A stretch of DNA of 64,000 nucleotides, from contig CP136065.1 in the NCBI GenBank assembly GCA_032622095.1, forward strand, positions 21,876,134 through 21,940,133. The letters run 5' to 3'. Made by a program: the position numbers and the translations under genes. Positions 1 to 64,000 of this stretch are shown piece after piece. The notes beneath the pieces were generated by a model. That model was not told where the DNA came from. It was given only the letters and a program-made list of their open reading frames with translations, and made no database searches. Source of the DNA: Siphonodentalium dalli (taxonomy: Eukaryota > Mollusca > Scaphopoda > Gadilida > Siphonodentaliidae). Position 1 is the first letter of the stretch. Every line of letters starts with the position of its first letter.

Positions 1-950
1 CTTCAACAACAAATTTTCCCCTGGACAAACATGCCTTGGTTGATGTCCGGGGTCCCTCTCCAACCTCCTCAACCTCAATTTCTTCTGAGTTCCGATGCCA
101 GTCAGACCGGTTGGGGGGATTTCTACTACCTGTTCAGGAGACAGTAGAAGGGACTTGGCCATCAGATATGACTCCAGAACATATCAATGTCAAGGAACTG
201 AGAGCAGTATTTCTTTGTTTACTTCATTGGCAGGATCAGTTACAAGACCAGTCATTGCTAGTCTTGACCGACAATTCAACAGTTGTCAGTTATCTCAAAA
301 ACAGGGGGGACGCGCTCACACAGCTGTGTTCTCTCACAATCAAAGTATACCAGCTTTTTCTGGCCAGGAACATTACTCTTACAATTCGTCACATTCCGGG
401 TCGTCTCAATGTCCTTGCGGACGGGCTATCACGTCGAGGTACGATAATTCCCACAGAATGGGCACTCAATCCACAGGTGTTTCAACACCTATGTCATCAG
501 TGGGGCACCCCCAAGATCGATCTGTTTGCCACACGGTTCAACAATAAACTTCCAAAGTTTGTGTCTCCCTGTCCGGATCCTTTAGCGGTCGCAGTGGATG
601 CTTTATCTCTGCCGTGGGAAGGGCTATTCGCATATGCTTACCCTCCAACTCCGATACTTCCGTTAGTGTTGCAAAAGATCACGATCATTGCATGTCGAGT
701 AATTCTCATCTGCCCGTTAGATCTAGCTCGGTCGTGGATCTCTCTTCTTCGGATTCTCTTGGTGTCACCGCCAATTCGGTTGTCCAAATTTCCCAATCTT
801 CTGAGTCAAGGGTGTCCTCCCATTCCACATCCGTGTCCAGAACGCCTCCATCTTCACGCCTGTCTTTTGTCAGGTCCAGCCTCCGGCAAAGAGGTTTTTC
901 CCGAAGAGTTGTGGATCACCTATGTCGCGCGCGCCGATCAGGTACCATGA
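1..950 (+). pseudogene. RNase H and C-terminal Pol segment of the DIRS element (frameshifted)
   Basis: The RNase H core is visible in two frames. The first Asp motif (LSSDASQTGWG, about 85-117) lies in frame 1 and meets a stop at 145. The continuation is in frame 3: KELRAV with the catalytic Glu, VLTDNSTVV with the second Asp, and LADGLSR with the last Asp. The break lies at or near a run of six G at 113-118, so a one-base indel in that run is the simplest cause. After the RNase H comes the DLFATRFN...SPCPDP region, commonly found in DIRS-like Pol between RNase H and the recombinase. The 3' end overlaps the recombinase ORF in another frame, as is normal for DIRS elements. Confidence 0.8.
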
Positions 951-1909
951 GTTCATATCAAGGAAAATGGAACATATATGTTAAATGGTGCCTGGATTCC
1001 AATGTCTCCTTTGACAAAACTTCTAGACGAAACATTGCAGAATTTCTCAGATTCCTTTTTGAAGAGAAACATTTGGCCCCTATTACTGTAAAAGGGTATC
1101 GCTCTATGTTGTCTAGGACCTCTCAACAAGCTGGTATTAAGTGGATTGGTTCTTGTCATGTTCTTTCAGATTTGGTAGCGAGTTTTTCACTCGCTCGTCC
1201 TCGGAGTTTGGTGTTGACTCCTCAATGGAATTTAGGTTGGATTTTAACCTTTCTCAAGGGTAACCCCTTTGAACCACTGAATTTGTGTACGTTCGCTCAC
1301 CTCACATATAAAACGGTCTTCTTACTGGCATTTGCATCTGCAAGAAGGGTGAGTGAACTGCATGCCTTATTGGTTAGTGCAGAATGTTTACGAATTTCCA
1401 ACTCATCAGTGGAATTATTGCCTACACCGGGGTTTCTGGCAAATAAACAAGTTCCCAGCTCATACCCCACAGTTATTCGCATTCCGGCTCTTCCACAGGG
1501 CGATGATGATTTGTTATGTCCCATCCGTGCCTTGCGGGTCTATCTTCGACGATCCAAACAGCGTCGACGGGTTAGACAGCGGCTTTTCCTTCGTCTTGTG
1601 GCTTCTCGTCAGGATATCTCAGTTCGTGCGGTTGCGCGGTGGATCAAGAATGTTATCATCCTCGCATATGATCAACTCGATCCGCAGAGAAGACGACAAA
1701 TGCATATACGGGCCCATGAACTCAGGGCGATTTCTACATCCTGGGCTTTTCAAAACTCAGTGGCTCTGAAGGACTTAATGGCTGTCGCTTATTGGTCGCA
1801 TCCTTCAACTTTCTCCACATTCTATCCTCGGGACCTTCAGTCTCAATCCGAGAATTTGTTTCGCTTGGGTCCGCTTATCGCCGCTCAGCAAGTTATTCAT
1901 CACTCTTAA
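614..1909 (+). CDS. Tyrosine recombinase of the DIRS element
   Basis: The predicted protein is up to 431 residues, but recognisable sequence starts near residue 85. A start at the ATG at 947 (MSSYQGKWN) is possible, although the SLRQRGFSRR stretch before it looks like part of the N-terminal core-binding domain. Catalytic residues are visible in order: the box I Arg in SARRVSELHAL (about residue 245), HELR (His 368, Arg 371), a His in YWSHPSTF (about 396), and the nucleophile Tyr in FSTFYPRD (residue 404). The family integrates circular cDNA by strand exchange without target duplication. The ORF is uninterrupted although the RNase H next to it is frameshifted. It overlaps the upstream ORF by about 340 bp. 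Confidence 0.88.
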   Translation: MGRAIRICLPSNSDTSVSVAKDHDHCMSSNSHLPVRSSSVVDLSSSDSLGVTANSVVQISQSSESRVSSHSTSVSRTPPSSRLSFVRSSLRQRGFSRRVVDHLCRARRSGTMSSYQGKWNIYVKWCLDSNVSFDKTSRRNIAEFLRFLFEEKHLAPITVKGYRSMLSRTSQQAGIKWIGSCHVLSDLVASFSLARPRSLVLTPQWNLGWILTFLKGNPFEPLNLCTFAHLTYKTVFLLAFASARRVSELHALLVSAECLRISNSSVELLPTPGFLANKQVPSSYPTVIRIPALPQGDDDLLCPIRALRVYLRRSKQRRRVRQRLFLRLVASRQDISVRAVARWIKNVIILAYDQLDPQRRRQMHIRAHELRAISTSWAFQNSVALKDLMAVAYWSHPSTFSTFYPRDLQSQSENLFRLGPLIAAQQVIHHS

Positions 1910-1959
1910 CCGAAATACATTCCTCGCTACCTCCTCCTATGACTTAATTATACCATGTA

Positions 1960-2377
1960 GTTCAGTGTGTAACGTATCTTTGAAGGGAATATAACATTTT
2001 CAATAGAAAATACTTATTCCCTATAAGATACTTACACACTGAACTCACAAAGCCCTCCCTAATTGGCATTATCCCTTCCCCGCTGCTCGGATAACCTCCT
2101 CGAATCTTGACTAAGATGAAAAGAGGCAGACTCACCTTTGGAATTGCTTTTATAAGAATAGACACGTGATAAATGAATTTGCACTTCCGGTTGTAAAAGC
2201 ACTTCCGGTTTAGAGGATAAATGTACTTGTGGTATTTCATACCAATTTCAATTTTTTTTGGAATAGGGTAATTCTATAGCTATACCTCCTGTGATCTCAA
2301 AAATGAGGAATATACCATGTAGTTCAGTGTCTAAGTATCTTATAGGGAATATGTATTTTCTATTGAAAATGTTATTT
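1960..2377. repeat. Inverted terminal/internal repeats of the DIRS element
   Basis: Bases 1960-2044 form a near-perfect self-palindrome that starts GTTCAGTGTGTAA and ends with its complement. An inverted copy of most of it follows at about 2311-2377 (GTTCAGTGTCTAAGTATC...). The shared lead-in TACCATGTAGTTCAG occurs at about 1951 and 2312. DIRS elements are known for inverted terminal repeats plus an internal complementary region that templates end completion, and this arrangement fits that role. Confidence 0.7.
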
Positions 2378-2440
2378 TTCGATTGTACGGCCAGATTCCG
2401 ATAACTCCTCACTCTCAAACCACCCATCGTGGTCATATTT

Positions 2441-2676
2441 CACTTCTGAGTCACAAGAGACGACTTTTGAAATGAGTTGAAAATGCTACGGTGCCCCTCT
2501 GATCTTATCTTATCATTTTGTTCGCATCCGATCCGATGCCTTTCCATTTAACTGCAGATTTTGCAGCAGTAAACACATTCGTCGCAGACATTTTGACACA
2601 TTTCCAATTTCTAGTTGCGGTACAATACCGGTAACACCACATATCACTTATTACTCGTGATAAATTTCATTTAAAT
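2441..2676. other. Non-coding stretch, nothing recognised
   Basis: AT-rich sequence between the DIRS end and a possible minus-strand exon. No motif, repeat or coding signal was recognised. Confidence 0.5.
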
Positions 2677-2955
2677 TTAAAAGTTTATGATGAACTTCAG
2701 GACTTGATTTCGCGTTTTTTCTAGCGTCATGGAGTCCTGATTCACGTGCCACCCAAACGCTGGAGTCATGTCATTTGGTGTAGCGCCAAATCTAGTCATT
2801 CTATATTTGACATTTCCATGTTTGGCGGGGCTATATCCTTCTTTATAATAAAACAATTTCCTCGGTTTGGCGAGCAGAAAATGCGTGATCCAAAGCTCCA
2901 TCTGAATACTCGTTCCTGTGTTGGCAATAGAAGCTCCTGAAATTGCTCTGAAAAA
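2677..2955 (-). CDS. Possible terminal exon with weak discoidin (F5/8 type C) resemblance
   Basis: On the minus strand a polypyrimidine tract and CAG (ATTTTTCAG, ending near 2956) precede an open exon that runs to a TAA at 2677. Readable pieces are ISGASIANTG, WITHFLLA, FYYKEGYSPAKHGNVK and WHVNQDSMTLE. Their order resembles the second half of an F5/8 type C domain, where a Trp-Val-Thr strand, a YYKE...GN turn and a W-H-x(3)-SM-x-LE strand occur. The usual final Cys is missing and no upstream exon was found. It could be a fragment, a pseudogene, or an unrelated exon. The acceptor and the open frame are directly visible; the domain call is inference. Confidence 0.35.
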   Translation of the reverse strand, partial: FFRAISGASIANTGTSIQMELWITHFLLAKPRKLFYYKEGYSPAKHGNVKYRMTRFGATPNDMTPAFGWHVNQDSMTLEKTRNQVLKFIINF

Positions 2956-3189
2956 TAAAACAATGCAGTGAATTGGTATATGAGAGGTATGTGTCATTTT
3001 AACAAGTTGAAAATATTGTAAATTACCCACAGCAACGTGCATATAGCTGAAATGTAAAACTACATACCTCGAAGTATGCTTAATGAACAACTCAAGAAAA
3101 CCCAAGTTGTTACCCCTTACTGGTCTTCGCATTGATGTTGGTCCATGCATGATAACTTCTACAAGTATTCGGGTGAAACGTCCTTAACA

Positions 3190-3300
3190 TACACAAGGGT
3201 TTCACTGTGACCACATCCCTGTCTATATAACTCCGATCAGGGAATCTTTGGGCCAATGTTCTAACCACACGCGCCATAATTATGGTTATATTCTGGACAC
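3190..3300 (-). repeat. Possible tRNA-derived SINE remnant
   Basis: On the minus strand the stretch beginning ATGGCGCGTGTGGTTAGAAC resembles a degenerate tRNA A-box region. A weaker B-box-like segment lies about 40 bases further on. No clear tail or target duplication was seen. It is only a hint of a tRNA-type SINE and not a functional tRNA. Confidence 0.2.
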
Positions 3301-4009
3301 AAAGAGGCTTGAGATCACACTACCAATACATGTGCCAAAAATATACATAAAGTCGGCATATAATAGCTATAGTATATATACGAACAATAAAGGCATAACA
3401 TGTCATAAAGTTTCCGCTTAGGAACAAATGTGTTCACAATTGATCGGAATATATATATATATTACTCAGGTATGGCTCATTTTGAAACATTCTGCATGAT
3501 TCCACGCCGTGTTACCCCATTTAGGCTGCTAGAGCTATCCAAAATGCACACTGGGACCTATCAAAGTTTGCAGAATGTGAACCTTAGCATCCGCAAATGC
3601 GCACTGGGGCATGCTTGACTTGCAACTAAAAGACGCATATGTTGCGAATACCTTTGATATATTTGACATTTCATATCGTGTTAGGACAAGCAGAACTCGT
3701 CTAGTTGAAATATTAGCAAACATCAGCTGGTAAAGTGTGCTTTTGTAGCGAAAATAGCATTTAAAAAACAGACACTGGGAATATAACTACCAAATCCTAC
3801 TGATCGGTTCGATATTTTGAAGTTTGGCCGAGGAACATTTGTCCAATGAATGGTTTGCATTGTTATATATAGCAACAACTATCGATGAACGCTCACACAT
3901 ATATTATATCCTTGATAACGATATATATACTTACCATTTTCTGCAACGTCTTGTCCATTTGTTGTCAAATTGCAATCGCACGCCATGACATTGACGAATG
4001 CGCACTGTG

Positions 4010-4500
4010 TCCAAAACTGAATGCAAACCAGTTCTCACGGGGCAGCTGAAACCCTGTGATTGTGGTTTGTGAAAGGTCAAGGTCACAGGATGCTTTCAAA
4101 CTTAAACTTCATCTGCATCAGTCATATTTTCTTATACCCTTCATGTCTGGTCCATAACATCGTGATTCTTAATTGGATTCTGTTGAAACTTGGCATAGTT
4201 GTTCTTAATGAGGAGACGATATGTCGCACGTGAATCTCTTTTCCAATTGATGAAGGTCACAGGACAAGGTCATTCTCAATTAAGTCACCAGACTCTACCC
4301 TTCATATCTACTCCATAACTCCATGTACATCACATGATTTCAACGAAACAAGGCTTGATCGTTAATATAAGGTGTGTCGCGACATGTGTGCATTGTGGTT
4401 TGTCAAAGGTCAAGGTCGGATGGATATTACATTCAAAACTACTTCATGGAATGCAACATTACAAATTAACGGAGGTCAGGGTATAAATTTGCTCACATGT
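4010..4500. repeat. Dispersed intron repeat with GGTCAAGGTCA motifs
   Basis: This stretch carries repeated phrases (GTGGTTTGTGAAAGGTCAAG near 4063, GATGAAGGTCACAGGACAAG near 4249, TGTGGTTTGTCAAAGGTCAA near 4394) with CCATAAC phrases between them. Units of about 160-170 bp can be discerned but have diverged. Repeats of this style are common in mollusc introns. No ORF is supported here. Confidence 0.5.
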
Positions 4501-4849
4501 TGCTTCATTACGGGGGCATAGTCACTTTCGAGAGACATTTCTTGTTGAATATTATTTCACCATTTCAAAAAATATAATATTATATATGAACACTATTGTG
4601 TAGGGAACAATCCGCCATTTCCAAAAATATATAATATGGAAGAATATGCTATATGGAGTTGATGGACATACTTTGTCTGAATCGCCATGAATTTATGCTG
4701 CATCGCGTTACACTTGGATATTTACCATGACGTCGTGAAATCAGAACGAAAGCAGAAAAAAATGTTGAATCTGACTAAGTATCAACATTTTCCCCATATA
4801 TATGTGTGAAGATGTTTTCATTGGTTCCCAGTTTGTTGCCTGGTTAGCC

Positions 4850-6130
4850 AGTTGTCTCTTGTCTAGGGTTGCCACAACTATGAGTTCTCATAATCGACTA
4901 ATCGACCGTTATAATCGACGGTTAGTCGATTAATCATTCCTATATGCGGCCTATATTACACCCAGGTAAACAAGTGATAAATGCAAAATTGCATCCAGTC
5001 TGAACACAGCAGGCTTATCATTCTCAGGCCCCGCCCATCATTGGCCACCTAAACTCCTTGTCGCTATTCCCGCATACGAAATATTTGTATAACATATGTC
5101 CAGTCATTCAATGTTCTCTGTGAACATGCATCGTTGTGCCTATTGAAAGCTTGTGGAATTGTCGCATACTTATTGAAAACGGACTATAGTTAGTTTTGCA
5201 GAGAATCCCATTGTGTATCGATTACGTCACCTGTGCGCGCTGCTTGTTACTGTACTTTAAGTTTTGTTATTCAATGTTTGTGGAGCGCAGCACATCGTGC
5301 AGCACAGTCGCAGAAATAATGGAGCAAATTAACAGTTTATATACGGTACCATGTTCGAGATTGTAATGAATGTAGCATTAATAAGTGACGACACAAACTT
5401 GTTAGTGATTAACTTTCGCTGAATAGGTTATTGTCACATGGTTTTGAGCAAAAAGACACCAAGGATCTCTCAAACGTGCAAAAAGACACCCAGAATGTCC
5501 CAAATGGGCAAAAAGACATCAAGGATCTCAAAGTCTCACCAAACTTTGATCAAAACCATTCGACAATATATTAATGACCTTTTCAGCTTAACTGTCTAGT
5601 AACTTTGAACATTTCATGTCTCGCAAACTTTGTGACTGTGAATAATGGTGACCGTTTTACAGTACATGAATGAAATTTGAAAATGAAACATAGATGCAGT
5701 CCGATGCACGTCGTCCATTTTGGCTATAATGATTGCTTATTTACCAATCCATAGGAATATAAATTCACAGTTAAACATAATTTATAAACAATGATAAGGC
5801 CATAACACGATATCAAAGGAAGCTGCTGGCCGCTACGGCTGAGAGAATATGTCGCACATCGAATTCTTTGAAGATGACCGCCAAACGTCGGCTGCGACAT
5901 CAAAGACAAACGAAGCCGCATCATAAGTGAGGAGAGAACAGGGTGTCGGTGGTAAATTTTGCTACATACACTGTTAACTTTTAGTTCCAGGCATGGCATT
6001 TGTGCATATTACCGGTACTGCTTACATACGCAACCATATCCACCCCCCCCCCTTTGGCGATTAGTTGATGAAAGTAAATAACCGTCGACTACCCCCCCCC
6101 CCCCTGTCAAAGGTGTCAAGCCTACTCTTG
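4850..6130. repeat. Possible DNA-transposon remnant with TCGATTA-type ends
   Basis: The left part (about 4860-4945) is a palindrome of ATCGACTAATCGACC and its complement GGTTAGTCGATTAAT around a short centre. A degraded related sequence (GGCGATTAGTTGATGAAAG... AACCGTCGACTAC) lies at about 6056-6093 next to poly-C runs. The similar ends hint at one degraded element of about 1.2 kb. There is no transposase ORF between them. Boundaries and superfamily are uncertain. Confidence 0.3.
5448..5537 (+). repeat. Three tandem 30-bp units
   Basis: Units begin GCAAAAAGACAYC at 5448, 5478 and 5508, a regular 30-bp period with a few substitutions. This is a small minisatellite with no coding signal. Confidence 0.8.
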
Positions 6131-6575
6131 TCTGTCAAACACTGAAAATATGTTAATTGTTCTGTAGTGTACCATATGAGACATAGAAAAAATCAACATT
6201 TTTCACATTTTCTCATCTGAAATGATGCTCACACTAATTTCCCCAATGTGCGACGTCTAACCCAATAATGCAATTTACTGTTGGGTTTTCGGATCTTGAA
6301 TAAAAAAGTATGGGCTGCAACTCACTTTTAGTGCATGGTCTTATTTGCCGCACATTTTAATAGAACTGGATAATTTGCTGCCCTTGTGAAACATCAATGG
6401 TCAGGGAGTTCACAATGGGTCATTAATATTCTTATAACAGACCCAGAAACGGATCAGAGCATGAATATTCCCGAAATAACACGTAGTTCAAAAGATCTTA
6501 AACACAAAACATTCATACCACTAAAGGCCTGAACAGGAACGATTTTAATTAATCTATTTTTTATTCTTTTTTCAG

Positions 6576-6829
6576 CTCTGGGTATCACATAATTGCTGGT
6601 ATTGTCAACAGAACAGTGAATGCTCGTGATCATGGCCAGAAAATCTCAGTATCACGCCACTACAAACACAGCTCCTATAGTCTTATTAGCCTTAAGAATG
6701 ATATTGCACTGATTAGGCTAAGTGTTCCTCTCAAATTCAACGACTACATTCAGGCTGCATGCTTGCCAACAAAAGAATATGATAAATCAAGTACATGTAT
6801 CGCCTCAGGATGGGGTCGCAATGAAAGAG
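6576..6829 (+). CDS. Trypsin-like serine protease, exon with catalytic Asp
   Basis: An acceptor (TTTTTTCAG, 6567-6575) and a donor (AGAG|GTAATT, 6829/6830) bound an exon that is open in one frame. The translation runs from GYHIIAG to the end and contains the S1 signature NDIALIRL, which holds the catalytic Asp (about 6697-6720), then AACLP and CIASGWG. This is the central part of a chymotrypsin-fold (S1) protease domain. The exon starts with the last base of a codon and ends with one base of the next. The catalytic His exon (TAAHC type) and the N-terminus should lie upstream. I did not find them, so they may be outside the window. The next exon is probably at 25473. A secreted or extracellular endopeptidase is the usual role of the family. 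Confidence 0.88.
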
Positions 6830-6884
6830 GTAATTACATATTGCTGGTTTAGCCATTTCTTTACTAAACGGATTCTCCTATTCA

Positions 6885-7005
6885 TTTATAAAAGTATATA
6901 TTGGAATGGTCTATTACAGTAATGCCCCAAGTAATCAACCTCTTAACCAAAGCAGAATTATGGGTAACTTTTCAGGATTTAGTCGGAAATATGGCTTGTC
7001 GACAA
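6885..7005 (+). repeat. Fragments of two MITEs in the protease intron
   Basis: A phrase TTATAAAAGTATATATTGGA (6888-6907), also found inside the element at 16211-16462, is followed directly by TA and a Tc1/mariner-like MITE left arm starting CAGTAATGCCCC at 6917. The arm continues through TTATGGGTAACTTTTCAGGA and stops matching near 7005. No right arm is present. Confidence 0.7.
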
Positions 7006-7084
7006 CTAATTTCGCTTTGCCTGGGAACCATCCTATCCTGTCGAATCGTTCTGGGTACATTCGCAGTAAAACAAACTTAAATGA

Positions 7085-7472
7085 ATAAAAAAAAAAGCCA
7101 TATTAAGGTACTGGCAAACTATTGACTCCACTCGACACAAATAGTTTTAAATTTTTCTATGTAAAACAATAACATGCATAAGGGTAGTGATCATTGTAAA
7201 TATATGTGTTAATTGCTTTTTTCCTCTGTTCTCACCCAACTGTTCATTTATCTTCTAATCATGTTCTGTATCTCTTCCTATCACTTAATCTTAACTTCCA
7301 CTTCTCACTGAACACTATATGTAATCTATTCTCCTCTGAGGAGATGGCTCTATATAAGCATCTGATGCTTGTTGTCAAATCCTCTTCCTCCCTTCTTGTC
7401 TTCTATTCATACATGTGTCATGTTTTATAATTATATAATTTTGGGAAGAAATAAAATATTGTTTAAATCAAA
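7085..7472 (+). repeat. Possible 3' tail of a non-LTR retrotransposon
   Basis: The stretch contains GAGGAGATGGCTCTATATAA, then pyrimidine-rich sequence, and ends GGGAAGAAATAAAATATTG with a polyadenylation-like AATAAA, directly next to a Gypsy fragment. Abutting another element after an AATAAA suggests the 3' end of a 5'-truncated LINE or SINE insertion on the + strand. The family was not recognised. Confidence 0.35.
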
Positions 7473-7790
7473 TCAGCTGCAGTTTTGAGTGGTTTCCCTT
7501 GTATTGCCTGGGGCATCAGCTGGTTGCACAACATATTGGGTGGTTCCCCTTGCGTTGCTGGAGTTCGTGCATTGTTCTGGGATGAAATGGCACAATGTAG
7601 TGTTACTAATTTTAGTTTCTCTCATGACTGTAGTCCCATCACCGCTGGACCTGACACATCCACAAGGTAAAATTTGGTTTGATACCAGTCTGAGCCATTG
7701 TACTTGCATGGGATTTCAATAATCCCACTGCACGGGATTGGTGTTCCGTTGTATGCGGTGAGTTTGGTAGTGCATGGTTTAATTTCTGTA
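7473..7790 (-). pseudogene. Ty3/Gypsy Pol fragment: end of the protease region and linker
   Basis: On the minus strand the reading EIKPCTTKLTAYNG ... FYLVDVSGPAVMGLQS resembles the segment at the end of a retroviral-type aspartic protease in Gypsy Pol, where an LxAYxG motif and a GPA-x-x-GL motif are usual. A stop codon follows GLQS at a place where a Cys is common. The frame then continues KLKLVTLHC and a linker down to about 7475. The protease active site (D-T/S-G) and the reverse transcriptase are absent. It is in the same orientation as the gag at 9491-10246 and is probably the same broken element. Confidence 0.6.
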
Positions 7791-7801
7791 ACACACGTGA
7801 C

Positions 7802-9471
7802 GTCACGTGTGTTACAAAAATGACACATGGCTTATAGTGATTGAAAACATGGGTCCAAGACTTCTGAAAGCTGTTTCTAGATTAATTATGTTGCTAATAT
7901 CTGTAAACAGACTAGATTCACACACTCATTTGGATATGTTAATTAATTTCTGACATCTGCGGCTAAGCATTAGAACCTGCTCTGAACTGAACGCATCACA
8001 GGTGTCTGGCTAACACCTCCACATACAGATTATCAATAGGAAATTCATAATATTGATCTCAAAACAGATCTGCAGACTCCTGTATGCCAAAACACATCTG
8101 AAATATGATCCTTTATATTGGTCTGACTATAAGTGGACTGTCACATCTTTTCAATGATAGATCTTAGTAATCCAAAATACAATAATTAATCAATATTAAT
8201 TAGAAAATGGTTTAAAATTACACTGATGAGGTGTATGCATCGGGTCTTACTTGTGTATGGTTGACTCATTTTATCTGGTAAAATAGCAAATTGACAAATA
8301 ATCTTTTACATGTACTTCCAAAAGTTACAAAACCCACTATTTCTGGCCCCCAGTCATGCTCAAATACATCAAATCTACACTTGTACATGGCTCCAGAATA
8401 TTTACTAAAGTGATAGGAATTATTGCATCTGCAGCATCTAGTGTACATGTACTAGTAGCAGTGAAGAGTGTTCTGTTAGTTTCTTCTTGATACAGTAAGA
8501 ACAAACGCTCATCTCAATTCTCTACAGAACAGTTTTGGTGGCAATGAATTAAGTATGACAGTGTATATTATACCTTCACAATATCTAGAGGATTTGTGTC
8601 ATATGTTGAAAGTCATTCGTGCATTCATAATCAAGCCGATTAACACTACAAGGGTGTGCACCACAGCATTCAATTTGAAGTTTGAAGCTTTTAATACCCC
8701 TTAAGCTGGACACATGTCTTCATTTCAGTCATATACCATACATCAGATATACCAGTAATATGGTCTCACATTTTAGTGGTTTAAGAAAACTTAACCAAAG
8801 TATTATCTGCAGCTAGCTTTGTTAAACAGTTAAATGGATTGTGAACAAATACTTTCTATCTAATGATGTTGTTTACCAACAATGGGCGTTGTTTATGTCT
8901 AGTAATGTCATGTTCCCTTGTAACTCTCTTCTTATGAATTGATATTAAATTTTGTTATGTTCTGCTGTAATATGCATAAAATCATCTTTTGAAACAAAAC
9001 TTGTGCATAAAATTGACAATCGGTTATGAACTGATTGAAAATAGGATACTGGTTTCGCACGCGTAACACACGTGACAGAGCGGTGTAACACACGTGACAG
9101 TGAATATGCTATCATGGCGAGAAATACATTCAACTCTCATTAAAAGTACTTAAATTGCACATTGAAGTAGAGTCTTTTTTCTTATTGGAAAAAAAGCGCC
9201 AATTATGTATCAAACAAGTAACTTCACAGACTTTTTTGCATAGAAAACAGAGGTCCTTTTTTTCTCATTTGTGCGCTGTAACACACGTGACAGTCATATA
9301 CATGCATGGTACAGTAAACCATTTACTACACAGCCTTAAGGACCGATCGCATAATTATGATGGGGTTATTATCTCGACTATACAGTGAATCATTTTATAT
9401 TATATTGAATGCACACCAAATGCTGCTTGAAAATATCACAAAAATTTTGTGCAAAATGTAACACACGTGAC
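7802..9471. mobile_element. Insert bounded by 15-bp inverted CACGTG motif, splitting the Gypsy element
   Basis: The left end reads GTCACGTGTGTTACA (7802-7816) and the right end is its exact complement, TGTAACACACGTGAC (9457-9471). The insert is 1.67 kb and lies between the Gypsy gag and the Gypsy protease fragment. More copies of the motif lie inside it near the right end, at about 9063-9076, 9084-9098 and 9277-9291. Outside the left end another copy at 7787-7801 makes a perfect 30-bp palindrome. No transposase ORF is visible, so it would be non-autonomous. No target duplication was identified. Confidence 0.5.
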
Positions 9472-9490
9472 ATGGAATGGCCCCCTTGCG

Positions 9491-10246
9491 TTAGACTTGA
9501 TGTTGGTCATTTTCGTATGATTGCATTTTGTCTTTGGGTTTAACCCGTCTATTGCTGCGGCAGAACCTACTCCAATGTCCAATCTTCCCACAAAAAAAAC
9601 ATGTGTCGTCCGAAGCTGCACAGCGGTCACCCTTACCGTGCCGAATCGCACAATTTCCGCATGGTCGATATTGTTGACTGCTGTTCCAGTTCCGACGAAG
9701 TTCGTCAACAGATAGTGGATTAGGCGTCGACAACTGCTGTATTTGCAATTTTCCAGCTAATATGGCTTCATAGCGTCGTCCTTTGACGATCGCATCCTGC
9801 AGTGTGTAACCTTTCGCCTTGCCGAGGAGGTCACGCTGATATTGTTCAATTGGTGTAGACGCAATAATGAGCTCTATGAGGCGTTCATCCAGCTCACCCG
9901 CATCGAAATCGCACTGTGTGGCCTGTGTTCGTGCGCGAGTCACAAAGTCCGCAAGGGATTCGTCCACTTTTTGGCGGTATGCCATCAGATGTAGTCTGTG
10001 AACTCGGAAGTTCACGTTGGACTGAAACTGGGAAGCCAGATAATCCCATATCTTCGCTGCTTTGTGTTGGTCGATCGCTGAAAGACCCAACGCATTTAGC
10101 CTCCGTAGTCCTTCTACACCAAGACCTCGAATGATTTTGAGGGCTATTTTACCGGCTTCATTGATACCCTCATTCTCGCAGAATATCTCCACTGTTTGTC
10201 TGAATAGCTGTATGGCCTCGCCAATGTTCTCAGATGACCAATTCAA
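9491..10246 (-). CDS. Gag-like protein of a Ty3/Gypsy retrotransposon
   Basis: This is a 251-residue open frame. The N-terminal two thirds is helical capsid-like sequence (IWDYLASQF ... LADFVTRARTQATQCDF ... LIELIIAST). The C-terminus has two zinc knuckles in the arrangement typical of invertebrate Gypsy elements: Cys196, Cys199, His203 and Cys209, then CFFCGKIGHWSRFC with Cys216, Cys219, His224 and Cys229. It ends 15 residues after the basic tail. Gag packages element RNA into particles. The frame is intact but no complete pol follows on its 3' side: only the protease-tail fragment at 7473-7790 is seen, beyond a 1.67-kb insert. Domestication is possible but not indicated. Confidence 0.85.
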   Translation of the reverse strand: MNWSSENIGEAIQLFRQTVEIFCENEGINEAGKIALKIIRGLGVEGLRRLNALGLSAIDQHKAAKIWDYLASQFQSNVNFRVHRLHLMAYRQKVDESLADFVTRARTQATQCDFDAGELDERLIELIIASTPIEQYQRDLLGKAKGYTLQDAIVKGRRYEAILAGKLQIQQLSTPNPLSVDELRRNWNSSQQYRPCGNCAIRHGKGDRCAASDDTCFFCGKIGHWSRFCRSNRRVKPKDKMQSYENDQHQV

Positions 10247-10349
10247 CTCCGGAATATAAAAATGTGCGTTTGTTATATAGTTCTAGTGTTCACGTGATAA
10301 CTTTTCCAGGTCTCAGTTTCTATGGAAACCCATGCGTATATATAAAGCT

Positions 10350-10610
10350 GCTACATCCATGACTGGAGCTTCCTGAATTTTTTTGAAAACCCTGTGCCAA
10401 TACACTCTTTTATATATGTGAGTCTCACAGGGAGCCTCACATATTTAAGAGAATACATTGGCCTAACAATATTTACCTTGAACTTGGAAGCCAGTGTATT
10501 CTCTTATATATGCCAGCTTCCTATGGGAGACTCGCATATATAAGAGAATGTACTGGCACGGGATCGTTAATGCTGCACCAGCTCAGCTCCCATCATGAAA
10601 TGGTCAACAT
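10350..10610 (-). mobile_element. TTAA-family hairpin MITE, degraded ends
   Basis: Reading on the minus strand, this matches the family seen intact at 26276-26529 and 51320-51554. It has a GGGAGCTGAGCTGGTGCAGC-like end, two internal hairpins built from CATTCTCTTATATATG and its complement around CCTATGGGAG, and an end reading CAGGAAGCTCCAGTCATGGA. The outermost CCCTT/AAGGG bases and the TTAA duplication are not preserved here. Confidence 0.75.
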
Positions 10611-10836
10611 TTGTTGTATGTTTAAGAGGTATAATGACTTTGGGTTAAATAGGGTCAAGCTGTACTGGTGACGAGGATTTATATGATAATACCAAAAAAT
10701 ATATTACATGCATGTTCCATTCCATCATTGTAAATTGTGTCATTTTCTTCCAATGATTACACACATGTGTGTGGAATTGGATGACTTCAACGTCACATGA
10801 CATAAATGACATTCACCTTGACAATGAAACTGGAAA

Positions 10837-13667
10837 TCTATATCTATATTTGCGAATGTCTGTCTGTCTGTCTGTCTGTGTTCTATAGAAATTCACAGGG
10901 GACCATCTAGATTATGCCAAAGGGGTCTACTAGGAGTAGCTTTTTACGAGAAAGATAATGGTCGGGGTTAGAATTTTCTAAAGTGACGCCGTTGTTGTCA
11001 GGGGCAGAAAAGGGGGAGGGGCAGAACAAAAAATTGTCGCCGATTGCTACCAAACTTATATATAATCATCCCCATAATATGAGGAATCTAATGGCGTGGT
11101 TTAAATATGGCAAAAGTCGCGCTGTTCGCGTCAAGGGTGCCCGGAAGGGGGGGACAGATTTTTTTCTGTCGCCGATTGCCACGAAACTTACATATAATCA
11201 TCCCCATGATATGAAGAATCCAACAGTGTGGTTTAAATATGTCAAAAGTGGCGTCGTTTGAGTCAGGGATGAACGGAAGGGAGAGGGGCACCAAAATTGA
11301 TAAAACTATTTTTAGCCCCGATTTCCACCAAATTGATATATATTCTTCTTCATGATACACGGAATCTAATTGTGCGATTTAACGCCAAATTGTTGTTTTT
11401 GGATGACAGATTGGGAGGGGGTGGGCACTAAATTTTATAATAAGTCGCCGATTGCCACCACACTTATACAAAATCATCCCCATGGTATGTGGAGTCTAAT
11501 GGTGTGGCTTTTATCTGTCAAATGTGGCCTCATTCGAGTCAGGGTTGCATTGAAAGGGACAGGGTCACCAAAATTGATGCACAATTTTTTTAGCGCCAAT
11601 TTCCACCAAATTTATACACGTTCTTATCCATGATATGAGGAATTTAATCGTGATTTAAAGACGCCATAGTGGTGCTGTTTGGGTGAGAGATGGAGAGGTG
11701 AGGGATTGGCACCAAATTTGATAAAAAAAATTGTTTAGTCGCCGATTATCACCAAACTTATAAACAATCATCCCCATGATATCAGGAGTGTAATCATGTG
11801 GTTTAAGGATGTCACAAGTGGGGCCATTCGAGTCAGTGGTGAATAGAGATGAGAGGGACACAAAAAATGATATCTATATGTTTAGTGCCGATTTCTGAAT
11901 CCACCAGATTGATACACATTCTTCTCCGTGATACGAGGAATCTTATCGTGTGGTTTATATACACCAAATTGGTGCCCTATGGGTGAGAGATATGGGGACC
12001 TTAAATTTGATACGAATTTGTATACTCGCCAATTTTCACCAATTTCATATATATGAATATCTAATCTCTAATGAGTCTTAGTGTGTGCAGCTTGAGTCCG
12101 AAATAGGGACGGGAGGGTCACCATAACTGATACAAAATATTGTTAGTACCAATTACCATCAAATTCAGACACGTTCTTCTCAAATGATACAAGAAATAAA
12201 ATCGTGCTGTCTGTCTGTCTTTTTGTCTGTCTGTGTGCGTTCTATATATAACTTCACGCGGTACAATCGAGATGGCACCAAGGCGTTCTAAGAGGGGTAA
12301 CCTTTTACAAGGAAGATAATGGTGCGGGTTAAAATTTTCTAAAATGACGCTGTTGGTGGGAGGGGAAATTAAAAAAATATGGTGAAATAGTTTTGTCGCT
12401 GATTTCCACCAAACGAATACATAATCACCTTCGCAATATGGCGTTGTTCGAGTCAGCGTTGCATCAACAATTGATTTAATACACCAAATTCCACCAAATT
12501 CATACACGTTTTTCTCTAATGATATACCATGAATTAAATCACATTTGGTGTCGTTTGCGTCACGGATGGTGAGCGGATATGCACTATCATTGATAAGATT
12601 GTATATTCGCCAATATCCACATATAAGTTATATACAGTCACCAGGCCATCTCCATATCATTTTAAGTAGTTGGGCGTTCACATTTCACAATCCCGACATA
12701 TGGTGACCCACATAAGTCACTTGAACAATTATATCTTCTTAACAATCATATGTATGTGTGAATGCCTTGATTGCCATTCCCAAAAAAGAGATAATTAGAA
12801 GAAGTATTAAACGTATATTTATCATTCTATTGAAGAGATACATATATTCGTGCAAACTGAGAGACCTCGAACCGTCAGAGGATTGCATATATATAATAAC
12901 AAAATTTAGTCTGTTCCATTCAATACAGTTTCCACAACAAGTTACAATTTGTCAAGAGATATGGAAGGCCTGTTCAAAAATAGTGGTCACAGTGTGCAGT
13001 CAAATATAGCTTCTTCTGATATACAAGAAAATGCAGTTAGTAGCACAAGACTTTTCAGGATACTACCAATACTGACATCTGACAAGGGTTTTAGAACAGA
13101 CTCATCGACTGACATAAACAACTCAAAATCTCGCTCTGTGTCTGGCACATGTAGCTGATACATGTATATATGCGCAGCAACATTTCGTTTAAACTAAGAA
13201 TATTTAGCCAATATAATTTTATAGCACAATGAACAGAGGAGCACCTGGAAATTTCTTTGAAACATCTGTATCTTCATGGAGATATGATAGCCAGGTGTCC
13301 TCGAGATCTTAGTCCAACCCACTAGATCGATTGATACATCTCAATATGTAAAACCCAATTATCATCTTTTATCGAACTAATTTGTTCATGATGTTCATGT
13401 ATCATATTATAACGTCTAATGTATACGCAGTTGTAAATAAATAAATACTTCATTATTGGTGGAACGGATTAATCGCGATAAACAGAATGACAATTGACAT
13501 GGTGAGCCACTACTTATATTCCATGACTGTAATAATCATGTTTTGTGATGCTATTTGAATATACAATTTATGAGAAAACGTATAACACTTTAAGCAAGAG
13601 CATTCTCTATTCCCAACAAATATCCACAGCATACATTAACCTGGGCAACGCCGGGTAACCCTGCTAG
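10837..13667 (+). mobile_element. Non-autonomous Helitron with a tandem-repeat core
   Basis: The 5' end is TCTATATCTATATTTGCG at 10837, preceded by A. The 3' end is CTAG (13664-13667) followed by T, so the element sits in an A/T host site as Helitrons do. Just before the 3' end is a hairpin with stem ACCTGG/CCGGGT around GCAACG, about ten bases from the CTAG. The 2.8-kb body has a (TCTG)n stretch after the 5' end, a second copy of the 5'-side sequence near 12209-12350, and a core of about eleven diverged units. No Rep/helicase ORF is present. Bivalve pearl elements and similar Helitrons have this type of core. TC and CTRR ends, the hairpin and the A/T insertion site are all directly visible. 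Confidence 0.85.
11030..12660 (+). repeat. Diverged tandem core of the Helitron, about 145-bp units
   Basis: Units are recognised by the phrase (T)CGCCGATT(T/G)CCACCAAA followed by CATCCCCATGATATGAGGAA-like sequence. Phrase starts lie near 11036, 11169, 11317, 11445, 11592, 11738, 11883, 12025, 12145, 12395, 12480 and 12605. Most spacings are 128-148 bp. Alternate units differ (AATCATCCCCATG against CGTTCTTCTCCATG), so the ancestral unit may have been a dimer. Confidence 0.8.
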
Positions 13668-14300
13668 TATAAAATAAACGCATCATCATACACTATAATA
13701 CTCATGAATATCTGGCCTACTTGAAATAATGGAATTACTTTGGGATACACTCCGTTTTGTGTTGAAATTTGGCAGCAGTGAAAATTTGCACACTGAGAAC
13801 TGGATATATAACTACTGTGAATGTGACGTGATGCCGAACCGCATTCAGTTGATTTATGCTGAGTGTCATGCACAATGTAACAGATGCAACAGACTCCTCT
13901 TTAAACACTTCTTAATTAAAGGATATATTCGGTCTAGAAACTACAAAACACAATCGGAAAACCCTCCCTGTTGTGATTAAAATGAGCCAAGTCCCATTCC
14001 GATCGCGTAATAGATAACCCATAAAATATATAAATAACACCACCACCGGTAATCAGAGATTTCCGTGACTAAACTACGAGTGACGTAGTTGTGGGATAGT
14101 AAATTAAAAACACAGATTCGGAGCTGGAGTTTATTATGCTGACTACGATGATGTAATCGTAAGTCAGCCGATACTAAATTGCGGAGCCGTATGTGCGCGT
14201 GTGGTATATAGATTGCATCGCTATTCAATTTGTTATTGATAAAGTTAAACGTGAAATTAATAAAGTAATTAGTAGCAGTATAATGGTTGTTTTTGTAGCC
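13668..14300. other. Non-coding stretch, nothing recognised
   Basis: Sequence between the Helitron and the next MITE. Short open frames exist, but I saw no protein motif, splice context or repeat relation that would support one. Confidence 0.4.
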
Positions 14301-14699
14301 ATTAAAGGTACTCAATGCAATTAAGCACCCCTAAATTACTATTTCTTTGGCTTCAGGGGTAAAACATATTTGATTCGAGTCGAGGAACCCACCCATCAAA
14401 GCTATCAGTAATGTTCTCGAGATTTGTTCTAATATTTGCAACAGAAACACTTATTTAAACCTGACGAAGATGGATAATACTAAAATCAAGTGGTAATAAT
14501 AACACAATTTTGACCGAAAACATACTTTTGACAGCGTGTTCTGGGCCAGAAACAATAGAAATGGCAAAACTTCAAAAATTTATATCTGATCACTCTGACA
14601 TTGATGGGTAGGTTCCTCGTCTCAAATCAATTATTTTTTACCCCCGAAGCCAAAGAAATAGTAATTAATGAGGGTTTGTTCGGATTGAGTACCTTTAAT
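14301..14699. mobile_element. 399-bp MITE with about 100-bp inverted repeats
   Basis: The left arm (14301-14410) starts ATTAAAGGTACTCAAT and includes TTACTATTTCTTTGGCTTC and GAGGAACCCACCCA. The right arm (about 14595-14699) is the complement in reverse order: TGGGTAGGTTCCTC, GAAGCCAAAGAAATAGTAA, ATTGAGTACCTTTAAT. About 190 bp separate the arms. There is no coding capacity. Superfamily and target duplication were not resolved. Confidence 0.85.
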
Positions 14700-14869
14700 A
14701 ACATGCCGCCACGTGTCTGCTTTGTTGAATGTTTTTGTTGTTTTACTTTCGATATAAATATCCCGAGTATCTGTCATCTCCACATTTGCCAAGATGCCTA
14801 GTAGATGTAGTATGTTCCGCTGTGGGTGGGTTACCGATCCATTATTAAGTGCCTCCAAAAAGACAACAC

Positions 14870-15075
14870 AGCGCGTAATTTAGAACGCTCTTTATTGTAT
14901 ACCGCTTTTTGGAGCCGGAAGCATGGATGCTCTTTATATATAAATGTCACAATACCACATACAAAATCACCCATGGCATATCGAAATAGAGCACAGTAAT
15001 AATTGAAAATGCTCTTTATTGTTTATACGACGTTTGTTTGTTTGTTTGTTTGTTGCGACGAAAACATGGACGCTC
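14870..15075. repeat. Two diverged tandem units with GCTCTTTATTG and a (GTTT)n run
   Basis: The phrase GCTCTTTATTGTWTA recurs at about 14889 and 15011, each followed by a GGACGCTC/GGATGCTC phrase. The second unit includes a (GTTT)n microsatellite at 15037-15060. It is non-coding. Confidence 0.6.
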
Positions 15076-16206
15076 TTAATTAGAGGCAATCATTGGATTT
15101 TTTCTAGGCTAACAATTAAAAAAATCCTCTCTAGAAAGTCAATATCTGCCATCAAAACGTAAAATAAAACGAAAAAAAAAACCAATAACGAACAACGAAC
15201 ACAAACTGAAAAACAATGCTAGGCTAGCCTTAAATTAAAAAAAAATGTTGTTATGCCAAACTGCAGCCTAATAAATAATTATTGTAGTTTTGACAGTCAG
15301 TGGTGTATTTGAGTGAATTATTTTGTTTACACACTTATCGATCTTGATTGGAAGGATTTTAGCAAGGCTTTTCACAGTCGTGCACTTCTCCACACAAAAT
15401 GTTTGATTTAACAGTGAAGAAACAGACAGGAACGTTATTATGATGAATATAAGCCATCACCCCCCTTCTAATCACTTCCCATTTGTGTATATCGCACAAC
15501 AGGATGACACTATAAGTGTGTAAACTAGCTTACGAAATTGGAACCAAATGTACAACAAAGAAGTTATATGGCCTAACTTGTATACTTTCAGAAACAATTA
15601 AATTAGTTTCGCACGAAATTCCGCCCGCTATAATTGCATTTCTGCATAAATGAATCTCATTTCACACATCTTGTATCGCCCGAAAGTGCATTTTAGCCAT
15701 CATTATTCGTTATATAATTCAACATTCTAACGAATCCAATCCAGTTCATAATTCGGCACATTCAAATAGTTTTATGCTGTGATCGTAAATGCCTTGGTAA
15801 TTAAACGGCCACTGCAATATTTTATACGTAATTAATCAACTCGTTACGCGATTGGCGGAATTATTTCAAGCTCCACCCACCGCTGTCACCGGTATGCGTC
15901 TATGCAGATGATCGGTCATGTGACCACTTTGTGGTCATGTGATCGCACTTCGATATTTCTGCGATTTTTTTACTATCATAATAATAAAAATATTATCTGC
16001 TCGATTTTGAATTTTCTTGGCGAAATGGGTATGTTAGACATATATTATTAATATTATGACGATAAAAACAATATTTTTTTGACAGACTATTTCCTTTAAG
16101 TCACTGTTTCAAATATTCAACCACTGCTATATTCATGCACAAATTTCTTCACTGATTCATCATATAAATAGGGCACCAAATGATACCAAAAGCTTCTGTT
16201 TGACTA
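15076..16206. other. AT-rich non-coding stretch
   Basis: Low-complexity A runs occur near 15110-15250. No ORF, repeat family or splice signal was recognised. Confidence 0.4.
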
Positions 16207-16210
16207 TTAA

Positions 16211-16462
16211 CACTTTCTATACTAAATGAATTATCCCAACCAGTTATAAAAGTATATATTGGAATGGTATAATATTCATATGGAGGGGTTTTCCGGAAAA
16301 ATAAGCAGATTTTATAAGTGCAGAAGAATTAATAGTAAATGGTGGGTAATGCTCAGACGATAAGTTCAACAAACAACCTATGCCTATGGTTGTTTGTTGA
16401 ACCTAATATCTGAACATTTTTAAAGGGAACTGCTCATCAATGAGTATTTAGTATAGAAAGGG
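16211..16462. mobile_element. 252-bp TTAA-flanked MITE (piggyBac-like)
   Basis: TTAA stands on both sides (16207-16210 and 16463-16466). The ends are CACTTTCTATACTAAAT on the left and ATTTAGTATAGAAAGGG on the right, an inverted pair. Inside, at about 16357-16399, is a strong palindrome of TTCAACAAACAACC and GGTTGTTTGTTGAA. TTAA duplication with ends starting CCC is characteristic of piggyBac-type elements. Confidence 0.8.
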
Positions 16463-16466
16463 TTAA

Positions 16467-17338
16467 GAGATAATACAAGGTTATTTTCACCCAACCTACG
16501 TGGCCAGTTGCCATCAGAATTTAACTTGCACTTTTGAACCCAATTTAAATTTTTCAGCATGGTTCAGTGGTTATACATATATCATTGCTAAAAGAATTTT
16601 AGGCTTCAAAATGTTATAGGTTTGGCTGCGGTAGTTATATATATGATTATTACGTGCGCTCGCGCAACAGTATGGCGATCAGTCAGATTCGTTGGTGTCA
16701 CCCTACCGACTTCACTCCATGACGTCACCCTTACGCAGTACATGCCGGCGACGTTACGGAGTAGATTATAGAGTTGACACCCTTGGGACTGACTTCCGTT
16801 ACTAGCTCGCTGCTATATAAACAAACCAGCGATGTGGCTTTTGTCGAAAATTGACAGTCAGTACATTCGCCCTGTATACATGTACTTTCAGAAATTACAA
16901 AACACCACAACGTTATACCCCACCAATGTCGGTGTCTCGATATCATTTGACCAAATTTCTTGACGTGAAACCGCGACAGACACGGCGTGAAATACATCGC
17001 ATTGAGTAAACAATTTCCCTTTGTTTCAATTCAACTTCAAGCTCGCGGTAAAATCAAGACCGCAATTTGTAAGTGGTAAACATCTGAAAAAGACATCAGG
17101 TACATGCAGAAACTAATTGTTGTGCATATTTATTTCTATTTGAGGTGGCAATTTTTCATGTTTATCAGTATTTTTAACGATAAGAGCGATGGTAATTGGG
17201 GGACTATATTTTATCTATTAAATTTAAAATAAAAAGTCGTGAATTGGCTGAGTGTTTTCTATGGCTGCACATTTCGTTGATAATTACGAGCCATTTGTTT
17301 GTCTAAATAACATTTTTAAGTTCGAAGAGCATTAGAAT
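16467..17338. other. Non-coding stretch with a relic of the 17339 MITE
   Basis: Around 16885-16920 the phrase ATTACAAAACACCACAACGT resembles the arm of the palindromic element at 17339-17506, so a degraded copy may lie here. Nothing else was recognised. Confidence 0.4.
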
Positions 17339-17506
17339 GGGGATAACAGTGTGGTGTTTTGTGATTTCGGAAAGGTACATGGCGAATATACTGTGGGAAA
17401 TACCCGTTAATGGGCTCCGGCTCCGCTGTCGCCCATTAACTAAATTTGCCACAGTATATTCGCAATGTACCTTTCCGAAATCACAAAACACCACACTGTT
17501 ATCCCC
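17339..17506. mobile_element. 168-bp near-perfect palindromic MITE
   Basis: The left arm begins GGGGATAACAGTGTGGTGTT and passes through TTCGGAAAGGTACATGGCGA to GTTAATGGGC. The right arm repeats it in inverse order and ends AACAGTGTGG on the complement. The loop is about 16 bp (TCCGGCTCCGCTGTC). Only a few bases differ between arms, so the copy is young or kept homogeneous. Confidence 0.85.
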
Positions 17507-17817
17507 TAAATAGAATTATTGAAGATTGTATTTTTTTTTTTTTTGCTAACATTAAATTAAATTAAATTAAATAAATTAAGTAAAATACAGTGAACTTATT
17601 TTTTTAATTATTTTTTATTACATTTTTGCGCACGTTGGCATCTCTCTGAGTGCATTCTAGTTTTACACTGTATTTAGGCATGCTTGCTTTATGAAGTGAA
17701 GCTTGTTAAAGCATGATATAGTAGATCTTCAGTACATTCATATTCATGAACCACAACAGGGTGAAGGAAATCCACATGCAACATGTTTCGTCCAGTCATC
17801 GCAGGCCACATTATATA

Positions 17818-18029
17818 CAGTAATTCTCTAATTAATCGACTCCTTATTATACCACAGCAGAATTATGGGTAACTTTTCAGGATTTAGTCGGATATATGGC
17901 TTGTTGCCATTCATCGGAAAGCTCTCGGGGCTTTTCGATGAATGGCAACAAGCCATATTTCCGACTAAATCCTGAAAAGTAACCCATAATTATGCTGTGG
18001 TAAAGGAATCGATTATTAAAGTGTTACTG
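17818..18029. mobile_element. 212-bp palindromic MITE, Tc1/mariner-like
   Basis: TA duplications flank ends starting CAGTAATTCTCTAATTAATC and finishing with ACTG. The arms contain TTATGGGTAACTTTTCAGGA and the complement, and they meet at a short loop near 17930. The same family appears intact, with the same 212-bp length, at 53800-54011. Fragments lie at 6917, 25116, 25635, 27178, 41415, 51653 and 53036. TA target and CAGT ends are the Tc1/mariner hallmark. Confidence 0.88.
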
Positions 18030-18590
18030 TAATACACAATTTGAATTAAGTCACCTCAGATAAATAATATAAACCTCAGCAAGCCGCTTTTCACCAAAAA
18101 AAATGATAGATACACTTCAAAAGAATAGGTGTTATCTTTCTCAACATCTGTATTTCAAGATGTTTGATATATACGATGTACCGGTATGGATGATGGCAGA
18201 AAGCGTATCAATTTGTAGTTTATTTGCGTATTGACCTCTTCTGATGAAGTCCTGACATATAAAGCTACCGTACTGACCCGCGTTTAGGCCCAGGGGGGCT
18301 TTGTTTTATTTGAACTCAAAAATCCAATTGGGCTTAAACTCGGATATGGCCCTTTGCAAACCAAAAATCCTAAGAAATCGGGACAGTAAAACTGATGAAA
18401 TAGATGAAAGCCGATCTAACGCCGAGTATTGGGAAATATAGCCAGCTTCCAGATTAAGTAAAGGTAAGTACAAGTTATTTTGAGAATGTAATTTTTGAAT
18501 TAAATGTGAATATTAAAATATTATAATAACACTTTAAGTCTTTTGTTGTTTTTATATTGCCCAAAATTCCCATATTAAAATGACACTATT
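18030..18590. other. Non-coding stretch, nothing recognised
   Basis: No repeat relation to other parts of the window was noticed apart from simple AT-rich runs. Confidence 0.4.
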
Positions 18591-18592
18591 TG

Positions 18593-19481
18593 TATGGGAG
18601 GCCCTTTTCACATTTATTATTTATTTGCGCTTAAGCGCAAATATTTGCGCTTAAGCGCAAATCATTTGCGCTTAAGAGTAAATCATTTGCGCTTAAGCGC
18701 AAATATGTGTCTATCAATTTATTTGCGCTTAAGCGCTAATTATTTGCGCTTAAGCGCAAATACCTAACACTCCCTTACTTCCCTCTGATTGTGAATGATT
18801 GAGTCCATCTCATACTGAGTCATAGTATATTATGATGGGCCCATAGTAATAGCCCCATACAGACTCGAAGTTGAAGAAAAAACATATTTCCATATGCATA
18901 TCAGCATCTCTGTCCCTGGTGTCCCAGGAATTGGTGTATCACTCCCAGAGCTCTAGTATATTTTATTAAAGGGATATCTCCTGCACAGATATATACCATT
19001 TCTATGGCCATAAAAAGGGAATTAGGGGTTACCGGGGGGCTTGCTTCCTTCATATTGTGTACTTATTGACTTGAAATAGGGGAAAAAACCCTATTTTCAT
19101 ATTATCAGCATCCCTGTCCCCAAGAATGTGTGTCTCCATCACAGAGATCAAGTATATTTTATAAATGAGACATATCCTGCACAGATCTATACCATTTCCA
19201 TGTCATAAAAGGGATCTAGGGTTACTGGGGGATTGCTTCCCTCATATGGTGGGCCTACCGGTATATAGACTTGAGTGATGTGTTTAGGCCTGTGCCATTT
19301 AAAATTAATTCAGGGGGGAATCAATGAATATTAATTTTTATTTGCGCTTAAGCGCAAATGAATTGCGCTTAAGCGCAAATGATTTACGCTTAAGCGCAAA
19401 TATTTGCGCTTAAGCGCAAATGATAGAGGTTATTTGCGCTTAAGCGTAAATAAATAATAAATGTGAAAAGCGCCTCCCATA
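18593..19481. mobile_element. Element with inverted ends carrying tandem perfect palindromes
   Basis: The ends TATGGGAGG...TTTTCACATTTATTATTT on the left and the complement on the right form an inverted repeat. Inside each end is a cluster of tandem palindromes of the type TTTGCGCTTAAGCGCAAA: six units at about 18624-18762 and five at 19338-19450. The middle (about 18780-19330) is a diverged tandem duplication of roughly 200 bp containing CATCCCTGTCCC-like and CCTGCACAGAT phrases. The ends resemble those of the 303-bp element at 24680, which has a different palindromic core. It is non-coding. Confidence 0.75.
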
Positions 19482-19489
19482 TATTTGTA

Positions 19490-20093
19490 AGCAGTGAAGA
19501 TTATGGGTAAATCCCGTATATACAGTCTATAGTAGTCTATAGTTTATAGTTCAGACTTAATCCGATTACTGATTAGGATAATAATAAACCCAGGCGCTTT
19601 ATTCGTGATCCGTTGTCCACTTAGAGGATGTTACAATAGCGACTAATTGCATGTTTAACAAAAGCCATATAAAAAAAGCATGTGTTTGAATATTTAGAGT
19701 TATCGCTCCCAAACTGTTTATACTGTAAAACGTGAACAAAAGGCAGTTTAAAAATGTTAATGTCGATAACCTTTATTTTGGTTTCCAGTGCATAACGTTG
19801 ACGTAGTTTGGAAGACATTGTTGTTGAATGATATGTTATAAATAAATAAATTTGGAGTTTGGGGTGATACCCGGGAAGATTTGAAAGGCCGTTGGCACTC
19901 TCCTACAACCCACTAGCTGTTGATTGCCTTAATTCCGCTGAAGAGCATGTGTAGAGTTTGTGAGATTGATATTTGCTCATGCACAGTGGGTGTTTACCCA
20001 CTGTGCATGAGATGGATGCAAGAAGCAAAGCCCCACCCCAATCCGAACCAGGACCGGCGGAGAAGACTTACCTTGATTTATCCGTGCGAGTTT
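19490..20093. other. Non-coding stretch, nothing recognised
   Basis: A short palindrome, TGCTCATGCACAGTGGGTG and its complement, is centred near 19990. No coding or element signature was otherwise seen. Confidence 0.4.
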
Positions 20094-20100
20094 CCCATAT

Positions 20101-20530
20101 AAAAATCCCCCTTGGTGTCACCTTGGTGAAACCATGGTTTCACCAAGGTACCACAATGGTTAACCATGGTGACATCTTGGTTCACCATGGTGGTAGCACA
20201 GTAAAGTGGCATCACGGTGAAAACACCACGGTGGTACCAATGTGTTATCACGGTGGTAGCACAGTAAAGTTTTTGCACCAAGGTGAAACCATGGTGGCAC
20301 CAAGGTGGTACCACGGTGGTAGCACACTAAAGTTTTTGTACCAAGGTAAAACCATGGTGGACCAAACCCGACCATGGTGGTAGCACAGTAAAGTTTTTCT
20401 ACCAAGGTGACACCAAGGTATCACCACGGTGGTAGCACAGTAAAGTTTTTCTACCAAGGTGAACCATGGTCTCACCAAGTATAACCACGGTGGTATCACA
20501 GCACCAGTGAAGTTTTCAATCAAGGTACCG
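20101..20530 (+). repeat. Left tandem block of CCATGGT-type units
   Basis: Units of roughly 50-65 bp share GGTGGTAGCACAGTAAAGTT and TACCAAGGTGAAACCATGGT phrases. Many internal half-palindromes (ACCATGGT, ACCAAGGT with ACCTTGGT) would allow complex foldback. Open frames on both strands through this block are products of the repeat and are not genes. Confidence 0.8.
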
Positions 20531-21405
20531 CTATTACATTTCACTTTGACCTTCAACTACAATGCTATTTACCATGTTGTGGGTCTCGTGCATCTACAAT
20601 GGTATTTACATGCTTCGATTAATTTATTATTTACAATATATACAATGGTATATGGTGAGTCATTAATTGTTTATAACATGCTGCCATATTGTACCAATAT
20701 ACGTAGCTTGTCACAGTATACATGTAGCAGGTTTACATACTACATCACATTATTATTCTACTGCATTGTCAATAGTTGTATATGCAATGCTGTATCCCAT
20801 AATATAAGAATGTTTAGATCGAGGTGAAGATATTATTAATTATTATAAATGATATCTCAGTTATAACTTTTAACGAACAAACGTATATAATGTAATAATT
20901 AATAGGAATATGTTTTAGTATGGAATAAATATATAAACTGAATGGAGTTGTTTGGAAGACTTTGTTTACCTTTAATACATATTTTATAATGTTATAATTT
21001 AGTACTGTTTGCTTCCAACACAACAGGCAATATTTATCAATATGTACAATTTGCATCTCACAATTACGTATTTTAGATATTTCCACAATTATGACTCTTT
21101 TCGGGGAAAAACAGCTCTGGTTTGAAAATCTAAGATATACGGTACACAAATACGTTATTCATTTCCCGGAAGGTTTACATGGGCTCGCATTGTCCTCCTG
21201 GAGTCCATATCTGGTCTGGTGCTTCGTGGAATACCTGTTTCAATAGTGATGATATAATATGCTCACTTTTTGTAAAATTCAACTTCGGTCGATCAAACTG
21301 GCCGAAATATATTTTAACAGTGTTTATTGCATGGCGGTGCGTATATCCTTACATGCAATAGAGTCATATTCATTCATCATATTCATTCCGTCATATTCGT
21401 TCGTC

Positions 21406-22395
21406 ATGCAAACACAGATTGATACCTTCTCGTCCGACCTCTCAGCTCGAGTTAGCACCAATGAAGTTTCACAACAAGATATTTTACGCAGACTTGAAGC
21501 AGTTGAACGTGTATCGTATACAAACAGCCTTGCAGTGGAGCGCATCGAGAGCGATAAATGCAATGGCATTGCTAAAATGAGGGCCGACATGAAAACAATG
21601 AAGCAAGACATTTCAACAATCTTGGATAAGTGTGAACTGTTTCTGACTCAAGTCAACTCAACCAAAGGCTCAATAGCATCCATTGGTGGAAGGATTAAAA
21701 CACTCGAAGAGTTACACAACAAGAACAACTTGAAGGGCAAATCGAACTCACAAAAAACATCTGACAATGCCGATTGTGATTGTGAACATCGCTGCACAGA
21801 GAACCTCAAAGCTGATATGCAAAGTTTCGTCGGCGATATATATGGCGACCTCAACAAATTCGCCCACTTGACATGGAACACAATCCACGCTAACCGATCG
21901 CAAAACCCAATTGATACAAGAGGATACCCACAATCGCCGTCAGTTAGCCATGCAGACATTCAGCTGGTTGGTATTAGCAAGCACCCATCTTCACCCACAC
22001 CTAGTGCTTCAAAATTCAACCCGCAGGAAACGTCTACACCAAGTTCTTCTCACGTTAAACGCACAGATAAAGAGCCGACAAACACACCACTCGACAAGAA
22101 GAATAACTCTATTAACTATGCGCGTCACGCTAATCATGACACGCACGTTGACAACCAACAATCCAATCATGACCTCCGTGATATTCCTGTGGATGATTGT
22201 GACGACACCCACCACGATTCCACAGAAGACACTCGACACTCCAATAAACGAAGCCACCTGCAATCAGAGAAGCCTGGTGCTAACGATGATCATTCAAACC
22301 ACAACAGACGCCCTTCGCGAAATAACTACTCATCGAACAACGCATCTTTTTCCAGGTTCTATCAAAAGTCAAACGACAGTATACCACCATGGTAA
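21406..22395 (+). CDS. LINE ORF1-like coiled-coil protein, 3'-truncated
   Basis: The open frame extends back to 21259; the ATG at 21406 (MQTQIDTFSSDL) is the first start that leaves only protein-like sequence. The product is about 329 residues. Residues 1-110 are a predicted coiled coil (DILRRLEAVERV ... VERIESDKCNGIAKMRADM ... ISTILDKCELF). The rest is a polar His/Asp/Asn/Ser-rich linker ending at the CCATGGT repeats. The segment ERIESDKCNGIAKMR is similar to DRLTDERCAGITNLR in ORF1 of the LINE at 38980-39971, which is the basis for the call. No RNA-binding domain is present before the frame ends, so the gene is truncated. Confidence 0.55.
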   Translation: MQTQIDTFSSDLSARVSTNEVSQQDILRRLEAVERVSYTNSLAVERIESDKCNGIAKMRADMKTMKQDISTILDKCELFLTQVNSTKGSIASIGGRIKTLEELHNKNNLKGKSNSQKTSDNADCDCEHRCTENLKADMQSFVGDIYGDLNKFAHLTWNTIHANRSQNPIDTRGYPQSPSVSHADIQLVGISKHPSSPTPSASKFNPQETSTPSSSHVKRTDKEPTNTPLDKKNNSINYARHANHDTHVDNQQSNHDLRDIPVDDCDDTHHDSTEDTRHSNKRSHLQSEKPGANDDHSNHNRRPSRNNYSSNNASFSRFYQKSNDSIPPW

Positions 22396-22790
22396 CACCG
22401 CGGTGAACCATGGTAACACCACGGTAAACCACAGTATACCATCATGGTAACACCACGGTAAACCTCAGTATACCACCATGGTAACACCACGGTAAACCAC
22501 AGTATACCACCATGGTAACACCACGGTAAACCATAGTAACACCATGGTAAACCACAGTACACCATCATGGTAACACCACGGTAAACCAAAGTATACCACC
22601 ATTGTAACACCATGGTAAAAAAACCGAGATATTTTGGCCGCCCATCGTGGTGCCACCATGGTGGTTTACCAAGGTGGTTTACCATGGTGGTTTACCACCA
22701 TGGTAACACCTCGGTAAACCACCATGGTAAACCACCATGGTGACACCACGATGGGCGGCCAAAATATCTCGGTTTTTTTACCATGGTGGC
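22377..22790 (+). repeat. Right tandem block and hairpin of CCATGGT units
   Basis: From 22377 to about 22615 the unit is about 34 bp (AGTATACCACCATGGTAACA then CCACGGTAAACCAC), repeated about seven times. From 22617 to 22780 a strong hairpin follows, with arms starting AAAAAAACCGAGATATTTTG and GGCCGCCCATCGTGGTG-like sequence and their complements at the right. The loop is filled with ACCATGGTGGTTT units. Confidence 0.8.
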
Positions 22791-22813
22791 ACCAAGGGGG
22801 ATTTTTATATGGG

Positions 22814-23590
22814 TTGTGCGTTGAATATTCGTATATTGTTTAGTGTTGTGAAAAGTTGATACACAGTGTCCTATTTTAGTGCTTGCATAGACTCCAGTTG
22901 CCTTAGTCTGTTGTATTCCGGGCTTGTACTATGGGCTCAACGCTAGGAAGAGGGTGCAATGCCAGCCGGTTGACTTAAGATCGGTTGGGGCTCCTCAACT
23001 CTCGATTGTGCAATGCCCGCCTTCCACTCCTGTGCGAGTTTCAGAACACGTTGACCTGGTTGTGTTGGGATGCGCAGATTGGGAAGCTGATGAGGCCTAA
23101 CTGTGCTGGTTGATGGTATGTCTCTGAAGGTTTGAGTGCCAAGTAGTGTTGCTTATATTTATGTCTTCCTATATGCACGGGTGTGGGTGAAAGCATGTGT
23201 TTGAAATTTGTATATGATTGTTAGTAATTTTGAAGGAGATAATTATTCGATAGCTTATACTATGGACACGACAGGCGTATCTATGCCGCCCGATGACATT
23301 CATCAGCGCCCAAGGAGCTATCTAGGTAAAGTGCCTTTCATGTGTTGAATTGAATGTAATAGACCCTTGTGTAAGCCAGTTCCAGACTGAACAGTTTTGA
23401 CATGTACGTGCATATAAATATGTTGTATATAGATACACATATTGGTTGTTGTGCAGTGGTGGTTCCGCCATGCAATATGGCAGGTATATGGCATTGAAAG
23501 AATAACTTTTGGTCCACCCCACCTGTTAACCACACCCGTACAACAAACATGCCATGTGAGGAGACATTTCTTGGGAAATGCAAGGGGGAT
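22814..23590. other. Non-coding stretch, nothing recognised
   Basis: Moderately GC-richer sequence near 22880-23120, without recognised coding or repeat signals. Confidence 0.4.
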
Positions 23591-23882
23591 TGTTAATCTG
23601 TGCACACAGATTATTATTTCGCACACACTAATTATTAATTCGGAAGTATAGATCAAACATACTCTCATTACTAATTCGTGCGCACGGATTATTAATTTGT
23701 GCGCACATATTATTAATTCGTGCGCACTGAGTATTAATTCGTGCGCACGGTTAATAATTTGTGCGCACGGATTAATAATTCGTGCGCACGGATTATTAAT
23801 TCGTGCGCATGGATTACTAATTCGTGCACACAGATTAATAATTTGTGCGCACGGATTATTAATTCGTGCGCACGGATTATAA
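23590..23882 (+). repeat. 21-bp minisatellite with GTGCGCAC palindrome
   Basis: The unit is close to ATTATTAATTCGTGCGCACGG, about 14 copies with substitutions (ACACAG, GCATGG variants). Because the unit is a multiple of three and lacks stops in several frames, long open frames exist on both strands here (for example 23318-24016 minus). Their residues simply repeat with period seven, so they are rejected as genes. Confidence 0.9.
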
Positions 23883-24254
23883 AATATATTTACCATGTCA
23901 CCTCCCGGGCTCCATACATCAAAGAGTACATGTATTCTAGAATATTGCTCAGAAAGTTTCCATCTGATTGGCATACTACAAGTGATTTCTGGGAGGTTAA
24001 TCCCAATTAAAGACAATCAGAAATAGTTTATTCATTAATTTTATCTATTACATGCCTGTGTGCGATATCTTATATATTAAAAATGGAAATGTCACCAGTG
24101 AATTATGTCCTTACTCGTGATGTCATTGAGATTACATCGCTTACTGGTCAAGATTGAGTTTTCTATGGTTGATCTTTCTCCATATGGGGACTTTTATGCC
24201 TTAATTCTGGTGTTTTAATCATATTTGGTGAACCAAATTGATGCAGAAGTGTAA

Positions 24255-24425
24255 TAAATAGAGTAATCAATTAGTTCCGAGAATTACGTTAAATAATTCA
24301 CTCGAGGCGAGAGAGATTGAGATAAGAAACTTGTGCGCTAATGCACACTATTTTCTTACTGATGTCTCTCGCCTCTTGAGAATTTATATCGTAATTCTCG
24401 GAACCAACTGATTACTCTCTATTTA
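24255..24425. mobile_element. About 170-bp palindromic MITE
   Basis: The left arm TAAATAGAGTAATCAATTAG ... CGAGGCGAGAGAGA is mirrored by TCTCTCGCCTC ... CTGATTACTCTCTATTT on the right. The loop carries GTGCGCTAATGCACAC. A diverged relative, with CAATTGGTTTCACTTGAAG and CGAAACCAATTGATTACT, lies at about 52270-52385. Confidence 0.75.
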
Positions 24426-24679
24426 ATTATTTTTTTAATAGACTCTGAGGAAATATAAAAATAAATGCTAATTGCAATTAGTTTTTTTACTCTGTTGATT
24501 TTTTGGGAAGGAGGATTCATAAACCAACAAATTAAAAAATGCCCTTAGTCATATGCTATGTATATATCAATGCTAAATGTTGTTTATATACATTTGTTTT
24601 GTTACTTGAGTCTCTTTCAATTTGTTAAGAAAGGTACATATATTTTGGTATTTGGTATTTGGACAGTGTTGGGTGAGAG

Positions 24680-24982
24680 CATGCATTTGTATGGGAGGTA
24701 AAAGTCACATTTATTAATAACTGCACTGAAGCGCAATCACATTGCGCACTGCGCTGAAGCGCAATTCATTTGTAGAGAGGTCAATTGCACTGAAGCACAA
24801 TTATTATTCCTATCTTACACCACTACAAGATGACTAGTTAGTTATCCCTGTGCGGCTGTGGAGCTATTTGGTTTGCAAGATCAAAATATTGGTGTGCTAT
24901 TCTATTTGACTGCACTTCAACACAATTGAATTGTGCTTCAGTCCAGTTATTAATAAATGTGAATTTTACCTCGCATATGCAT
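24680..24982. mobile_element. 303-bp MITE related to the 18593 element
   Basis: The ends CATGCATTTGTATGGGAGG...AAAGTCACATTTATTAATAA and the complement at the right form the inverted repeat. The core contains repeated CTGAAGCGCAAT/ATTGTGCTTCAG half-palindromes. The TTTGTATGGGAGG end is shared with the element at 18593-19481, whose core palindromes differ. Confidence 0.8.
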
Positions 24983-25115
24983 GTCTTTATCGGGGGGCGT
25001 TTTTCATAAAAAGAAGGCCACAATATTACAACTTAATTTTTAAAAACCATATTTCAAGAATACAAATAGCATTTTGTGAATAAAACACAGACACAACTGA
25101 AGAATGAGTCAATTA

Positions 25116-25230
25116 CAGTAATGCCATAAATAATCGACTCCTTAACCACAGCAGACTTATGGGTAATTTTTCAGGATTTAGTCGGAAATACGGCTTGTTG
25201 CCATTCATTGTAAAGCTCTCACTGAGAGTC
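25116..25230 (+). repeat. Left arm of the Tc1/mariner-like MITE
   Basis: Begins with TA and CAGTAATGCCATAAATAATC and runs through the TTATGGGTAATTTTTCAGGA arm to about 25230. The right arm is lost. Confidence 0.75.
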
Positions 25231-25472
25231 GGATTTAGTGTACACAGTTCCCCTTAAAAGTAAGAAAATATGAGACTTTCAATCTAAAACAACAATATTC
25301 ACACTGTTGTTTCAGGCATGCAATTTCCAACTATTGAACAATTTGGCCAATAATTTTAGGGGGGTAAGACACAACCAACCCCCATCATCACATCCCTGTT
25401 TGTAGGATTTATAATTTGATCAATGTCACTTTGAGCTTCAGCATCATTATGTATGCAATTATTCTCTTTCAG

Positions 25473-25612
25473 ATGTGTTACCGATTAATTTACATGAGCT
25501 AAAAATGGATATAGTGCCTCTGAGTGATTGCGTGATTCCATCTAGGAAGATCACTTATGATCATGAGATATACTGTGTTAATACGGACAGCCCATGTGAC
25601 CCTACAGGTTCC
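25473..25612 (+). CDS. Trypsin-like serine protease, exon before the catalytic Ser
   Basis: The acceptor is CTCTTTCAG (ends 25472). The donor that fits best is CC|GTAAGT at 25613, a near-consensus site that ends the exon on a whole codon. The exon continues the frame of 6576-6829 (one base carried over) and is spliced in phase 0 to 26986. It encodes VLPINLHELKMDIVPLSDC, then ITYDHEIYC and SPCDPTGS, matching the part of S1 proteases with the Cys168, Cys182 and Cys191 region. An alternative donor at 25608 (ACAG|GTTCCG) would put the next exon out of frame. At the chosen junction, four residues separate the last Cys from GDSGGP, rather than the usual single residue. Confidence 0.82.
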
Positions 25613-25634
25613 GTAAGTAAATTAGATTTGCATA

Positions 25635-25691
25635 CAGTAATGGCCCTAAATAATCAACCCCTTAAGGGGTCGATTATTTAGAACATTACTG
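25635..25691. mobile_element. 57-bp deletion derivative of the Tc1/mariner-like MITE
   Basis: The left terminal repeat CAGTAATGGCCCTAAATAAT is joined almost directly to the right one, giving a near-perfect 57-bp palindrome flanked by TA. The whole interior of the 212-bp element is gone. It sits 20 bp after the protease donor site. Confidence 0.85.
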
Positions 25692-25699
25692 TAAAGGCA

Positions 25700-26270
25700 T
25701 TGGTTTCAAGATGAGGGTTTGTCACAAGGACGACCCTAGATAATTAACATTGGATAACTTTAGTTTTAGTTATCTGATTGTTTTCAAATTTTGTACATGG
25801 ATTACCCACAGGTCAAGATCAAATATGGGTGCGGTCTGCCGATTTTTATGAGAGTTATGGCCCTTGTTAACTTATAACTTGCCAATTATATTGGTTTCCT
25901 GGTGATAACTTTATTTATAGTTTTCTGTTTTATTTAAAATTTGGTATATGGATTTCTCACATGAAAATACAGGTCAAGATTGAATATGTTTTTGGTCCAC
26001 CCATCTTTACCAGAGTTATTGCCCTTGTCAACTTTAATTTGCCAATTATTCGAAGACACTTTCCAAGCTAATGAATCATTGCTAATATTGATGAATTTGT
26101 TTATAATTTAAATCTAAAATGAAACAAGGGCTATGCATCAAAAATGTATTTGATAGTTTGTTTTTGTTTTGGCCTAAAAGAGTGAATTTCAAATTGGTTG
26201 GCATTTTTTAATGGCTGAGTTATAGACGATTAGGGTCGGTTGAGTTCAACTAAAATGCCTTTGAGTTTGG
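25700..26270. other. Protease intron with weak internal repetition
   Basis: Two diverged tandem units of about 170 bp are visible, sharing TGGATT(A/T)C(C/T)CACA, GGTCAAGAT and AGAGTTATTGCCCTTGT-like phrases (25740-26040). No coding signal was seen. Confidence 0.5.
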
Positions 26271-26275
26271 CTTAA

Positions 26276-26529
26276 CCCTTCCATGGTGATAGCTGTGCTG
26301 GTGCAGTAGATCCTGTCCGAGTGCATTCTCTTTATACATGCAAGTCTCCTAATAGGGACCAGCTCACATGTATAAGAGAATGCATAGTTTACAAGGTCAG
26401 CGTACATATTGTTAGGTCAATGTATTCTCTTCTAAATGTGAGGCTCCCTATGGGAGACTAACATATATCAGAGAATGCATTGGCACAGGGTTTTCGCAAG
26501 ATTTCAGGAAGCTCCAGTCACAGGAAGGG
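26276..26529 (+). mobile_element. 254-bp TTAA-flanked hairpin MITE, copy 1 of an adjacent pair
   Basis: TTAA at 26272-26275 and 26530-26533 flanks ends CCCTTCCATGGTGATAGCTG and GCTCCAGTCACAGGAAGGG. Two internal hairpins use ATTCTCTTATATATG-like arms around CTCCCTATGGGAG. TTAA sites plus CCCTT ends point to the piggyBac superfamily. Confidence 0.85.
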
Positions 26530-26533
26530 TTAA

Positions 26534-26722
26534 CCCTTTCATGATGGGAACTGCGCTAGTGCAACATTTAATATTGACCTAACAATATTTACCTTGACCT
26601 TTTAAGCCAGTGCATTCTCTTATATAGGTGAGGATCCCTATGAGAGAATCACATATGTAAGAGAATGCACTGACACAGCTAAGGTTTATGCAAAATTTCA
26701 GGAAGCTCTAGTCATAGAAGGG
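26534..26722 (+). mobile_element. 189-bp TTAA-flanked hairpin MITE, copy 2 of the pair
   Basis: This copy shares the TTAA at 26530-26533 with copy 1 and ends at TTAA 26723-26726. It has ends CCCTTTCATGATGGGAACTG and CTCTAGTCATAGAAGGG and only one of the two internal hairpins. The pair lies head to tail. Confidence 0.85.
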
Positions 26723-26985
26723 TTAAATCGCTACAAAGGTGTTAACTGATCTTGAATCTTGTGTGAATTTACTGAGAAAAGGGAGGAGCATTCATCCTCT
26801 AGGCTTGACCATGTGTTTATTAAACTTACTAAATACTCTTTGACGAGTAGTTCGATCCCTCAGGAAATGTCCAGATAATAAGTTAAATGACCCATGTTGT
26901 TTGTTAAACTTATTATCTGAAAAATTCCCTCAAGAGTAATATGAGTCCTTCTATATTAACATCAAGGTCTGTTTTTTAACAACAG

Positions 26986-27156
26986 GGAGACAGTGGTGGA
27001 CCAATGGTTTGTCAGAACCCAGTGGGTCGATGGGAACTGGCTGGCGTGACAAGTTTCGGACCTAAAGTCTGCAACACACAGACCAAAACTCGTCCATCTG
27101 GTTACACCAAAGTGCTGTCATATCTACAGTGGATTCATGACAATTCAAGTGAGTGA
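26986..27156 (+). CDS. Trypsin-like serine protease, exon with catalytic Ser
   Basis: The acceptor AACAACAG ends at 26985. The exon opens directly with [10 protein letters not shown], the active-site Ser motif, and continues [10 protein letters not shown] and [16 protein letters not shown], the normal C-terminal helix of S1 proteases. Read straight through, it stops at TGA 27154-27156, which is where a plain protease domain would end. A good donor (CAA|GTGAGT at 27149) lies just before, so the exon may instead splice onward in phase 1 to more C-terminal sequence. Together with 6576-6829 and 25473-25612 this supplies Asp and Ser of the triad. Likely a secreted endopeptidase. Substrate specificity cannot be read reliably because the Cys191 region has unusual spacing. 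Confidence 0.9.
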
Positions 27157-27177
27157 TTTGGTTACTTTTTAGCTCTA

Positions 27178-27283
27178 CAGTAGTGCCCTAAGTAATCGAC
27201 TCCATAACCACAGCAGAATTATGGGTAACTTTTCAGGATTTAGTCGGAAATATGGCTTGTTGCCAGTCATCGGAAAGCTCTGT
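27178..27283 (+). repeat. Left arm of the Tc1/mariner-like MITE
   Basis: CAGTAGTGCCCTAAGTAATC start after TA, then the standard arm to CGGAAAGCTCT. The right arm is replaced by the hairpin that follows. Confidence 0.75.
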
Positions 27284-27288
27284 ATATG

Positions 27289-27370
27289 ATATTGCCCGAG
27301 CTGTCGGGCATTCGGAAAAATAATTCAACCCCAAATTATTTGGACGAATGCCCGACAGCGAGGGCAATAT
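27289..27370. repeat. Hairpin of about 80 bp
   Basis: Arms ATATTGCCCGAGCTGTCGGG...CATTCG and CGAATGCCCGACAGCGAGGG...ATAT pair around an AAATAATTCAACCCC-type loop. This is probably another small palindromic element inserted in the MITE. Confidence 0.75.
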
Positions 27371-27393
27371 CTGTCTTAAATCACAGTATTTAA

Positions 27394-27689
27394 CTCTTTC
27401 AGTACCAGGGCCGATCTAATCGGATATAATTTACGGTATGTAGAGTGCCAGGGGCCCTAAAAATAAAAATAATTTTTATATATATATATATATATATTAT
27501 TTTGGGGTTGAATTTGTTTGGGTATGCTTAAGCATGCTATAGCGAATTCAAAAACAAACTGGATAAGTTCTTAGGGGCATGTTGTAACTCAAAACGATCA
27601 CTAAGTATTTATAGTAATAATTTTGATGTCCATGAAAAACAGAGATTCCCTGGCACTAAACCTACAATATAAGCCTGGCACTGAAAGAG
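27394..27689. mobile_element. 296-bp TTAA-flanked MITE, CTCTTTCAGT family
   Basis: TTAA at 27390-27393 and 27690-27693 flanks ends CTCTTTCAGTACCAGGG and CCTGGCACTGAAAGAG. The interior contains an (AT)n run at about 27477-27500. A second copy is at 52429-52514. It is a different family from the CCCTTYCATGA hairpin MITEs but has the same target site. Confidence 0.8.
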
Positions 27690-27699
27690 TTAATGAATA

Positions 27700-29070
27700 A
27701 CAAGACGAAATTTAAAATTTTCCCTATAAATTTACTTCGAAATTTGTCAATGATATTACAATGTATGATATATTTAACTAAAAGTCAATAAACATTTTAA
27801 CGAAAAATGTGTGAACATGACCATTAAGCAAGTTCCGAGTCTGTCAGACAAATAAAGATTTGTACGCAAGTTCAGTTGCCACATGAAATATGTTCAATCA
27901 CGTGATATGTCCTACTTGGTTGTGCATGTATAAACCAATGAACACAATATTTCTGACTCACATGACGTTAGATCTCAGATAACACATGGATGGACATCAG
28001 TGCATAATGTGTTAACAGCATGGACACCTTCCAACTACAACAAACATTTAATTTGCTTGGCCTGATAGTTTGTATCTCGCTGTCACAAATCCAAGTTCAC
28101 AGGTAATTAGAGCTGATTAACTGCTTGCTGTTCGAGTTCGCAGCACGAGAATTCATGCAGTTAATCAGCTCTAATTACCTGTAAGCTGAACTCTCTTAAT
28201 TACGGAGACACGATTGGTGTGATCTAACCAATTTAGACGATACCATTGACCAAAATCGGGTCACAATAGTCCAAACGGGCGACTGTGTTGGCAGCTCTGA
28301 CTGGACTGGTGTTCGAGTATATCGAAATGGATAATATAATTTTGACGATTCTAAAATAGATGCAACCTCGAACTCAATAGCTATATATATAGGATACATG
28401 TGCATGATGTCAGTAATTTCCAGTACATGAATGGCAGTAATTTCAAGGAAACGAACAGATACTACAAACTGTCCATTGCTACACAGCTTCAGTTAAAGGG
28501 ACACTGACATTTAAATTTGTATCGTTTCGTGGTTCGTCCTCCGATGTGTAGGCCATAATCGCATGTGGGTGGATTATGTTATATAATACATTAATTAACA
28601 ATGCGTCAACAATTAATGCGAATAGTCTTTTCCGGAGTGTTTAAAACTATATTATTTTCCTAGTTCAAATGGTTTACATCACTGACCATGGATTATACGT
28701 GAATCTGGATATTTCCATTTGGGATAACTATCATGTGTTACTCTCTCTCTCTCTCTCCCATTCCAAACTGTTTTTGATGAAACAGTGATTCTGTGGTATT
28801 TACAATTACCCAATCGACAACAAAATCATCACTCATTACGTGGCGTTGTGACTATGGATAATAACTGGATTAACAGTGAAATTGAAGCTTTTCTCTTTTG
28901 GATTACTGTACCTCAAGTGTTTATGTTGTATACCCCCCCCCCCCCAACCCCACCCTTACACACCTTCAAAACTGTTAATATGTTTACCTGTTACAGCCAT
29001 TTTATGTTGCATTTACAGGATTTCCATAGCCCAGTTAGCACATTTTATTCCTCGATCGGCCAATGATTGT
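27700..29070. other. Non-coding stretch with a hairpin and a CT microsatellite
   Basis: A hairpin at 28101-28180 has arms AGGTAATTAGAGCTGATTAA...CTGC and the exact complement. (CT)n lies at about 28741-28757 and poly-C at 28932-28945. No coding exon was recognised. Confidence 0.5.
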
Positions 29071-29072
29071 CT

Positions 29073-29650
29073 TGGCCCATGTCCACCCTCCCACGCATTT
29101 TCTGCTAGCCAGGGTGTCAACAATAACAATTGTTTGTGACCCAGCAATCGTCTTCGTTGATAAGCGCTGTGTCTTAACCATTAAATCTCGCATAGAAAAC
29201 AAAATAAACTGCAGTTGATTTCGTCTAATGTATACTCTTACCGTGTTTGACTTATAAAATGGTCGTGAATATATATAGGAATATATGGTTGCAACATTCT
29301 TCTGTTTACTGGAATTAAATTTCGCCCTACGAGCCAGAGACGAACATCGGTAAGTACAAGTATTACACAATTATTTTTATGTGTACATATAGTCATGCCT
29401 ATAAATAGGAGGCTCATAACAACCATAACAGCCCCATTGTTCAACTTGACACCATACCACTGCGGTTGGTGTGTTGCATACACCAGAAAATTATATCGTG
29501 ATTCCATGTTCTAAGGAGGCGCCACATTCGTAAGTTTTTCATTATTAAAACATGTCTCAAATACAATGTACATGTGTCAAAGATACGGGCGGCGTTGGCG
29601 GTGTGTATGCTGTTAAACTATTGTTCTTATAGCAATCAGAAATATCACAT
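29073..29650 (-). repeat. Second copy of the LINE 5' end, head to tail with the full element
   Basis: This segment matches 39949-40531 with only a few substitutions and one deletion of about 9 bp. On the minus strand it comprises the 5' UTR and the first about eight codons of ORF1 (start ATG near 29095), then diverges at 29073. It begins exactly where the first copy's AATAAA and (AT)n tail end. See the LINE entry for interpretation. Confidence 0.85.
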
Positions 29651-30154
29651 ATATATATCTTTATTGCCTCCTTCTATGGAGATATTGAATATATTACACT
29701 AATATGTACAGAAGACAGTATATTTTGTGATATGGTTTCTTAGAGAAGAACATTAATATTGAAGGTATTTAAGATCAGAATGCTTGCCTATGCGTCAGAG
29801 TGTAAAAGGAAATACTCACGATGGATGCGACCAACTGTCATTGGTAGGACGAAGTGAGTTATATACTTCGGTAAGTGATAAAATGTCGTGCGTGACAGAC
29901 AAAAAAACAAAAAAAACAACAACAAAAAATTGTAGGAGGCGCAAGTTGAATCAATGTTGATATGCCTTCAATATATACTGTAAGCAAGATTTCAAGTTTT
30001 ACATTGTTTACAGTGTGATACAAATGCGAGACATTCTGAGCTTAAAGGAAGATACAATATAAGTAAAGAATTCTATGTTTTTGGTATCTCACATCCGTAT
30101 GGTCGGAAGTAAGTTTCGTAGGTCATCTTCTAGCAGATCCTCTTATCGACCTAG

Positions 30155-30390
30155 TCATTGCCAGTGGTCAATCTGCCATGTGATGCGTGGATCATCGGAA
30201 CCAAGGAGCAGAGCATATAAATCACATCTTGGGAGGCTGTCGAGATATGTACTGACGGAAATTCCATGGTGGTTGATTATTGTGTCCCATAAGTGATTTC
30301 TCAAAGCAAGAATAAACATGGAAGTGCATGAATATAAGGCATGGTCAATTTCATTGTTATACACATATAAACATTGTTGGCACGTTAGGT
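30155..30390 (-). pseudogene. C-terminal CCHC zinc-finger segment of LINE ORF2, out of frame
   Basis: In a different frame from the reverse transcriptase, CQQC, then His nine residues later and Cys four residues after that, make a C-x2-C-x9-H-x4-C motif, as is common at the C-terminus of ORF2 proteins of many LINEs. It continues LRNHLWDTIINHHG to a stop at 30155. The reverse transcriptase frame stops at 30385, so a one-base shift near there separates them. Confidence 0.65.
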
Positions 30391-31938
30391 TGTTGCAATA
30401 TGTTGTCTGTTCAACAGAAGGGCAAGGTTTTTCAGTTTAGCGGATGCTCGTGGATAAGACTGGAGCATCTTCCAAATTTTCCACCCGGATAGTGGGTCTT
30501 GAATAACTTTTCCAAGGATCAATAAATTGTCATCCAATGAAACTGAATTCCTCCAGTGTTCGGCGTATTTAATTATTACAACGTTCTTAACAATAGTTTT
30601 CCAAGATTTTAGATCTGGAAAGGATCCGTTCAACATGAAGTTTTCAAGATGGGACTTAAGGCCATATTCATTAAGTATGGGGAAAATCTCCGAAACAAAA
30701 CCGCTTACTGGCCGACGGAAGAGGCTAAACAGGTGTGCCTTAAATATGAACAGTTTCAGTGGTATCTGTTTTTCTGGAGGAAGATGGATCAGACTTCCGA
30801 GGAAACATAACTTCCGAATGTGAATTTCCCTCTGAATTGGAAGAAGTCCGACTAAGCCAAGAGTGAGCTTGGTACTTGCTCTCTTGGGTAGTGACTGTGC
30901 AAATTTGGCGCACGTTCTCAGTGACCGCTCCATGGTGGCGATGGCTGTTCTGCTGTCAAGAGAAGTTACATCACACCCGTAGAGTGCTCTAGGCAACAAT
31001 ACAGTCTTCAGAAGATGACACATTGTCAAGGGTGTTGCACATTTCAGTAGTGCATTGCCGATAACAGAGAAGAAATTTTTCCTCATTTTTGAGGACACGG
31101 TGGAGGCACGAGACGAGTAGTTTGAGAACTTATTCTGGAGAACACCGAGATGGATACATTCCTTCTCTTCTCGTATGACACTCTCTCCAATCTCCCATTG
31201 TCTGTGCGAACGATTGTAGTGAGATTTGCTTTCATTGAAAACAACAATGAGACTCTTCGTGCAAGAAAACTTGAATCGCCATTGGACACTATATGCGTGG
31301 CACATGCTGATAAGATTGTCTAAGCCGGACTTGGTGAGAGAAAGAAGGGCTATGTCATCGGCTGTGGTCGGTGCAACACATGCCACTGAGTTTATATTCA
31401 TACCGAAACGTGAACCACTCAATTGAATCAACAAATCGTTAATAAAGATAAGGTAAAACAGAGGTGAGAGAACGACTCCCTGTCTTGTTCCTTGTCCAAT
31501 GTGAAATTTATCAGAAAATTTCCCGTTGTATAACACAATGCTCGCATTGTCAGTGTGCATATTTGAGAGAAGTCTTATGAATTTACTCGGAAATCCAAGG
31601 TTCATAAATTTGAATAATAGTCCCATGTGCCAGACGCGATCAATCGCTTTTTGTGAGTCCAAGAATGCAACAAACATTTGTGTGTCGTGATCTCTGGCAT
31701 ATGAAATTGCTTCTTGAAGTATAAACGACGTCATGTTGCAGCCTACACCTTTTTGGAAACCGTTGTGTAGTGCACTCGGAAAATGTTCGAGGTAGTTGCT
31801 GCAAAGTATTCGTTTCAGGGTGATCGCCTCGAAAAGTTTGTAGATAACCGGAAGCAGGGTAATTGCTCGGTAACTGTCTGGTAATATTGCTGACTTTGGG
31901 TGTCCCTTATACAATGGAATAACGACACCTAATTTCAT
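30385..31938 (-). CDS. LINE ORF2, reverse transcriptase part
   Basis: The open frame is 517 residues from MKLGVVIPLYKG; homologous sequence starts a few codons earlier (DDYIPQE). RT motifs in order: SYRAITLLP (22-30), GFQKGVGC (60-67), FLDSQKAID with the first catalytic Asp (92-100), GTRQGVVLSP (150-159), and TADDIALL with the catalytic Asp pair (192-199). The residue before ADD is Thr where Tyr is the rule in YADD, which probably lowers or abolishes activity. The C-terminal region (about 280-517) matches the usual thumb and tail length. It lacks the N-terminal RT segment that normally links to the endonuclease. The enzyme would copy element RNA at a nicked target. Confidence 0.88.
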   Translation of the reverse strand: MKLGVVIPLYKGHPKSAILPDSYRAITLLPVIYKLFEAITLKRILCSNYLEHFPSALHNGFQKGVGCNMTSFILQEAISYARDHDTQMFVAFLDSQKAIDRVWHMGLLFKFMNLGFPSKFIRLLSNMHTDNASIVLYNGKFSDKFHIGQGTRQGVVLSPLFYLIFINDLLIQLSGSRFGMNINSVACVAPTTADDIALLSLTKSGLDNLISMCHAYSVQWRFKFSCTKSLIVVFNESKSHYNRSHRQWEIGESVIREEKECIHLGVLQNKFSNYSSRASTVSSKMRKNFFSVIGNALLKCATPLTMCHLLKTVLLPRALYGCDVTSLDSRTAIATMERSLRTCAKFAQSLPKRASTKLTLGLVGLLPIQREIHIRKLCFLGSLIHLPPEKQIPLKLFIFKAHLFSLFRRPVSGFVSEIFPILNEYGLKSHLENFMLNGSFPDLKSWKTIVKNVVIIKYAEHWRNSVSLDDNLLILGKVIQDPLSGWKIWKMLQSYPRASAKLKNLALLLNRQHIATT

Positions 31939-33100
31939 TTCTTGAGGGATATAATCGTCCTTCTGAGACCCACTTTTTGTACCGAGTTTTCAAAGTTGAT
32001 TTCATAGTGTTAAGATTAGAATTCCAGTATGCTTTCAAACGAGGGTTGAAACGTTTCACGGGTACAGAATTATCACATGAACTGATGATAGCATTCACAA
32101 TGTCGTTATAAAATGAAGAGATCGATTCGTTGGTAGATATGTCACATGTAAATGGGCTGGGACAGAGGCTGTCAAGATTACTTTTATATACCGAAATGTC
32201 TGCTCGCTCCCATGCATAACGCTTCCGCGAGGTATGCAACGAGTTGGATGTCAGTTCTGTATCTAACAAGATAGTACATGAGACAGGCAGATGATTTGAT
32301 GTGTTCAAAGCAGCATCGTGAATGATTTCGCAATTGCAGACCATATGCTTTATAGATTCTGGTATCAAGATGTGATCTATAAGAGATGGTCTGTTCACAG
32401 TATAGTAAGGATGAAATGAGTAGTTACTCCCTACACACATAGTTAGTGTCATTGCCGATACCATTTCGCACTGATCAAGAAATGTAGAGAAGAGTTCCGT
32501 CCGTACACTCATTGGTGTGGCCCGTGGTGTGTGAGTAGCCTTTTGCATGTGAGCATTAAAATCTCCCATTAAGACGACTGGCCCAAGCGACGATAATCTG
32601 TCGTTTGTATTTTCTAACATTTCAAGATAGCCTTTGAATATATCATCTCCGTGATTAACATTTGGGAGGTATAGTTGAATCACAGATACTGAACATGCAT
32701 TGTTTATTCGCAGCTGAATTCCCACTAAGCGTTCGTCGTCGATGTCAATTTCCACGCACTTGTGAGAAATATCATTACGAACAATAATTGCTACACCGTC
32801 TCTGACATATTCGGACCCAGTTGACGTCTTTATTGTTCTTCCGGGCTTACATATATAGCGGTACTTGGTGCTGAGTGAGTGTATAATGTCTACATTTTTT
32901 CCACTCACCCAATGTTCTGACAAACCCACTACGTGGTAGTACTCTCTATCGAGAATATCTGACAAATATGGCGAACTGTTCTTAAACCCGGTTGCATTCC
33001 AGGAGAGAAATCTGAGTTCTGTTTTATTTTCCATGATAGGTTTTATGAGACTCGGTACGCCATGGCCTACAGTAAGCCCCTGCTGGCCAGAAACCGTCAT
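31907..33100 (-). CDS. LINE ORF2, AP-like endonuclease part
   Basis: The frame is 397 residues with the exonuclease-endonuclease-phosphatase fold motifs in order: FLSWNATGF (31-39), LSEHW (60-64), DGVAIIVR (101-108), IQLYLPN (141-147), LMGDFNAH (177-184), SLIDHILI (239-246) and SNHLPVSC (268-275). This domain nicks target DNA to prime reverse transcription. The ORF overlaps the end of ORF1 by 77 bp in another frame; a later ATG (about 33034, MENKTELRF) is an equally good start. Near 31955 the sequence RYKKWVSEG runs into reverse transcriptase sequence in a different frame, so a linker probably of 100 residues or more has been lost. Confidence 0.88.
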   Translation of the reverse strand: MTVSGQQGLTVGHGVPSLIKPIMENKTELRFLSWNATGFKNSSPYLSDILDREYYHVVGLSEHWVSGKNVDIIHSLSTKYRYICKPGRTIKTSTGSEYVRDGVAIIVRNDISHKCVEIDIDDERLVGIQLRINNACSVSVIQLYLPNVNHGDDIFKGYLEMLENTNDRLSSLGPVVLMGDFNAHMQKATHTPRATPMSVRTELFSTFLDQCEMVSAMTLTMCVGSNYSFHPYYTVNRPSLIDHILIPESIKHMVCNCEIIHDAALNTSNHLPVSCTILLDTELTSNSLHTSRKRYAWERADISVYKSNLDSLCPSPFTCDISTNESISSFYNDIVNAIISSCDNSVPVKRFNPRLKAYWNSNLNTMKSTLKTRYKKWVSEGRLYPSRNEIRCRYSIV

Positions 33101-34038
33101 CCCCTAACGGATAACTTTGGTCTTCGATAACATTCAGTTGTGCGCACATTGTGTCCTTTCGAGAACTTTTCATAAGTTTCAGGTACTTTGGAATGACACC
33201 TCTCTCCGTGAGATAAGTTCGAATGCCATAGTTGGATGAACTAGGGTCGATGCCTCCAATGTAAAAACGAAGCGATTTATTTCTGACAACACCAGAGAAA
33301 CCGTCTTTGTTGCTACTCGGATTTTGCTTCTTGTTCTGAATTAGTGCACGACCTTTCGATTGTGAGGTGCCACCCGAGTACGTTGCATAGCACTGGTCAC
33401 TTCGAACAATGGTTCTGATAGGCTCAGATATGTTTGGGGGTACCGCGGCATCAACATGAGGAGGTGGATCATGTATCCTACATGTAATGTTTTCACTGTC
33501 TCGAATCATATCACCATCAATCGAACCAATGTTCGTAGGACGATGTGACGGAGGAGCACTCGTTGCAGACATATATGGAATAAACTGGCCAGGAAGAGTC
33601 ACAGGTCCTACACCTGGAGGTACAGGTTGTAACGGAGGCGCCACACCATTCAGGAATGTGGGCATGTGGACGTTAACTGGTGGACGAAATATATATGGCA
33701 TATGTTGCTGAAATCCTCGTTGAGTTATCGGGATAGATGAAACTGTTTGCCCGGCGATTGGAGGCTGATTTCCCTGTGTGTTAACCCAGGCTGATGAAGA
33801 TGTAACGGAATGGTAAGGTAAGTATTCCTGTTCAGAGTTAACATGTGACGGTATATTGGAAGAATTGTGTCTATCAGAATCACCAACAGCTTGTTTACTT
33901 GGTTGTACCGCACCGGTGAAAGAACCATGTAACATTTCGTTATTTATGTCATCCGGTTCAAAATCATTGGTCGACGCTTTGTAAGTATCCCTGTTATGAG
34001 AGACCATAGTTTTAACAGTTGTAACAGGTGACGAGTAA
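33024..34038 (-). CDS. LINE ORF1, C-terminal half
   Basis: Open from the transposon junction at 34038 to a stop at 33024, about 337 residues. The first two thirds are Pro/Ser-rich linker. The last 90 residues (SLRFYIGGIDPSSSNYGIRT ... MCAQLNVIEDQSYPLGDDGF ... WRTESHKTY) look like a compact nucleic-acid-binding domain, with a FYIGG start that recalls an RRM-type beta strand. The N-terminal half is at 38980-39971. The frame is the same on both sides of the insert, so the gene was open before the insertion. Confidence 0.7.
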
Positions 34039-34042
34039 TTAA

Positions 34043-34494
34043 GGTTACACTGGTGTAAATATTTCCCATAGGCTTCAATGTTAACGTTTGTTGATCTGCA
34101 TCAGAGGTCAAATGGAAACTGTTCAAACTGCCTTCGGATTATGTGAGCTTGACATCTGTGGAAACTTTCCCAATAAAAAAATCAACACCGTCTAGCAGGG
34201 AATCCACTTCAAATTTTCGTTTTTTCATAACTAGGGTCAGTTCCGCACTAAAAAAATATTGTCATTTTTTCAATCACACTTAAAATTTCTAAACAGCCAC
34301 AACAGACTTCACCTTTAATGAATGGGCCTCTTGGCAAATGAAGTTTGTGGGAGAATGATTCCTTGAATTTTTGTCAACAGTTTACATTTAATTCATGCAA
34401 CCAATCACAGCCCAGAGTGTTTTAACTGTGAAACTCTATACTCCTCCCGCAACCGCAGGGGGGAGCTGGCTATAGTATTTACACCAGTGTAACC
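34043..34494 (+). repeat. Left long terminal repeat of the TTAA transposon, itself inverted-ended
   Basis: 452 bp, starting GGTTACACTGGTGTAAATA and ending with the complement. It matches the right repeat base for base apart from one T in a T-run. It has no ORF of note. On its own it has the shape of a MITE, flanked by TTAA on the left and TAAA on the right. Confidence 0.88.
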
Positions 34495-35432
34495 TAAAGG
34501 GCCATGTGGCCTTTCTTCATATTTTTTGTGCATAACCCATTGTGAACCTTGATATATACCTATAATTATTAAACTGATGTTGTTTTTAAAAAATGTGTTT
34601 TTAATGCCATGTGACCCTTTAATTGGAACCCACCCAATAATACACCAATTCAGAATAAAAAGCCAAAATGCAGGTTGGATTTGAGTTTAATTTAATAATA
34701 TGAGGCATCTAATAAAGCATGAGAAGTTATACCACATTCATTTGATCAGGTTTTCACTTGGCTTTCATCTGTTGTGTCCCATGAATTTAATTTCTCCACA
34801 GGAACAGATATGCACAGGTTTCATTTAACCCTATGCAAATCAGCTGCAGATTCACACAAAAAATGCCTTTACTTTGAAAAATAAATAGTGTGGAGGGTTC
34901 ATTAGTCAGTAAACTTGGCATAATTTTGAAGAACAATTACTACTTGTCCCAAAATCAGAAAAATTAAGTGGAAAATTATTTAAACAATGAGCTCAGACAA
35001 GGGTGTTTTAACCCTGGGTCAGGTGAATTTTCCTGATTGAAAATGGTGCTAAAATTTGTAATGTCTGCTGCAATCCCAATTAGAAGGAATCCTTAATCTA
35101 TTGTCTCACAGTATCAAATGTCGTTAACTAACATTGGACAGGGGGTGCCAATGATGAGGTTATAATGACAACATGTTCCTTCAGCTGATAAAGTAGTAAT
35201 ATATCAACAGATAAGATGGCAGACATTTTCAAGCATCATTAATTTCAAAACTCCTTAAAAGCAAGGTGCTGATCTCAGAACGGTTAGTTGTCATCATTTC
35301 TCGAGACAAATATCATTTCTGATTGTAAAAATTCTGGAAGTTGTATATTCGCGAGAAGAATTTTCCAAATTAATGCTGTTAACGTGACAGAGTTGTTGAG
35401 TGGATTTTGGAATTTGTGAGGACTGTGAGACA
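34495..35432 (+). other. 5' non-coding region of the TTAA transposon
   Basis: AT-rich sequence between the left repeat and the transposase. It should contain the promoter, but no unambiguous TATA or initiator element could be singled out. Confidence 0.4.
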
Positions 35433-35683
35433 ATGAAGTTTACATTTGATAATCCCCTCAGATTCAAACCAGGACACAAACAGTTGTATAAAGCCAAGCG
35501 AGAACCATATGTGGATAACAGAGTAGTGAAACATTTACGCAAAAGAACGATCATTACATCACTGGACATTCTCGAAAAGCCAAACTCTGTGAGAGCACAT
35601 CAAACTCGGTCTGCTGCAAACAGTCTTAATCCAAGAGGGAAGGGTCAATCTGACAACAAAGAGCCTGAAAGAAAAAATGAAAG
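35433..35683 (+). CDS. DDE-type transposase, exon 1
   Basis: The first ATG after an in-frame stop is at 35433 (MKFTFDNPLRF). The exon encodes 83 codons plus two bases: a basic N-terminus rich in Lys/Arg (HKQLYKAKREPY, KHLRKRT), possibly DNA-binding or nuclear-targeting. The donor AAAG|GTAAAC at 35684 is followed by a 564-bp intron with acceptor AATTTTCAG ending at 36247, and the phase (two bases) fits exon 2. This intron is the reason the frame seems to stop at once. Confidence 0.7.
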
Positions 35684-36247
35684 GTAAACATCTCTCACAA
35701 TATTCCATGCGACAAACAATGTTATATGCATGTTCTTTTCATCATATAGATAAGAAATAGGGGGGGTATGAAATTCAGCATTATAATATCAATAAACTAA
35801 ACATATATTTGATCTTCTGAAATCAAGTGTATGACTTTAAAATCTTTTTTCAAAATCTTGGCTGTGTCCTCCTGCATGACAAAAAAAATTAATTTGACAT
35901 GCCCCCATACCTCTGTGTGCAGGAAATGATTTGAAAACTGTACCCTGAGTCAAAACACAGGTTTTCAGCCTAATAATTTGCAGATAGAGTTACTCCCCTT
36001 ATTCTGTTCATATGAATTGGGTCACTAATTGCAAACAGCACAGGTATAACATTGCTTTGCATGCAGATATATATAAATTAAATTGCAGCACTGTGAGTGC
36101 TTTAGTTTACTATTCATTCAAAGGACTGTTTGGAGCAGGCAGTGTTTTTAAAGAAAAAAAATATCTCACAGTTAGACCGATATGTATGTACCTTTAATAT
36201 ATATGGTTAAAAGAGTAAAATTTAGGATTTTAATTTTTAATTTTCAG

Positions 36248-36980
36248 AAATGATAGCCCAGACAAGAGATGTGTCAGTGGTTGGCAATGCGAATGCGGAT
36301 CAAACAGGGTGGTCAATATACGCCGAAATGCGATGATGTGGAACTCTTCCTTCGAAAAACATAAGGCATATAAACCCACGTGTACAGGATTCCTATACTG
36401 GGACATGAACGCTGAGGAAATTCGTGGAATTGGATGTAGAGAGAAAATGATTTGCACGTGTTGTGATTTTAGATCTGAAATTTTCAACCTGTATGATGAA
36501 ATTATAACAGGGAACCGTGGCAGGAGACCAGCAAAACCAAATGTTGGACTTTCAGTCGGATTATCTAAACCACCCATTGCAGCAGGAGGATTCAGACGCA
36601 TATGTGCAAGTGCTAATATTCCCCCGCCAGCCGAAAAGTCAATTCAGAGCACAGCAAATAAAAGTTTACCAAAAATTGAGGAAATAAATAAAAAGGATCT
36701 CCGAGAAAGACGTTCGAAACTCATACATAAACAACAAACTGATGGAAAGAAGAGTCCACATATCATCGACGCACAGGCAGATGGACTTTATAATAATCCG
36801 ATTTATTCTGGGTGTGGCAGAAACCCATTTCAACCAAGCACTCAAGTTATATACAGTGTTGTTGAAAATCTAACGCCGTCACATGACATTATTGGACTTG
36901 TGGTGCACAACAAGCTTTGTTCGAAACGCAAACACCTGAATAAATGTGATAATCACACATGTGGGAAAGACTTTCGCAAC
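36248..36980 (+). CDS. DDE-type transposase, exon 2, first part (frameshifted near 36970)
   Basis: From the acceptor the frame reads a Cys-rich segment (CVSGWQCECGSN, CTGFLYWD, GCREKMICTCCDF) likely to bind zinc. It continues with PPIAAGGFRRICASANIPPP and INKKDLRERRSKL, then IDAQADGLYNN with the presumed first catalytic Asp (about 36780) and FQPSTQVIYSVVEN. The frame breaks around 36965-36985, where KCDNHTCGK continues in the next frame. This copy therefore needs a shift for full-length product and is probably inactive. Confidence 0.75.
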
Positions 36981-38028
36981 GATTCCATTTGAGAAGAGCA
37001 TCGGCGATGAGAGAACATGGGCGAAAGAAGCATTTGGTGAAATGAAAACCAATAGCAATATCGAGATTGGTCACCTTGTTACTGATCCCGATGCAGCGGG
37101 CTTCAAAGGCTGTGAGGATCTCTATGACGAAGGAGCAACAGCGACCAGACCAACTCATCAACTGGACTCAGCTCATGTGTCGAGAAACCATCGGAAATTC
37201 ATCAAAAACCATAAGACGCTGCCAACTCTCATCGCTGGACCTGACCTAAAAAGCAAATCAAAACTGATAAATAAACTCGCAATGAACATTTCTGATCGAT
37301 GTCAGGGTGAATTGACATCTGCGGGAAAGCATTTCAAAGCCAAAGCTGAAGGAATGAAGAAACATTTACTGAATGTGAAAGAAGCAATAGTGAAGTGTTT
37401 CCAAAACTCCCATGTTATGTGTAAAAAATACTCATATCTGTGCAAGGGAACGAAAAAATCCAACTGGATCGTTAAAAATGAAACTGTGCTAGGACCCAAA
37501 TTTACGATCAATAAAACTTCGGACTGTTCGGATATTCTCACGGAGTGTGTTGACTACAGACTGTGTCCACAAATGATTGACAAGACTTTTCTTGGCATGA
37601 ACACGCAAAAAGCCGAGGCATTCAACAGAGCAATTCGGGTATCTCTGCCCAAAAATGTGACATTTACCCGAAATGTTAGTGGGCGTGCACATTCAGCTTG
37701 CCATTCCACAAATGTAGGCTGTGGGAATTCCATATCTGTGTTGTGTAAAGAACTTGATTGTGAGATTCACCCAAGATCAAAAGTGTCCAAAAGACTTGCA
37801 GCAGTGCAGAAGGCTGGAAATGACTTGAGATCATATAAAATGACCAAAAAGTCCAAACGGGCAAGAGTGGACAGGAGGGCAAAGTTATATGCTCTCTACG
37901 ACAAACATAGTGAGGAAATTGCCTATCAGAAGGATATCATGATTCCACCTGAAGCATGTCCCAAACAGTTAAAGGAACACACATACACTAAGTCATCCAA
38001 GTGGAAAAGGGTTAAACCAAGGAGGTGA
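36946..38028 (+). CDS. DDE-type transposase, C-terminal part
   Basis: 360 residues open to TGA at 38028. It contains HLVTDPDAAG with the presumed second catalytic Asp (residue 47 or 49), HVSRNHRKFIKNH, and NTQKAEAFNRAIRVSLPKNV with the presumed catalytic Glu (residue 224), then FTRNVSGRAHSACHS and a Lys/Arg-rich tail. I recall similar proteins from invertebrate genomes as transposase-derived. The DDE assignment rests on motif order, not on a search. It ends 20 bp from the stop of the convergent endonuclease. Confidence 0.75.
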   Translation: MIITHVGKTFATIPFEKSIGDERTWAKEAFGEMKTNSNIEIGHLVTDPDAAGFKGCEDLYDEGATATRPTHQLDSAHVSRNHRKFIKNHKTLPTLIAGPDLKSKSKLINKLAMNISDRCQGELTSAGKHFKAKAEGMKKHLLNVKEAIVKCFQNSHVMCKKYSYLCKGTKKSNWIVKNETVLGPKFTINKTSDCSDILTECVDYRLCPQMIDKTFLGMNTQKAEAFNRAIRVSLPKNVTFTRNVSGRAHSACHSTNVGCGNSISVLCKELDCEIHPRSKVSKRLAAVQKAGNDLRSYKMTKKSKRARVDRRAKLYALYDKHSEEIAYQKDIMIPPEACPKQLKEHTYTKSSKWKRVKPRR

Positions 38029-38048
38029 AATGTACCTTTCTCTTTAAC

Positions 38049-38447
38049 TCAAATCAGACAAAAGGGTCTATGTGCCCTAGTGCAACATTTCTGTCCCTCG
38101 CAATGGCGTCGTTCAACATTTTTTTCATGGCTTTCCATAACAATGTGGTCGGGATTTACACATGTCTTCCTATGGCATATGTGACTAAGTTCGAGACTGC
38201 CAGGGTAATAGGCGGGTGGAGACATCGCGAGTCTGTGTTTTATGACGAATGCTATTCGGTGGACACCCCAATCCTTTCTCGGCTGACCGGGCTCATAATT
38301 ATTACTCGACGGGAACTTGACATATAAATATCCATAACCGTCCTTTCTTGTCCGACCTGTCCAAACGCGACAGTCGAACAACCCCTCAAATCTCGATTTT
38401 TCGGATAATTTCGCATTGTAAAAATCATAAAATTGACTCTCCTCCAT
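38049..38447 (-). CDS. His-Me finger (I-PpoI-type) homing-endonuclease-like protein
   Basis: A complete 132-residue frame, ATG at 38447, stop at 38049. After an early Cys26 in CRVWTG and the VHRIAF segment comes the active site: SH at 88-89 (general-base His89), Cys91, Cys96, His101 (zinc) and Asn110 in HEKN (metal ligand). The steps +2, +7, +12 and +21 from the His equal those of the His-Me finger homing endonuclease I-PpoI. A second zinc site is formed by Cys116, Cys121 or 122, His126 and Cys130. The protein would cut double-stranded DNA. It is convergent with the transposase and inside the transposon, so it is cargo or a mobility helper. All key residues are present, unlike the frameshifted transposase next to it. 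Confidence 0.85.
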   Translation of the reverse strand: MEESQFYDFYNAKLSEKSRFEGLFDCRVWTGRTRKDGYGYLYVKFPSSNNYEPGQPRKDWGVHRIAFVIKHRLAMSPPAYYPGSLELSHICHRKTCVNPDHIVMESHEKNVERRHCEGQKCCTRAHRPFCLI

Positions 38448-38528
38448 GTTTATTCACTTGTATGACTTAAATGTGTGTTTAAAAATTGGATTTGGGACAT
38501 GCTATCAGGAACTGGATAAATACCTTTA

Positions 38529-38979
38529 GGTTACACTGGTGTAAATATTTCCCATAGGCTTCAATGTTAACGTTTGTTGATCTGCATCAGAGGTCAAATG
38601 GAAACTGTTCAAACTGCCTTCGGATTATGTGAGCTTGACATCTGTGGAAACTTTCCCAATAAAAAAATCAACACCGTCTAGCAGGGAATCCACTTCAAAT
38701 TTTCGTTTTTCATAACTAGGGTCAGTTCCGCACTAAAAAAATATTGTCATTTTTTCAATCACACTTAAAATTTCTAAACAGCCACAACAGACTTCACCTT
38801 TAATGAATGGGCCTCTTGGCAAATGAAGTTTGTGGGAGAATGATTCCTTGAATTTTTGTCAACAGTTTACATTTAATTCATGCAACCAATCACAGCCCAG
38901 AGTGTTTTAACTGTGAAACTCTATACTCCTCCCGCAACCGCAGGGGGGAGCTGGCTATAGTATTTACACCAGTGTAACC
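38529..38979 (+). repeat. Right long terminal repeat of the TTAA transposon
   Basis: 451 bp, same orientation as the left copy and nearly identical. Flanked by TTTA on the inner side and TTAA on the outer side. The inner junctions of the two repeats mirror each other (GTAACCTAAAGG and CCTTTAGGTTAC). Confidence 0.88.
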
Positions 38980-39971
38980 TTAACACGGCGCTTCGGAGTA
39001 GAATGCATAGGCGCGACTGAATGTCCTCGGTCTGGTGTCACGGTCTCTGACTTATCACTTTGAGTAGATTCAGATACAATTGGGCGATCAGGGTGCGAAT
39101 GTACATAGAGCTTATGTTGTACTTTTGGTGATTTATTGGAAATTATTTCACTGCTGGTTTCACCACGAGTCTCTGGGTTCAGTTTATTGGAAGTTTTGAG
39201 CACACCTCCTTTTTCGAGAGAAAGAGTTGGTGAATCCATATGTGTGAGTGAGCGGTCATCAAGCTGCATAGTGTCTTTAATGAACACACACACGTCGTTG
39301 TATTTGTCAGAGGTGCTCTGAGCATAAAGCTCAAACGCTTGAGCCATGTTCCTCGCCGTTTTGTCGATGTAATTGTTTGTGGAAGTCGTTGTGTCTTTAC
39401 ACTTTCTGCCGAGTTGTGATATTTTAGATTCTAGAAGATTGGTTTTTGATATAGTTTTTGACATCTTAGTGAACTTAGAATCTAAATCGTTCTGAAGCTT
39501 TTCACAGCAATCTTTGTTAGATTTTATATCATCTGACAACAGTTTAGCTTTGGAACGGAGATTTGTTATTCCAGCACACCGTTCATCTGTTAGTCTGTCC
39601 ATGTCCATTCGCATGCTGGACTGGTCCTCAATCAACACAGAAACCTCATCGGACACAGATTTGATAGATTGACGAACATCGTCGAACAGTTTAGAGTTAT
39701 TTGCCTTCGTGAGTGTTAATTCTGACAGCACATCGCAAAGCTTTTCCTGGAGGCAGATAGAGTTACATTGACACACTGTGCTTTGTGTCCGCTGCTGATT
39801 AGATGTTTCATGTGTGCTTTCATTTGCCTGGCCTGACTTAAGTCGTTGTGTAGTTTTGGAGATCATGTCACGGATATCATCGAATGAGCCACCGTTTATG
39901 AACTGAATGAAACCATATACATCTCTTGCGAGCTTCGTGGTAACTGGGCCCATGTCCACCCTCCCACGCAT
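38980..39971 (-). CDS. LINE ORF1, N-terminal half
   Basis: Starts at ATG 39971 after a 5' UTR of about 560 bp, and is open for about 330 residues until the transposon at 38979. Residues 100-220 form a long coiled coil (KLCDVLSELTL ... VLIEDQSSMRMDMDRL ... SKTISKTNLLESKISQLG), as expected for a LINE ORF1 protein that trimerises and coats RNA. Beyond 38980 the apparent frame runs four codons into the insert before a stop. Similarity in the coiled coil to the ORF at 21406-22395 shows a second, related family in the window. Confidence 0.75.
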
Positions 39972-40531
39972 TTTCTGCTAGCCAGGGTGTCAACAATAAC
40001 AATTGTTTGTGACCCAGCAATCGTCTTCGTTGATAAGCGCTGTGTCTTAACCATTAAATCTCGCATAGAAAACAAAATAAACTGCAGTTGATTTCGTCTA
40101 ATGTATACTCTTACCGTGTTTGACTTATAAAATGGTCGTGAATATATATAGGAATATATGGTTGCAACATTCTTCTGTTTACTGGAATTAAATTTCGCCC
40201 TACGAGCCAGAGACGAACATCGGTAAGTACAAGTATTACACAATAATTTGTATGTGTACATATAGTCATGCCTATACATAGGAGGCTCATAACAACCATA
40301 ACAGCCCCATTGTTCAACTTGACACCATACCACTGCGGTTGGTGTGTTTCATACACCAGAAAATTATATCGTGATTCCATGTTCTAAGGAGGCGCCACAT
40401 TCGTAAGTTTTTCATTATTAAAACATGTCTCAAATACAATGTACATGTGTCAAAGATACGGGCGGCGTTGGCGGTGTGTATGCTGTTAAACTATTCGCAC
40501 TTTGTTCTTATAGCAATCAGAAATATCACAT

Positions 40532-41414
40532 AAGCAGTATGTTATTGTCAATTCCCCACCCCCTTTGGTATGTAAACAATAGCAAAAAAATAAGTTTCCT
40601 GGTTTTTGTTTATATCCGGATATGGTAAACATAAAGAGCGTTATTTATTACTGTTTTCCTGATATGGAAATAATAAAGAGCGTTTATATCATTTTCTGAG
40701 ATTAACCAATATAATTGAGTTGTGTTATGTAAACAGAAGCACAACTTATGTAACACGAACAGGCTCTTGTTTACGTACACCATCGTACGTCTTGATGACA
40801 ATATAGTAAATTCTCAACAACTAATTCAACCAGTTTTAAAAATATTTCCAAAATAAATATGCTTTTGTATCTTTGATACGCATAATGGCCTTTCCTGGAT
40901 ATGTTCATATTATCGCAACACCGCGAAAAGACAAATTAAAAAAAACATTAATGGTACTATTAGTTAACAGCATCAATTTGCCTAACATCATCAGAGCAAT
41001 TCAGCAGGACCCAACGGCATCATAGCAGATTAGCAGGACCACTTGGCCAGGGGTGATATATATTTGTTCTAGTCCGAGTAGTCTAACTTTGATGTAAAAT
41101 TGTTGTTATTACATTACACAAATTCCACCCACCGTCTTTTCTTATTATCCCTATGATCATTGTAATCACATAACACTGTTCAGTATCTCGTTTTATTGAT
41201 TAGTCACACCAATTTGACATTCCGGTGTGTCAGCAAGTGGAGAACACACCAATCAATGATTTGTGATTGTTATGATAATAGCTGGGGAATATTTTAATAT
41301 TCCACAGTTATTGTTCAAATAATGCACAGTTATTGTCACCAGCGGGTAATCGGCTGAATATTGTGCAAGGGAGAACAATAGAAAATATGGCGACTGTGGT
41401 TTAATATTATATAA
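40532..41414. other. Non-coding stretch, nothing recognised
   Basis: A short phrase AATAAAGAGCGTT occurs twice near 40632-40685 and resembles the GCTCTTTATT units at 14889-15011 on the other strand. No exon signal was found. Confidence 0.4.
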
Positions 41415-41455
41415 TTCTGCTGTGGTTTTGGAGTTGATTAATTAGGGCATTACTG
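41415..41455 (+). repeat. Right terminal fragment of the Tc1/mariner-like MITE
   Basis: ATAATTCTGCTGTGGTTTTG followed by GAGTTGATTAATTAGGGCAT and TACTG matches the end of the 212-bp MITE. Confidence 0.7.
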
Positions 41456-41479
41456 TAGTTGACAAAGTCAAGTTTGAGC

Positions 41480-42200
41480 TAATGTCATGGGTTGGCGTCC
41501 TCTGTCGGTATGTGTATGTGTGTCCATCAACAATTTCCTATAGCACACCCCACAGGTCATATCTCTCATTCGATCGTCGCCAAACTTCACATGGATATTC
41601 GGGGTGACTTAATTTCTAGATGGGAGCCATAAATTTTTAACAAAATTCATCAAAAAAACATGGCCGCCAGCTGCCATCTTGGATTTAAAATTTGAATCCA
41701 TCGCTACAACCTGCAGCCCGCATTTATTGTTTTGAAATTTCTGTCATATTTAGGTTAAACTATACTGAATTTGAACAATTTTCGATGAAAAACATAGCAG
41801 CCATTTTGATTTTATTCTTTGCATTACTAAATATTTTGGCACACCCTCCAGACCATATCCCTCAACTGATCATCACCAATCTTTATATTGATCTTTAGGG
41901 TCACATCTAGATGAGAGCTACTAATTTCGAAATTTGTTGAAAAACATGGCTGCCATGCAGTGTCCATCTTGGATATTAGTCATTGCATGACTAAATTCTT
42001 TGGCACACTGTACAGGCTACATCCCTCATCCAATTGTTACTAAACTTCCAATGAATCATTGGGGTGACATCTAGATGGGAGGCATTGATTGTTTTCGAAA
42101 CGAAACTCGTTAAAAACATGGCCACCAGCAGCCATCTTTGATTTCAAATTTGAATCCATCGACCCGGCCACACTCTGTAGCCTGTATTTTTTTTAGAGAT
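41480..42200 (+). repeat. Three diverged tandem units of about 150-190 bp
   Basis: Recurring phrases are GCACACYCCASAGRYCATATCYCTC, GGGTGACATCTAGATGGGAG, AAAACATGGCCGCCAGC and CATCTTGGATTT at about 41545-41690, 41838-41975 and 42003-42160. It has the look of intron repeats common in molluscs. The ATGs in ACATGGC phrases do not open real genes. Confidence 0.65.
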
Positions 42201-42596
42201 GTATTTGAAAATTTACTGGCATTTTTAGGATCACCTTTAGTTGGCAATATCGAGCTATCAAATTTGAATGATGGCCGACAGGTCTTTGCATGACTAAATA
42301 TTTAGGCAGGCCGTATACACTCAACATTTTTTATCTATTTTATCCCAAACTGCTTCTCCTAGTTGAGCTATTGTGTATTGACACTTTCATATGATTTAGC
42401 ATCAAATGATGTTTTCATCCTAAAAGAATTAATCTTCTTTCAGAGAGACGACAGGTAGACATTTTTTAATTCCTTCCATAGTTTTCAAATGTTTCATTGG
42501 CTGACCCTTTACAGAAATGGATGTGGACCAATAGCTAGATGGCTGTCATATTTAGTTAGTAACAACCCATATGATTGGCTGCCCACTCCGAATTGT

Positions 42597-43330
42597 CATT
42601 ATCCCCCGCCAAATTGAAAATTTGCGGGGGGTATAGTAATGGGTTCCGTCCGTCTGTCCGTCCGTCCTCCATACATCCGTCCGTCCATCCGAAGAAACAA
42701 CTTCTTGTCTAGAACCATTGGGCCGATTTAGCTTATATTTGGTATGGAGGGTTCTTGAATGACTGGGGTTCAGATTTGTTCAAATGGGGTCACTTGGTCA
42801 AATAGGGGGGACCCAGGGACATAATTCCAAAAAATAATAATAAACAGATTAATAATTCAGATTGAACTCCTTGATCAATTTAACATACAAAAAAAAATAA
42901 TTACTTTTTAGCTCGCCTGAAACGAAGTCTCCGGTGGAGCTATAGTCATCATTCCTCATCCGTCCAATCGTCCGTCCATCCGTCTGTCCGTCCATCCGTC
43001 CGTAAACAATTTTTTAAACATCTTCTCCTCTGAAACCATCATACCGAATCGGTTCATATTTGGTGGATGTTCCCTAGTTGACTCTCATTCAGATTTGTTC
43101 AAATGAGGTCACTGGGTCAAATATTTGCGAAGCCAGTGCCATAACTCTTTCCCTCCATAGTATTTCTTAAAACGACTTCTTGTCTAGAACCATTGGGCCG
43201 ATTTAGCTTATATTTGGTATGGAGTGTTCTTGAAAGACTGGTGTTCAGATTTGTTCAAATGGGGTCACTGGGCCAAAAGATCGAACTCCTTGATCAATTT
43301 AACATACAAAAAAAATTATTAGGTTTTTTT
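42597..43330 (+). repeat. Dispersed repeat with (GTCC)n and GGGCCGATTTAGCTTATATT units
   Basis: Starts with a hairpin, CCCCCGCCAAATTG and AAATTTGCGGGGGG (42603-42632), then GTCCGTCC-type microsatellite. The phrase TAGAACCATTGGGCCGATTT with TTCAAATGGGGTCACT occurs at 42713-42800 and 43190-43270. A second type starting TAGCTCGCCTGAAACGAAGT (42909) contributes another (GTCC)n. Confidence 0.7.
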
Positions 43331-43727
43331 TTTTTAAACATTTTTAAAAAATATAAAAACTAACACCGTTGTAACATCCGCAGAGTTATGAAAATCTTTA
43401 ATCAAATCATGGAAACTTTCCCTTTCCATCACCCCCCCCCGCCACATGACCCAGACCACCACCCTGTCCTCAACCAACAGCATCCCACCCCCATCTCATC
43501 TCCTAACTCACAGGATCTCTCCCACCAGCAGATTCAGTCAATTGTATTAGCTACAGACCGACAGAGAGGGAGAGAGAGAGTTAATATAAATACACAGTCA
43601 TCAATTGATATGTTATCAGACTGACAGGTGTGAACAAATGCAATTGCTAGCACTCCTGCCAGTGTGTTATTAAAATCAAAACAAATTATTGTTCTCAAAC
43701 CTGAATTTAGTGTGTCTGACATTTGCA
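43331..43727. other. Low-complexity stretch, nothing supported
   Basis: Poly-T, poly-C and C/A-rich sequence. A 78-codon open frame at 43388-43624 (HHPPPPHDPDHHP) arises from the C-rich run and has no gene context. Confidence 0.4.
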
Positions 43728-43822
43728 TAATGAGGTCCACAGAAGGTGAATTTAGTTATGCTACCCTGCACAGCAGGCTAGCATCACCAAATACACTAGC
43801 CAGGGTCCTCATTCTGCTTGGG
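43728..43822. repeat. Hairpin of the AATGAGGTCC family, copy 1
   Basis: ATAATGAGGTCCACAGAAGG ... ACTAGCCAGGGTCCTCATTC: inverted ends around GATGCTA-type centre. Followed by GGGCCTCATCTTCTGGGAAG, which also follows the copy at 52811. Confidence 0.7.
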
Positions 43823-44017
43823 CCTCATCTTCTGGGAAGTATATAGGGTCTTCAATTAAGATTTTTACTTACTTTTCCCCTTCTGATTAGTTTCTATATC
43901 CCCTTATCTGTAGAAGATAAAATACATAATTGAGGTGCCCAATGGGTGCACATCACCAACTTTAACTGGAGAACTTCAATATGATGCTATGTCTCCCATA
44001 GCAGTTGAGGCCTAAAC

Positions 44018-44107
44018 AGAATGAGGTCCCCAGAGGGTGAATTTCGTGGTGCTAACCCGCATTGCAGGATTGCGTCATTAAATACATCCTTTGGGGACAT
44101 CATTCTG
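44018..44107. repeat. Hairpin of the AATGAGGTCC family, copy 2
   Basis: AGAATGAGGTCCCCAGAGGG at the left and CCTTTGGGGACATCATTCTG at the right pair with each other. The copy at 46870-46900 is a lone right half. Confidence 0.75.
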
Positions 44108-44299
44108 CAAATGTCAGACACTATGTTCAGGCCTGGCTGTTCAAATATTATTTCCTTAACCACCAGTAACCAGTTGAACTCATTATATCCTGATTTTGCA
44201 AAGAAATCTTGGGGGGGGGGGTATATTGAACTGAATTTGTCTGTCTCTATGTCAAACTGTTCTCCCATCCATCCATCTGTCTTCATGTCTCTATCCGTC

Positions 44300-45420
44300 C
44301 ATCAATTGTTTTCTTCTCCAGATACATATTAAAGATCAAATGGGTTTATATATTTTGGTGTGGATGTCCCCTAGGTGACTTACATTCACATTTGTTCAAA
44401 TGAGTTCATCAGGTCTAATAGCTGAGAAGCCAGGGCCATAACTCTTTCCTTCCATAGTAATTCTTAAAACAATTTCTTCATCAGGCCTATTTAGCTTATG
44501 TTTGGTATGGAGGGTCCTTCGGTGACTGGGGTTTAGATTTGGGGTCATTTTAGTAAAATTGAGGAAAATCAGTTCAGTTCAACTATTAAACTCTACCGTC
44601 TGAAATTATCAAATGAATGGATCTCATAGATGGGGATTCACGTTTGAACAAATAGGGGTGGAGATAGGAGATTTAATTATCAACCAGCCACCCTACTTGT
44701 GCTTTTTGATACTGGTATAATAATGTATAGATTCCTCTTGATTTCTAAGCTGCCTGGGTGGAGGGCAATGGGGCGGAAGTGTAGTGGGGTGGCTTTTGAC
44801 ACCTCCCCCTACTTTCATCAAAATTTTCGAACAGTTAGAAATTTCATGCCTGATAGTGTTACATTTGATTTTTCAACCAGTAACAGTCCATATTTTCCTA
44901 CTTTGGATTAAACTGTAGGACTGAAATGCCCACAAATATTAACTTTATGGGGGCATGTCAGGTTGGAAATTTCCAAATTCGAAAGCTTGAAGTACTTGTA
45001 AAATTTCATTCTAAGATGGACGTGCAAAAGGAATTTTGTGAACTCAGGACTGTGGTCTGGTTGTCTTGTTTTAAATGGGGTCACCTGGTCAAATAGGGGC
45101 CAAGCGAAGAACAGTTTTCCTTTTAATATGCTTCTTCACAAGGACCATCAGGTATATTTTACTGATATTTAGTATGAAGGGTTCTTTGGTGTCTGCGATT
45201 CAAATTTATTCAGATGGGGTTACCAGGTTAAATAGGGTGGACCAGGGACATAACTGTATGTCTCTATAGTAATACTTAAAATATCTTCTCAAGAGAGGTT
45301 GGACTATTTAGCTTACATAGAGTATGGAGGATCCTTTAGTGACTGAGATTCAGATTTGTTAACATGAGGTCAACCTGTTAAGAAATGACGGGGCTATGGG
45401 GACTTAACACTTTTGTGTCT
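44300..45420 (+). repeat. More copies of the GGTATGGAGGGTCCTT dispersed repeat
   Basis: The phrase TATTTAGCTTA(T/C)(A/G)T followed by GGTATGGAGGGTCCTTCGGT, and TTCAGATTTGTTCAAATG-like sequence, recurs at about 44486-44560, 45130-45215 and 45300-45370. These are diverged relatives of the units at 42713 and 43190. An AGGTTGGAAATTTCCAA phrase at 44958-44976 links it to the repeats at 63.3-64 kb. Confidence 0.6.
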
Positions 45421-47100
45421 AATAAAATCATTAAAATACAAAATTTATTAAAACATCTACCTTGGAACTAGCTGACTGATTAATCTAACATACATGTATG
45501 GTGTTTTGGGTCCATGGATAATTGGTCTTCAAACATGTCTGAATGGTTTTCTAAAAAGGCGCTTGTGAAATTGGAAATTTCCAACAATTGAGAAAGTTTG
45601 AGATGTCGGTTGTGAAATTCCAACCTAAGACTTGGGAGTCTGGAGACTGGTCAGGAGGGGACTTGTTGAACTGGAGGAGGGGGTGATCAGTAGTGTACAG
45701 TTGGTATTTCCAGGTCGATATTAACCGATCTATATACATGAAGCCTCTCTAGCCACATATCCTGTTTAGATCTACTTCTTTTAAAGTGATTATTAAAAGT
45801 TCTGACTGTTGTGGTCTCCAGAGTCCCAGTCTTATCAGTCTTTGCAGTCTGGTGAGTGACCCTACAGTCATTGACTGTCTTGTTAATTAGCTTTCCAGCT
45901 CCATTCTTTCCGTCTCCAATTGGGGTAAAAATAAAGTTTAGCCAAATGAAATTTTTATTAGCCAAAAAAAATTGGCCATTGGCCAATTTGGCCACAGACA
46001 GCATGAACACTGATGCAGGCTACTAGATATATTATCTTTTCATTATTTGATTGTGTTTGCTCAGTTTTGACTTGCAGTGTATGACAGTTGTAATGTCGTT
46101 CGCGAAAATGCAGGTCAAAGCTCTTTAATCGAACCTGTGTTATATTTGAGAAAGTCGTGATAGCATAGTTATGCAATGGTCCATCTCCTATTCTGCGTTT
46201 TGAATCAATGTGGAAGTCCCCACTAATGACGTCATTAAATTCTGGATTTTTTTTATTTTCCACACACAAAAATAGTATTTTCCAAATTGTTTCTTATATT
46301 TAGAAGAAATTATGTCTTTAATTATCGATCCCCCTTTCACAAAAAAAGAGGACAACATGTTTTATTTAAAAGATAATTCTGACATACACACTGAGATACA
46401 GACAAAAACATATCTTTATCTTAATATTATGAAATATTCGATTACTTTTCAATTTTTTTTTAGAGCTATTCGGCTCAAAATTTGATTCGGTCAAAAACCA
46501 CTATTCGCAGGGGCCTAGAATGAACAGGATGACCCCAGTGTGATACCAGCTCTGGTTCTTTTTGACATGTCTGTCACATTTTAATAATCTGAATACCTAC
46601 TATCCAAGGCCCCTTCACACCATGTCACATTTATCAGCGTTGTGGTTCCCGAGATGTTCAAATGAGTCTCATTAATTTGAATGAAGAATTGTTTTTTAAT
46701 TTTTTTTTTTAAGATACTCATTTACAAAATTTGGTTACGCTCATGTCTATGGACGAACAATGAGTGGTCAATCTGGACATACACACTATGTGTACCATAC
46801 TAGTACACATACTATGGTATGGGTACACATATAAACAGTGTTAGTTTGAGAATATATACACTTCTCAAAAGAATTCACCATCTGGGGACCTCATTCTGCA
46901 AATGACACAATTTGTAGGCTTGCACTTAATCATATTCTACATCAGACATTGGTATTTTATAGCTTGGTTTATGTATGAGATTCAAATGTCTCACGTTTTG
47001 ATCAAAATGGATGGAGGAAAGACATCCAATCCATTCCATTGTTTGTTATAGACCTGTTTGTTGAACTTATTATCTGGATATTTCCTACTGCTTGTCAATG
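45421..47100. other. Non-coding stretch, nothing recognised
   Basis: Two overlapping minus-strand open frames (45687-46010 and 45958-46269) show no family motif and no splice context, so neither is called. A short phrase GTTTGTTGAACTTATTATCT at about 47050 matches the centre of the TTAA MITE at 16211. Confidence 0.4.
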
Positions 47101-47106
47101 AGTATC

Positions 47107-47333
47107 TAACCCTTCCACGACTGGAGCTTCCTGAAATTTTGTGAAAACCCTGTGCCAATGAATTCTCAATATGTATACGAGGCGCCCTATATAAGAGAAT
47201 GCATTGGCTTAATAATAGTTACCTTGACCTTGTAAGCCAGTTCATTCTCTTATATATGTGAGTCTCCCTATATATATAGGCTATGGCAAGGGATCACTAA
47301 TGCTGCACCAGCGCAGCTCCCGTCATGAAATGG
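47107..47333 (-). mobile_element. TTAA-family hairpin MITE, degraded
   Basis: On the minus strand it runs from CATTTCATGACGGGAGCTGC to TCCAGTCGTGGAAGGGTTAG. Terminal TTAA has mutated on both sides (CTAA and TTAG). Two internal TCTTATATATG hairpins remain. Confidence 0.8.
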
Positions 47334-47424
47334 CTAATAAAGAAAATGGTAAATTTTCAGACCCCATCATTGGGCACTTTGTTCCTTGACTGTATATTCT
47401 AATGTGTTTTTTTGACAATTGCAG

Positions 47425-47817
47425 ACATCGATATCCCACGGAAACTGGATAACAGGACAATAAACTACCCCCCACACACCACTCATGGGCCAAATTGAAC
47501 TGTCCACACTTACCCAACTGGTGAACCAGAACCAACGGACCACACTTATCCAACTGGTCAACCGGAAGCCACTTATCCAACTGGTGAATCAGAACCAATG
47601 GACCACACTTATCCAACTGGTCAACCGGAACCAACGGACCACAATTATCCAACTGGTCAACCAGTCAACTGTTCAACAGACCACACTGGTCGATCGGTAC
47701 CAACAGACCACACTTATCCAACTGGTGAACCGGAACCAACAGCGGGACATCAGCAAACGTTAGCTACAAGTGAACCACCGACACCTATACCCCAATGTGG
47801 GGACCACCTTGATGTAT
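47425..47817 (+). CDS. Exon encoding a 12-residue Pro/Thr repeat tail (one in-frame stop)
   Basis: An acceptor (TTTTTTTGACAATTGCAG, ends 47424) precedes a frame reading DIPRKLDNRTIN, then repeats of the form PTDHTYPTGQPE, and a non-repeat end (TLATSEPPTPIPQCGDHLDV) at a TAA. The repeat phase, the acceptor and the unique C-terminus argue for coding use. One TGA at about 47494 interrupts the frame, at the start of the repeats, where a Pro codon would fit, so this is either a pseudogene or a null allele. Thr/Pro-rich repeats suggest an O-glycosylated stalk. The exon starts in the phase left by the donor at 27149 of the serine protease, so it might be its C-terminal extension. That link is inference. 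Confidence 0.5.
47500..47760 (+). repeat. 36-bp minisatellite
   Basis: The unit is close to CCACACTTATCCAACTGGTG followed by AACCGGAACCAACGGA, about seven copies, some shortened to 24-27 bp. All length changes but one keep the reading frame used by the exon at 47425-47817. Other frames and the minus strand are also open, so openness alone is not evidence of coding. Confidence 0.85.
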
Positions 47818-47833
47818 AAAAACTTATTATTAA

Positions 47834-48080
47834 CTCTTTCATGACGGGAGCTGCGTTTGTGTAGTGTATTAAAGATCCTGTGCCAGTGCATTATCTTATA
47901 TAGGAGTCTCCCATAGGGATCCTCACATAAATAAAAGAATGCACTGGCTTACACGGTCAAGGTAAATATTGTTAGGCCAATGTATTTTCTTATATATGTG
48001 AGACCCGCATATATAAGAGAATGCATTGGCGCAGGGTTTTTTTTGCAAAAATTTCTGGAAGTTCCAGTCATGGAAGGGTC
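47834..48080 (+). mobile_element. TTAA-family hairpin MITE
   Basis: Begins TTAACTCTTTCATGACGGGA (47833 on) and ends GTTCCAGTCATGGAAGGG followed by TCTG rather than TTAA. Both internal hairpins are recognisable. It lies 15 bp after the stop of the repeat-tail exon. Confidence 0.8.
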
Positions 48081-48163
48081 TGATTGAGTCACAAATGGTT
48101 CCTTAGTTTCCAAGAGGCAATCTGAATGTGGTTATTTTCAAAAACTAATTTGTATGATTCAAT

Positions 48164-48230
48164 TGGGCTTGAATGCTGCATGGTACATTGGGCTTGAATG
48201 CTGTTATGTTGGGCTTGAATGCTGATATGA
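48164..48230 (+). repeat. Three short tandem GGGCTTGAATGCTG units
   Basis: The phrase TTGGGCTTGAATGCTG occurs at about 48163, 48188 and 48209 with variable spacers. Confidence 0.7.
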
Positions 48231-48268
48231 ATGTTTTCTTAACATTTGATTACTAATTGAACGCTTAG

Positions 48269-48667
48269 TCGTAAGTCGGGATTTTTTTACCATGTGCCAA
48301 TGCATTCTCTTATATATGCGAGTCGACCATAGGTCGTCTCGCATATATAAGAGAATGCATTGGCCTAACAATTTTCTATCATAATTTTTAAATAAATGTT
48401 TCTTACAATTTTTAGGACATAAAATAAAACACATCCATTACCCTGCAGGGAGCCCCACACATGTATAGAAGCATGTAGAAGAGTGTCGTCTGCTCATGTT
48501 TGTCTGGGGCTCTGTATGGGTGAAATTATAAAATTGTTAAAGAATACAAGAAAAAATTGTAAAAAATTGTTAAGCCAATGCATTCTCTTATATATGCGAG
48601 GCGACCTATACTCGACTCGCATATATAAGAGACTGCATTGGCACAGGGTAAAAAAAATCCCGTCTTA
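48269..48667 (+). mobile_element. Long hairpin MITE (about 400 bp) between 40-bp direct repeats
   Basis: Contains two GCATTCTCTTATATATGCGA hairpins with CGACCATAGGTCG centres, and between them a weaker hairpin of GAGCCCCACACATG and CATGTTTGTCTGGGGCTC. The copy at 57066-57520 has the same interior plus true inverted ends. Here the outer ends are missing, and the element is flanked by about 42-bp direct repeats (48225-48266, 48667-48708; TATGAAYGTTTTCTTAACAT...). Confidence 0.75.
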
Positions 48668-48719
48668 TATGAACGTTTTCTTAACATTTGATTACTAATT
48701 GAACGCTTTGTGAAGATTT

Positions 48720-49210
48720 ATACGCATTCAAGTTCAGTATAGGACATTACACGAACATCCCAAGATTTTTGAAAACACTATGTTTTATTAAAATTATAAA
48801 TATAATTTGATCTATCTCTTATAAAACAGTTTAAATACTTCATATTAAAGTCAAAATGAACATAAATAGTCCAATGAATAAAACAGATTGTACATATTTT
48901 TCACAAAATGAGGAAAAAGTTCTAAGTTGAGTTCATAAACCAGAGTATTAAAATGCTGTTGCCAATAGTTGATTTTATTTGTCTGATATAAAGGGTATGT
49001 ATTTCTTTTCTTTCTTTTTTTGTGCTAAGATTTATTGGATGTGGTGACAAATTCAACTGCCGAATATGGTCAGATAAGACTGTCAGGTCTCACTTTCATT
49101 TACATGACTGTTCTACAGTACACCCCATAAAGAGCATGCATATTAAAGGCCCACTCAATGTTCGTACCCCTAGATCACATTGTATAAAATATATGCCATA
49201 TTATATTCTA
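48720..49210. other. Non-coding stretch; possible exon not supported
   Basis: A pyrimidine tract and CTAAG at about 49030 precede a short open stretch (FIGCGDKFNCRIWSDKTV). The phrase TATTGGATGTGGTGACAA there has a complement at 51287-51304, beyond the Helitron block, so it is more likely the end of a transposon than an exon. Confidence 0.35.
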
Positions 49211-49815
49211 CTAGCAGGTGACCCGACTTCGTCCGGGCTTTGACCTTGAATTGACCATTTTTAAGGTCAAGGTCAGGTCGGGGTCACGATTTGACCTGTC
49301 GAAACACTCCCCCGACAAAAGTATCCCTAGGTATCAAATTTCGTCGAAATCCGTAAATTTTTTAATTTAATTTGAGTCAATTCTGCCTTTTTAATCAAGA
49401 GAAATTATGGTACCCGTCCTATGATGGTACCCGTCCCTAAAAGAGGTACGTTTGTGGATACCCGTTTCAAGGTGAAGATCACCTCGGGCGGAAAAACTGA
49501 CCCGATGAAAATCTCCCCCGTTCCTTGGAACCCCTAAGTACGAAGACACTACACGCATACGCTCTTTATCAACGACACTGCGGATACGAACGCTCTTTAA
49601 CTATCAACGCGATTAACCCCACAGTGCCAAGGACGGTAATTTTGGTGACTGGGAATGGAGAAGGAGTGCTCTTGACTTTCTCAGAAGCGGTGCGATGTCA
49701 CTTCATGTGGGATTTTACCCTTAGATATGAAGTTTGGGCTCAATCCGTCCGGCAGTTTTCCCGGCCATAGCTAACAAACAAACAGACAGACAGCAGTCCC
49801 AAAATATATATTAGA
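49211..49815 (-). mobile_element. Non-autonomous Helitron, unit 1 of a head-to-tail triplet
   Basis: On the minus strand the 5' end is TCTAATATATATTTTGGGAC at 49815. The 3' end is CTAG at 49214-49211, followed by T. A GC-rich hairpin (GCCCGGACGAAGTCGGGT) lies before the CTAG. It contains (GTCTGTTT)-like sequence after the 5' end, as in the Helitron at 10837. No ORF. Confidence 0.8.
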
Positions 49816-50254
49816 CTAGCCGATGAGCCCGACGTTGTCCCGGCAATCAAAAACCAAATTTCAAGTCGATAGCTCTACCCAGCCCGACGTTGTCCGGGCT
49901 ATTCAAAAACCAAATTTCAAGTCTATAGCTCTACCCGTTTCCGAGATCTGGTCTGCGCATGCGCGAAGCTGGCGTCATACGGGCTCGGCGACCCGATAAA
50001 ATTCGTATCCGGGGCAAGATACATTCACATACCAAATTTCAAGTCGATAGCTCCACCCGTTTCCGAGATCTCGTCTGCGCATGCGCTGCACGAGCGTCGC
50101 ACGGGCTCGCCAATACGACAACGACGACCGCCTGGTAAAATTACATACACGTACCAAGTTTCGTCCCGATCGGTCGAGAATCGTAGATTTGTATCAATGA
50201 CATACATACAGACAAACATACAGACAAACAGAGGTCTTCAAAATATATATGAGA
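49816..50254 (-). mobile_element. Non-autonomous Helitron, unit 2 of the triplet
   Basis: 5' end TCTCATATATATTTTGAAGA at 50254. The 3' end CTAG at 49819-49816 abuts the 5' TC of unit 1 with no base between. 3' hairpin GGACAACGTCGGGC-type. The interior repeats TATCGACTTGAAATTTGGT-like phrases. Confidence 0.82.
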
Positions 50255-50702
50255 CTAGCCGATGAGCCCGACGTTGTCCGGACTATTCAAAAACCAAATT
50301 TCAAGTCGATAGCTCTACCCAGCCCGACGTTGTCCGGGCTATTCACATACCAAATTTCAAGTCGATAGCTCCACCCGTTTCCGAGATCTCGTCTGCGCAT
50401 GCGCGAAGCTGGCGTCGCACGGGCTCGGCGACCCGATAAAATTCGTATCCGGGGTAAGATACATTCACATACCAAATTTCAAGTCGATAGCTCCGCCCGT
50501 TTCCGAGATATCGTCTGCGCATGCGCGAAGCGGGCGCCACACGGGCTCGCCAATACGACTACGTCCACCGCCTGGTCAAACTACACACACGTACCAAGTT
50601 TGGTCCCGATCGGTCGAGAATCGTAGATTTGTATAAATGACAAACATACAGACAAACATACATACAAACATACAGACAGAGGTCTTCAAAATATATATGA
50701 GA
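50255..50702 (-). mobile_element. Non-autonomous Helitron, unit 3 of the triplet
   Basis: 5' end TCTCATATATATTTTGAAGA at 50702, preceded on the minus strand by A. The 3' end CTAG at 50258-50255 abuts unit 2. The hairpin AGCCCG/CGGGCT is repeated inside at about 50320-50345. Nearly the same sequence as unit 2. Confidence 0.82.
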
Positions 50703-51315
50703 TTTGAAAGAGGAAGCTCCAATATATTATAAAATCAACTTATTCGGTGTAATAAACTATGAACATGTTGTTTTTTGTTGAGGTACCAATGTGTGTTCTG
50801 TGCTTAAGTTTCATCTGGACTGTTTTGCAAAGTCTTTTATTTTCAATGGAAGGGGAATAACTCTATATCTATAGTTTGAATTATGTTGCGAAATTGGGGG
50901 GGATATTTCTTTGATTTCAGCTATTTTCTATTACTCTTTGGCCTTCTGAGACACAGACGTCCCAAAATGGTGATGAATTATTGTATTTTAATCATATTTT
51001 ATGTCATAGATTGTTATTAAAACTATATCAATGACTAAAAAAAATTTATCGTCGACTCCAACATTAAATGGGCCTTTAAATAAATAACGCGTGTTTTCGA
51101 TTATTTATCCATGTGAAACTATATGGCAAAAATTTAGCACATGGTCGGCTTTGAAACAGGAACTTGATATTGCGCAATATTGTGAAATTTATTGGTGCGT
51201 TTTCATTAGATCTAGACGCTTATGCACATGTTTGGGCTGAAATATGCTGGAAAAAATAATTCATACCTGAGTTTTGACAAATGTTTTTCTTGTCACCACA
51301 TCCAATAGAACTTAA
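50703..51315. other. Non-coding stretch, nothing recognised
   Basis: See the note at 48720-49210 for a short inverted match that may mark the right end of an element carrying the Helitron block. Confidence 0.35.
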
Positions 51316-51319
51316 TTAA

Positions 51320-51554
51320 CCATTTCATGATGGGAGCTATGTTGGTGCAGCATTAAAAACCATGCGAGTCTCCCATAGGGAGCCTCGAATATATAAGAGA
51401 ATGCACTGGTTTTAATTCAAGGTCAACATAAATATTGTTACGCCAGTGTATTCTCTTATATATGTGAGGCTCCCTATGGGAGACTCGCATATATAAGAGA
51501 ATGCATTGGCACAAGGTTTTTGCCAAATTTCAGGAAGCTCCAGTCATGGAAGGG
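51320..51554 (+). mobile_element. 235-bp TTAA-flanked hairpin MITE, well preserved
   Basis: TTAA at 51316-51319 and 51555-51558. Ends CCATTTCATGATGGGAGCTA and AAGCTCCAGTCATGGAAGGG. Two internal hairpins with CTCCCATAGGGAG and CTCCCTATGGGAG centres. It is the clearest reference copy of the family. Confidence 0.88.
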
Positions 51555-51652
51555 TTAAGTAACTAATATCAAGTATCCAATATACATGTAAAGTAACTAA
51601 TATCAAGTATCCAATATACATGTACATACAGAATCACAAGAACTACAAGCTA

Positions 51653-51755
51653 CAGTAATGCCCTAAATAATTGACTCCTTAAACCAGAGCAGAATTATGG
51701 GTAATTTTTCAGGATTTAGTTGATGGCTTGTTGCCATCATCGGAAAGCTCTCACC
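51653..51755 (+). repeat. Left arm of the Tc1/mariner-like MITE
   Basis: TA then CAGTAATGCCCTAAATAATT, through the standard arm to GGAAAGCTCTCA. No right arm. Preceded by a short direct duplication of AAGTAACTAATATCAAGTAT (51557-51625). Confidence 0.75.
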
Positions 51756-51759
51756 ACTG

Positions 51760-52424
51760 TAACAGCTAATAGAATTGTCTTTACAATCAGTTGATAAAGT
51801 TATCCAGATTTGTTTACCAATTTTTATTAATTTAATTAAATTTCAGCAATATCCCATATCGTCATGTAGATGTGCATGAAATTGAGATATGGTAAATATG
51901 TCATACCCACCATATGTTTTATTTAAAAAACATACTATTTGTACATATATTAAACTGATATATTTGCCATATATGTCCAAAGTACAAATGGAAATAGGAT
52001 ACAGTTTTTAATAAGTTATTTTTTCTTACCAAAGCTATGATAAAAAATAATATTTGTAGATGAAGGTGTTTCATTCAGCCCTTCGATGGCGGGTTACTTG
52101 CTTACAAGATAACATTTTGAGGAATGTTGATTTATAACGATTTCTCAGTGGATTAAAAGTGATAAGGTCACACCTGTGAAATACGTCCCCAGTCAGCTCA
52201 CATTATCAGCTTTTAAGGGATTCTTTTGTCACATATTATCTTTAGAATTAACACCTTTTAGTGGTGAAAAGTCTGTAATAAACAGATTAAATCAATTGGT
52301 TTCACTTGAAGTTAGTTGAGGTTGAGGTTTTACCAGGCTCTCGTGAATTATTTTACGTAATCGAAACCAATTGATTACTGCCTATGTAATGTGTGGCAGG
52401 ATATTGTGTCTGAACTATAATCTG
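51760..52424. other. AT-rich stretch with a diverged palindromic MITE relic
   Basis: At about 52270-52385 CAATTGGTTTCACTTGAAGT and CGAAACCAATTGATTACTGC are inverted relatives of the MITE at 24255. Otherwise nothing was recognised. Confidence 0.45.
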
Positions 52425-52428
52425 TTAA

Positions 52429-52514
52429 CTCTTTCAGTGCCAGGGGCCAATCTCATCGGCCCTAATGTACGGTCTGTAGAGTGCCAGGGCAGATAAAATC
52501 TGGCACTGAAAGGG
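52429..52514. mobile_element. 86-bp TTAA-flanked MITE, CTCTTTCAGT family
   Basis: TTAA at 52425-52428 and 52515-52518 flanks CTCTTTCAGTGCCAGGGGCC and TCTGGCACTGAAAGGG. It is a short form of the element at 27394-27689. A third end of the same family (TTGGCACTGAAAGGGTTAA) stands at about 52692-52710, after the hairpin at 52580. Confidence 0.8.
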
Positions 52515-52579
52515 TTAAAGAATATAAGAAAAAATTATTGAAATTGTAAAAAATTGTAAAACAATAATAACAAATGATG

Positions 52580-52668
52580 AAAATTTGTTAGGCCAATGCA
52601 TTCTCTTATATATGCGAGGCGACCTATGGTCGACTCGCATATATAAGAGAATTTATTGGCACAGGGTA
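52580..52668. repeat. Single GCATTCTCTTATATATGCGA hairpin
   Basis: GGCCAATGCATTCTCTTATA ... CGACCTATGGTCG ... TATAAGAGAATTTATTGGCA, identical in type to the right hairpin of the elements at 48269 and 57066, preceded by the same AAAAAATTGTAAA lead. Confidence 0.8.
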
Positions 52669-52810
52669 TATGGGTTGATACAAAAATCGGACTTGGCACT
52701 GAAAGGGTTAATCAACTCCACATGCCACAAAATGTAATTTGTTACACATAAATAGCAGCTTAATTTAATATCCACAAGCCTGCAAATAGTTTGTCTGTCA
52801 TTTTCAGTAC

Positions 52811-52901
52811 AGAATGAGGTCCCCCAGAGGGTGAGCTTGGTGATGCTAGCCCACAGTGCGGGATAGCATCACTAATTCACCATCTGGGGACCTCATTCTG
52901 C
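52811..52901. repeat. Hairpin of the AATGAGGTCC family, copy 3
   Basis: AGAATGAGGTCCCCCAGAGG pairs with CCATCTGGGGACCTCATTCT, with GTGATGCTAGC/GATAGCATCAC as the inner stem. The best preserved copy in the window. Confidence 0.85.
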
Positions 52902-53035
52902 TTAGGTCTCATCTTCTGGGAAGTATCAATAGTCTCATATTAACATTGCTTTTAGTTACTTTTTCCTTCTGGGAAGTTTTTATATCCTCTAATTAGCAGA
53001 AGATAAAATCCATAATCGAGGTGACTAATGTCCCC

Positions 53036-53143
53036 GAGAGCTTTCCGATGAATGGCAACAAGCCATATTTCCGACTAAATCCTGAAAAGTTACCAATAAT
53101 GCTGCTGTGGTTAAGAAGTTGATTTCTTAGAGCATTACTTTAG
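53036..53143 (-). repeat. One arm of the Tc1/mariner-like MITE
   Basis: GAGAGCTTTCCGATGAATGG through CCTGAAAAGTTACC to the terminal GAGCATTACT. The other arm is absent. Confidence 0.75.
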
Positions 53144-53149
53144 TTAATG

Positions 53150-53795
53150 GGTGGTTGATGGGTGACATTTCAAGTTTATCAATCTAAACCTCACAATACA
53201 CCCTGTCACTAACTTCTGGCCATATTGGATCCACCAGGTCCAGTTCTGTGGTTTTAGTGCTACAGGTCAAAGTTTTGGAGTAGCATTCCATTTTGGGAAG
53301 TCATGAATAAATCAAAAGCTCCATATATGGAATTGTTACTCCCAAAACTTTGACCAGTAGCATTAAAACCACAGAACCGAGGCTGGTAGAATCTATGAAA
53401 CCACGGAACGGAGCTAGATGAATCCAATACTGCCACGACCCAGTGATCTCACTTATTAAGTTCTACACACAGCCATATAATGCTTTTATCTCAAGATCCC
53501 TCAAATATATGCAGGAAAATAGCAGTACGATTATTTTGAGAACCATTTTTTTTTTATATTCGAAACATTCCAAACTGTTTAATATGACTCTGAATTTGCT
53601 TTGTTATGTATTTTTTTTCTTCTTTTATCCCGGTGAAAAACAAATGGGACGAGCTGAACATTGTACAAAACAGATGTGTTATCATGTTGATCTATATTTT
53701 ATTCATGATGACCTTTGCTTGTTGATGGTCATTTTATTTCGAAAGGGAATAATGTTGTACAAAATAACAGGTTTGACAAACTCACATATAGCTGA
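53150..53795. other. Non-coding stretch with a foldback near 53230-53410
   Basis: AGTTCTGTGGTTTTAGTGCT ... CAAAGTTTTGGAGTAGCA has an inverse counterpart TCCCAAAACTTTGACCAGTA ... AAAACCACAGAAC around 53250-53375. The 120-codon open frame at 53443-53805 has no recognisable domain and contains the next MITE end, so it is not called. Confidence 0.5.
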
Positions 53796-53799
53796 GTTA

Positions 53800-54011
53800 C
53801 AGTAATGCCCTAATTAATCGACTTCTTAACCACAGCAGAATTATGGGTAACTTTTCAGGATTTAGTCGGAAATATGACTTGTTGCCATACATTGGAAAGC
53901 TCTCGATGAGAGCTTCCAACGAATGGCAATAAGCCATATTTCCGTCTAAATCCTGAAATGTTACCCATAATTCTGCTGTGGTTAAGAAGTTGATTAATCA
54001 GGGAATTACTG
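53800..54011. mobile_element. 212-bp Tc1/mariner-like MITE, intact
   Basis: Flanked by TA on both sides, with ends CAGTAATGCCCTAATTAATC and the complement finishing ACTG. Both arms are complete, with CGATGAGAGCTTCCAACG at the centre. Same length as the copy at 17818. Confidence 0.9.
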
Positions 54012-54280
54012 TATGACTACGTTTAGGCATAAATTCATGTAGGGCCAAAAAATTTGTTTTGCAAAAATGATGATTATAATGATTATTGAACATAATTGTG
54101 CCAATAGAAGGATCATACTGTCTTCAATATCCTCAATAATTCGTCATGATATCCAAGATAATATATTCATAATTTAAATATCTGACCCAAGTACATAAGT
54201 TGATAGGGTTTTGAATGCCATGAACACAATAAATATGAGATTCCCAAACAGATTAAAGATGGTCGATCTCTTCCTAACCA

Positions 54281-54835
54281 GTAATAGATATGAATTTGAG
54301 GACACCGGTCTGGAACAGCTATCAATTTTATATAAATTCCAGGATATAATATAATAGATATGAATTTGAGGACACTGGTCCGGAACAGCTATCAATTTTA
54401 TATAAATTCCAGGATATAATATAATAGATATGAATTTGAGGAACCGGTCCGGAACAGCTATCAATTTTATATAAATTCCATGAAAAAATATAATAGATAT
54501 TAATTTGAGGACACCGGTCCGGAATAGCTATCAATTTTATATAAATTCCAGGATATAATATAATAGATATGAATTTGAGGACACCGGTCCGGAACAGCTA
54601 TCAGTTTTATATAAATTCCAGGATATAATATAATAGATATGAATTTGAGGACACCGGTCCGGAACAGCTATCAGTTTTATATAAATTCCAGGATATAATA
54701 TAATAGATATGAATTTGAGGACACCGGTCCGGAATAGCTATCAATTTTATATAAATTCCAGGATATAATGTAATAGATATGAATTTGAGGACACCGGTCC
54801 TGAACAGCTATCAATTTTATTTAGAATTTCTTACG
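54281..54835 (+). repeat. 70-bp satellite-like tandem array, 8 units
   Basis: The unit contains ATATGAATTTGAGGACACCG, GTCCGGAACAGCTATCAATT and TATATAAATTCCAGGATATA. Unit starts are spaced 69-70 bp from 54291 to 54781. Units are over 95 percent alike by eye, so expansion is recent. A palindromic ACCGGT lies in each unit. Minus-strand open frames here are repeat artefacts. Confidence 0.9.
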
Positions 54836-55400
54836 ACATTCACTGGGACAGTTTTAGGGGCGATTTTTACAACAGAAATTCTCGCAAAACATTCTGAGCA
54901 TTCATAGATTGTATGTATCAAGAGAGAGAACTCTATCTTGTTATCAGACTCAATCGTGGAAAATTGCAGATCAGCAAAGAGATTTACTGTGAATTATTAT
55001 TGAAATAAACCACTTTTAATATTATACGTTTATAGACAAATAATACACCCCATCTTCAGTTTAATCTGTATTTCATTCACACAATAGCTATTTGTAATTA
55101 AGCTTGAATTGGGATTTATAGAAACTATTTTTGTCATTTGGCCCGGAAGAAATAGGCCATCTTTAAAGAAGACTGACCATCAACAATTGTTTTTTTTAAT
55201 ATAATATATGATGATCTTTCCAATTTATAACTAACAGTTTTAAAATGTTTTGTACAAAATAAATATATTTTATTAAATATTTTATTAACAACATATAATC
55301 ATTGTTCATTTGTTGTCCTGAATAATGAACCATCACAAATTACTTGATGTTCATGTAATTTCAGGAAAGAATGTTTCTTTTTTGGTAGCGTGTTGGCGAG
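54836..55400. other. AT-rich non-coding stretch
   Basis: Nothing recognised. Confidence 0.4.
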
Positions 55401-55404
55401 TTTC

Positions 55405-56645
55405 TGTGCCAGTGAATTCTCTTATATATACGCGAGTCTCCCAAAGGAGCCTCACAATACTCCCACGTACAAGAGAATACATAACTATTTACCTTGACCT
55501 CGGCACCTCGCAAGCCAGTACATTCTCATATATGTGAGACTCCCTATGGAAGACTCCCATATATAAGATACATAACTATTTACCTTGACCTCGCAAGCCA
55601 GTACATTCTCATATATGTGAGACTCCCTATGGAAGACTCCCATATATAAGATACATAACTATTTACCTTGACCTCGCAAGCCAGTACATTCTCATATATA
55701 TGAGACTCCCTATGGAAGACTCGCATATATAAGATACATAACTATTCACCTTGACCTCGCAAGCCAGTACATTCTCATATATGTGAGACTCCCTATGGAA
55801 GACTCCCATATATAAGATACATAACTATTTACCTTGACCTCGGCACCTCGCAAGCCAGTACATTCTCATATATATGAGACTCCCTATGGAAGACTCCCAT
55901 ATATAAGATACATAACTATTCACCTTGACCTCGCAAGCCAGTACATTCTCATATATGTGAGACTCCCTATGGAAGACTCCCATATATAAGATACATAACT
56001 ATTTACCTTGACCTCGCAAGCCAGTACATTCTCATATATGTGAGACTCCCTATGGAAGACTCCCATATATAAGATACATAACTATTTACCTTGATCTCGC
56101 AAGCCAGTACATTCTCATATATGTGAGACTCCCTATGGAAGACTCCCATATATAAGATACATAACTATTTACCTTGACCTCGCAAGCCAGTACATTCTCA
56201 TATATGTGAGACTCCCTATGGAAGACTCCCATATATAAGATGCATAACTATTCACCTTGACCTCGCAAGCCAGTACATTCTCATATATATGAGACTCCAT
56301 ATTGAAGACTCCCATATATAAGATACATAACTATTTACCTTGACCTCGGCACCTCGCAAGCCAGTACATTCTCATATATGTGAGACTCCCTATGGAAGAC
56401 TCCCATATATAAGATGCATAACTATTCACCTTGACCTCGCGAGCCAGTACATTATCATATATGTGAGACTCCCTATGGAAGACTCGCATATATAAGATAC
56501 ATAACTATTCACCTCGAGCTCGGCACCTCGCAAGCCAGTGCATTCTCATATATGTGAGACTCCATATGGAAGACTCACATATATAAGATAATGCACTGGC
56601 ATAGTATCTTTAGTGCTGCATCAGTGCAACCATCACAAAAGGGTT
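55405..56645 (+). repeat. 83-bp hairpin satellite inside a TTAA-family MITE
   Basis: The left edge is TGTGCCAGTGAATTCTCTTA (55408 on) and the right edge GCACTGGCATAGTATC ... AAAAGGGTTAA, both from the TTAA hairpin MITE family. Between them are about 14 units of 83 bp: ATACATAACTATTTACCTTG, ACCTCGCAAGCCAGTACATT, CTCATATATGTGAGACTCCC, TATGGAAGACTCCCATATAT. Some units carry an extra 9 bp (CGGCACCTC). Each unit is a hairpin plus spacer of the parent element. Units are nearly identical. Confidence 0.9.
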
Positions 56646-57065
56646 AAACTTTCCTTTCATGAACAGACCATTTAGCTAACTCTGCCACACCAACTATGTG
56701 CGTTGTCATGTTGTTAATACCCCCTGGTATGAACAGGGAGGACTTTTAGTTGCCCCCCTTTCTGTTATATCTTTGCTCCCTGTTCTTTCCATACGGCTGT
56801 TACCTATTTCCTAGAGACCAGTGCCTATGACATAATATTGTTCTATGACAAGATAGACACCCGAACATCTAAACAGGAACGCTGGATCAGGGAACCATCA
56901 CGTACCCATATTTATCATCCAACATAGACCAGTTTTGTAAAACCAGGGTCCATATTGTTTAAACAATTAATCCTAATAAACGTAATTAGTTTATTTTGTC
57001 ACTTCACCCCATCAACCACAAGTTGATCATAACAAAATCAACTCACAGCAATCTTACCAGGTATA
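56646..57065. other. Non-coding stretch, nothing recognised
   Basis: No exon or repeat signal stands out. Confidence 0.4.
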
Positions 57066-57520
57066 TATGTGACTCGCCATATCAAATCCAGTCGGATGTC
57101 GGGATTTTTTTTACCCTGTGCCAATGCATTCTCTTATATATGCGAGTCGACCATAGGTCGCCTCGCATATATAAGAGAATGCATTGGCCTAACAATTTTT
57201 TATCATGTTTTTTAAATAAATGTTTCTTACAATTTTTAGGACATAAAATAAAAAAAACATCCATTACCCTGCAGGGAGCCCCACACATATATAGAAGAGT
57301 GTCGTCTGCTCATGTTTGTCTGGGGCTCTGTATGGGTGAAATTATAAAATTGTTAAAGAATACAAGAACAAATTATTAAAATTGTAAAAAATTGTTAGGC
57401 CAATGCATTCCCTTATATATGCGAGGCGACCTATGGTCGACTCGCATATATAAGAGAATGCATTGGCACAGGGTAAAAAAAATCCCGACTTCCGACTGGA
57501 TTTGATATGGCGGGTCACAT
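57066..57520. mobile_element. 455-bp MITE with two long hairpins and inverted ends
   Basis: Ends ATGTGACTCGCCATATCAAA...TCCAGTCGGA and the complement at the right are inverted over about 38 bp. Inside, CGGGATTTTTTTTACCCTGT and its complement flank the outer sides of two GCATTCTCTTATATATGCGA hairpins; between them is the GAGCCCCACACAT/GTCTGGGGCTC foldback. Same interior as 48269-48667. It shares the hairpins with the shorter TTAA family. Confidence 0.85.
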
Positions 57521-58211
57521 ATGTCAATGTACGTGCACCGACCTTTAGCCTGGAATATTTACATTTTTGCAAGCATGGCAACATCAAAGATTTTACCATG
57601 ATTTATCGCTTTGTATAATGGTTAATGGTATTGAGATACGTTGCCCGCTTGTTAATATAATTGTATGTTCAGTCAAATTTTCCATAATGGTTGTAGATCA
57701 TTAACACAGCCCTCATATTTTCCTTTTGGTTTGGTACTCGGGTATCGTAATATTTTTCGCTCAGTTTTAAATTCATGCACCGATGGGTGTGTGAAAAATG
57801 GTACTGCATGAATTAAAATAAGAGTAAGGTGTTCAAACAAATCCATATAATAGATTATATGGCTAGATGCAATCAAATGTTTTCTTCACCATATATTAAT
57901 CAATTTTACAATCAATTTTACAATATTGAGGAAAATGTTTTAGGATGGGTTCGTAAACCGGGCTATTAAATTTCTGTTGCCTTACTGTTGATTTCTCTCA
58001 AATAAAAGATAAACTAGTCAATTATGAAAACACTTAAATTATCATTGATTTCTAGACTAAGTGGATTGTTCCGTTCAGTTATAAAAGTATACATTGGAAT
58101 GGTCTATTGTTCAATTGGAGGGGTGTTCAGTACTATAAAATCAGACACCAGACAGAAAAGCAGATAGTACACTTTGAAGAGCAGAATTATTCATTATTAC
58201 GATGCTTAAGG
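57521..58211. other. Non-coding stretch with a MITE phrase
   Basis: TTATAAAAGTATACATTGGA at about 58079-58098 is shared with 6888 and 16244, indicating a degraded copy of the TTAA MITE of 16211. Nothing else was recognised. Confidence 0.5.
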
Positions 58212-58300
58212 AGAATGAGGTACCCAGAGGGTGAATTTGGTGATGCTAGTCCACTGTGTGGGATAGCATCACTACTAAATTCACCCTCTGGGGACCTGAG
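58212..58300. repeat. Hairpin of the AATGAGGTCC family, copy 4
   Basis: AGAATGAGGTACCCAGAGGG and TTCACCCTCTGGGGACCTGA pair, with the inner GGTGATGCTAG/GGATAGCATCAC stem. The last bases of the right arm are missing. Confidence 0.8.
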
Positions 58301-60630
58301 ACACCTGTCCAGAAAAGCTTCTATCAATTAATTCTGCAAATGACACACTATTTGAAGGCTTGATGGCTACAAGAAACACAATTTAACGTGAAATTGAGAT
58401 TCATTTGTCCATAAAATCGCCCCTAAAACCATGCAAGGTTGCCTTTTAACTTGTGCCTTGTGGTTGATATAAGATACGTATGAAATTGTTATTGAAGCGA
58501 GCAGGTGGTTAGACATTATGGTCTCACACACTTCACAGTTTAATGATTGTTGCATAATTATGATTTCCACGAAGTAGCCTGGTCATTTATGTTATGGGTG
58601 TGCATCAGACCTGTCAAGTTTTGAAAAAGTCAATCCGGGAGATTTTTGCGGTAGGTATCAGGGGGCCCGATATTTTTTTACGAGATGTGAGGTGGGGGGT
58701 GGTTGAGTACCCCGCGGCCGGAAACAGTTTTTGACCACTTTTTTTTCATTGACATATTTTCAACTGTTTGAAACATATTTGATTATATGTTGTGGCTTGT
58801 TGCAATATGAGAAGCACTAATACATTCAATATTGTTATAATTACCCCCATAAGTTGATATAAAATGGAAAAAGAGTGAATATTGTGGGAGTGGGTCCCAA
58901 AATTTTCATTGATTTTTTTTGCGAGCAAATTTTTTTTATTGTGTCTGTTTCAGCTTGCTTGGCAGTTTTTATATTGAAAATTGTCTAGTTCACGGTGTAG
59001 TTTCAATAAAAAAAATACTTCAGATAGCTCTAGGGTAGGGTGAACTTAATGCAGTCTGACAATATCAGCTAACAACTCATGACAGAATATTACAATAATT
59101 CTTATACTTCATGACAGTCTCTTTACTCATACAGTTAGTTGATGCATGAGTGTAATGTATGAAATAAGTATTTGTATCAGTGTTTGTATACTAAAATTGA
59201 TTTTTAAATATACTTTTGTCAAATAATTATTTTAATTGTCAAATTATTTGTTTCAGTGTTGTTGACAACCGTCAATAAGTACATAAGTAGACATGAAATA
59301 AAGTTTTAATAACATTTATTGAAAGAAACAAAAATATAACCTTCCTTGGATAGTCTTCTGAAAAGTATAAAAATATTATTTAAATAGATGTGAAGAGGGG
59401 CCAGGACACATTACAGTTTTGTTCACATTGTAATTATTATATCCCATAATTACCTGCATATACTAGATGTAAATGATACTTAATGTCTAATTCAGGCTAA
59501 TTTGAAAATTATATAAGAAGAAAAATTAATTTACTTAATTATTGTATATTTATAAGATGATGTGCATGCAAGGTGGTCTAGTTTGAAGGCACACATAAAG
59601 GTCATGTGCAGAATGTGTGTGAATTTCTTATTGCACATGAACTCCATCCAGTACATGACCAAATTCAGCTCTGATTGTCCAAATGAATCTCAGTAATATA
59701 TTTGAGAGTAATAAGTGACAGTACTACAGGTATTGGAAAACTATTTTGACCATCCGCGTTCAAACTCAAAGGGTTAAACATTATTTTAGGCCTAATCCTA
59801 AGTCGTAATGTGAGGTTGGGTCGGTGGTCATGCAGGCATACATAAAAGCTAATTCGTACACTGGTTCATATGCACATTTTCCTTTTTGGTATTACTATCG
59901 GCTCTAGGCCTACTAGTTGATGCTGCTTGATGTCTGAAAAAAAGAGATAAATTTAATTTTGTGTAATTTTTTATTCTATTATAGGCCCTGACACTGGACC
60001 TAGTTATTTTTTGTTGTCATTCCAGGAGATTCAACATATTTTTCATCTACTCACACAGATGAATAGGCTGGGTTATAAATTTACCAATATAATCACATCA
60101 TATTCTACCTTTGTTGATTGCTTGGAGTTCAATTTAGTTGAGATTATCGCTGATTACTGCTGATTATTATCTGCCAAGAAAATATTTGTCTTGCACATGT
60201 TTGTAAACAGGAAGTAACATTTAATTTGGTCTTTCAAAGAAGGGACCAATATAGAGCGGTTGGTCGTTTTTACAGAGGGGTTTTGGGGTGGGTGTCTAAA
60301 ATTTATGAAAAAAAAATGCAAGAAAGGGTGGTGGGTGTAAAAAAAATGGCAATGTAAAAAACAAAAACCCACGTCTCGCAACTTGTTTACGCCCCCCTGT
60401 AGGTATGCCCTCAAATACGTTTGCTGGCCTGGGTACTAGGCTAACTGATCCATAAAACAACGATAATCAAAGACTTCGGACTATTGAGCTTTCGGAATAT
60501 CGGACTTCGACAGTTGGAGTAGTGGGCTTATTCGTCGTCGGAATAAAGGTACGTAACCGTTTTGATATGTAAACACTGAAAATATTGATCATCTCGTCAG
60601 TCAAATCTTGTTTGCATTTTGAGTAAGCTA
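58301..60630. other. Long non-coding stretch, nothing recognised
   Basis: AT-rich, with no convincing exon. CTGTCAAGTTTTGAAAAAGT at about 58610 looks like the start of a dispersed element but has no partner in the window. The minus-strand open frame at 60154-60414 contains poly-T-derived Phe runs and is rejected. Confidence 0.4.
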
Positions 60631-61843
60631 AGGCCTAAACAAAAAATACATTTGTTTCCGCTAATGAGCTGAAAAAAATTAGGGTAGGTAGGCTTAACTT
60701 TTTTTTTTTTGTTAACTTTTTTTTTTCAGTATCTTTAAAAATAACTGTATAATACTTGTCAACAACCCAAACTATGCACTTCTTAGCCTCAATCAGGTTA
60801 ACCCAAATGACAGAGGAACTAGAAACTCCAATTCAATATTATATATGCTTCAATATTTACATATATACTAATATAGTCTTTGATAATCCTAATATTTCCC
60901 ATATGGTCTGGCGACAACTGGAGTCAGTCCAGCACCACTGAACTGTCACATATTGGAGTGACCGTCTTGTGCCGATCTCTTAATGATGGCTTCACAACCC
61001 CACCTTCTCCTCCGCATTCAGTGAAGGATCTAGGTATTTTTTGGGGAAACCTGTTTTTGGGCAATGATATGCCAAAGGCATAACCCGAAGGCCTGAGCGG
61101 AGGAAGGTTTGGGAGGGGTGACCCCCTGCATTTAGAGCTAATCTAGGGCACTTTGAGTCAGTATTTTGAATTTTACTGAGAGGTCAATTTGATCAAGTTT
61201 CTCAAGCATAACTTTGGAAATTTTTTATATATGTATGGATTGGAAATGCTTATAAGTTATTGTCAGATATCTTTTGGTTCAATGGATTATGCTTATCCTG
61301 CTTGAAATGAGAGTTACCATTATCACTCTAATTCATATACTAGGCTATTTTATAAAATTCAAGTCAGACACATACATAATATACTACATGTAGTACAGAA
61401 ACAATGTCTATTAAGTTAGTAATTACTATTTATAGTACTAATCTCTATGTTAATTTTTCATTTGGTATTATGAGATCCCACCTGATAACCAGGTTGATTC
61501 GATCAAATTGTTAATGTTCCTGTACTGTATTTGATTGAAATACTGAAGGCTGAATCATAACAAACCTGAACTGAATCTATTTGAAGTTTTCACAGATGAA
61601 AGCTAGATAAAGCCAAACCTACTTTACAGTATGATTCCAACTGTTAAACTTAAATCTTTTTGTAAACTTAAAATTTCTTATGTCAATATATATAAATGTT
61701 TTGCATGTAAATAATTTTTTTTTTTTTTTTGTTTTTTTTTGGTCCAATTTTTTTTTTTTTGCAATGGCAATAAAAAGTTTAGGGTCGGGGGTTTAAAATA
61801 GGGTCGGTCGGGTTAGCGGGAACAAACGTCTTTTTTTAGGCCT
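60631..61843. mobile_element. About 1.2-kb inverted-repeat element
   Basis: AGGCCTAAACAAAAAATACA then TTTGTTTCCGCTAA at 60631-60664 is mirrored by TTAGCGGGAACAAACGTC and TTTTTTTAGGCCT at 61812-61843. A second pair, TTAGGGTAGGTAGG near 60680, resembles GGGTCGGTCGGGTTAG-side phrases at the right. Long T runs lie inside both ends. No transposase is seen; target duplication unresolved. Confidence 0.6.
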
Positions 61844-63235
61844 AAGTGTGATGAAAACAGACTCTATGAACACCTCTGGTGCGATGAAAATAACACCAGT
61901 CATTATAGACATTTGTAGTCCACGTTTCCTTCTTCGTAAATCACATATGTACAATGGAATCGGTTGGGATAATATGTTGCCACAAGTATACGTCGAAGTT
62001 CCGTGTATATATCGTTCTATAGCAGGATTTACGTCTAGATTCAGTGGCTGGTTATTACCAGCTTATATACGGACCTACCATATAATCGTATGGTCATGCA
62101 CATGTACGGGTACAATCTAGGAAGAAGTGCATTGTGCTGTTCCAATGTTTCATGTTCAGAAAGGGCTAGTTTCCTTTTTAGCCGGGGTGGTTGTGTCGTA
62201 GATAACACGAGACGGGTTCACAGTGGTGCAAGATTGGCGGAGAAAACGATGGAGAAAACGGTGTAGATGATCCAATATGGCGGAGGATGTTTTGATGAGT
62301 ATGGTGGTTGTAAATCGTGGTATTAGTGGTATATTTCGGACAGTATAGTACAGCACATTTCTGCAACTTTACTGGTTATAAATTGGCTGTTAGGGGGATG
62401 CAAAATAATTTACGGTTTTCTTCACTGTTAATGTTAAAAACAGGTTCGAATCCAACATTCATGAAATTGCTCAAATTTGAGGTGGAATTAAATTGTTATT
62501 TTACCGTATTATTTGGTCAAGATGTTGTTAATGGGCATGAAACGTCACCGGAATGTATGTTTGATGTTTCTAGATACACAGGAGTAAGTTACTTCGCATG
62601 GTCACCTTCAAAATCGGCTGAATTTACATAAATACAAACAACCATTTTCGACGGTGCAGATGAATGTTTATGACGCGCAGAATGTTGCCTGGTTACTGCG
62701 AATAACAATTAGTAATGATGGTGCAGATGAAATACACGATGATGGTGTAGATGATATTTAGACATGGTGGTGTTCGAGAAAATTGTGATATACTAATACA
62801 AATGGCCATAATCGAAAGCTGTCATCTTCATCCAGTTCTCAATGCATAGCAGATGTGCTAGATGTATCTGCGATCCGGCTATTATAAGTTATGTACATGG
62901 ATGTCGTGTCTTAGAATTCTACACCCAGTAGCTATTCCCGCCTGTCTAATATAAAAGACGTGGTGTCACTTGCCTAATTTCGAGAACACGAAAAATCCCC
63001 TTTCTTCCATATTCTGGTGAATACATTGAGAGAGAAATTTGTTCATTGGAGTGGATACCAGTGTATCATGTTTCCGAAAACCATACAACCCATAATGTTT
63101 GTTTGACGACTGCTACGTTAGTATTGGAATAGGTTCGAAATTGAAATAGTTGAAAAAGCAGAAATCTAAATTATATAATTGCCTCATAAAAAGTTATATT
63201 TGACCCCGCCATTGAGATAATCTACAGGGGAATGC
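61844..63235. other. Non-coding stretch, two unsupported open frames
   Basis: Open frames at 61848-62120 and 62317-62631 (+) show no recognisable domain, and codon use is not distinct from surroundings. Neither is called. GATGGTG(C/T)AGATGA phrases recur at about 62238, 62718 and 62740. Confidence 0.4.
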
Positions 63236-63239
63236 GTCA

Positions 63240-63300
63240 CAGCAGACGTGGCGACAGGAAGGGGGGGGGGGGTGGTGGGGGGGGGGGGTGTCTCACCCCC
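63240..63300 (+). repeat. G-rich tract with quadruplex potential
   Basis: Runs of G longer than six occur in series at 63262-63290, separated by TGGT. The tract borders the repeat block that follows. Confidence 0.7.
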
Positions 63301-64000
63301 AACTTTGGTCAAAATTTTCAACAGTTGGAAATTTCATACCTGCCATTACATTAGTTGGAAATTTCACACCAACATATGTTGAACATGTTTTTGTAGTTTG
63401 ATTTTCAAACAATTTCTTGCGGGGAATTAATTGTTTTTGGACCAATATTTGCAAATTTTCTTATTTTTGGTAAAACATTTGGACTGAAATAGTCATCAGT
63501 TGGAAATTTTCCAACCTCAGGGGGGTGTCAGGTTGGACATTTCCAACAGTTGGAAAGCTTGTGTCCTGGTCACTCCACCATGGTCAGTCAAAAACTGCTA
63601 GTTAATTTAAGAAAACAATATCATACATTTGGTCAACATTGTCATTGGAATTGTCATCAGTTGTAAATTTTCCAACCTAAGTGGAGTGTTAGGTTGGAAA
63701 TTTCCAACTCTATGAGGGCTTGAGGCTAGTCTAGATGCTAGGATTTTGCGATTTTCTTGTTCAGATTACAAAATTTTCCCACACCGGGCTGAACCATGGT
63801 CGGCCCGGTGTGTCATTCTGTCTCCGCTGTGGCCAATACCAAAATGCTAATAAGTTTAACAATATTTTACTATATTTGGTCAAATTTGTGGACTGAAATG
63901 GTCATCAGTTGGAGAATTTTCCAACCTGAGGGGGAGTATGAGGTTTGAAATTCCCAACACTATAGGACAGCTTCAGTTGAGGCCAGTCTAGATGCTAGAA
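63300..64000 (+). repeat. Tandem repeat block with TTGGAAATTTTCCAA palindromes
   Basis: The phrase GTCATCAGTTGGAAATTTTC, then CAACCTSAGGGGGRGTRTSA and GGTTGGAAATTTCCAAC, recurs at about 63490-63570, 63650-63715 and 63900-63965, with a truncated unit at 63310-63345. The unit is roughly 170-250 bp and variable. The array runs off the window end. A relative stands at 44958. Confidence 0.7.

Follow-up and report, generated by a model that had tools for sequence, protein, structure and literature searches.

The 64,000-nucleotide stretch of Siphonodentalium dalli DNA analysed here (the window) carries a 4,937-bp transposon (34043-38979) with an intact I-PpoI-type nuclease that is under purifying selection, and by its anatomy, its gene families and the other features tested this element is almost certainly a young member of KolobokP, a lineage of the Kolobok superfamily, as described in the available text of Kojima and Bao (2022, Mob DNA 13:24, PMC9587614). 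The first-pass annotation of the window had read the nuclease as intact cargo of an animal DNA transposon, and this part of its reading agrees with the KolobokP anatomy and with the Mutator/Kolobok-type transposase that adjoins the nuclease gene; it overlooked the direct-repeat composite structure of the element, its tandem arrays and the 2022 publication on KolobokP.

The limits of the element emerged when the window was set against other loci of the genome (2.2 Gb in nine contigs), and TTAA is present on both sides of it. The layout is LTDR-INT-LTDR (long terminal direct repeat, internal region, long terminal direct repeat), with the transposase gene and the convergent nuclease gene inside the INT, as listed in Table 1. 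The two LTDRs align with 0 mismatches and 1 gap, and every LTDR has its own inverted ends, GG...CC, in which 19 bp match. The element is not a simple inverted-repeat transposon, since it is bounded by direct repeats (452 and 451 bp), each with its own inverted ends.

Table 1. Features of the transposon and its flanks (window positions)
Feature	Position	Strand	Basis or remark
Left target-site duplication, TTAA	34039..34042	.	Host frame of 670 codons is continuous once the element and one TTAA are removed
Left LTDR, 452 bp, ends GGTTACACTG...CAGTGTAACC	34043..34494	+	Boundaries recur in other copies
INT, 4,034 bp, first bases TAAAGG, last bases CCTTTA	34495..38528	+	
Transposase, predicted first coding exon	35433..35683	+	ATG and GT-AG junction in the sequence; splicing inferred
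Transposase gene, predicted intron, 564 bp	35684..36247	+	GT...AG, frame maintained across it
Transposase main exon, Mutator/Kolobok type	36248..38028	+	Pfam PF20700; frameshift near 36971 in the window copy
I-PpoI-type His-Me finger (His-Cys box) nuclease, 132 aa and stop	38049..38447	-	Convergent with the transposase; Pfam, I-PpoI match, alignment
Right LTDR, 451 bp	38529..38979	+	
Right target-site duplication, TTAA	38980..38983	.	

The 670-codon open frame that is restored by excision lies on the minus strand, and the transposon therefore sits within ORF1 of a non-LTR retroelement, whose next ORF matches an endonuclease family and whose following ORF is reverse transcriptase-like by eye. 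The interrupted retroelement occupies 29071-34038 and 38984-40532 of the window on the minus strand, and its 589-bp start region (39944-40532) has a 98% alike repeat at 29071-29651, like a second head-to-tail copy. Self-comparison of the window also gave two blocks of short-period tandem repeats, 54282-54828 and 55477-56590, with steps of ~70 and 83-91 bp. Target duplications of 4 bp are readable at seven of 15 loci: TTAA twice (the window copy and L010) and TTAT, TTCA, TAAT, TAGA and TATA once each, the last at L009, which is a multimer. The flanks of L020 have only TA in common, and at the seven remaining loci an end is truncated or variant or the duplication is unclear. The earlier emphasis on TTAA sites thus describes the window copy and L010 and is too strict for the element elsewhere.

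Nucleases of the His-Cys box (I-PpoI) group have eight Cys/His zinc ligands, a catalytic His and Asn and a conserved Ser and Glu; they are encoded by group I introns and are dimers with a specific, semi-palindromic cut site. The 132-aa ORF of the transposon is an I-PpoI-type nuclease, by a match far beyond chance. The Pfam family zf-His_Me_endon, which had been suggested as a check, matches residues 29-126 with an E value of 3.6e-13 (50.3 bits; cut-off 27), and HNH_3 gives a match below threshold. Among solved structures I-PpoI is the best match (E 6.8e-4 with the single sequence and 2.4e-4 with an eight-row profile), and only I-PpoI entries reach E 0.001. The alignment with I-PpoI is ungapped from the SH that contains catalytic H89, through metal-binding N110, up to the Cys with which the second zinc site begins. 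Residues C26, C91, C96, H101, C116, C122, H126, C130, S88, H89, E105 and N110 are invariant in an alignment of eight nuclease rows, namely the window copy and seven others, four of which come from a second family, B (42-44% identical; below). The eight Cys and His residues among them are the presumed zinc ligands. The second zinc site, paired with I-PpoI residues by alignment, consists of C116, C122, H126 and C130, and C122 rather than C121 is taken as its second ligand because family B retains C122 and lacks C121. The minus-strand ORF, its I-PpoI-like spacing from catalytic His to Asn and its second C/C/H/C zinc site are thus where the first-pass annotation had placed them.

The window nuclease resembles I-PpoI (1evw, 1cz0, 1a73) in its active-site sequence and in the presence of the zinc ligands and catalytic residues, and differs from it in being encoded by a transposon and in length (132 versus 162-163 residues). 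An Rfam search of 34000-39000 at the gathering score gave 0 matches, so this interval contains no recognised group I intron. A protein search with the nuclease sequence alone returned zero matches, and a search with the eight-row profile returned four unnamed proteins at E <=0.01, the best at 6.2e-28. Two viral contigs, L059 (5001-5225) and L060 (5001-5201), encode remote relatives with 29-30% identity over part of the protein. Structure predictions of the nuclease were too poor for use, with mean pLDDT values of 33.9 for the sequence alone and 39.1 with five rows.

PF20700 matches both pieces of the transposase in separate searches (E 6.8e-32 and 2.2e-10), and a Mytilus trossulus protein is 50% identical to it. 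The gene probably has one intron, as predicted from its splice-site motifs. The frameshift is a 2-bp difference at 36971 and is private to the window copy (it is absent in 18/18 other loci compared). Stop-free transposase frames of 590-617 codons were found in 46 of the 113 matches scored elsewhere (113 of 559 candidates were scored), so that the picture of a whole nuclease beside a frameshifted transposase, as given in the first-pass annotation, is correct for the window copy and is not general.

According to the available text of Kojima and Bao (PMC9587614), KolobokP comprises 228 families, autonomous and not, with the following properties: the LTDRs are ~450 or 660 bp long and have their own short inverted ends, 5'-RR...YY-3', of up to 18 bp; the direct strand encodes a DDD/E transposase, and the complementary strand, further downstream, a His-Me nuclease; the transposases form a clade and have a CCHC finger after the first D; target duplications are 3-5 bp with no strong target preference; and there are solo LTDRs, multimers of the form (LTDR-INT)n and INT-INT junctions that have lost 3-4 bp. 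The window element belongs to this known kind because its anatomy, solo repeats and tandem multimers match: its LTDRs are 452 and 451 bp long, the DDD/E type of its transposase is indicated by the PF20700 and M. trossulus matches, its nuclease gene is downstream on the complementary strand, its target duplications are 4 bp and varied in sequence, and its family has apparent solo LTDRs, arrays and one exact INT-INT junction with a micro-deletion. A difference from the published description is in the inverted ends, which are 19 bp here.

The layout is also reminiscent of bacterial composite transposons and IS26-like pseudo-composites, in which two direct copies of a mobile end unit that can move alone surround a cargo; in KolobokP, by contrast, the transposase lies in the cargo and not in the end units, and the layout is that of a lasting lineage (PMC9587614, available text). 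The role of the nuclease awaits experiment according to the same authors. Judged by title, no other on-topic literature was found on Kolobok or His-Me nuclease transposons in animals. Relative to the available text of PMC9587614, in which the word "purifying" has 0 occurrences and neither selection on the nuclease nor one INT in two LTDR families nor arrays this long are reported, what is new here is the selection test, a 57-LTDR array and the finding of one INT in two LTDR families.

Is the nuclease gene maintained in other copies of the element? Among 150 scored nuclease matches (of 443 candidates), 81, the window copy included, are full-length and open (132 residues, at least 89% identity, stop-free), so the ORF does recur with the element across the genome, as the first-pass annotation had proposed should be checked. 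It is gap-free in 22 of the 23 copies that align at at least 90% coverage (the window and array copies included); the 23rd, L012, has one unaligned base, yet shows no indel in a separate locus comparison and is listed as open. Open frames alone prove little, because most aligned copies are ~98-99% identical, and cysteines are altered in some copies (L037, L053). Values of dN/dS were calculated by the Nei-Gojobori method for nine pairs, which share ancestry and are not independent. For the nuclease they are 0.14-0.19 in five of the nine, the most diverged, and ~0.24-0.38 in L019-L018, L022-L055, L019-L021 and window-L019, where changes are few in most. Nuclease dS and dN are 0.211 and 0.039 for L019-L022 (Fisher p 3e-5), 0.313 and 0.044 for L019-L055 (p 2e-7) and 0.158 and 0.023 for L019-L029 (p 1e-4); the corresponding transposase values are 0.075 and 0.012 for L019-L022 and 0.104 and 0.027 for L019-L055. 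Both genes thus look constrained. The nuclease is under purifying selection rather than in neutral decay, and it therefore does something for the element.

The nuclease has accumulated 2.0-3.4 times the silent divergence of the adjacent transposase in seven of the nine pairs, in which the A group (L019 or the window) is compared with other subfamilies, and the excess gave p values of 0.0085, 0.0012 and 0.0073 in the three pairs tested; the ratio is only 1.2 for L022-L055, and the two sequences of window-L019 are too similar for it to be judged. Comparisons of the window nuclease (38049-38447) with L018, L021, L022, L029, L055 and L057 are included in this excess. One possible reason for it would be an exchange of the nuclease in the past of the A group; no sharp recombination edge between nuclease and transposase was resolved in the coarse windows used. 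A locus at C9:208.97 Mb (nuclease 91% and open versus transposase 72% with 11 stops at the protein level) had raised the possibility that in old copies the nuclease survives longer than the transposase. This was rejected because the DNA divergence of L055 from the window runs in the opposite direction (8% in the nuclease versus 4% in the transposase); the low protein score is a frame effect. An older group of nucleases lies at C9:208.956-209.024 Mb, several of them ~8.7-9.5 kb apart and in both orientations, perhaps as a segmental array.

Family B (L027, L028) has a nuclease that is 44% identical to that of the window and that retains all eight zinc ligands and the active-site residues, and its gene order is unchanged. 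Its direct repeats are 450-451 bp from GG to CC ends (self-matches of 457-459 bp include shared edge bases), its INT ends are TAAAGC...GCTTTA, and a piece of its transposase is 62-64% identical in L028 and in two more family B nuclease copies among the matches scored.

The element also occurs in tandem arrays. By hand count, 36 of the 81 intact nuclease copies are in seven same-strand clusters (at least three copies, steps <7 kb), for example eight units with a 4,495-bp step on contig C2 and 12 units on contig C8. One 448-codon transposase frame is present in 12 of the 13 matches listed on C8 (the other is partial) and at two other loci, and its sharing on C8 points to local amplification from one founder. 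The genome contains 934, 4,393 and 560 exact left ends of LTDRs A (that of the window element), C and B, respectively, and among the first 100 of each listed in contig order 76, 68 and 12 are in clusters of at least three by the same rule; the lower share of family B may reflect age, since exact matching misses diverged copies. Single exact left ends make up 10 of the 27 clusters in the first 100 LTDR A places listed and are candidate solo LTDRs. The largest array is satellite-like and contains 57 exact left ends of LTDR C within 80 kb (C1:445718-525116), and none of the 150 scored nuclease matches lies in it. Four of its steps are ~900 bp longer than the others, which, from left-end positions, fits an LTDR absent between two INTs; one exact INT-INT junction, with a 3-bp loss, was found in the genome. 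A rough control with the integrase family PF00665, weak because it scores 150 of 4,228 candidates of mixed families, gave one cluster, of three, with 9-kb steps (limit 10 kb).

The longest arrays have a 1,353-bp unit, which in the unit sampled (L031) consists of an LTDR and a 902-bp INT. This short INT has no similarity to the coding INT at the blastn level, although it ends in TAAAG...CTTTA. It is found within LTDR A at L031 and within LTDR C at L033 and L034, whose INTs share 94.0% and 97.8% identity with that of L031; LTDRs A and C are 60-63% alike. The unit of L032 reads LTDR A, TTTA, LTDR C, INT, and its LTDR A, with TTTA on either side, appears to have inserted as a solo LTDR at the edge between INT and LTDR C; the L031 INT is nearest to that of L032 (99.2%). 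Pieced together from several loci, this suggests that the ends of an INT would be swapped stepwise, a nested LTDR inserting first and the old one being lost afterwards. Such replacement, by the transposase only, accounts for the module-exchange data as well as the rather unlikely idea that LTDR and INT are shuffling modules with the nuclease as their engine, in which cuts at LTDR ends would allow the copying of an INT between different LTDR families, or its retention with them (INT homing).

How might the two enzymes produce these structures? The transposase moves whole units and solo LTDRs, as their structure and family say, mostly with 4-bp target duplications. The nuclease would break DNA in an LTDR or at its end, and repair against another LTDR would add or restore an LTDR-INT unit and so build tandem arrays, which corresponds to the "induced unequal crossover" published for KolobokP arrays (PMC9587614, available text). 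We infer that the nuclease cuts DNA, the position at which it does so and that cutting drives the arrays, and we give this recombination model roughly an even chance. Family B, which has the nuclease but few arrays, argues against it, and so do the longest arrays, whose 1,353-bp units have no room for either gene and would need a nuclease supplied in trans. Arrays could also arise with no nuclease at all, by spontaneous unequal crossing-over of the long direct repeats. It is less likely, in our estimate, that the nuclease opens a circular intermediate at joined LTDR ends for integration, an option raised in the available text of PMC9587614, with ordinary unequal crossover between direct repeats yielding the arrays as a side effect. 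A near-palindrome, TTACACTGGTGTAA, lies within the inverted repeat, just inside each LTDR end of families A and C, and abutting ends would form a larger one; it is a candidate only, because shuffled sequences yield 0.7-1.0 such hits per LTDR, and the family B end is below the palindrome threshold. (Another near-palindrome, at 34077-34088 in LTDR A, was rejected as a shared internal TTAA-centred cut site, because families B and C lack it.) LTDR ends do abut at 23 places, 17 with a 4-bp TAAA/TTTA spacer and five of the remaining six with TAAATTTA. We rejected these as circle junctions: the spacer of L032, at one end of the largest abutted group, reads as a target duplication made by a solo LTDR and so shows no circle, and the other groups were sampled at L033 and L034.

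The purifying selection on the nuclease would also be expected of a selfish passenger that cuts nuclease-free LTDR or INT copies and copies its own INT into them, with little benefit to the transposon, and the silent excess in seven of nine pairs would fit exchange of nucleases between subfamilies. We regard this as improbable: the ratio is only 1.2 in L022-L055, window-L019 is too close to judge, the coarse windows showed no sharp recombination edge, and there are many more LTDR left ends than intact nuclease copies, so that most LTDR sites are unfilled. A decaying relic, open only through the youth of the family, would account for the near-identity of most copies, the altered cysteines and the higher dN/dS values in four of the nine pairs; the predominance of silent changes in the more diverged pairs and the complete set of zinc ligands and active-site residues in the distant family B nuclease make it extremely improbable, provided that the alignment frames are right.

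A transposon that encodes a homing-type nuclease beside its transposase is unusual. With its many intact, near-identical copies, a divergent second family and arrays of great length, this genome is a good test bed for nuclease-driven tandem amplification.
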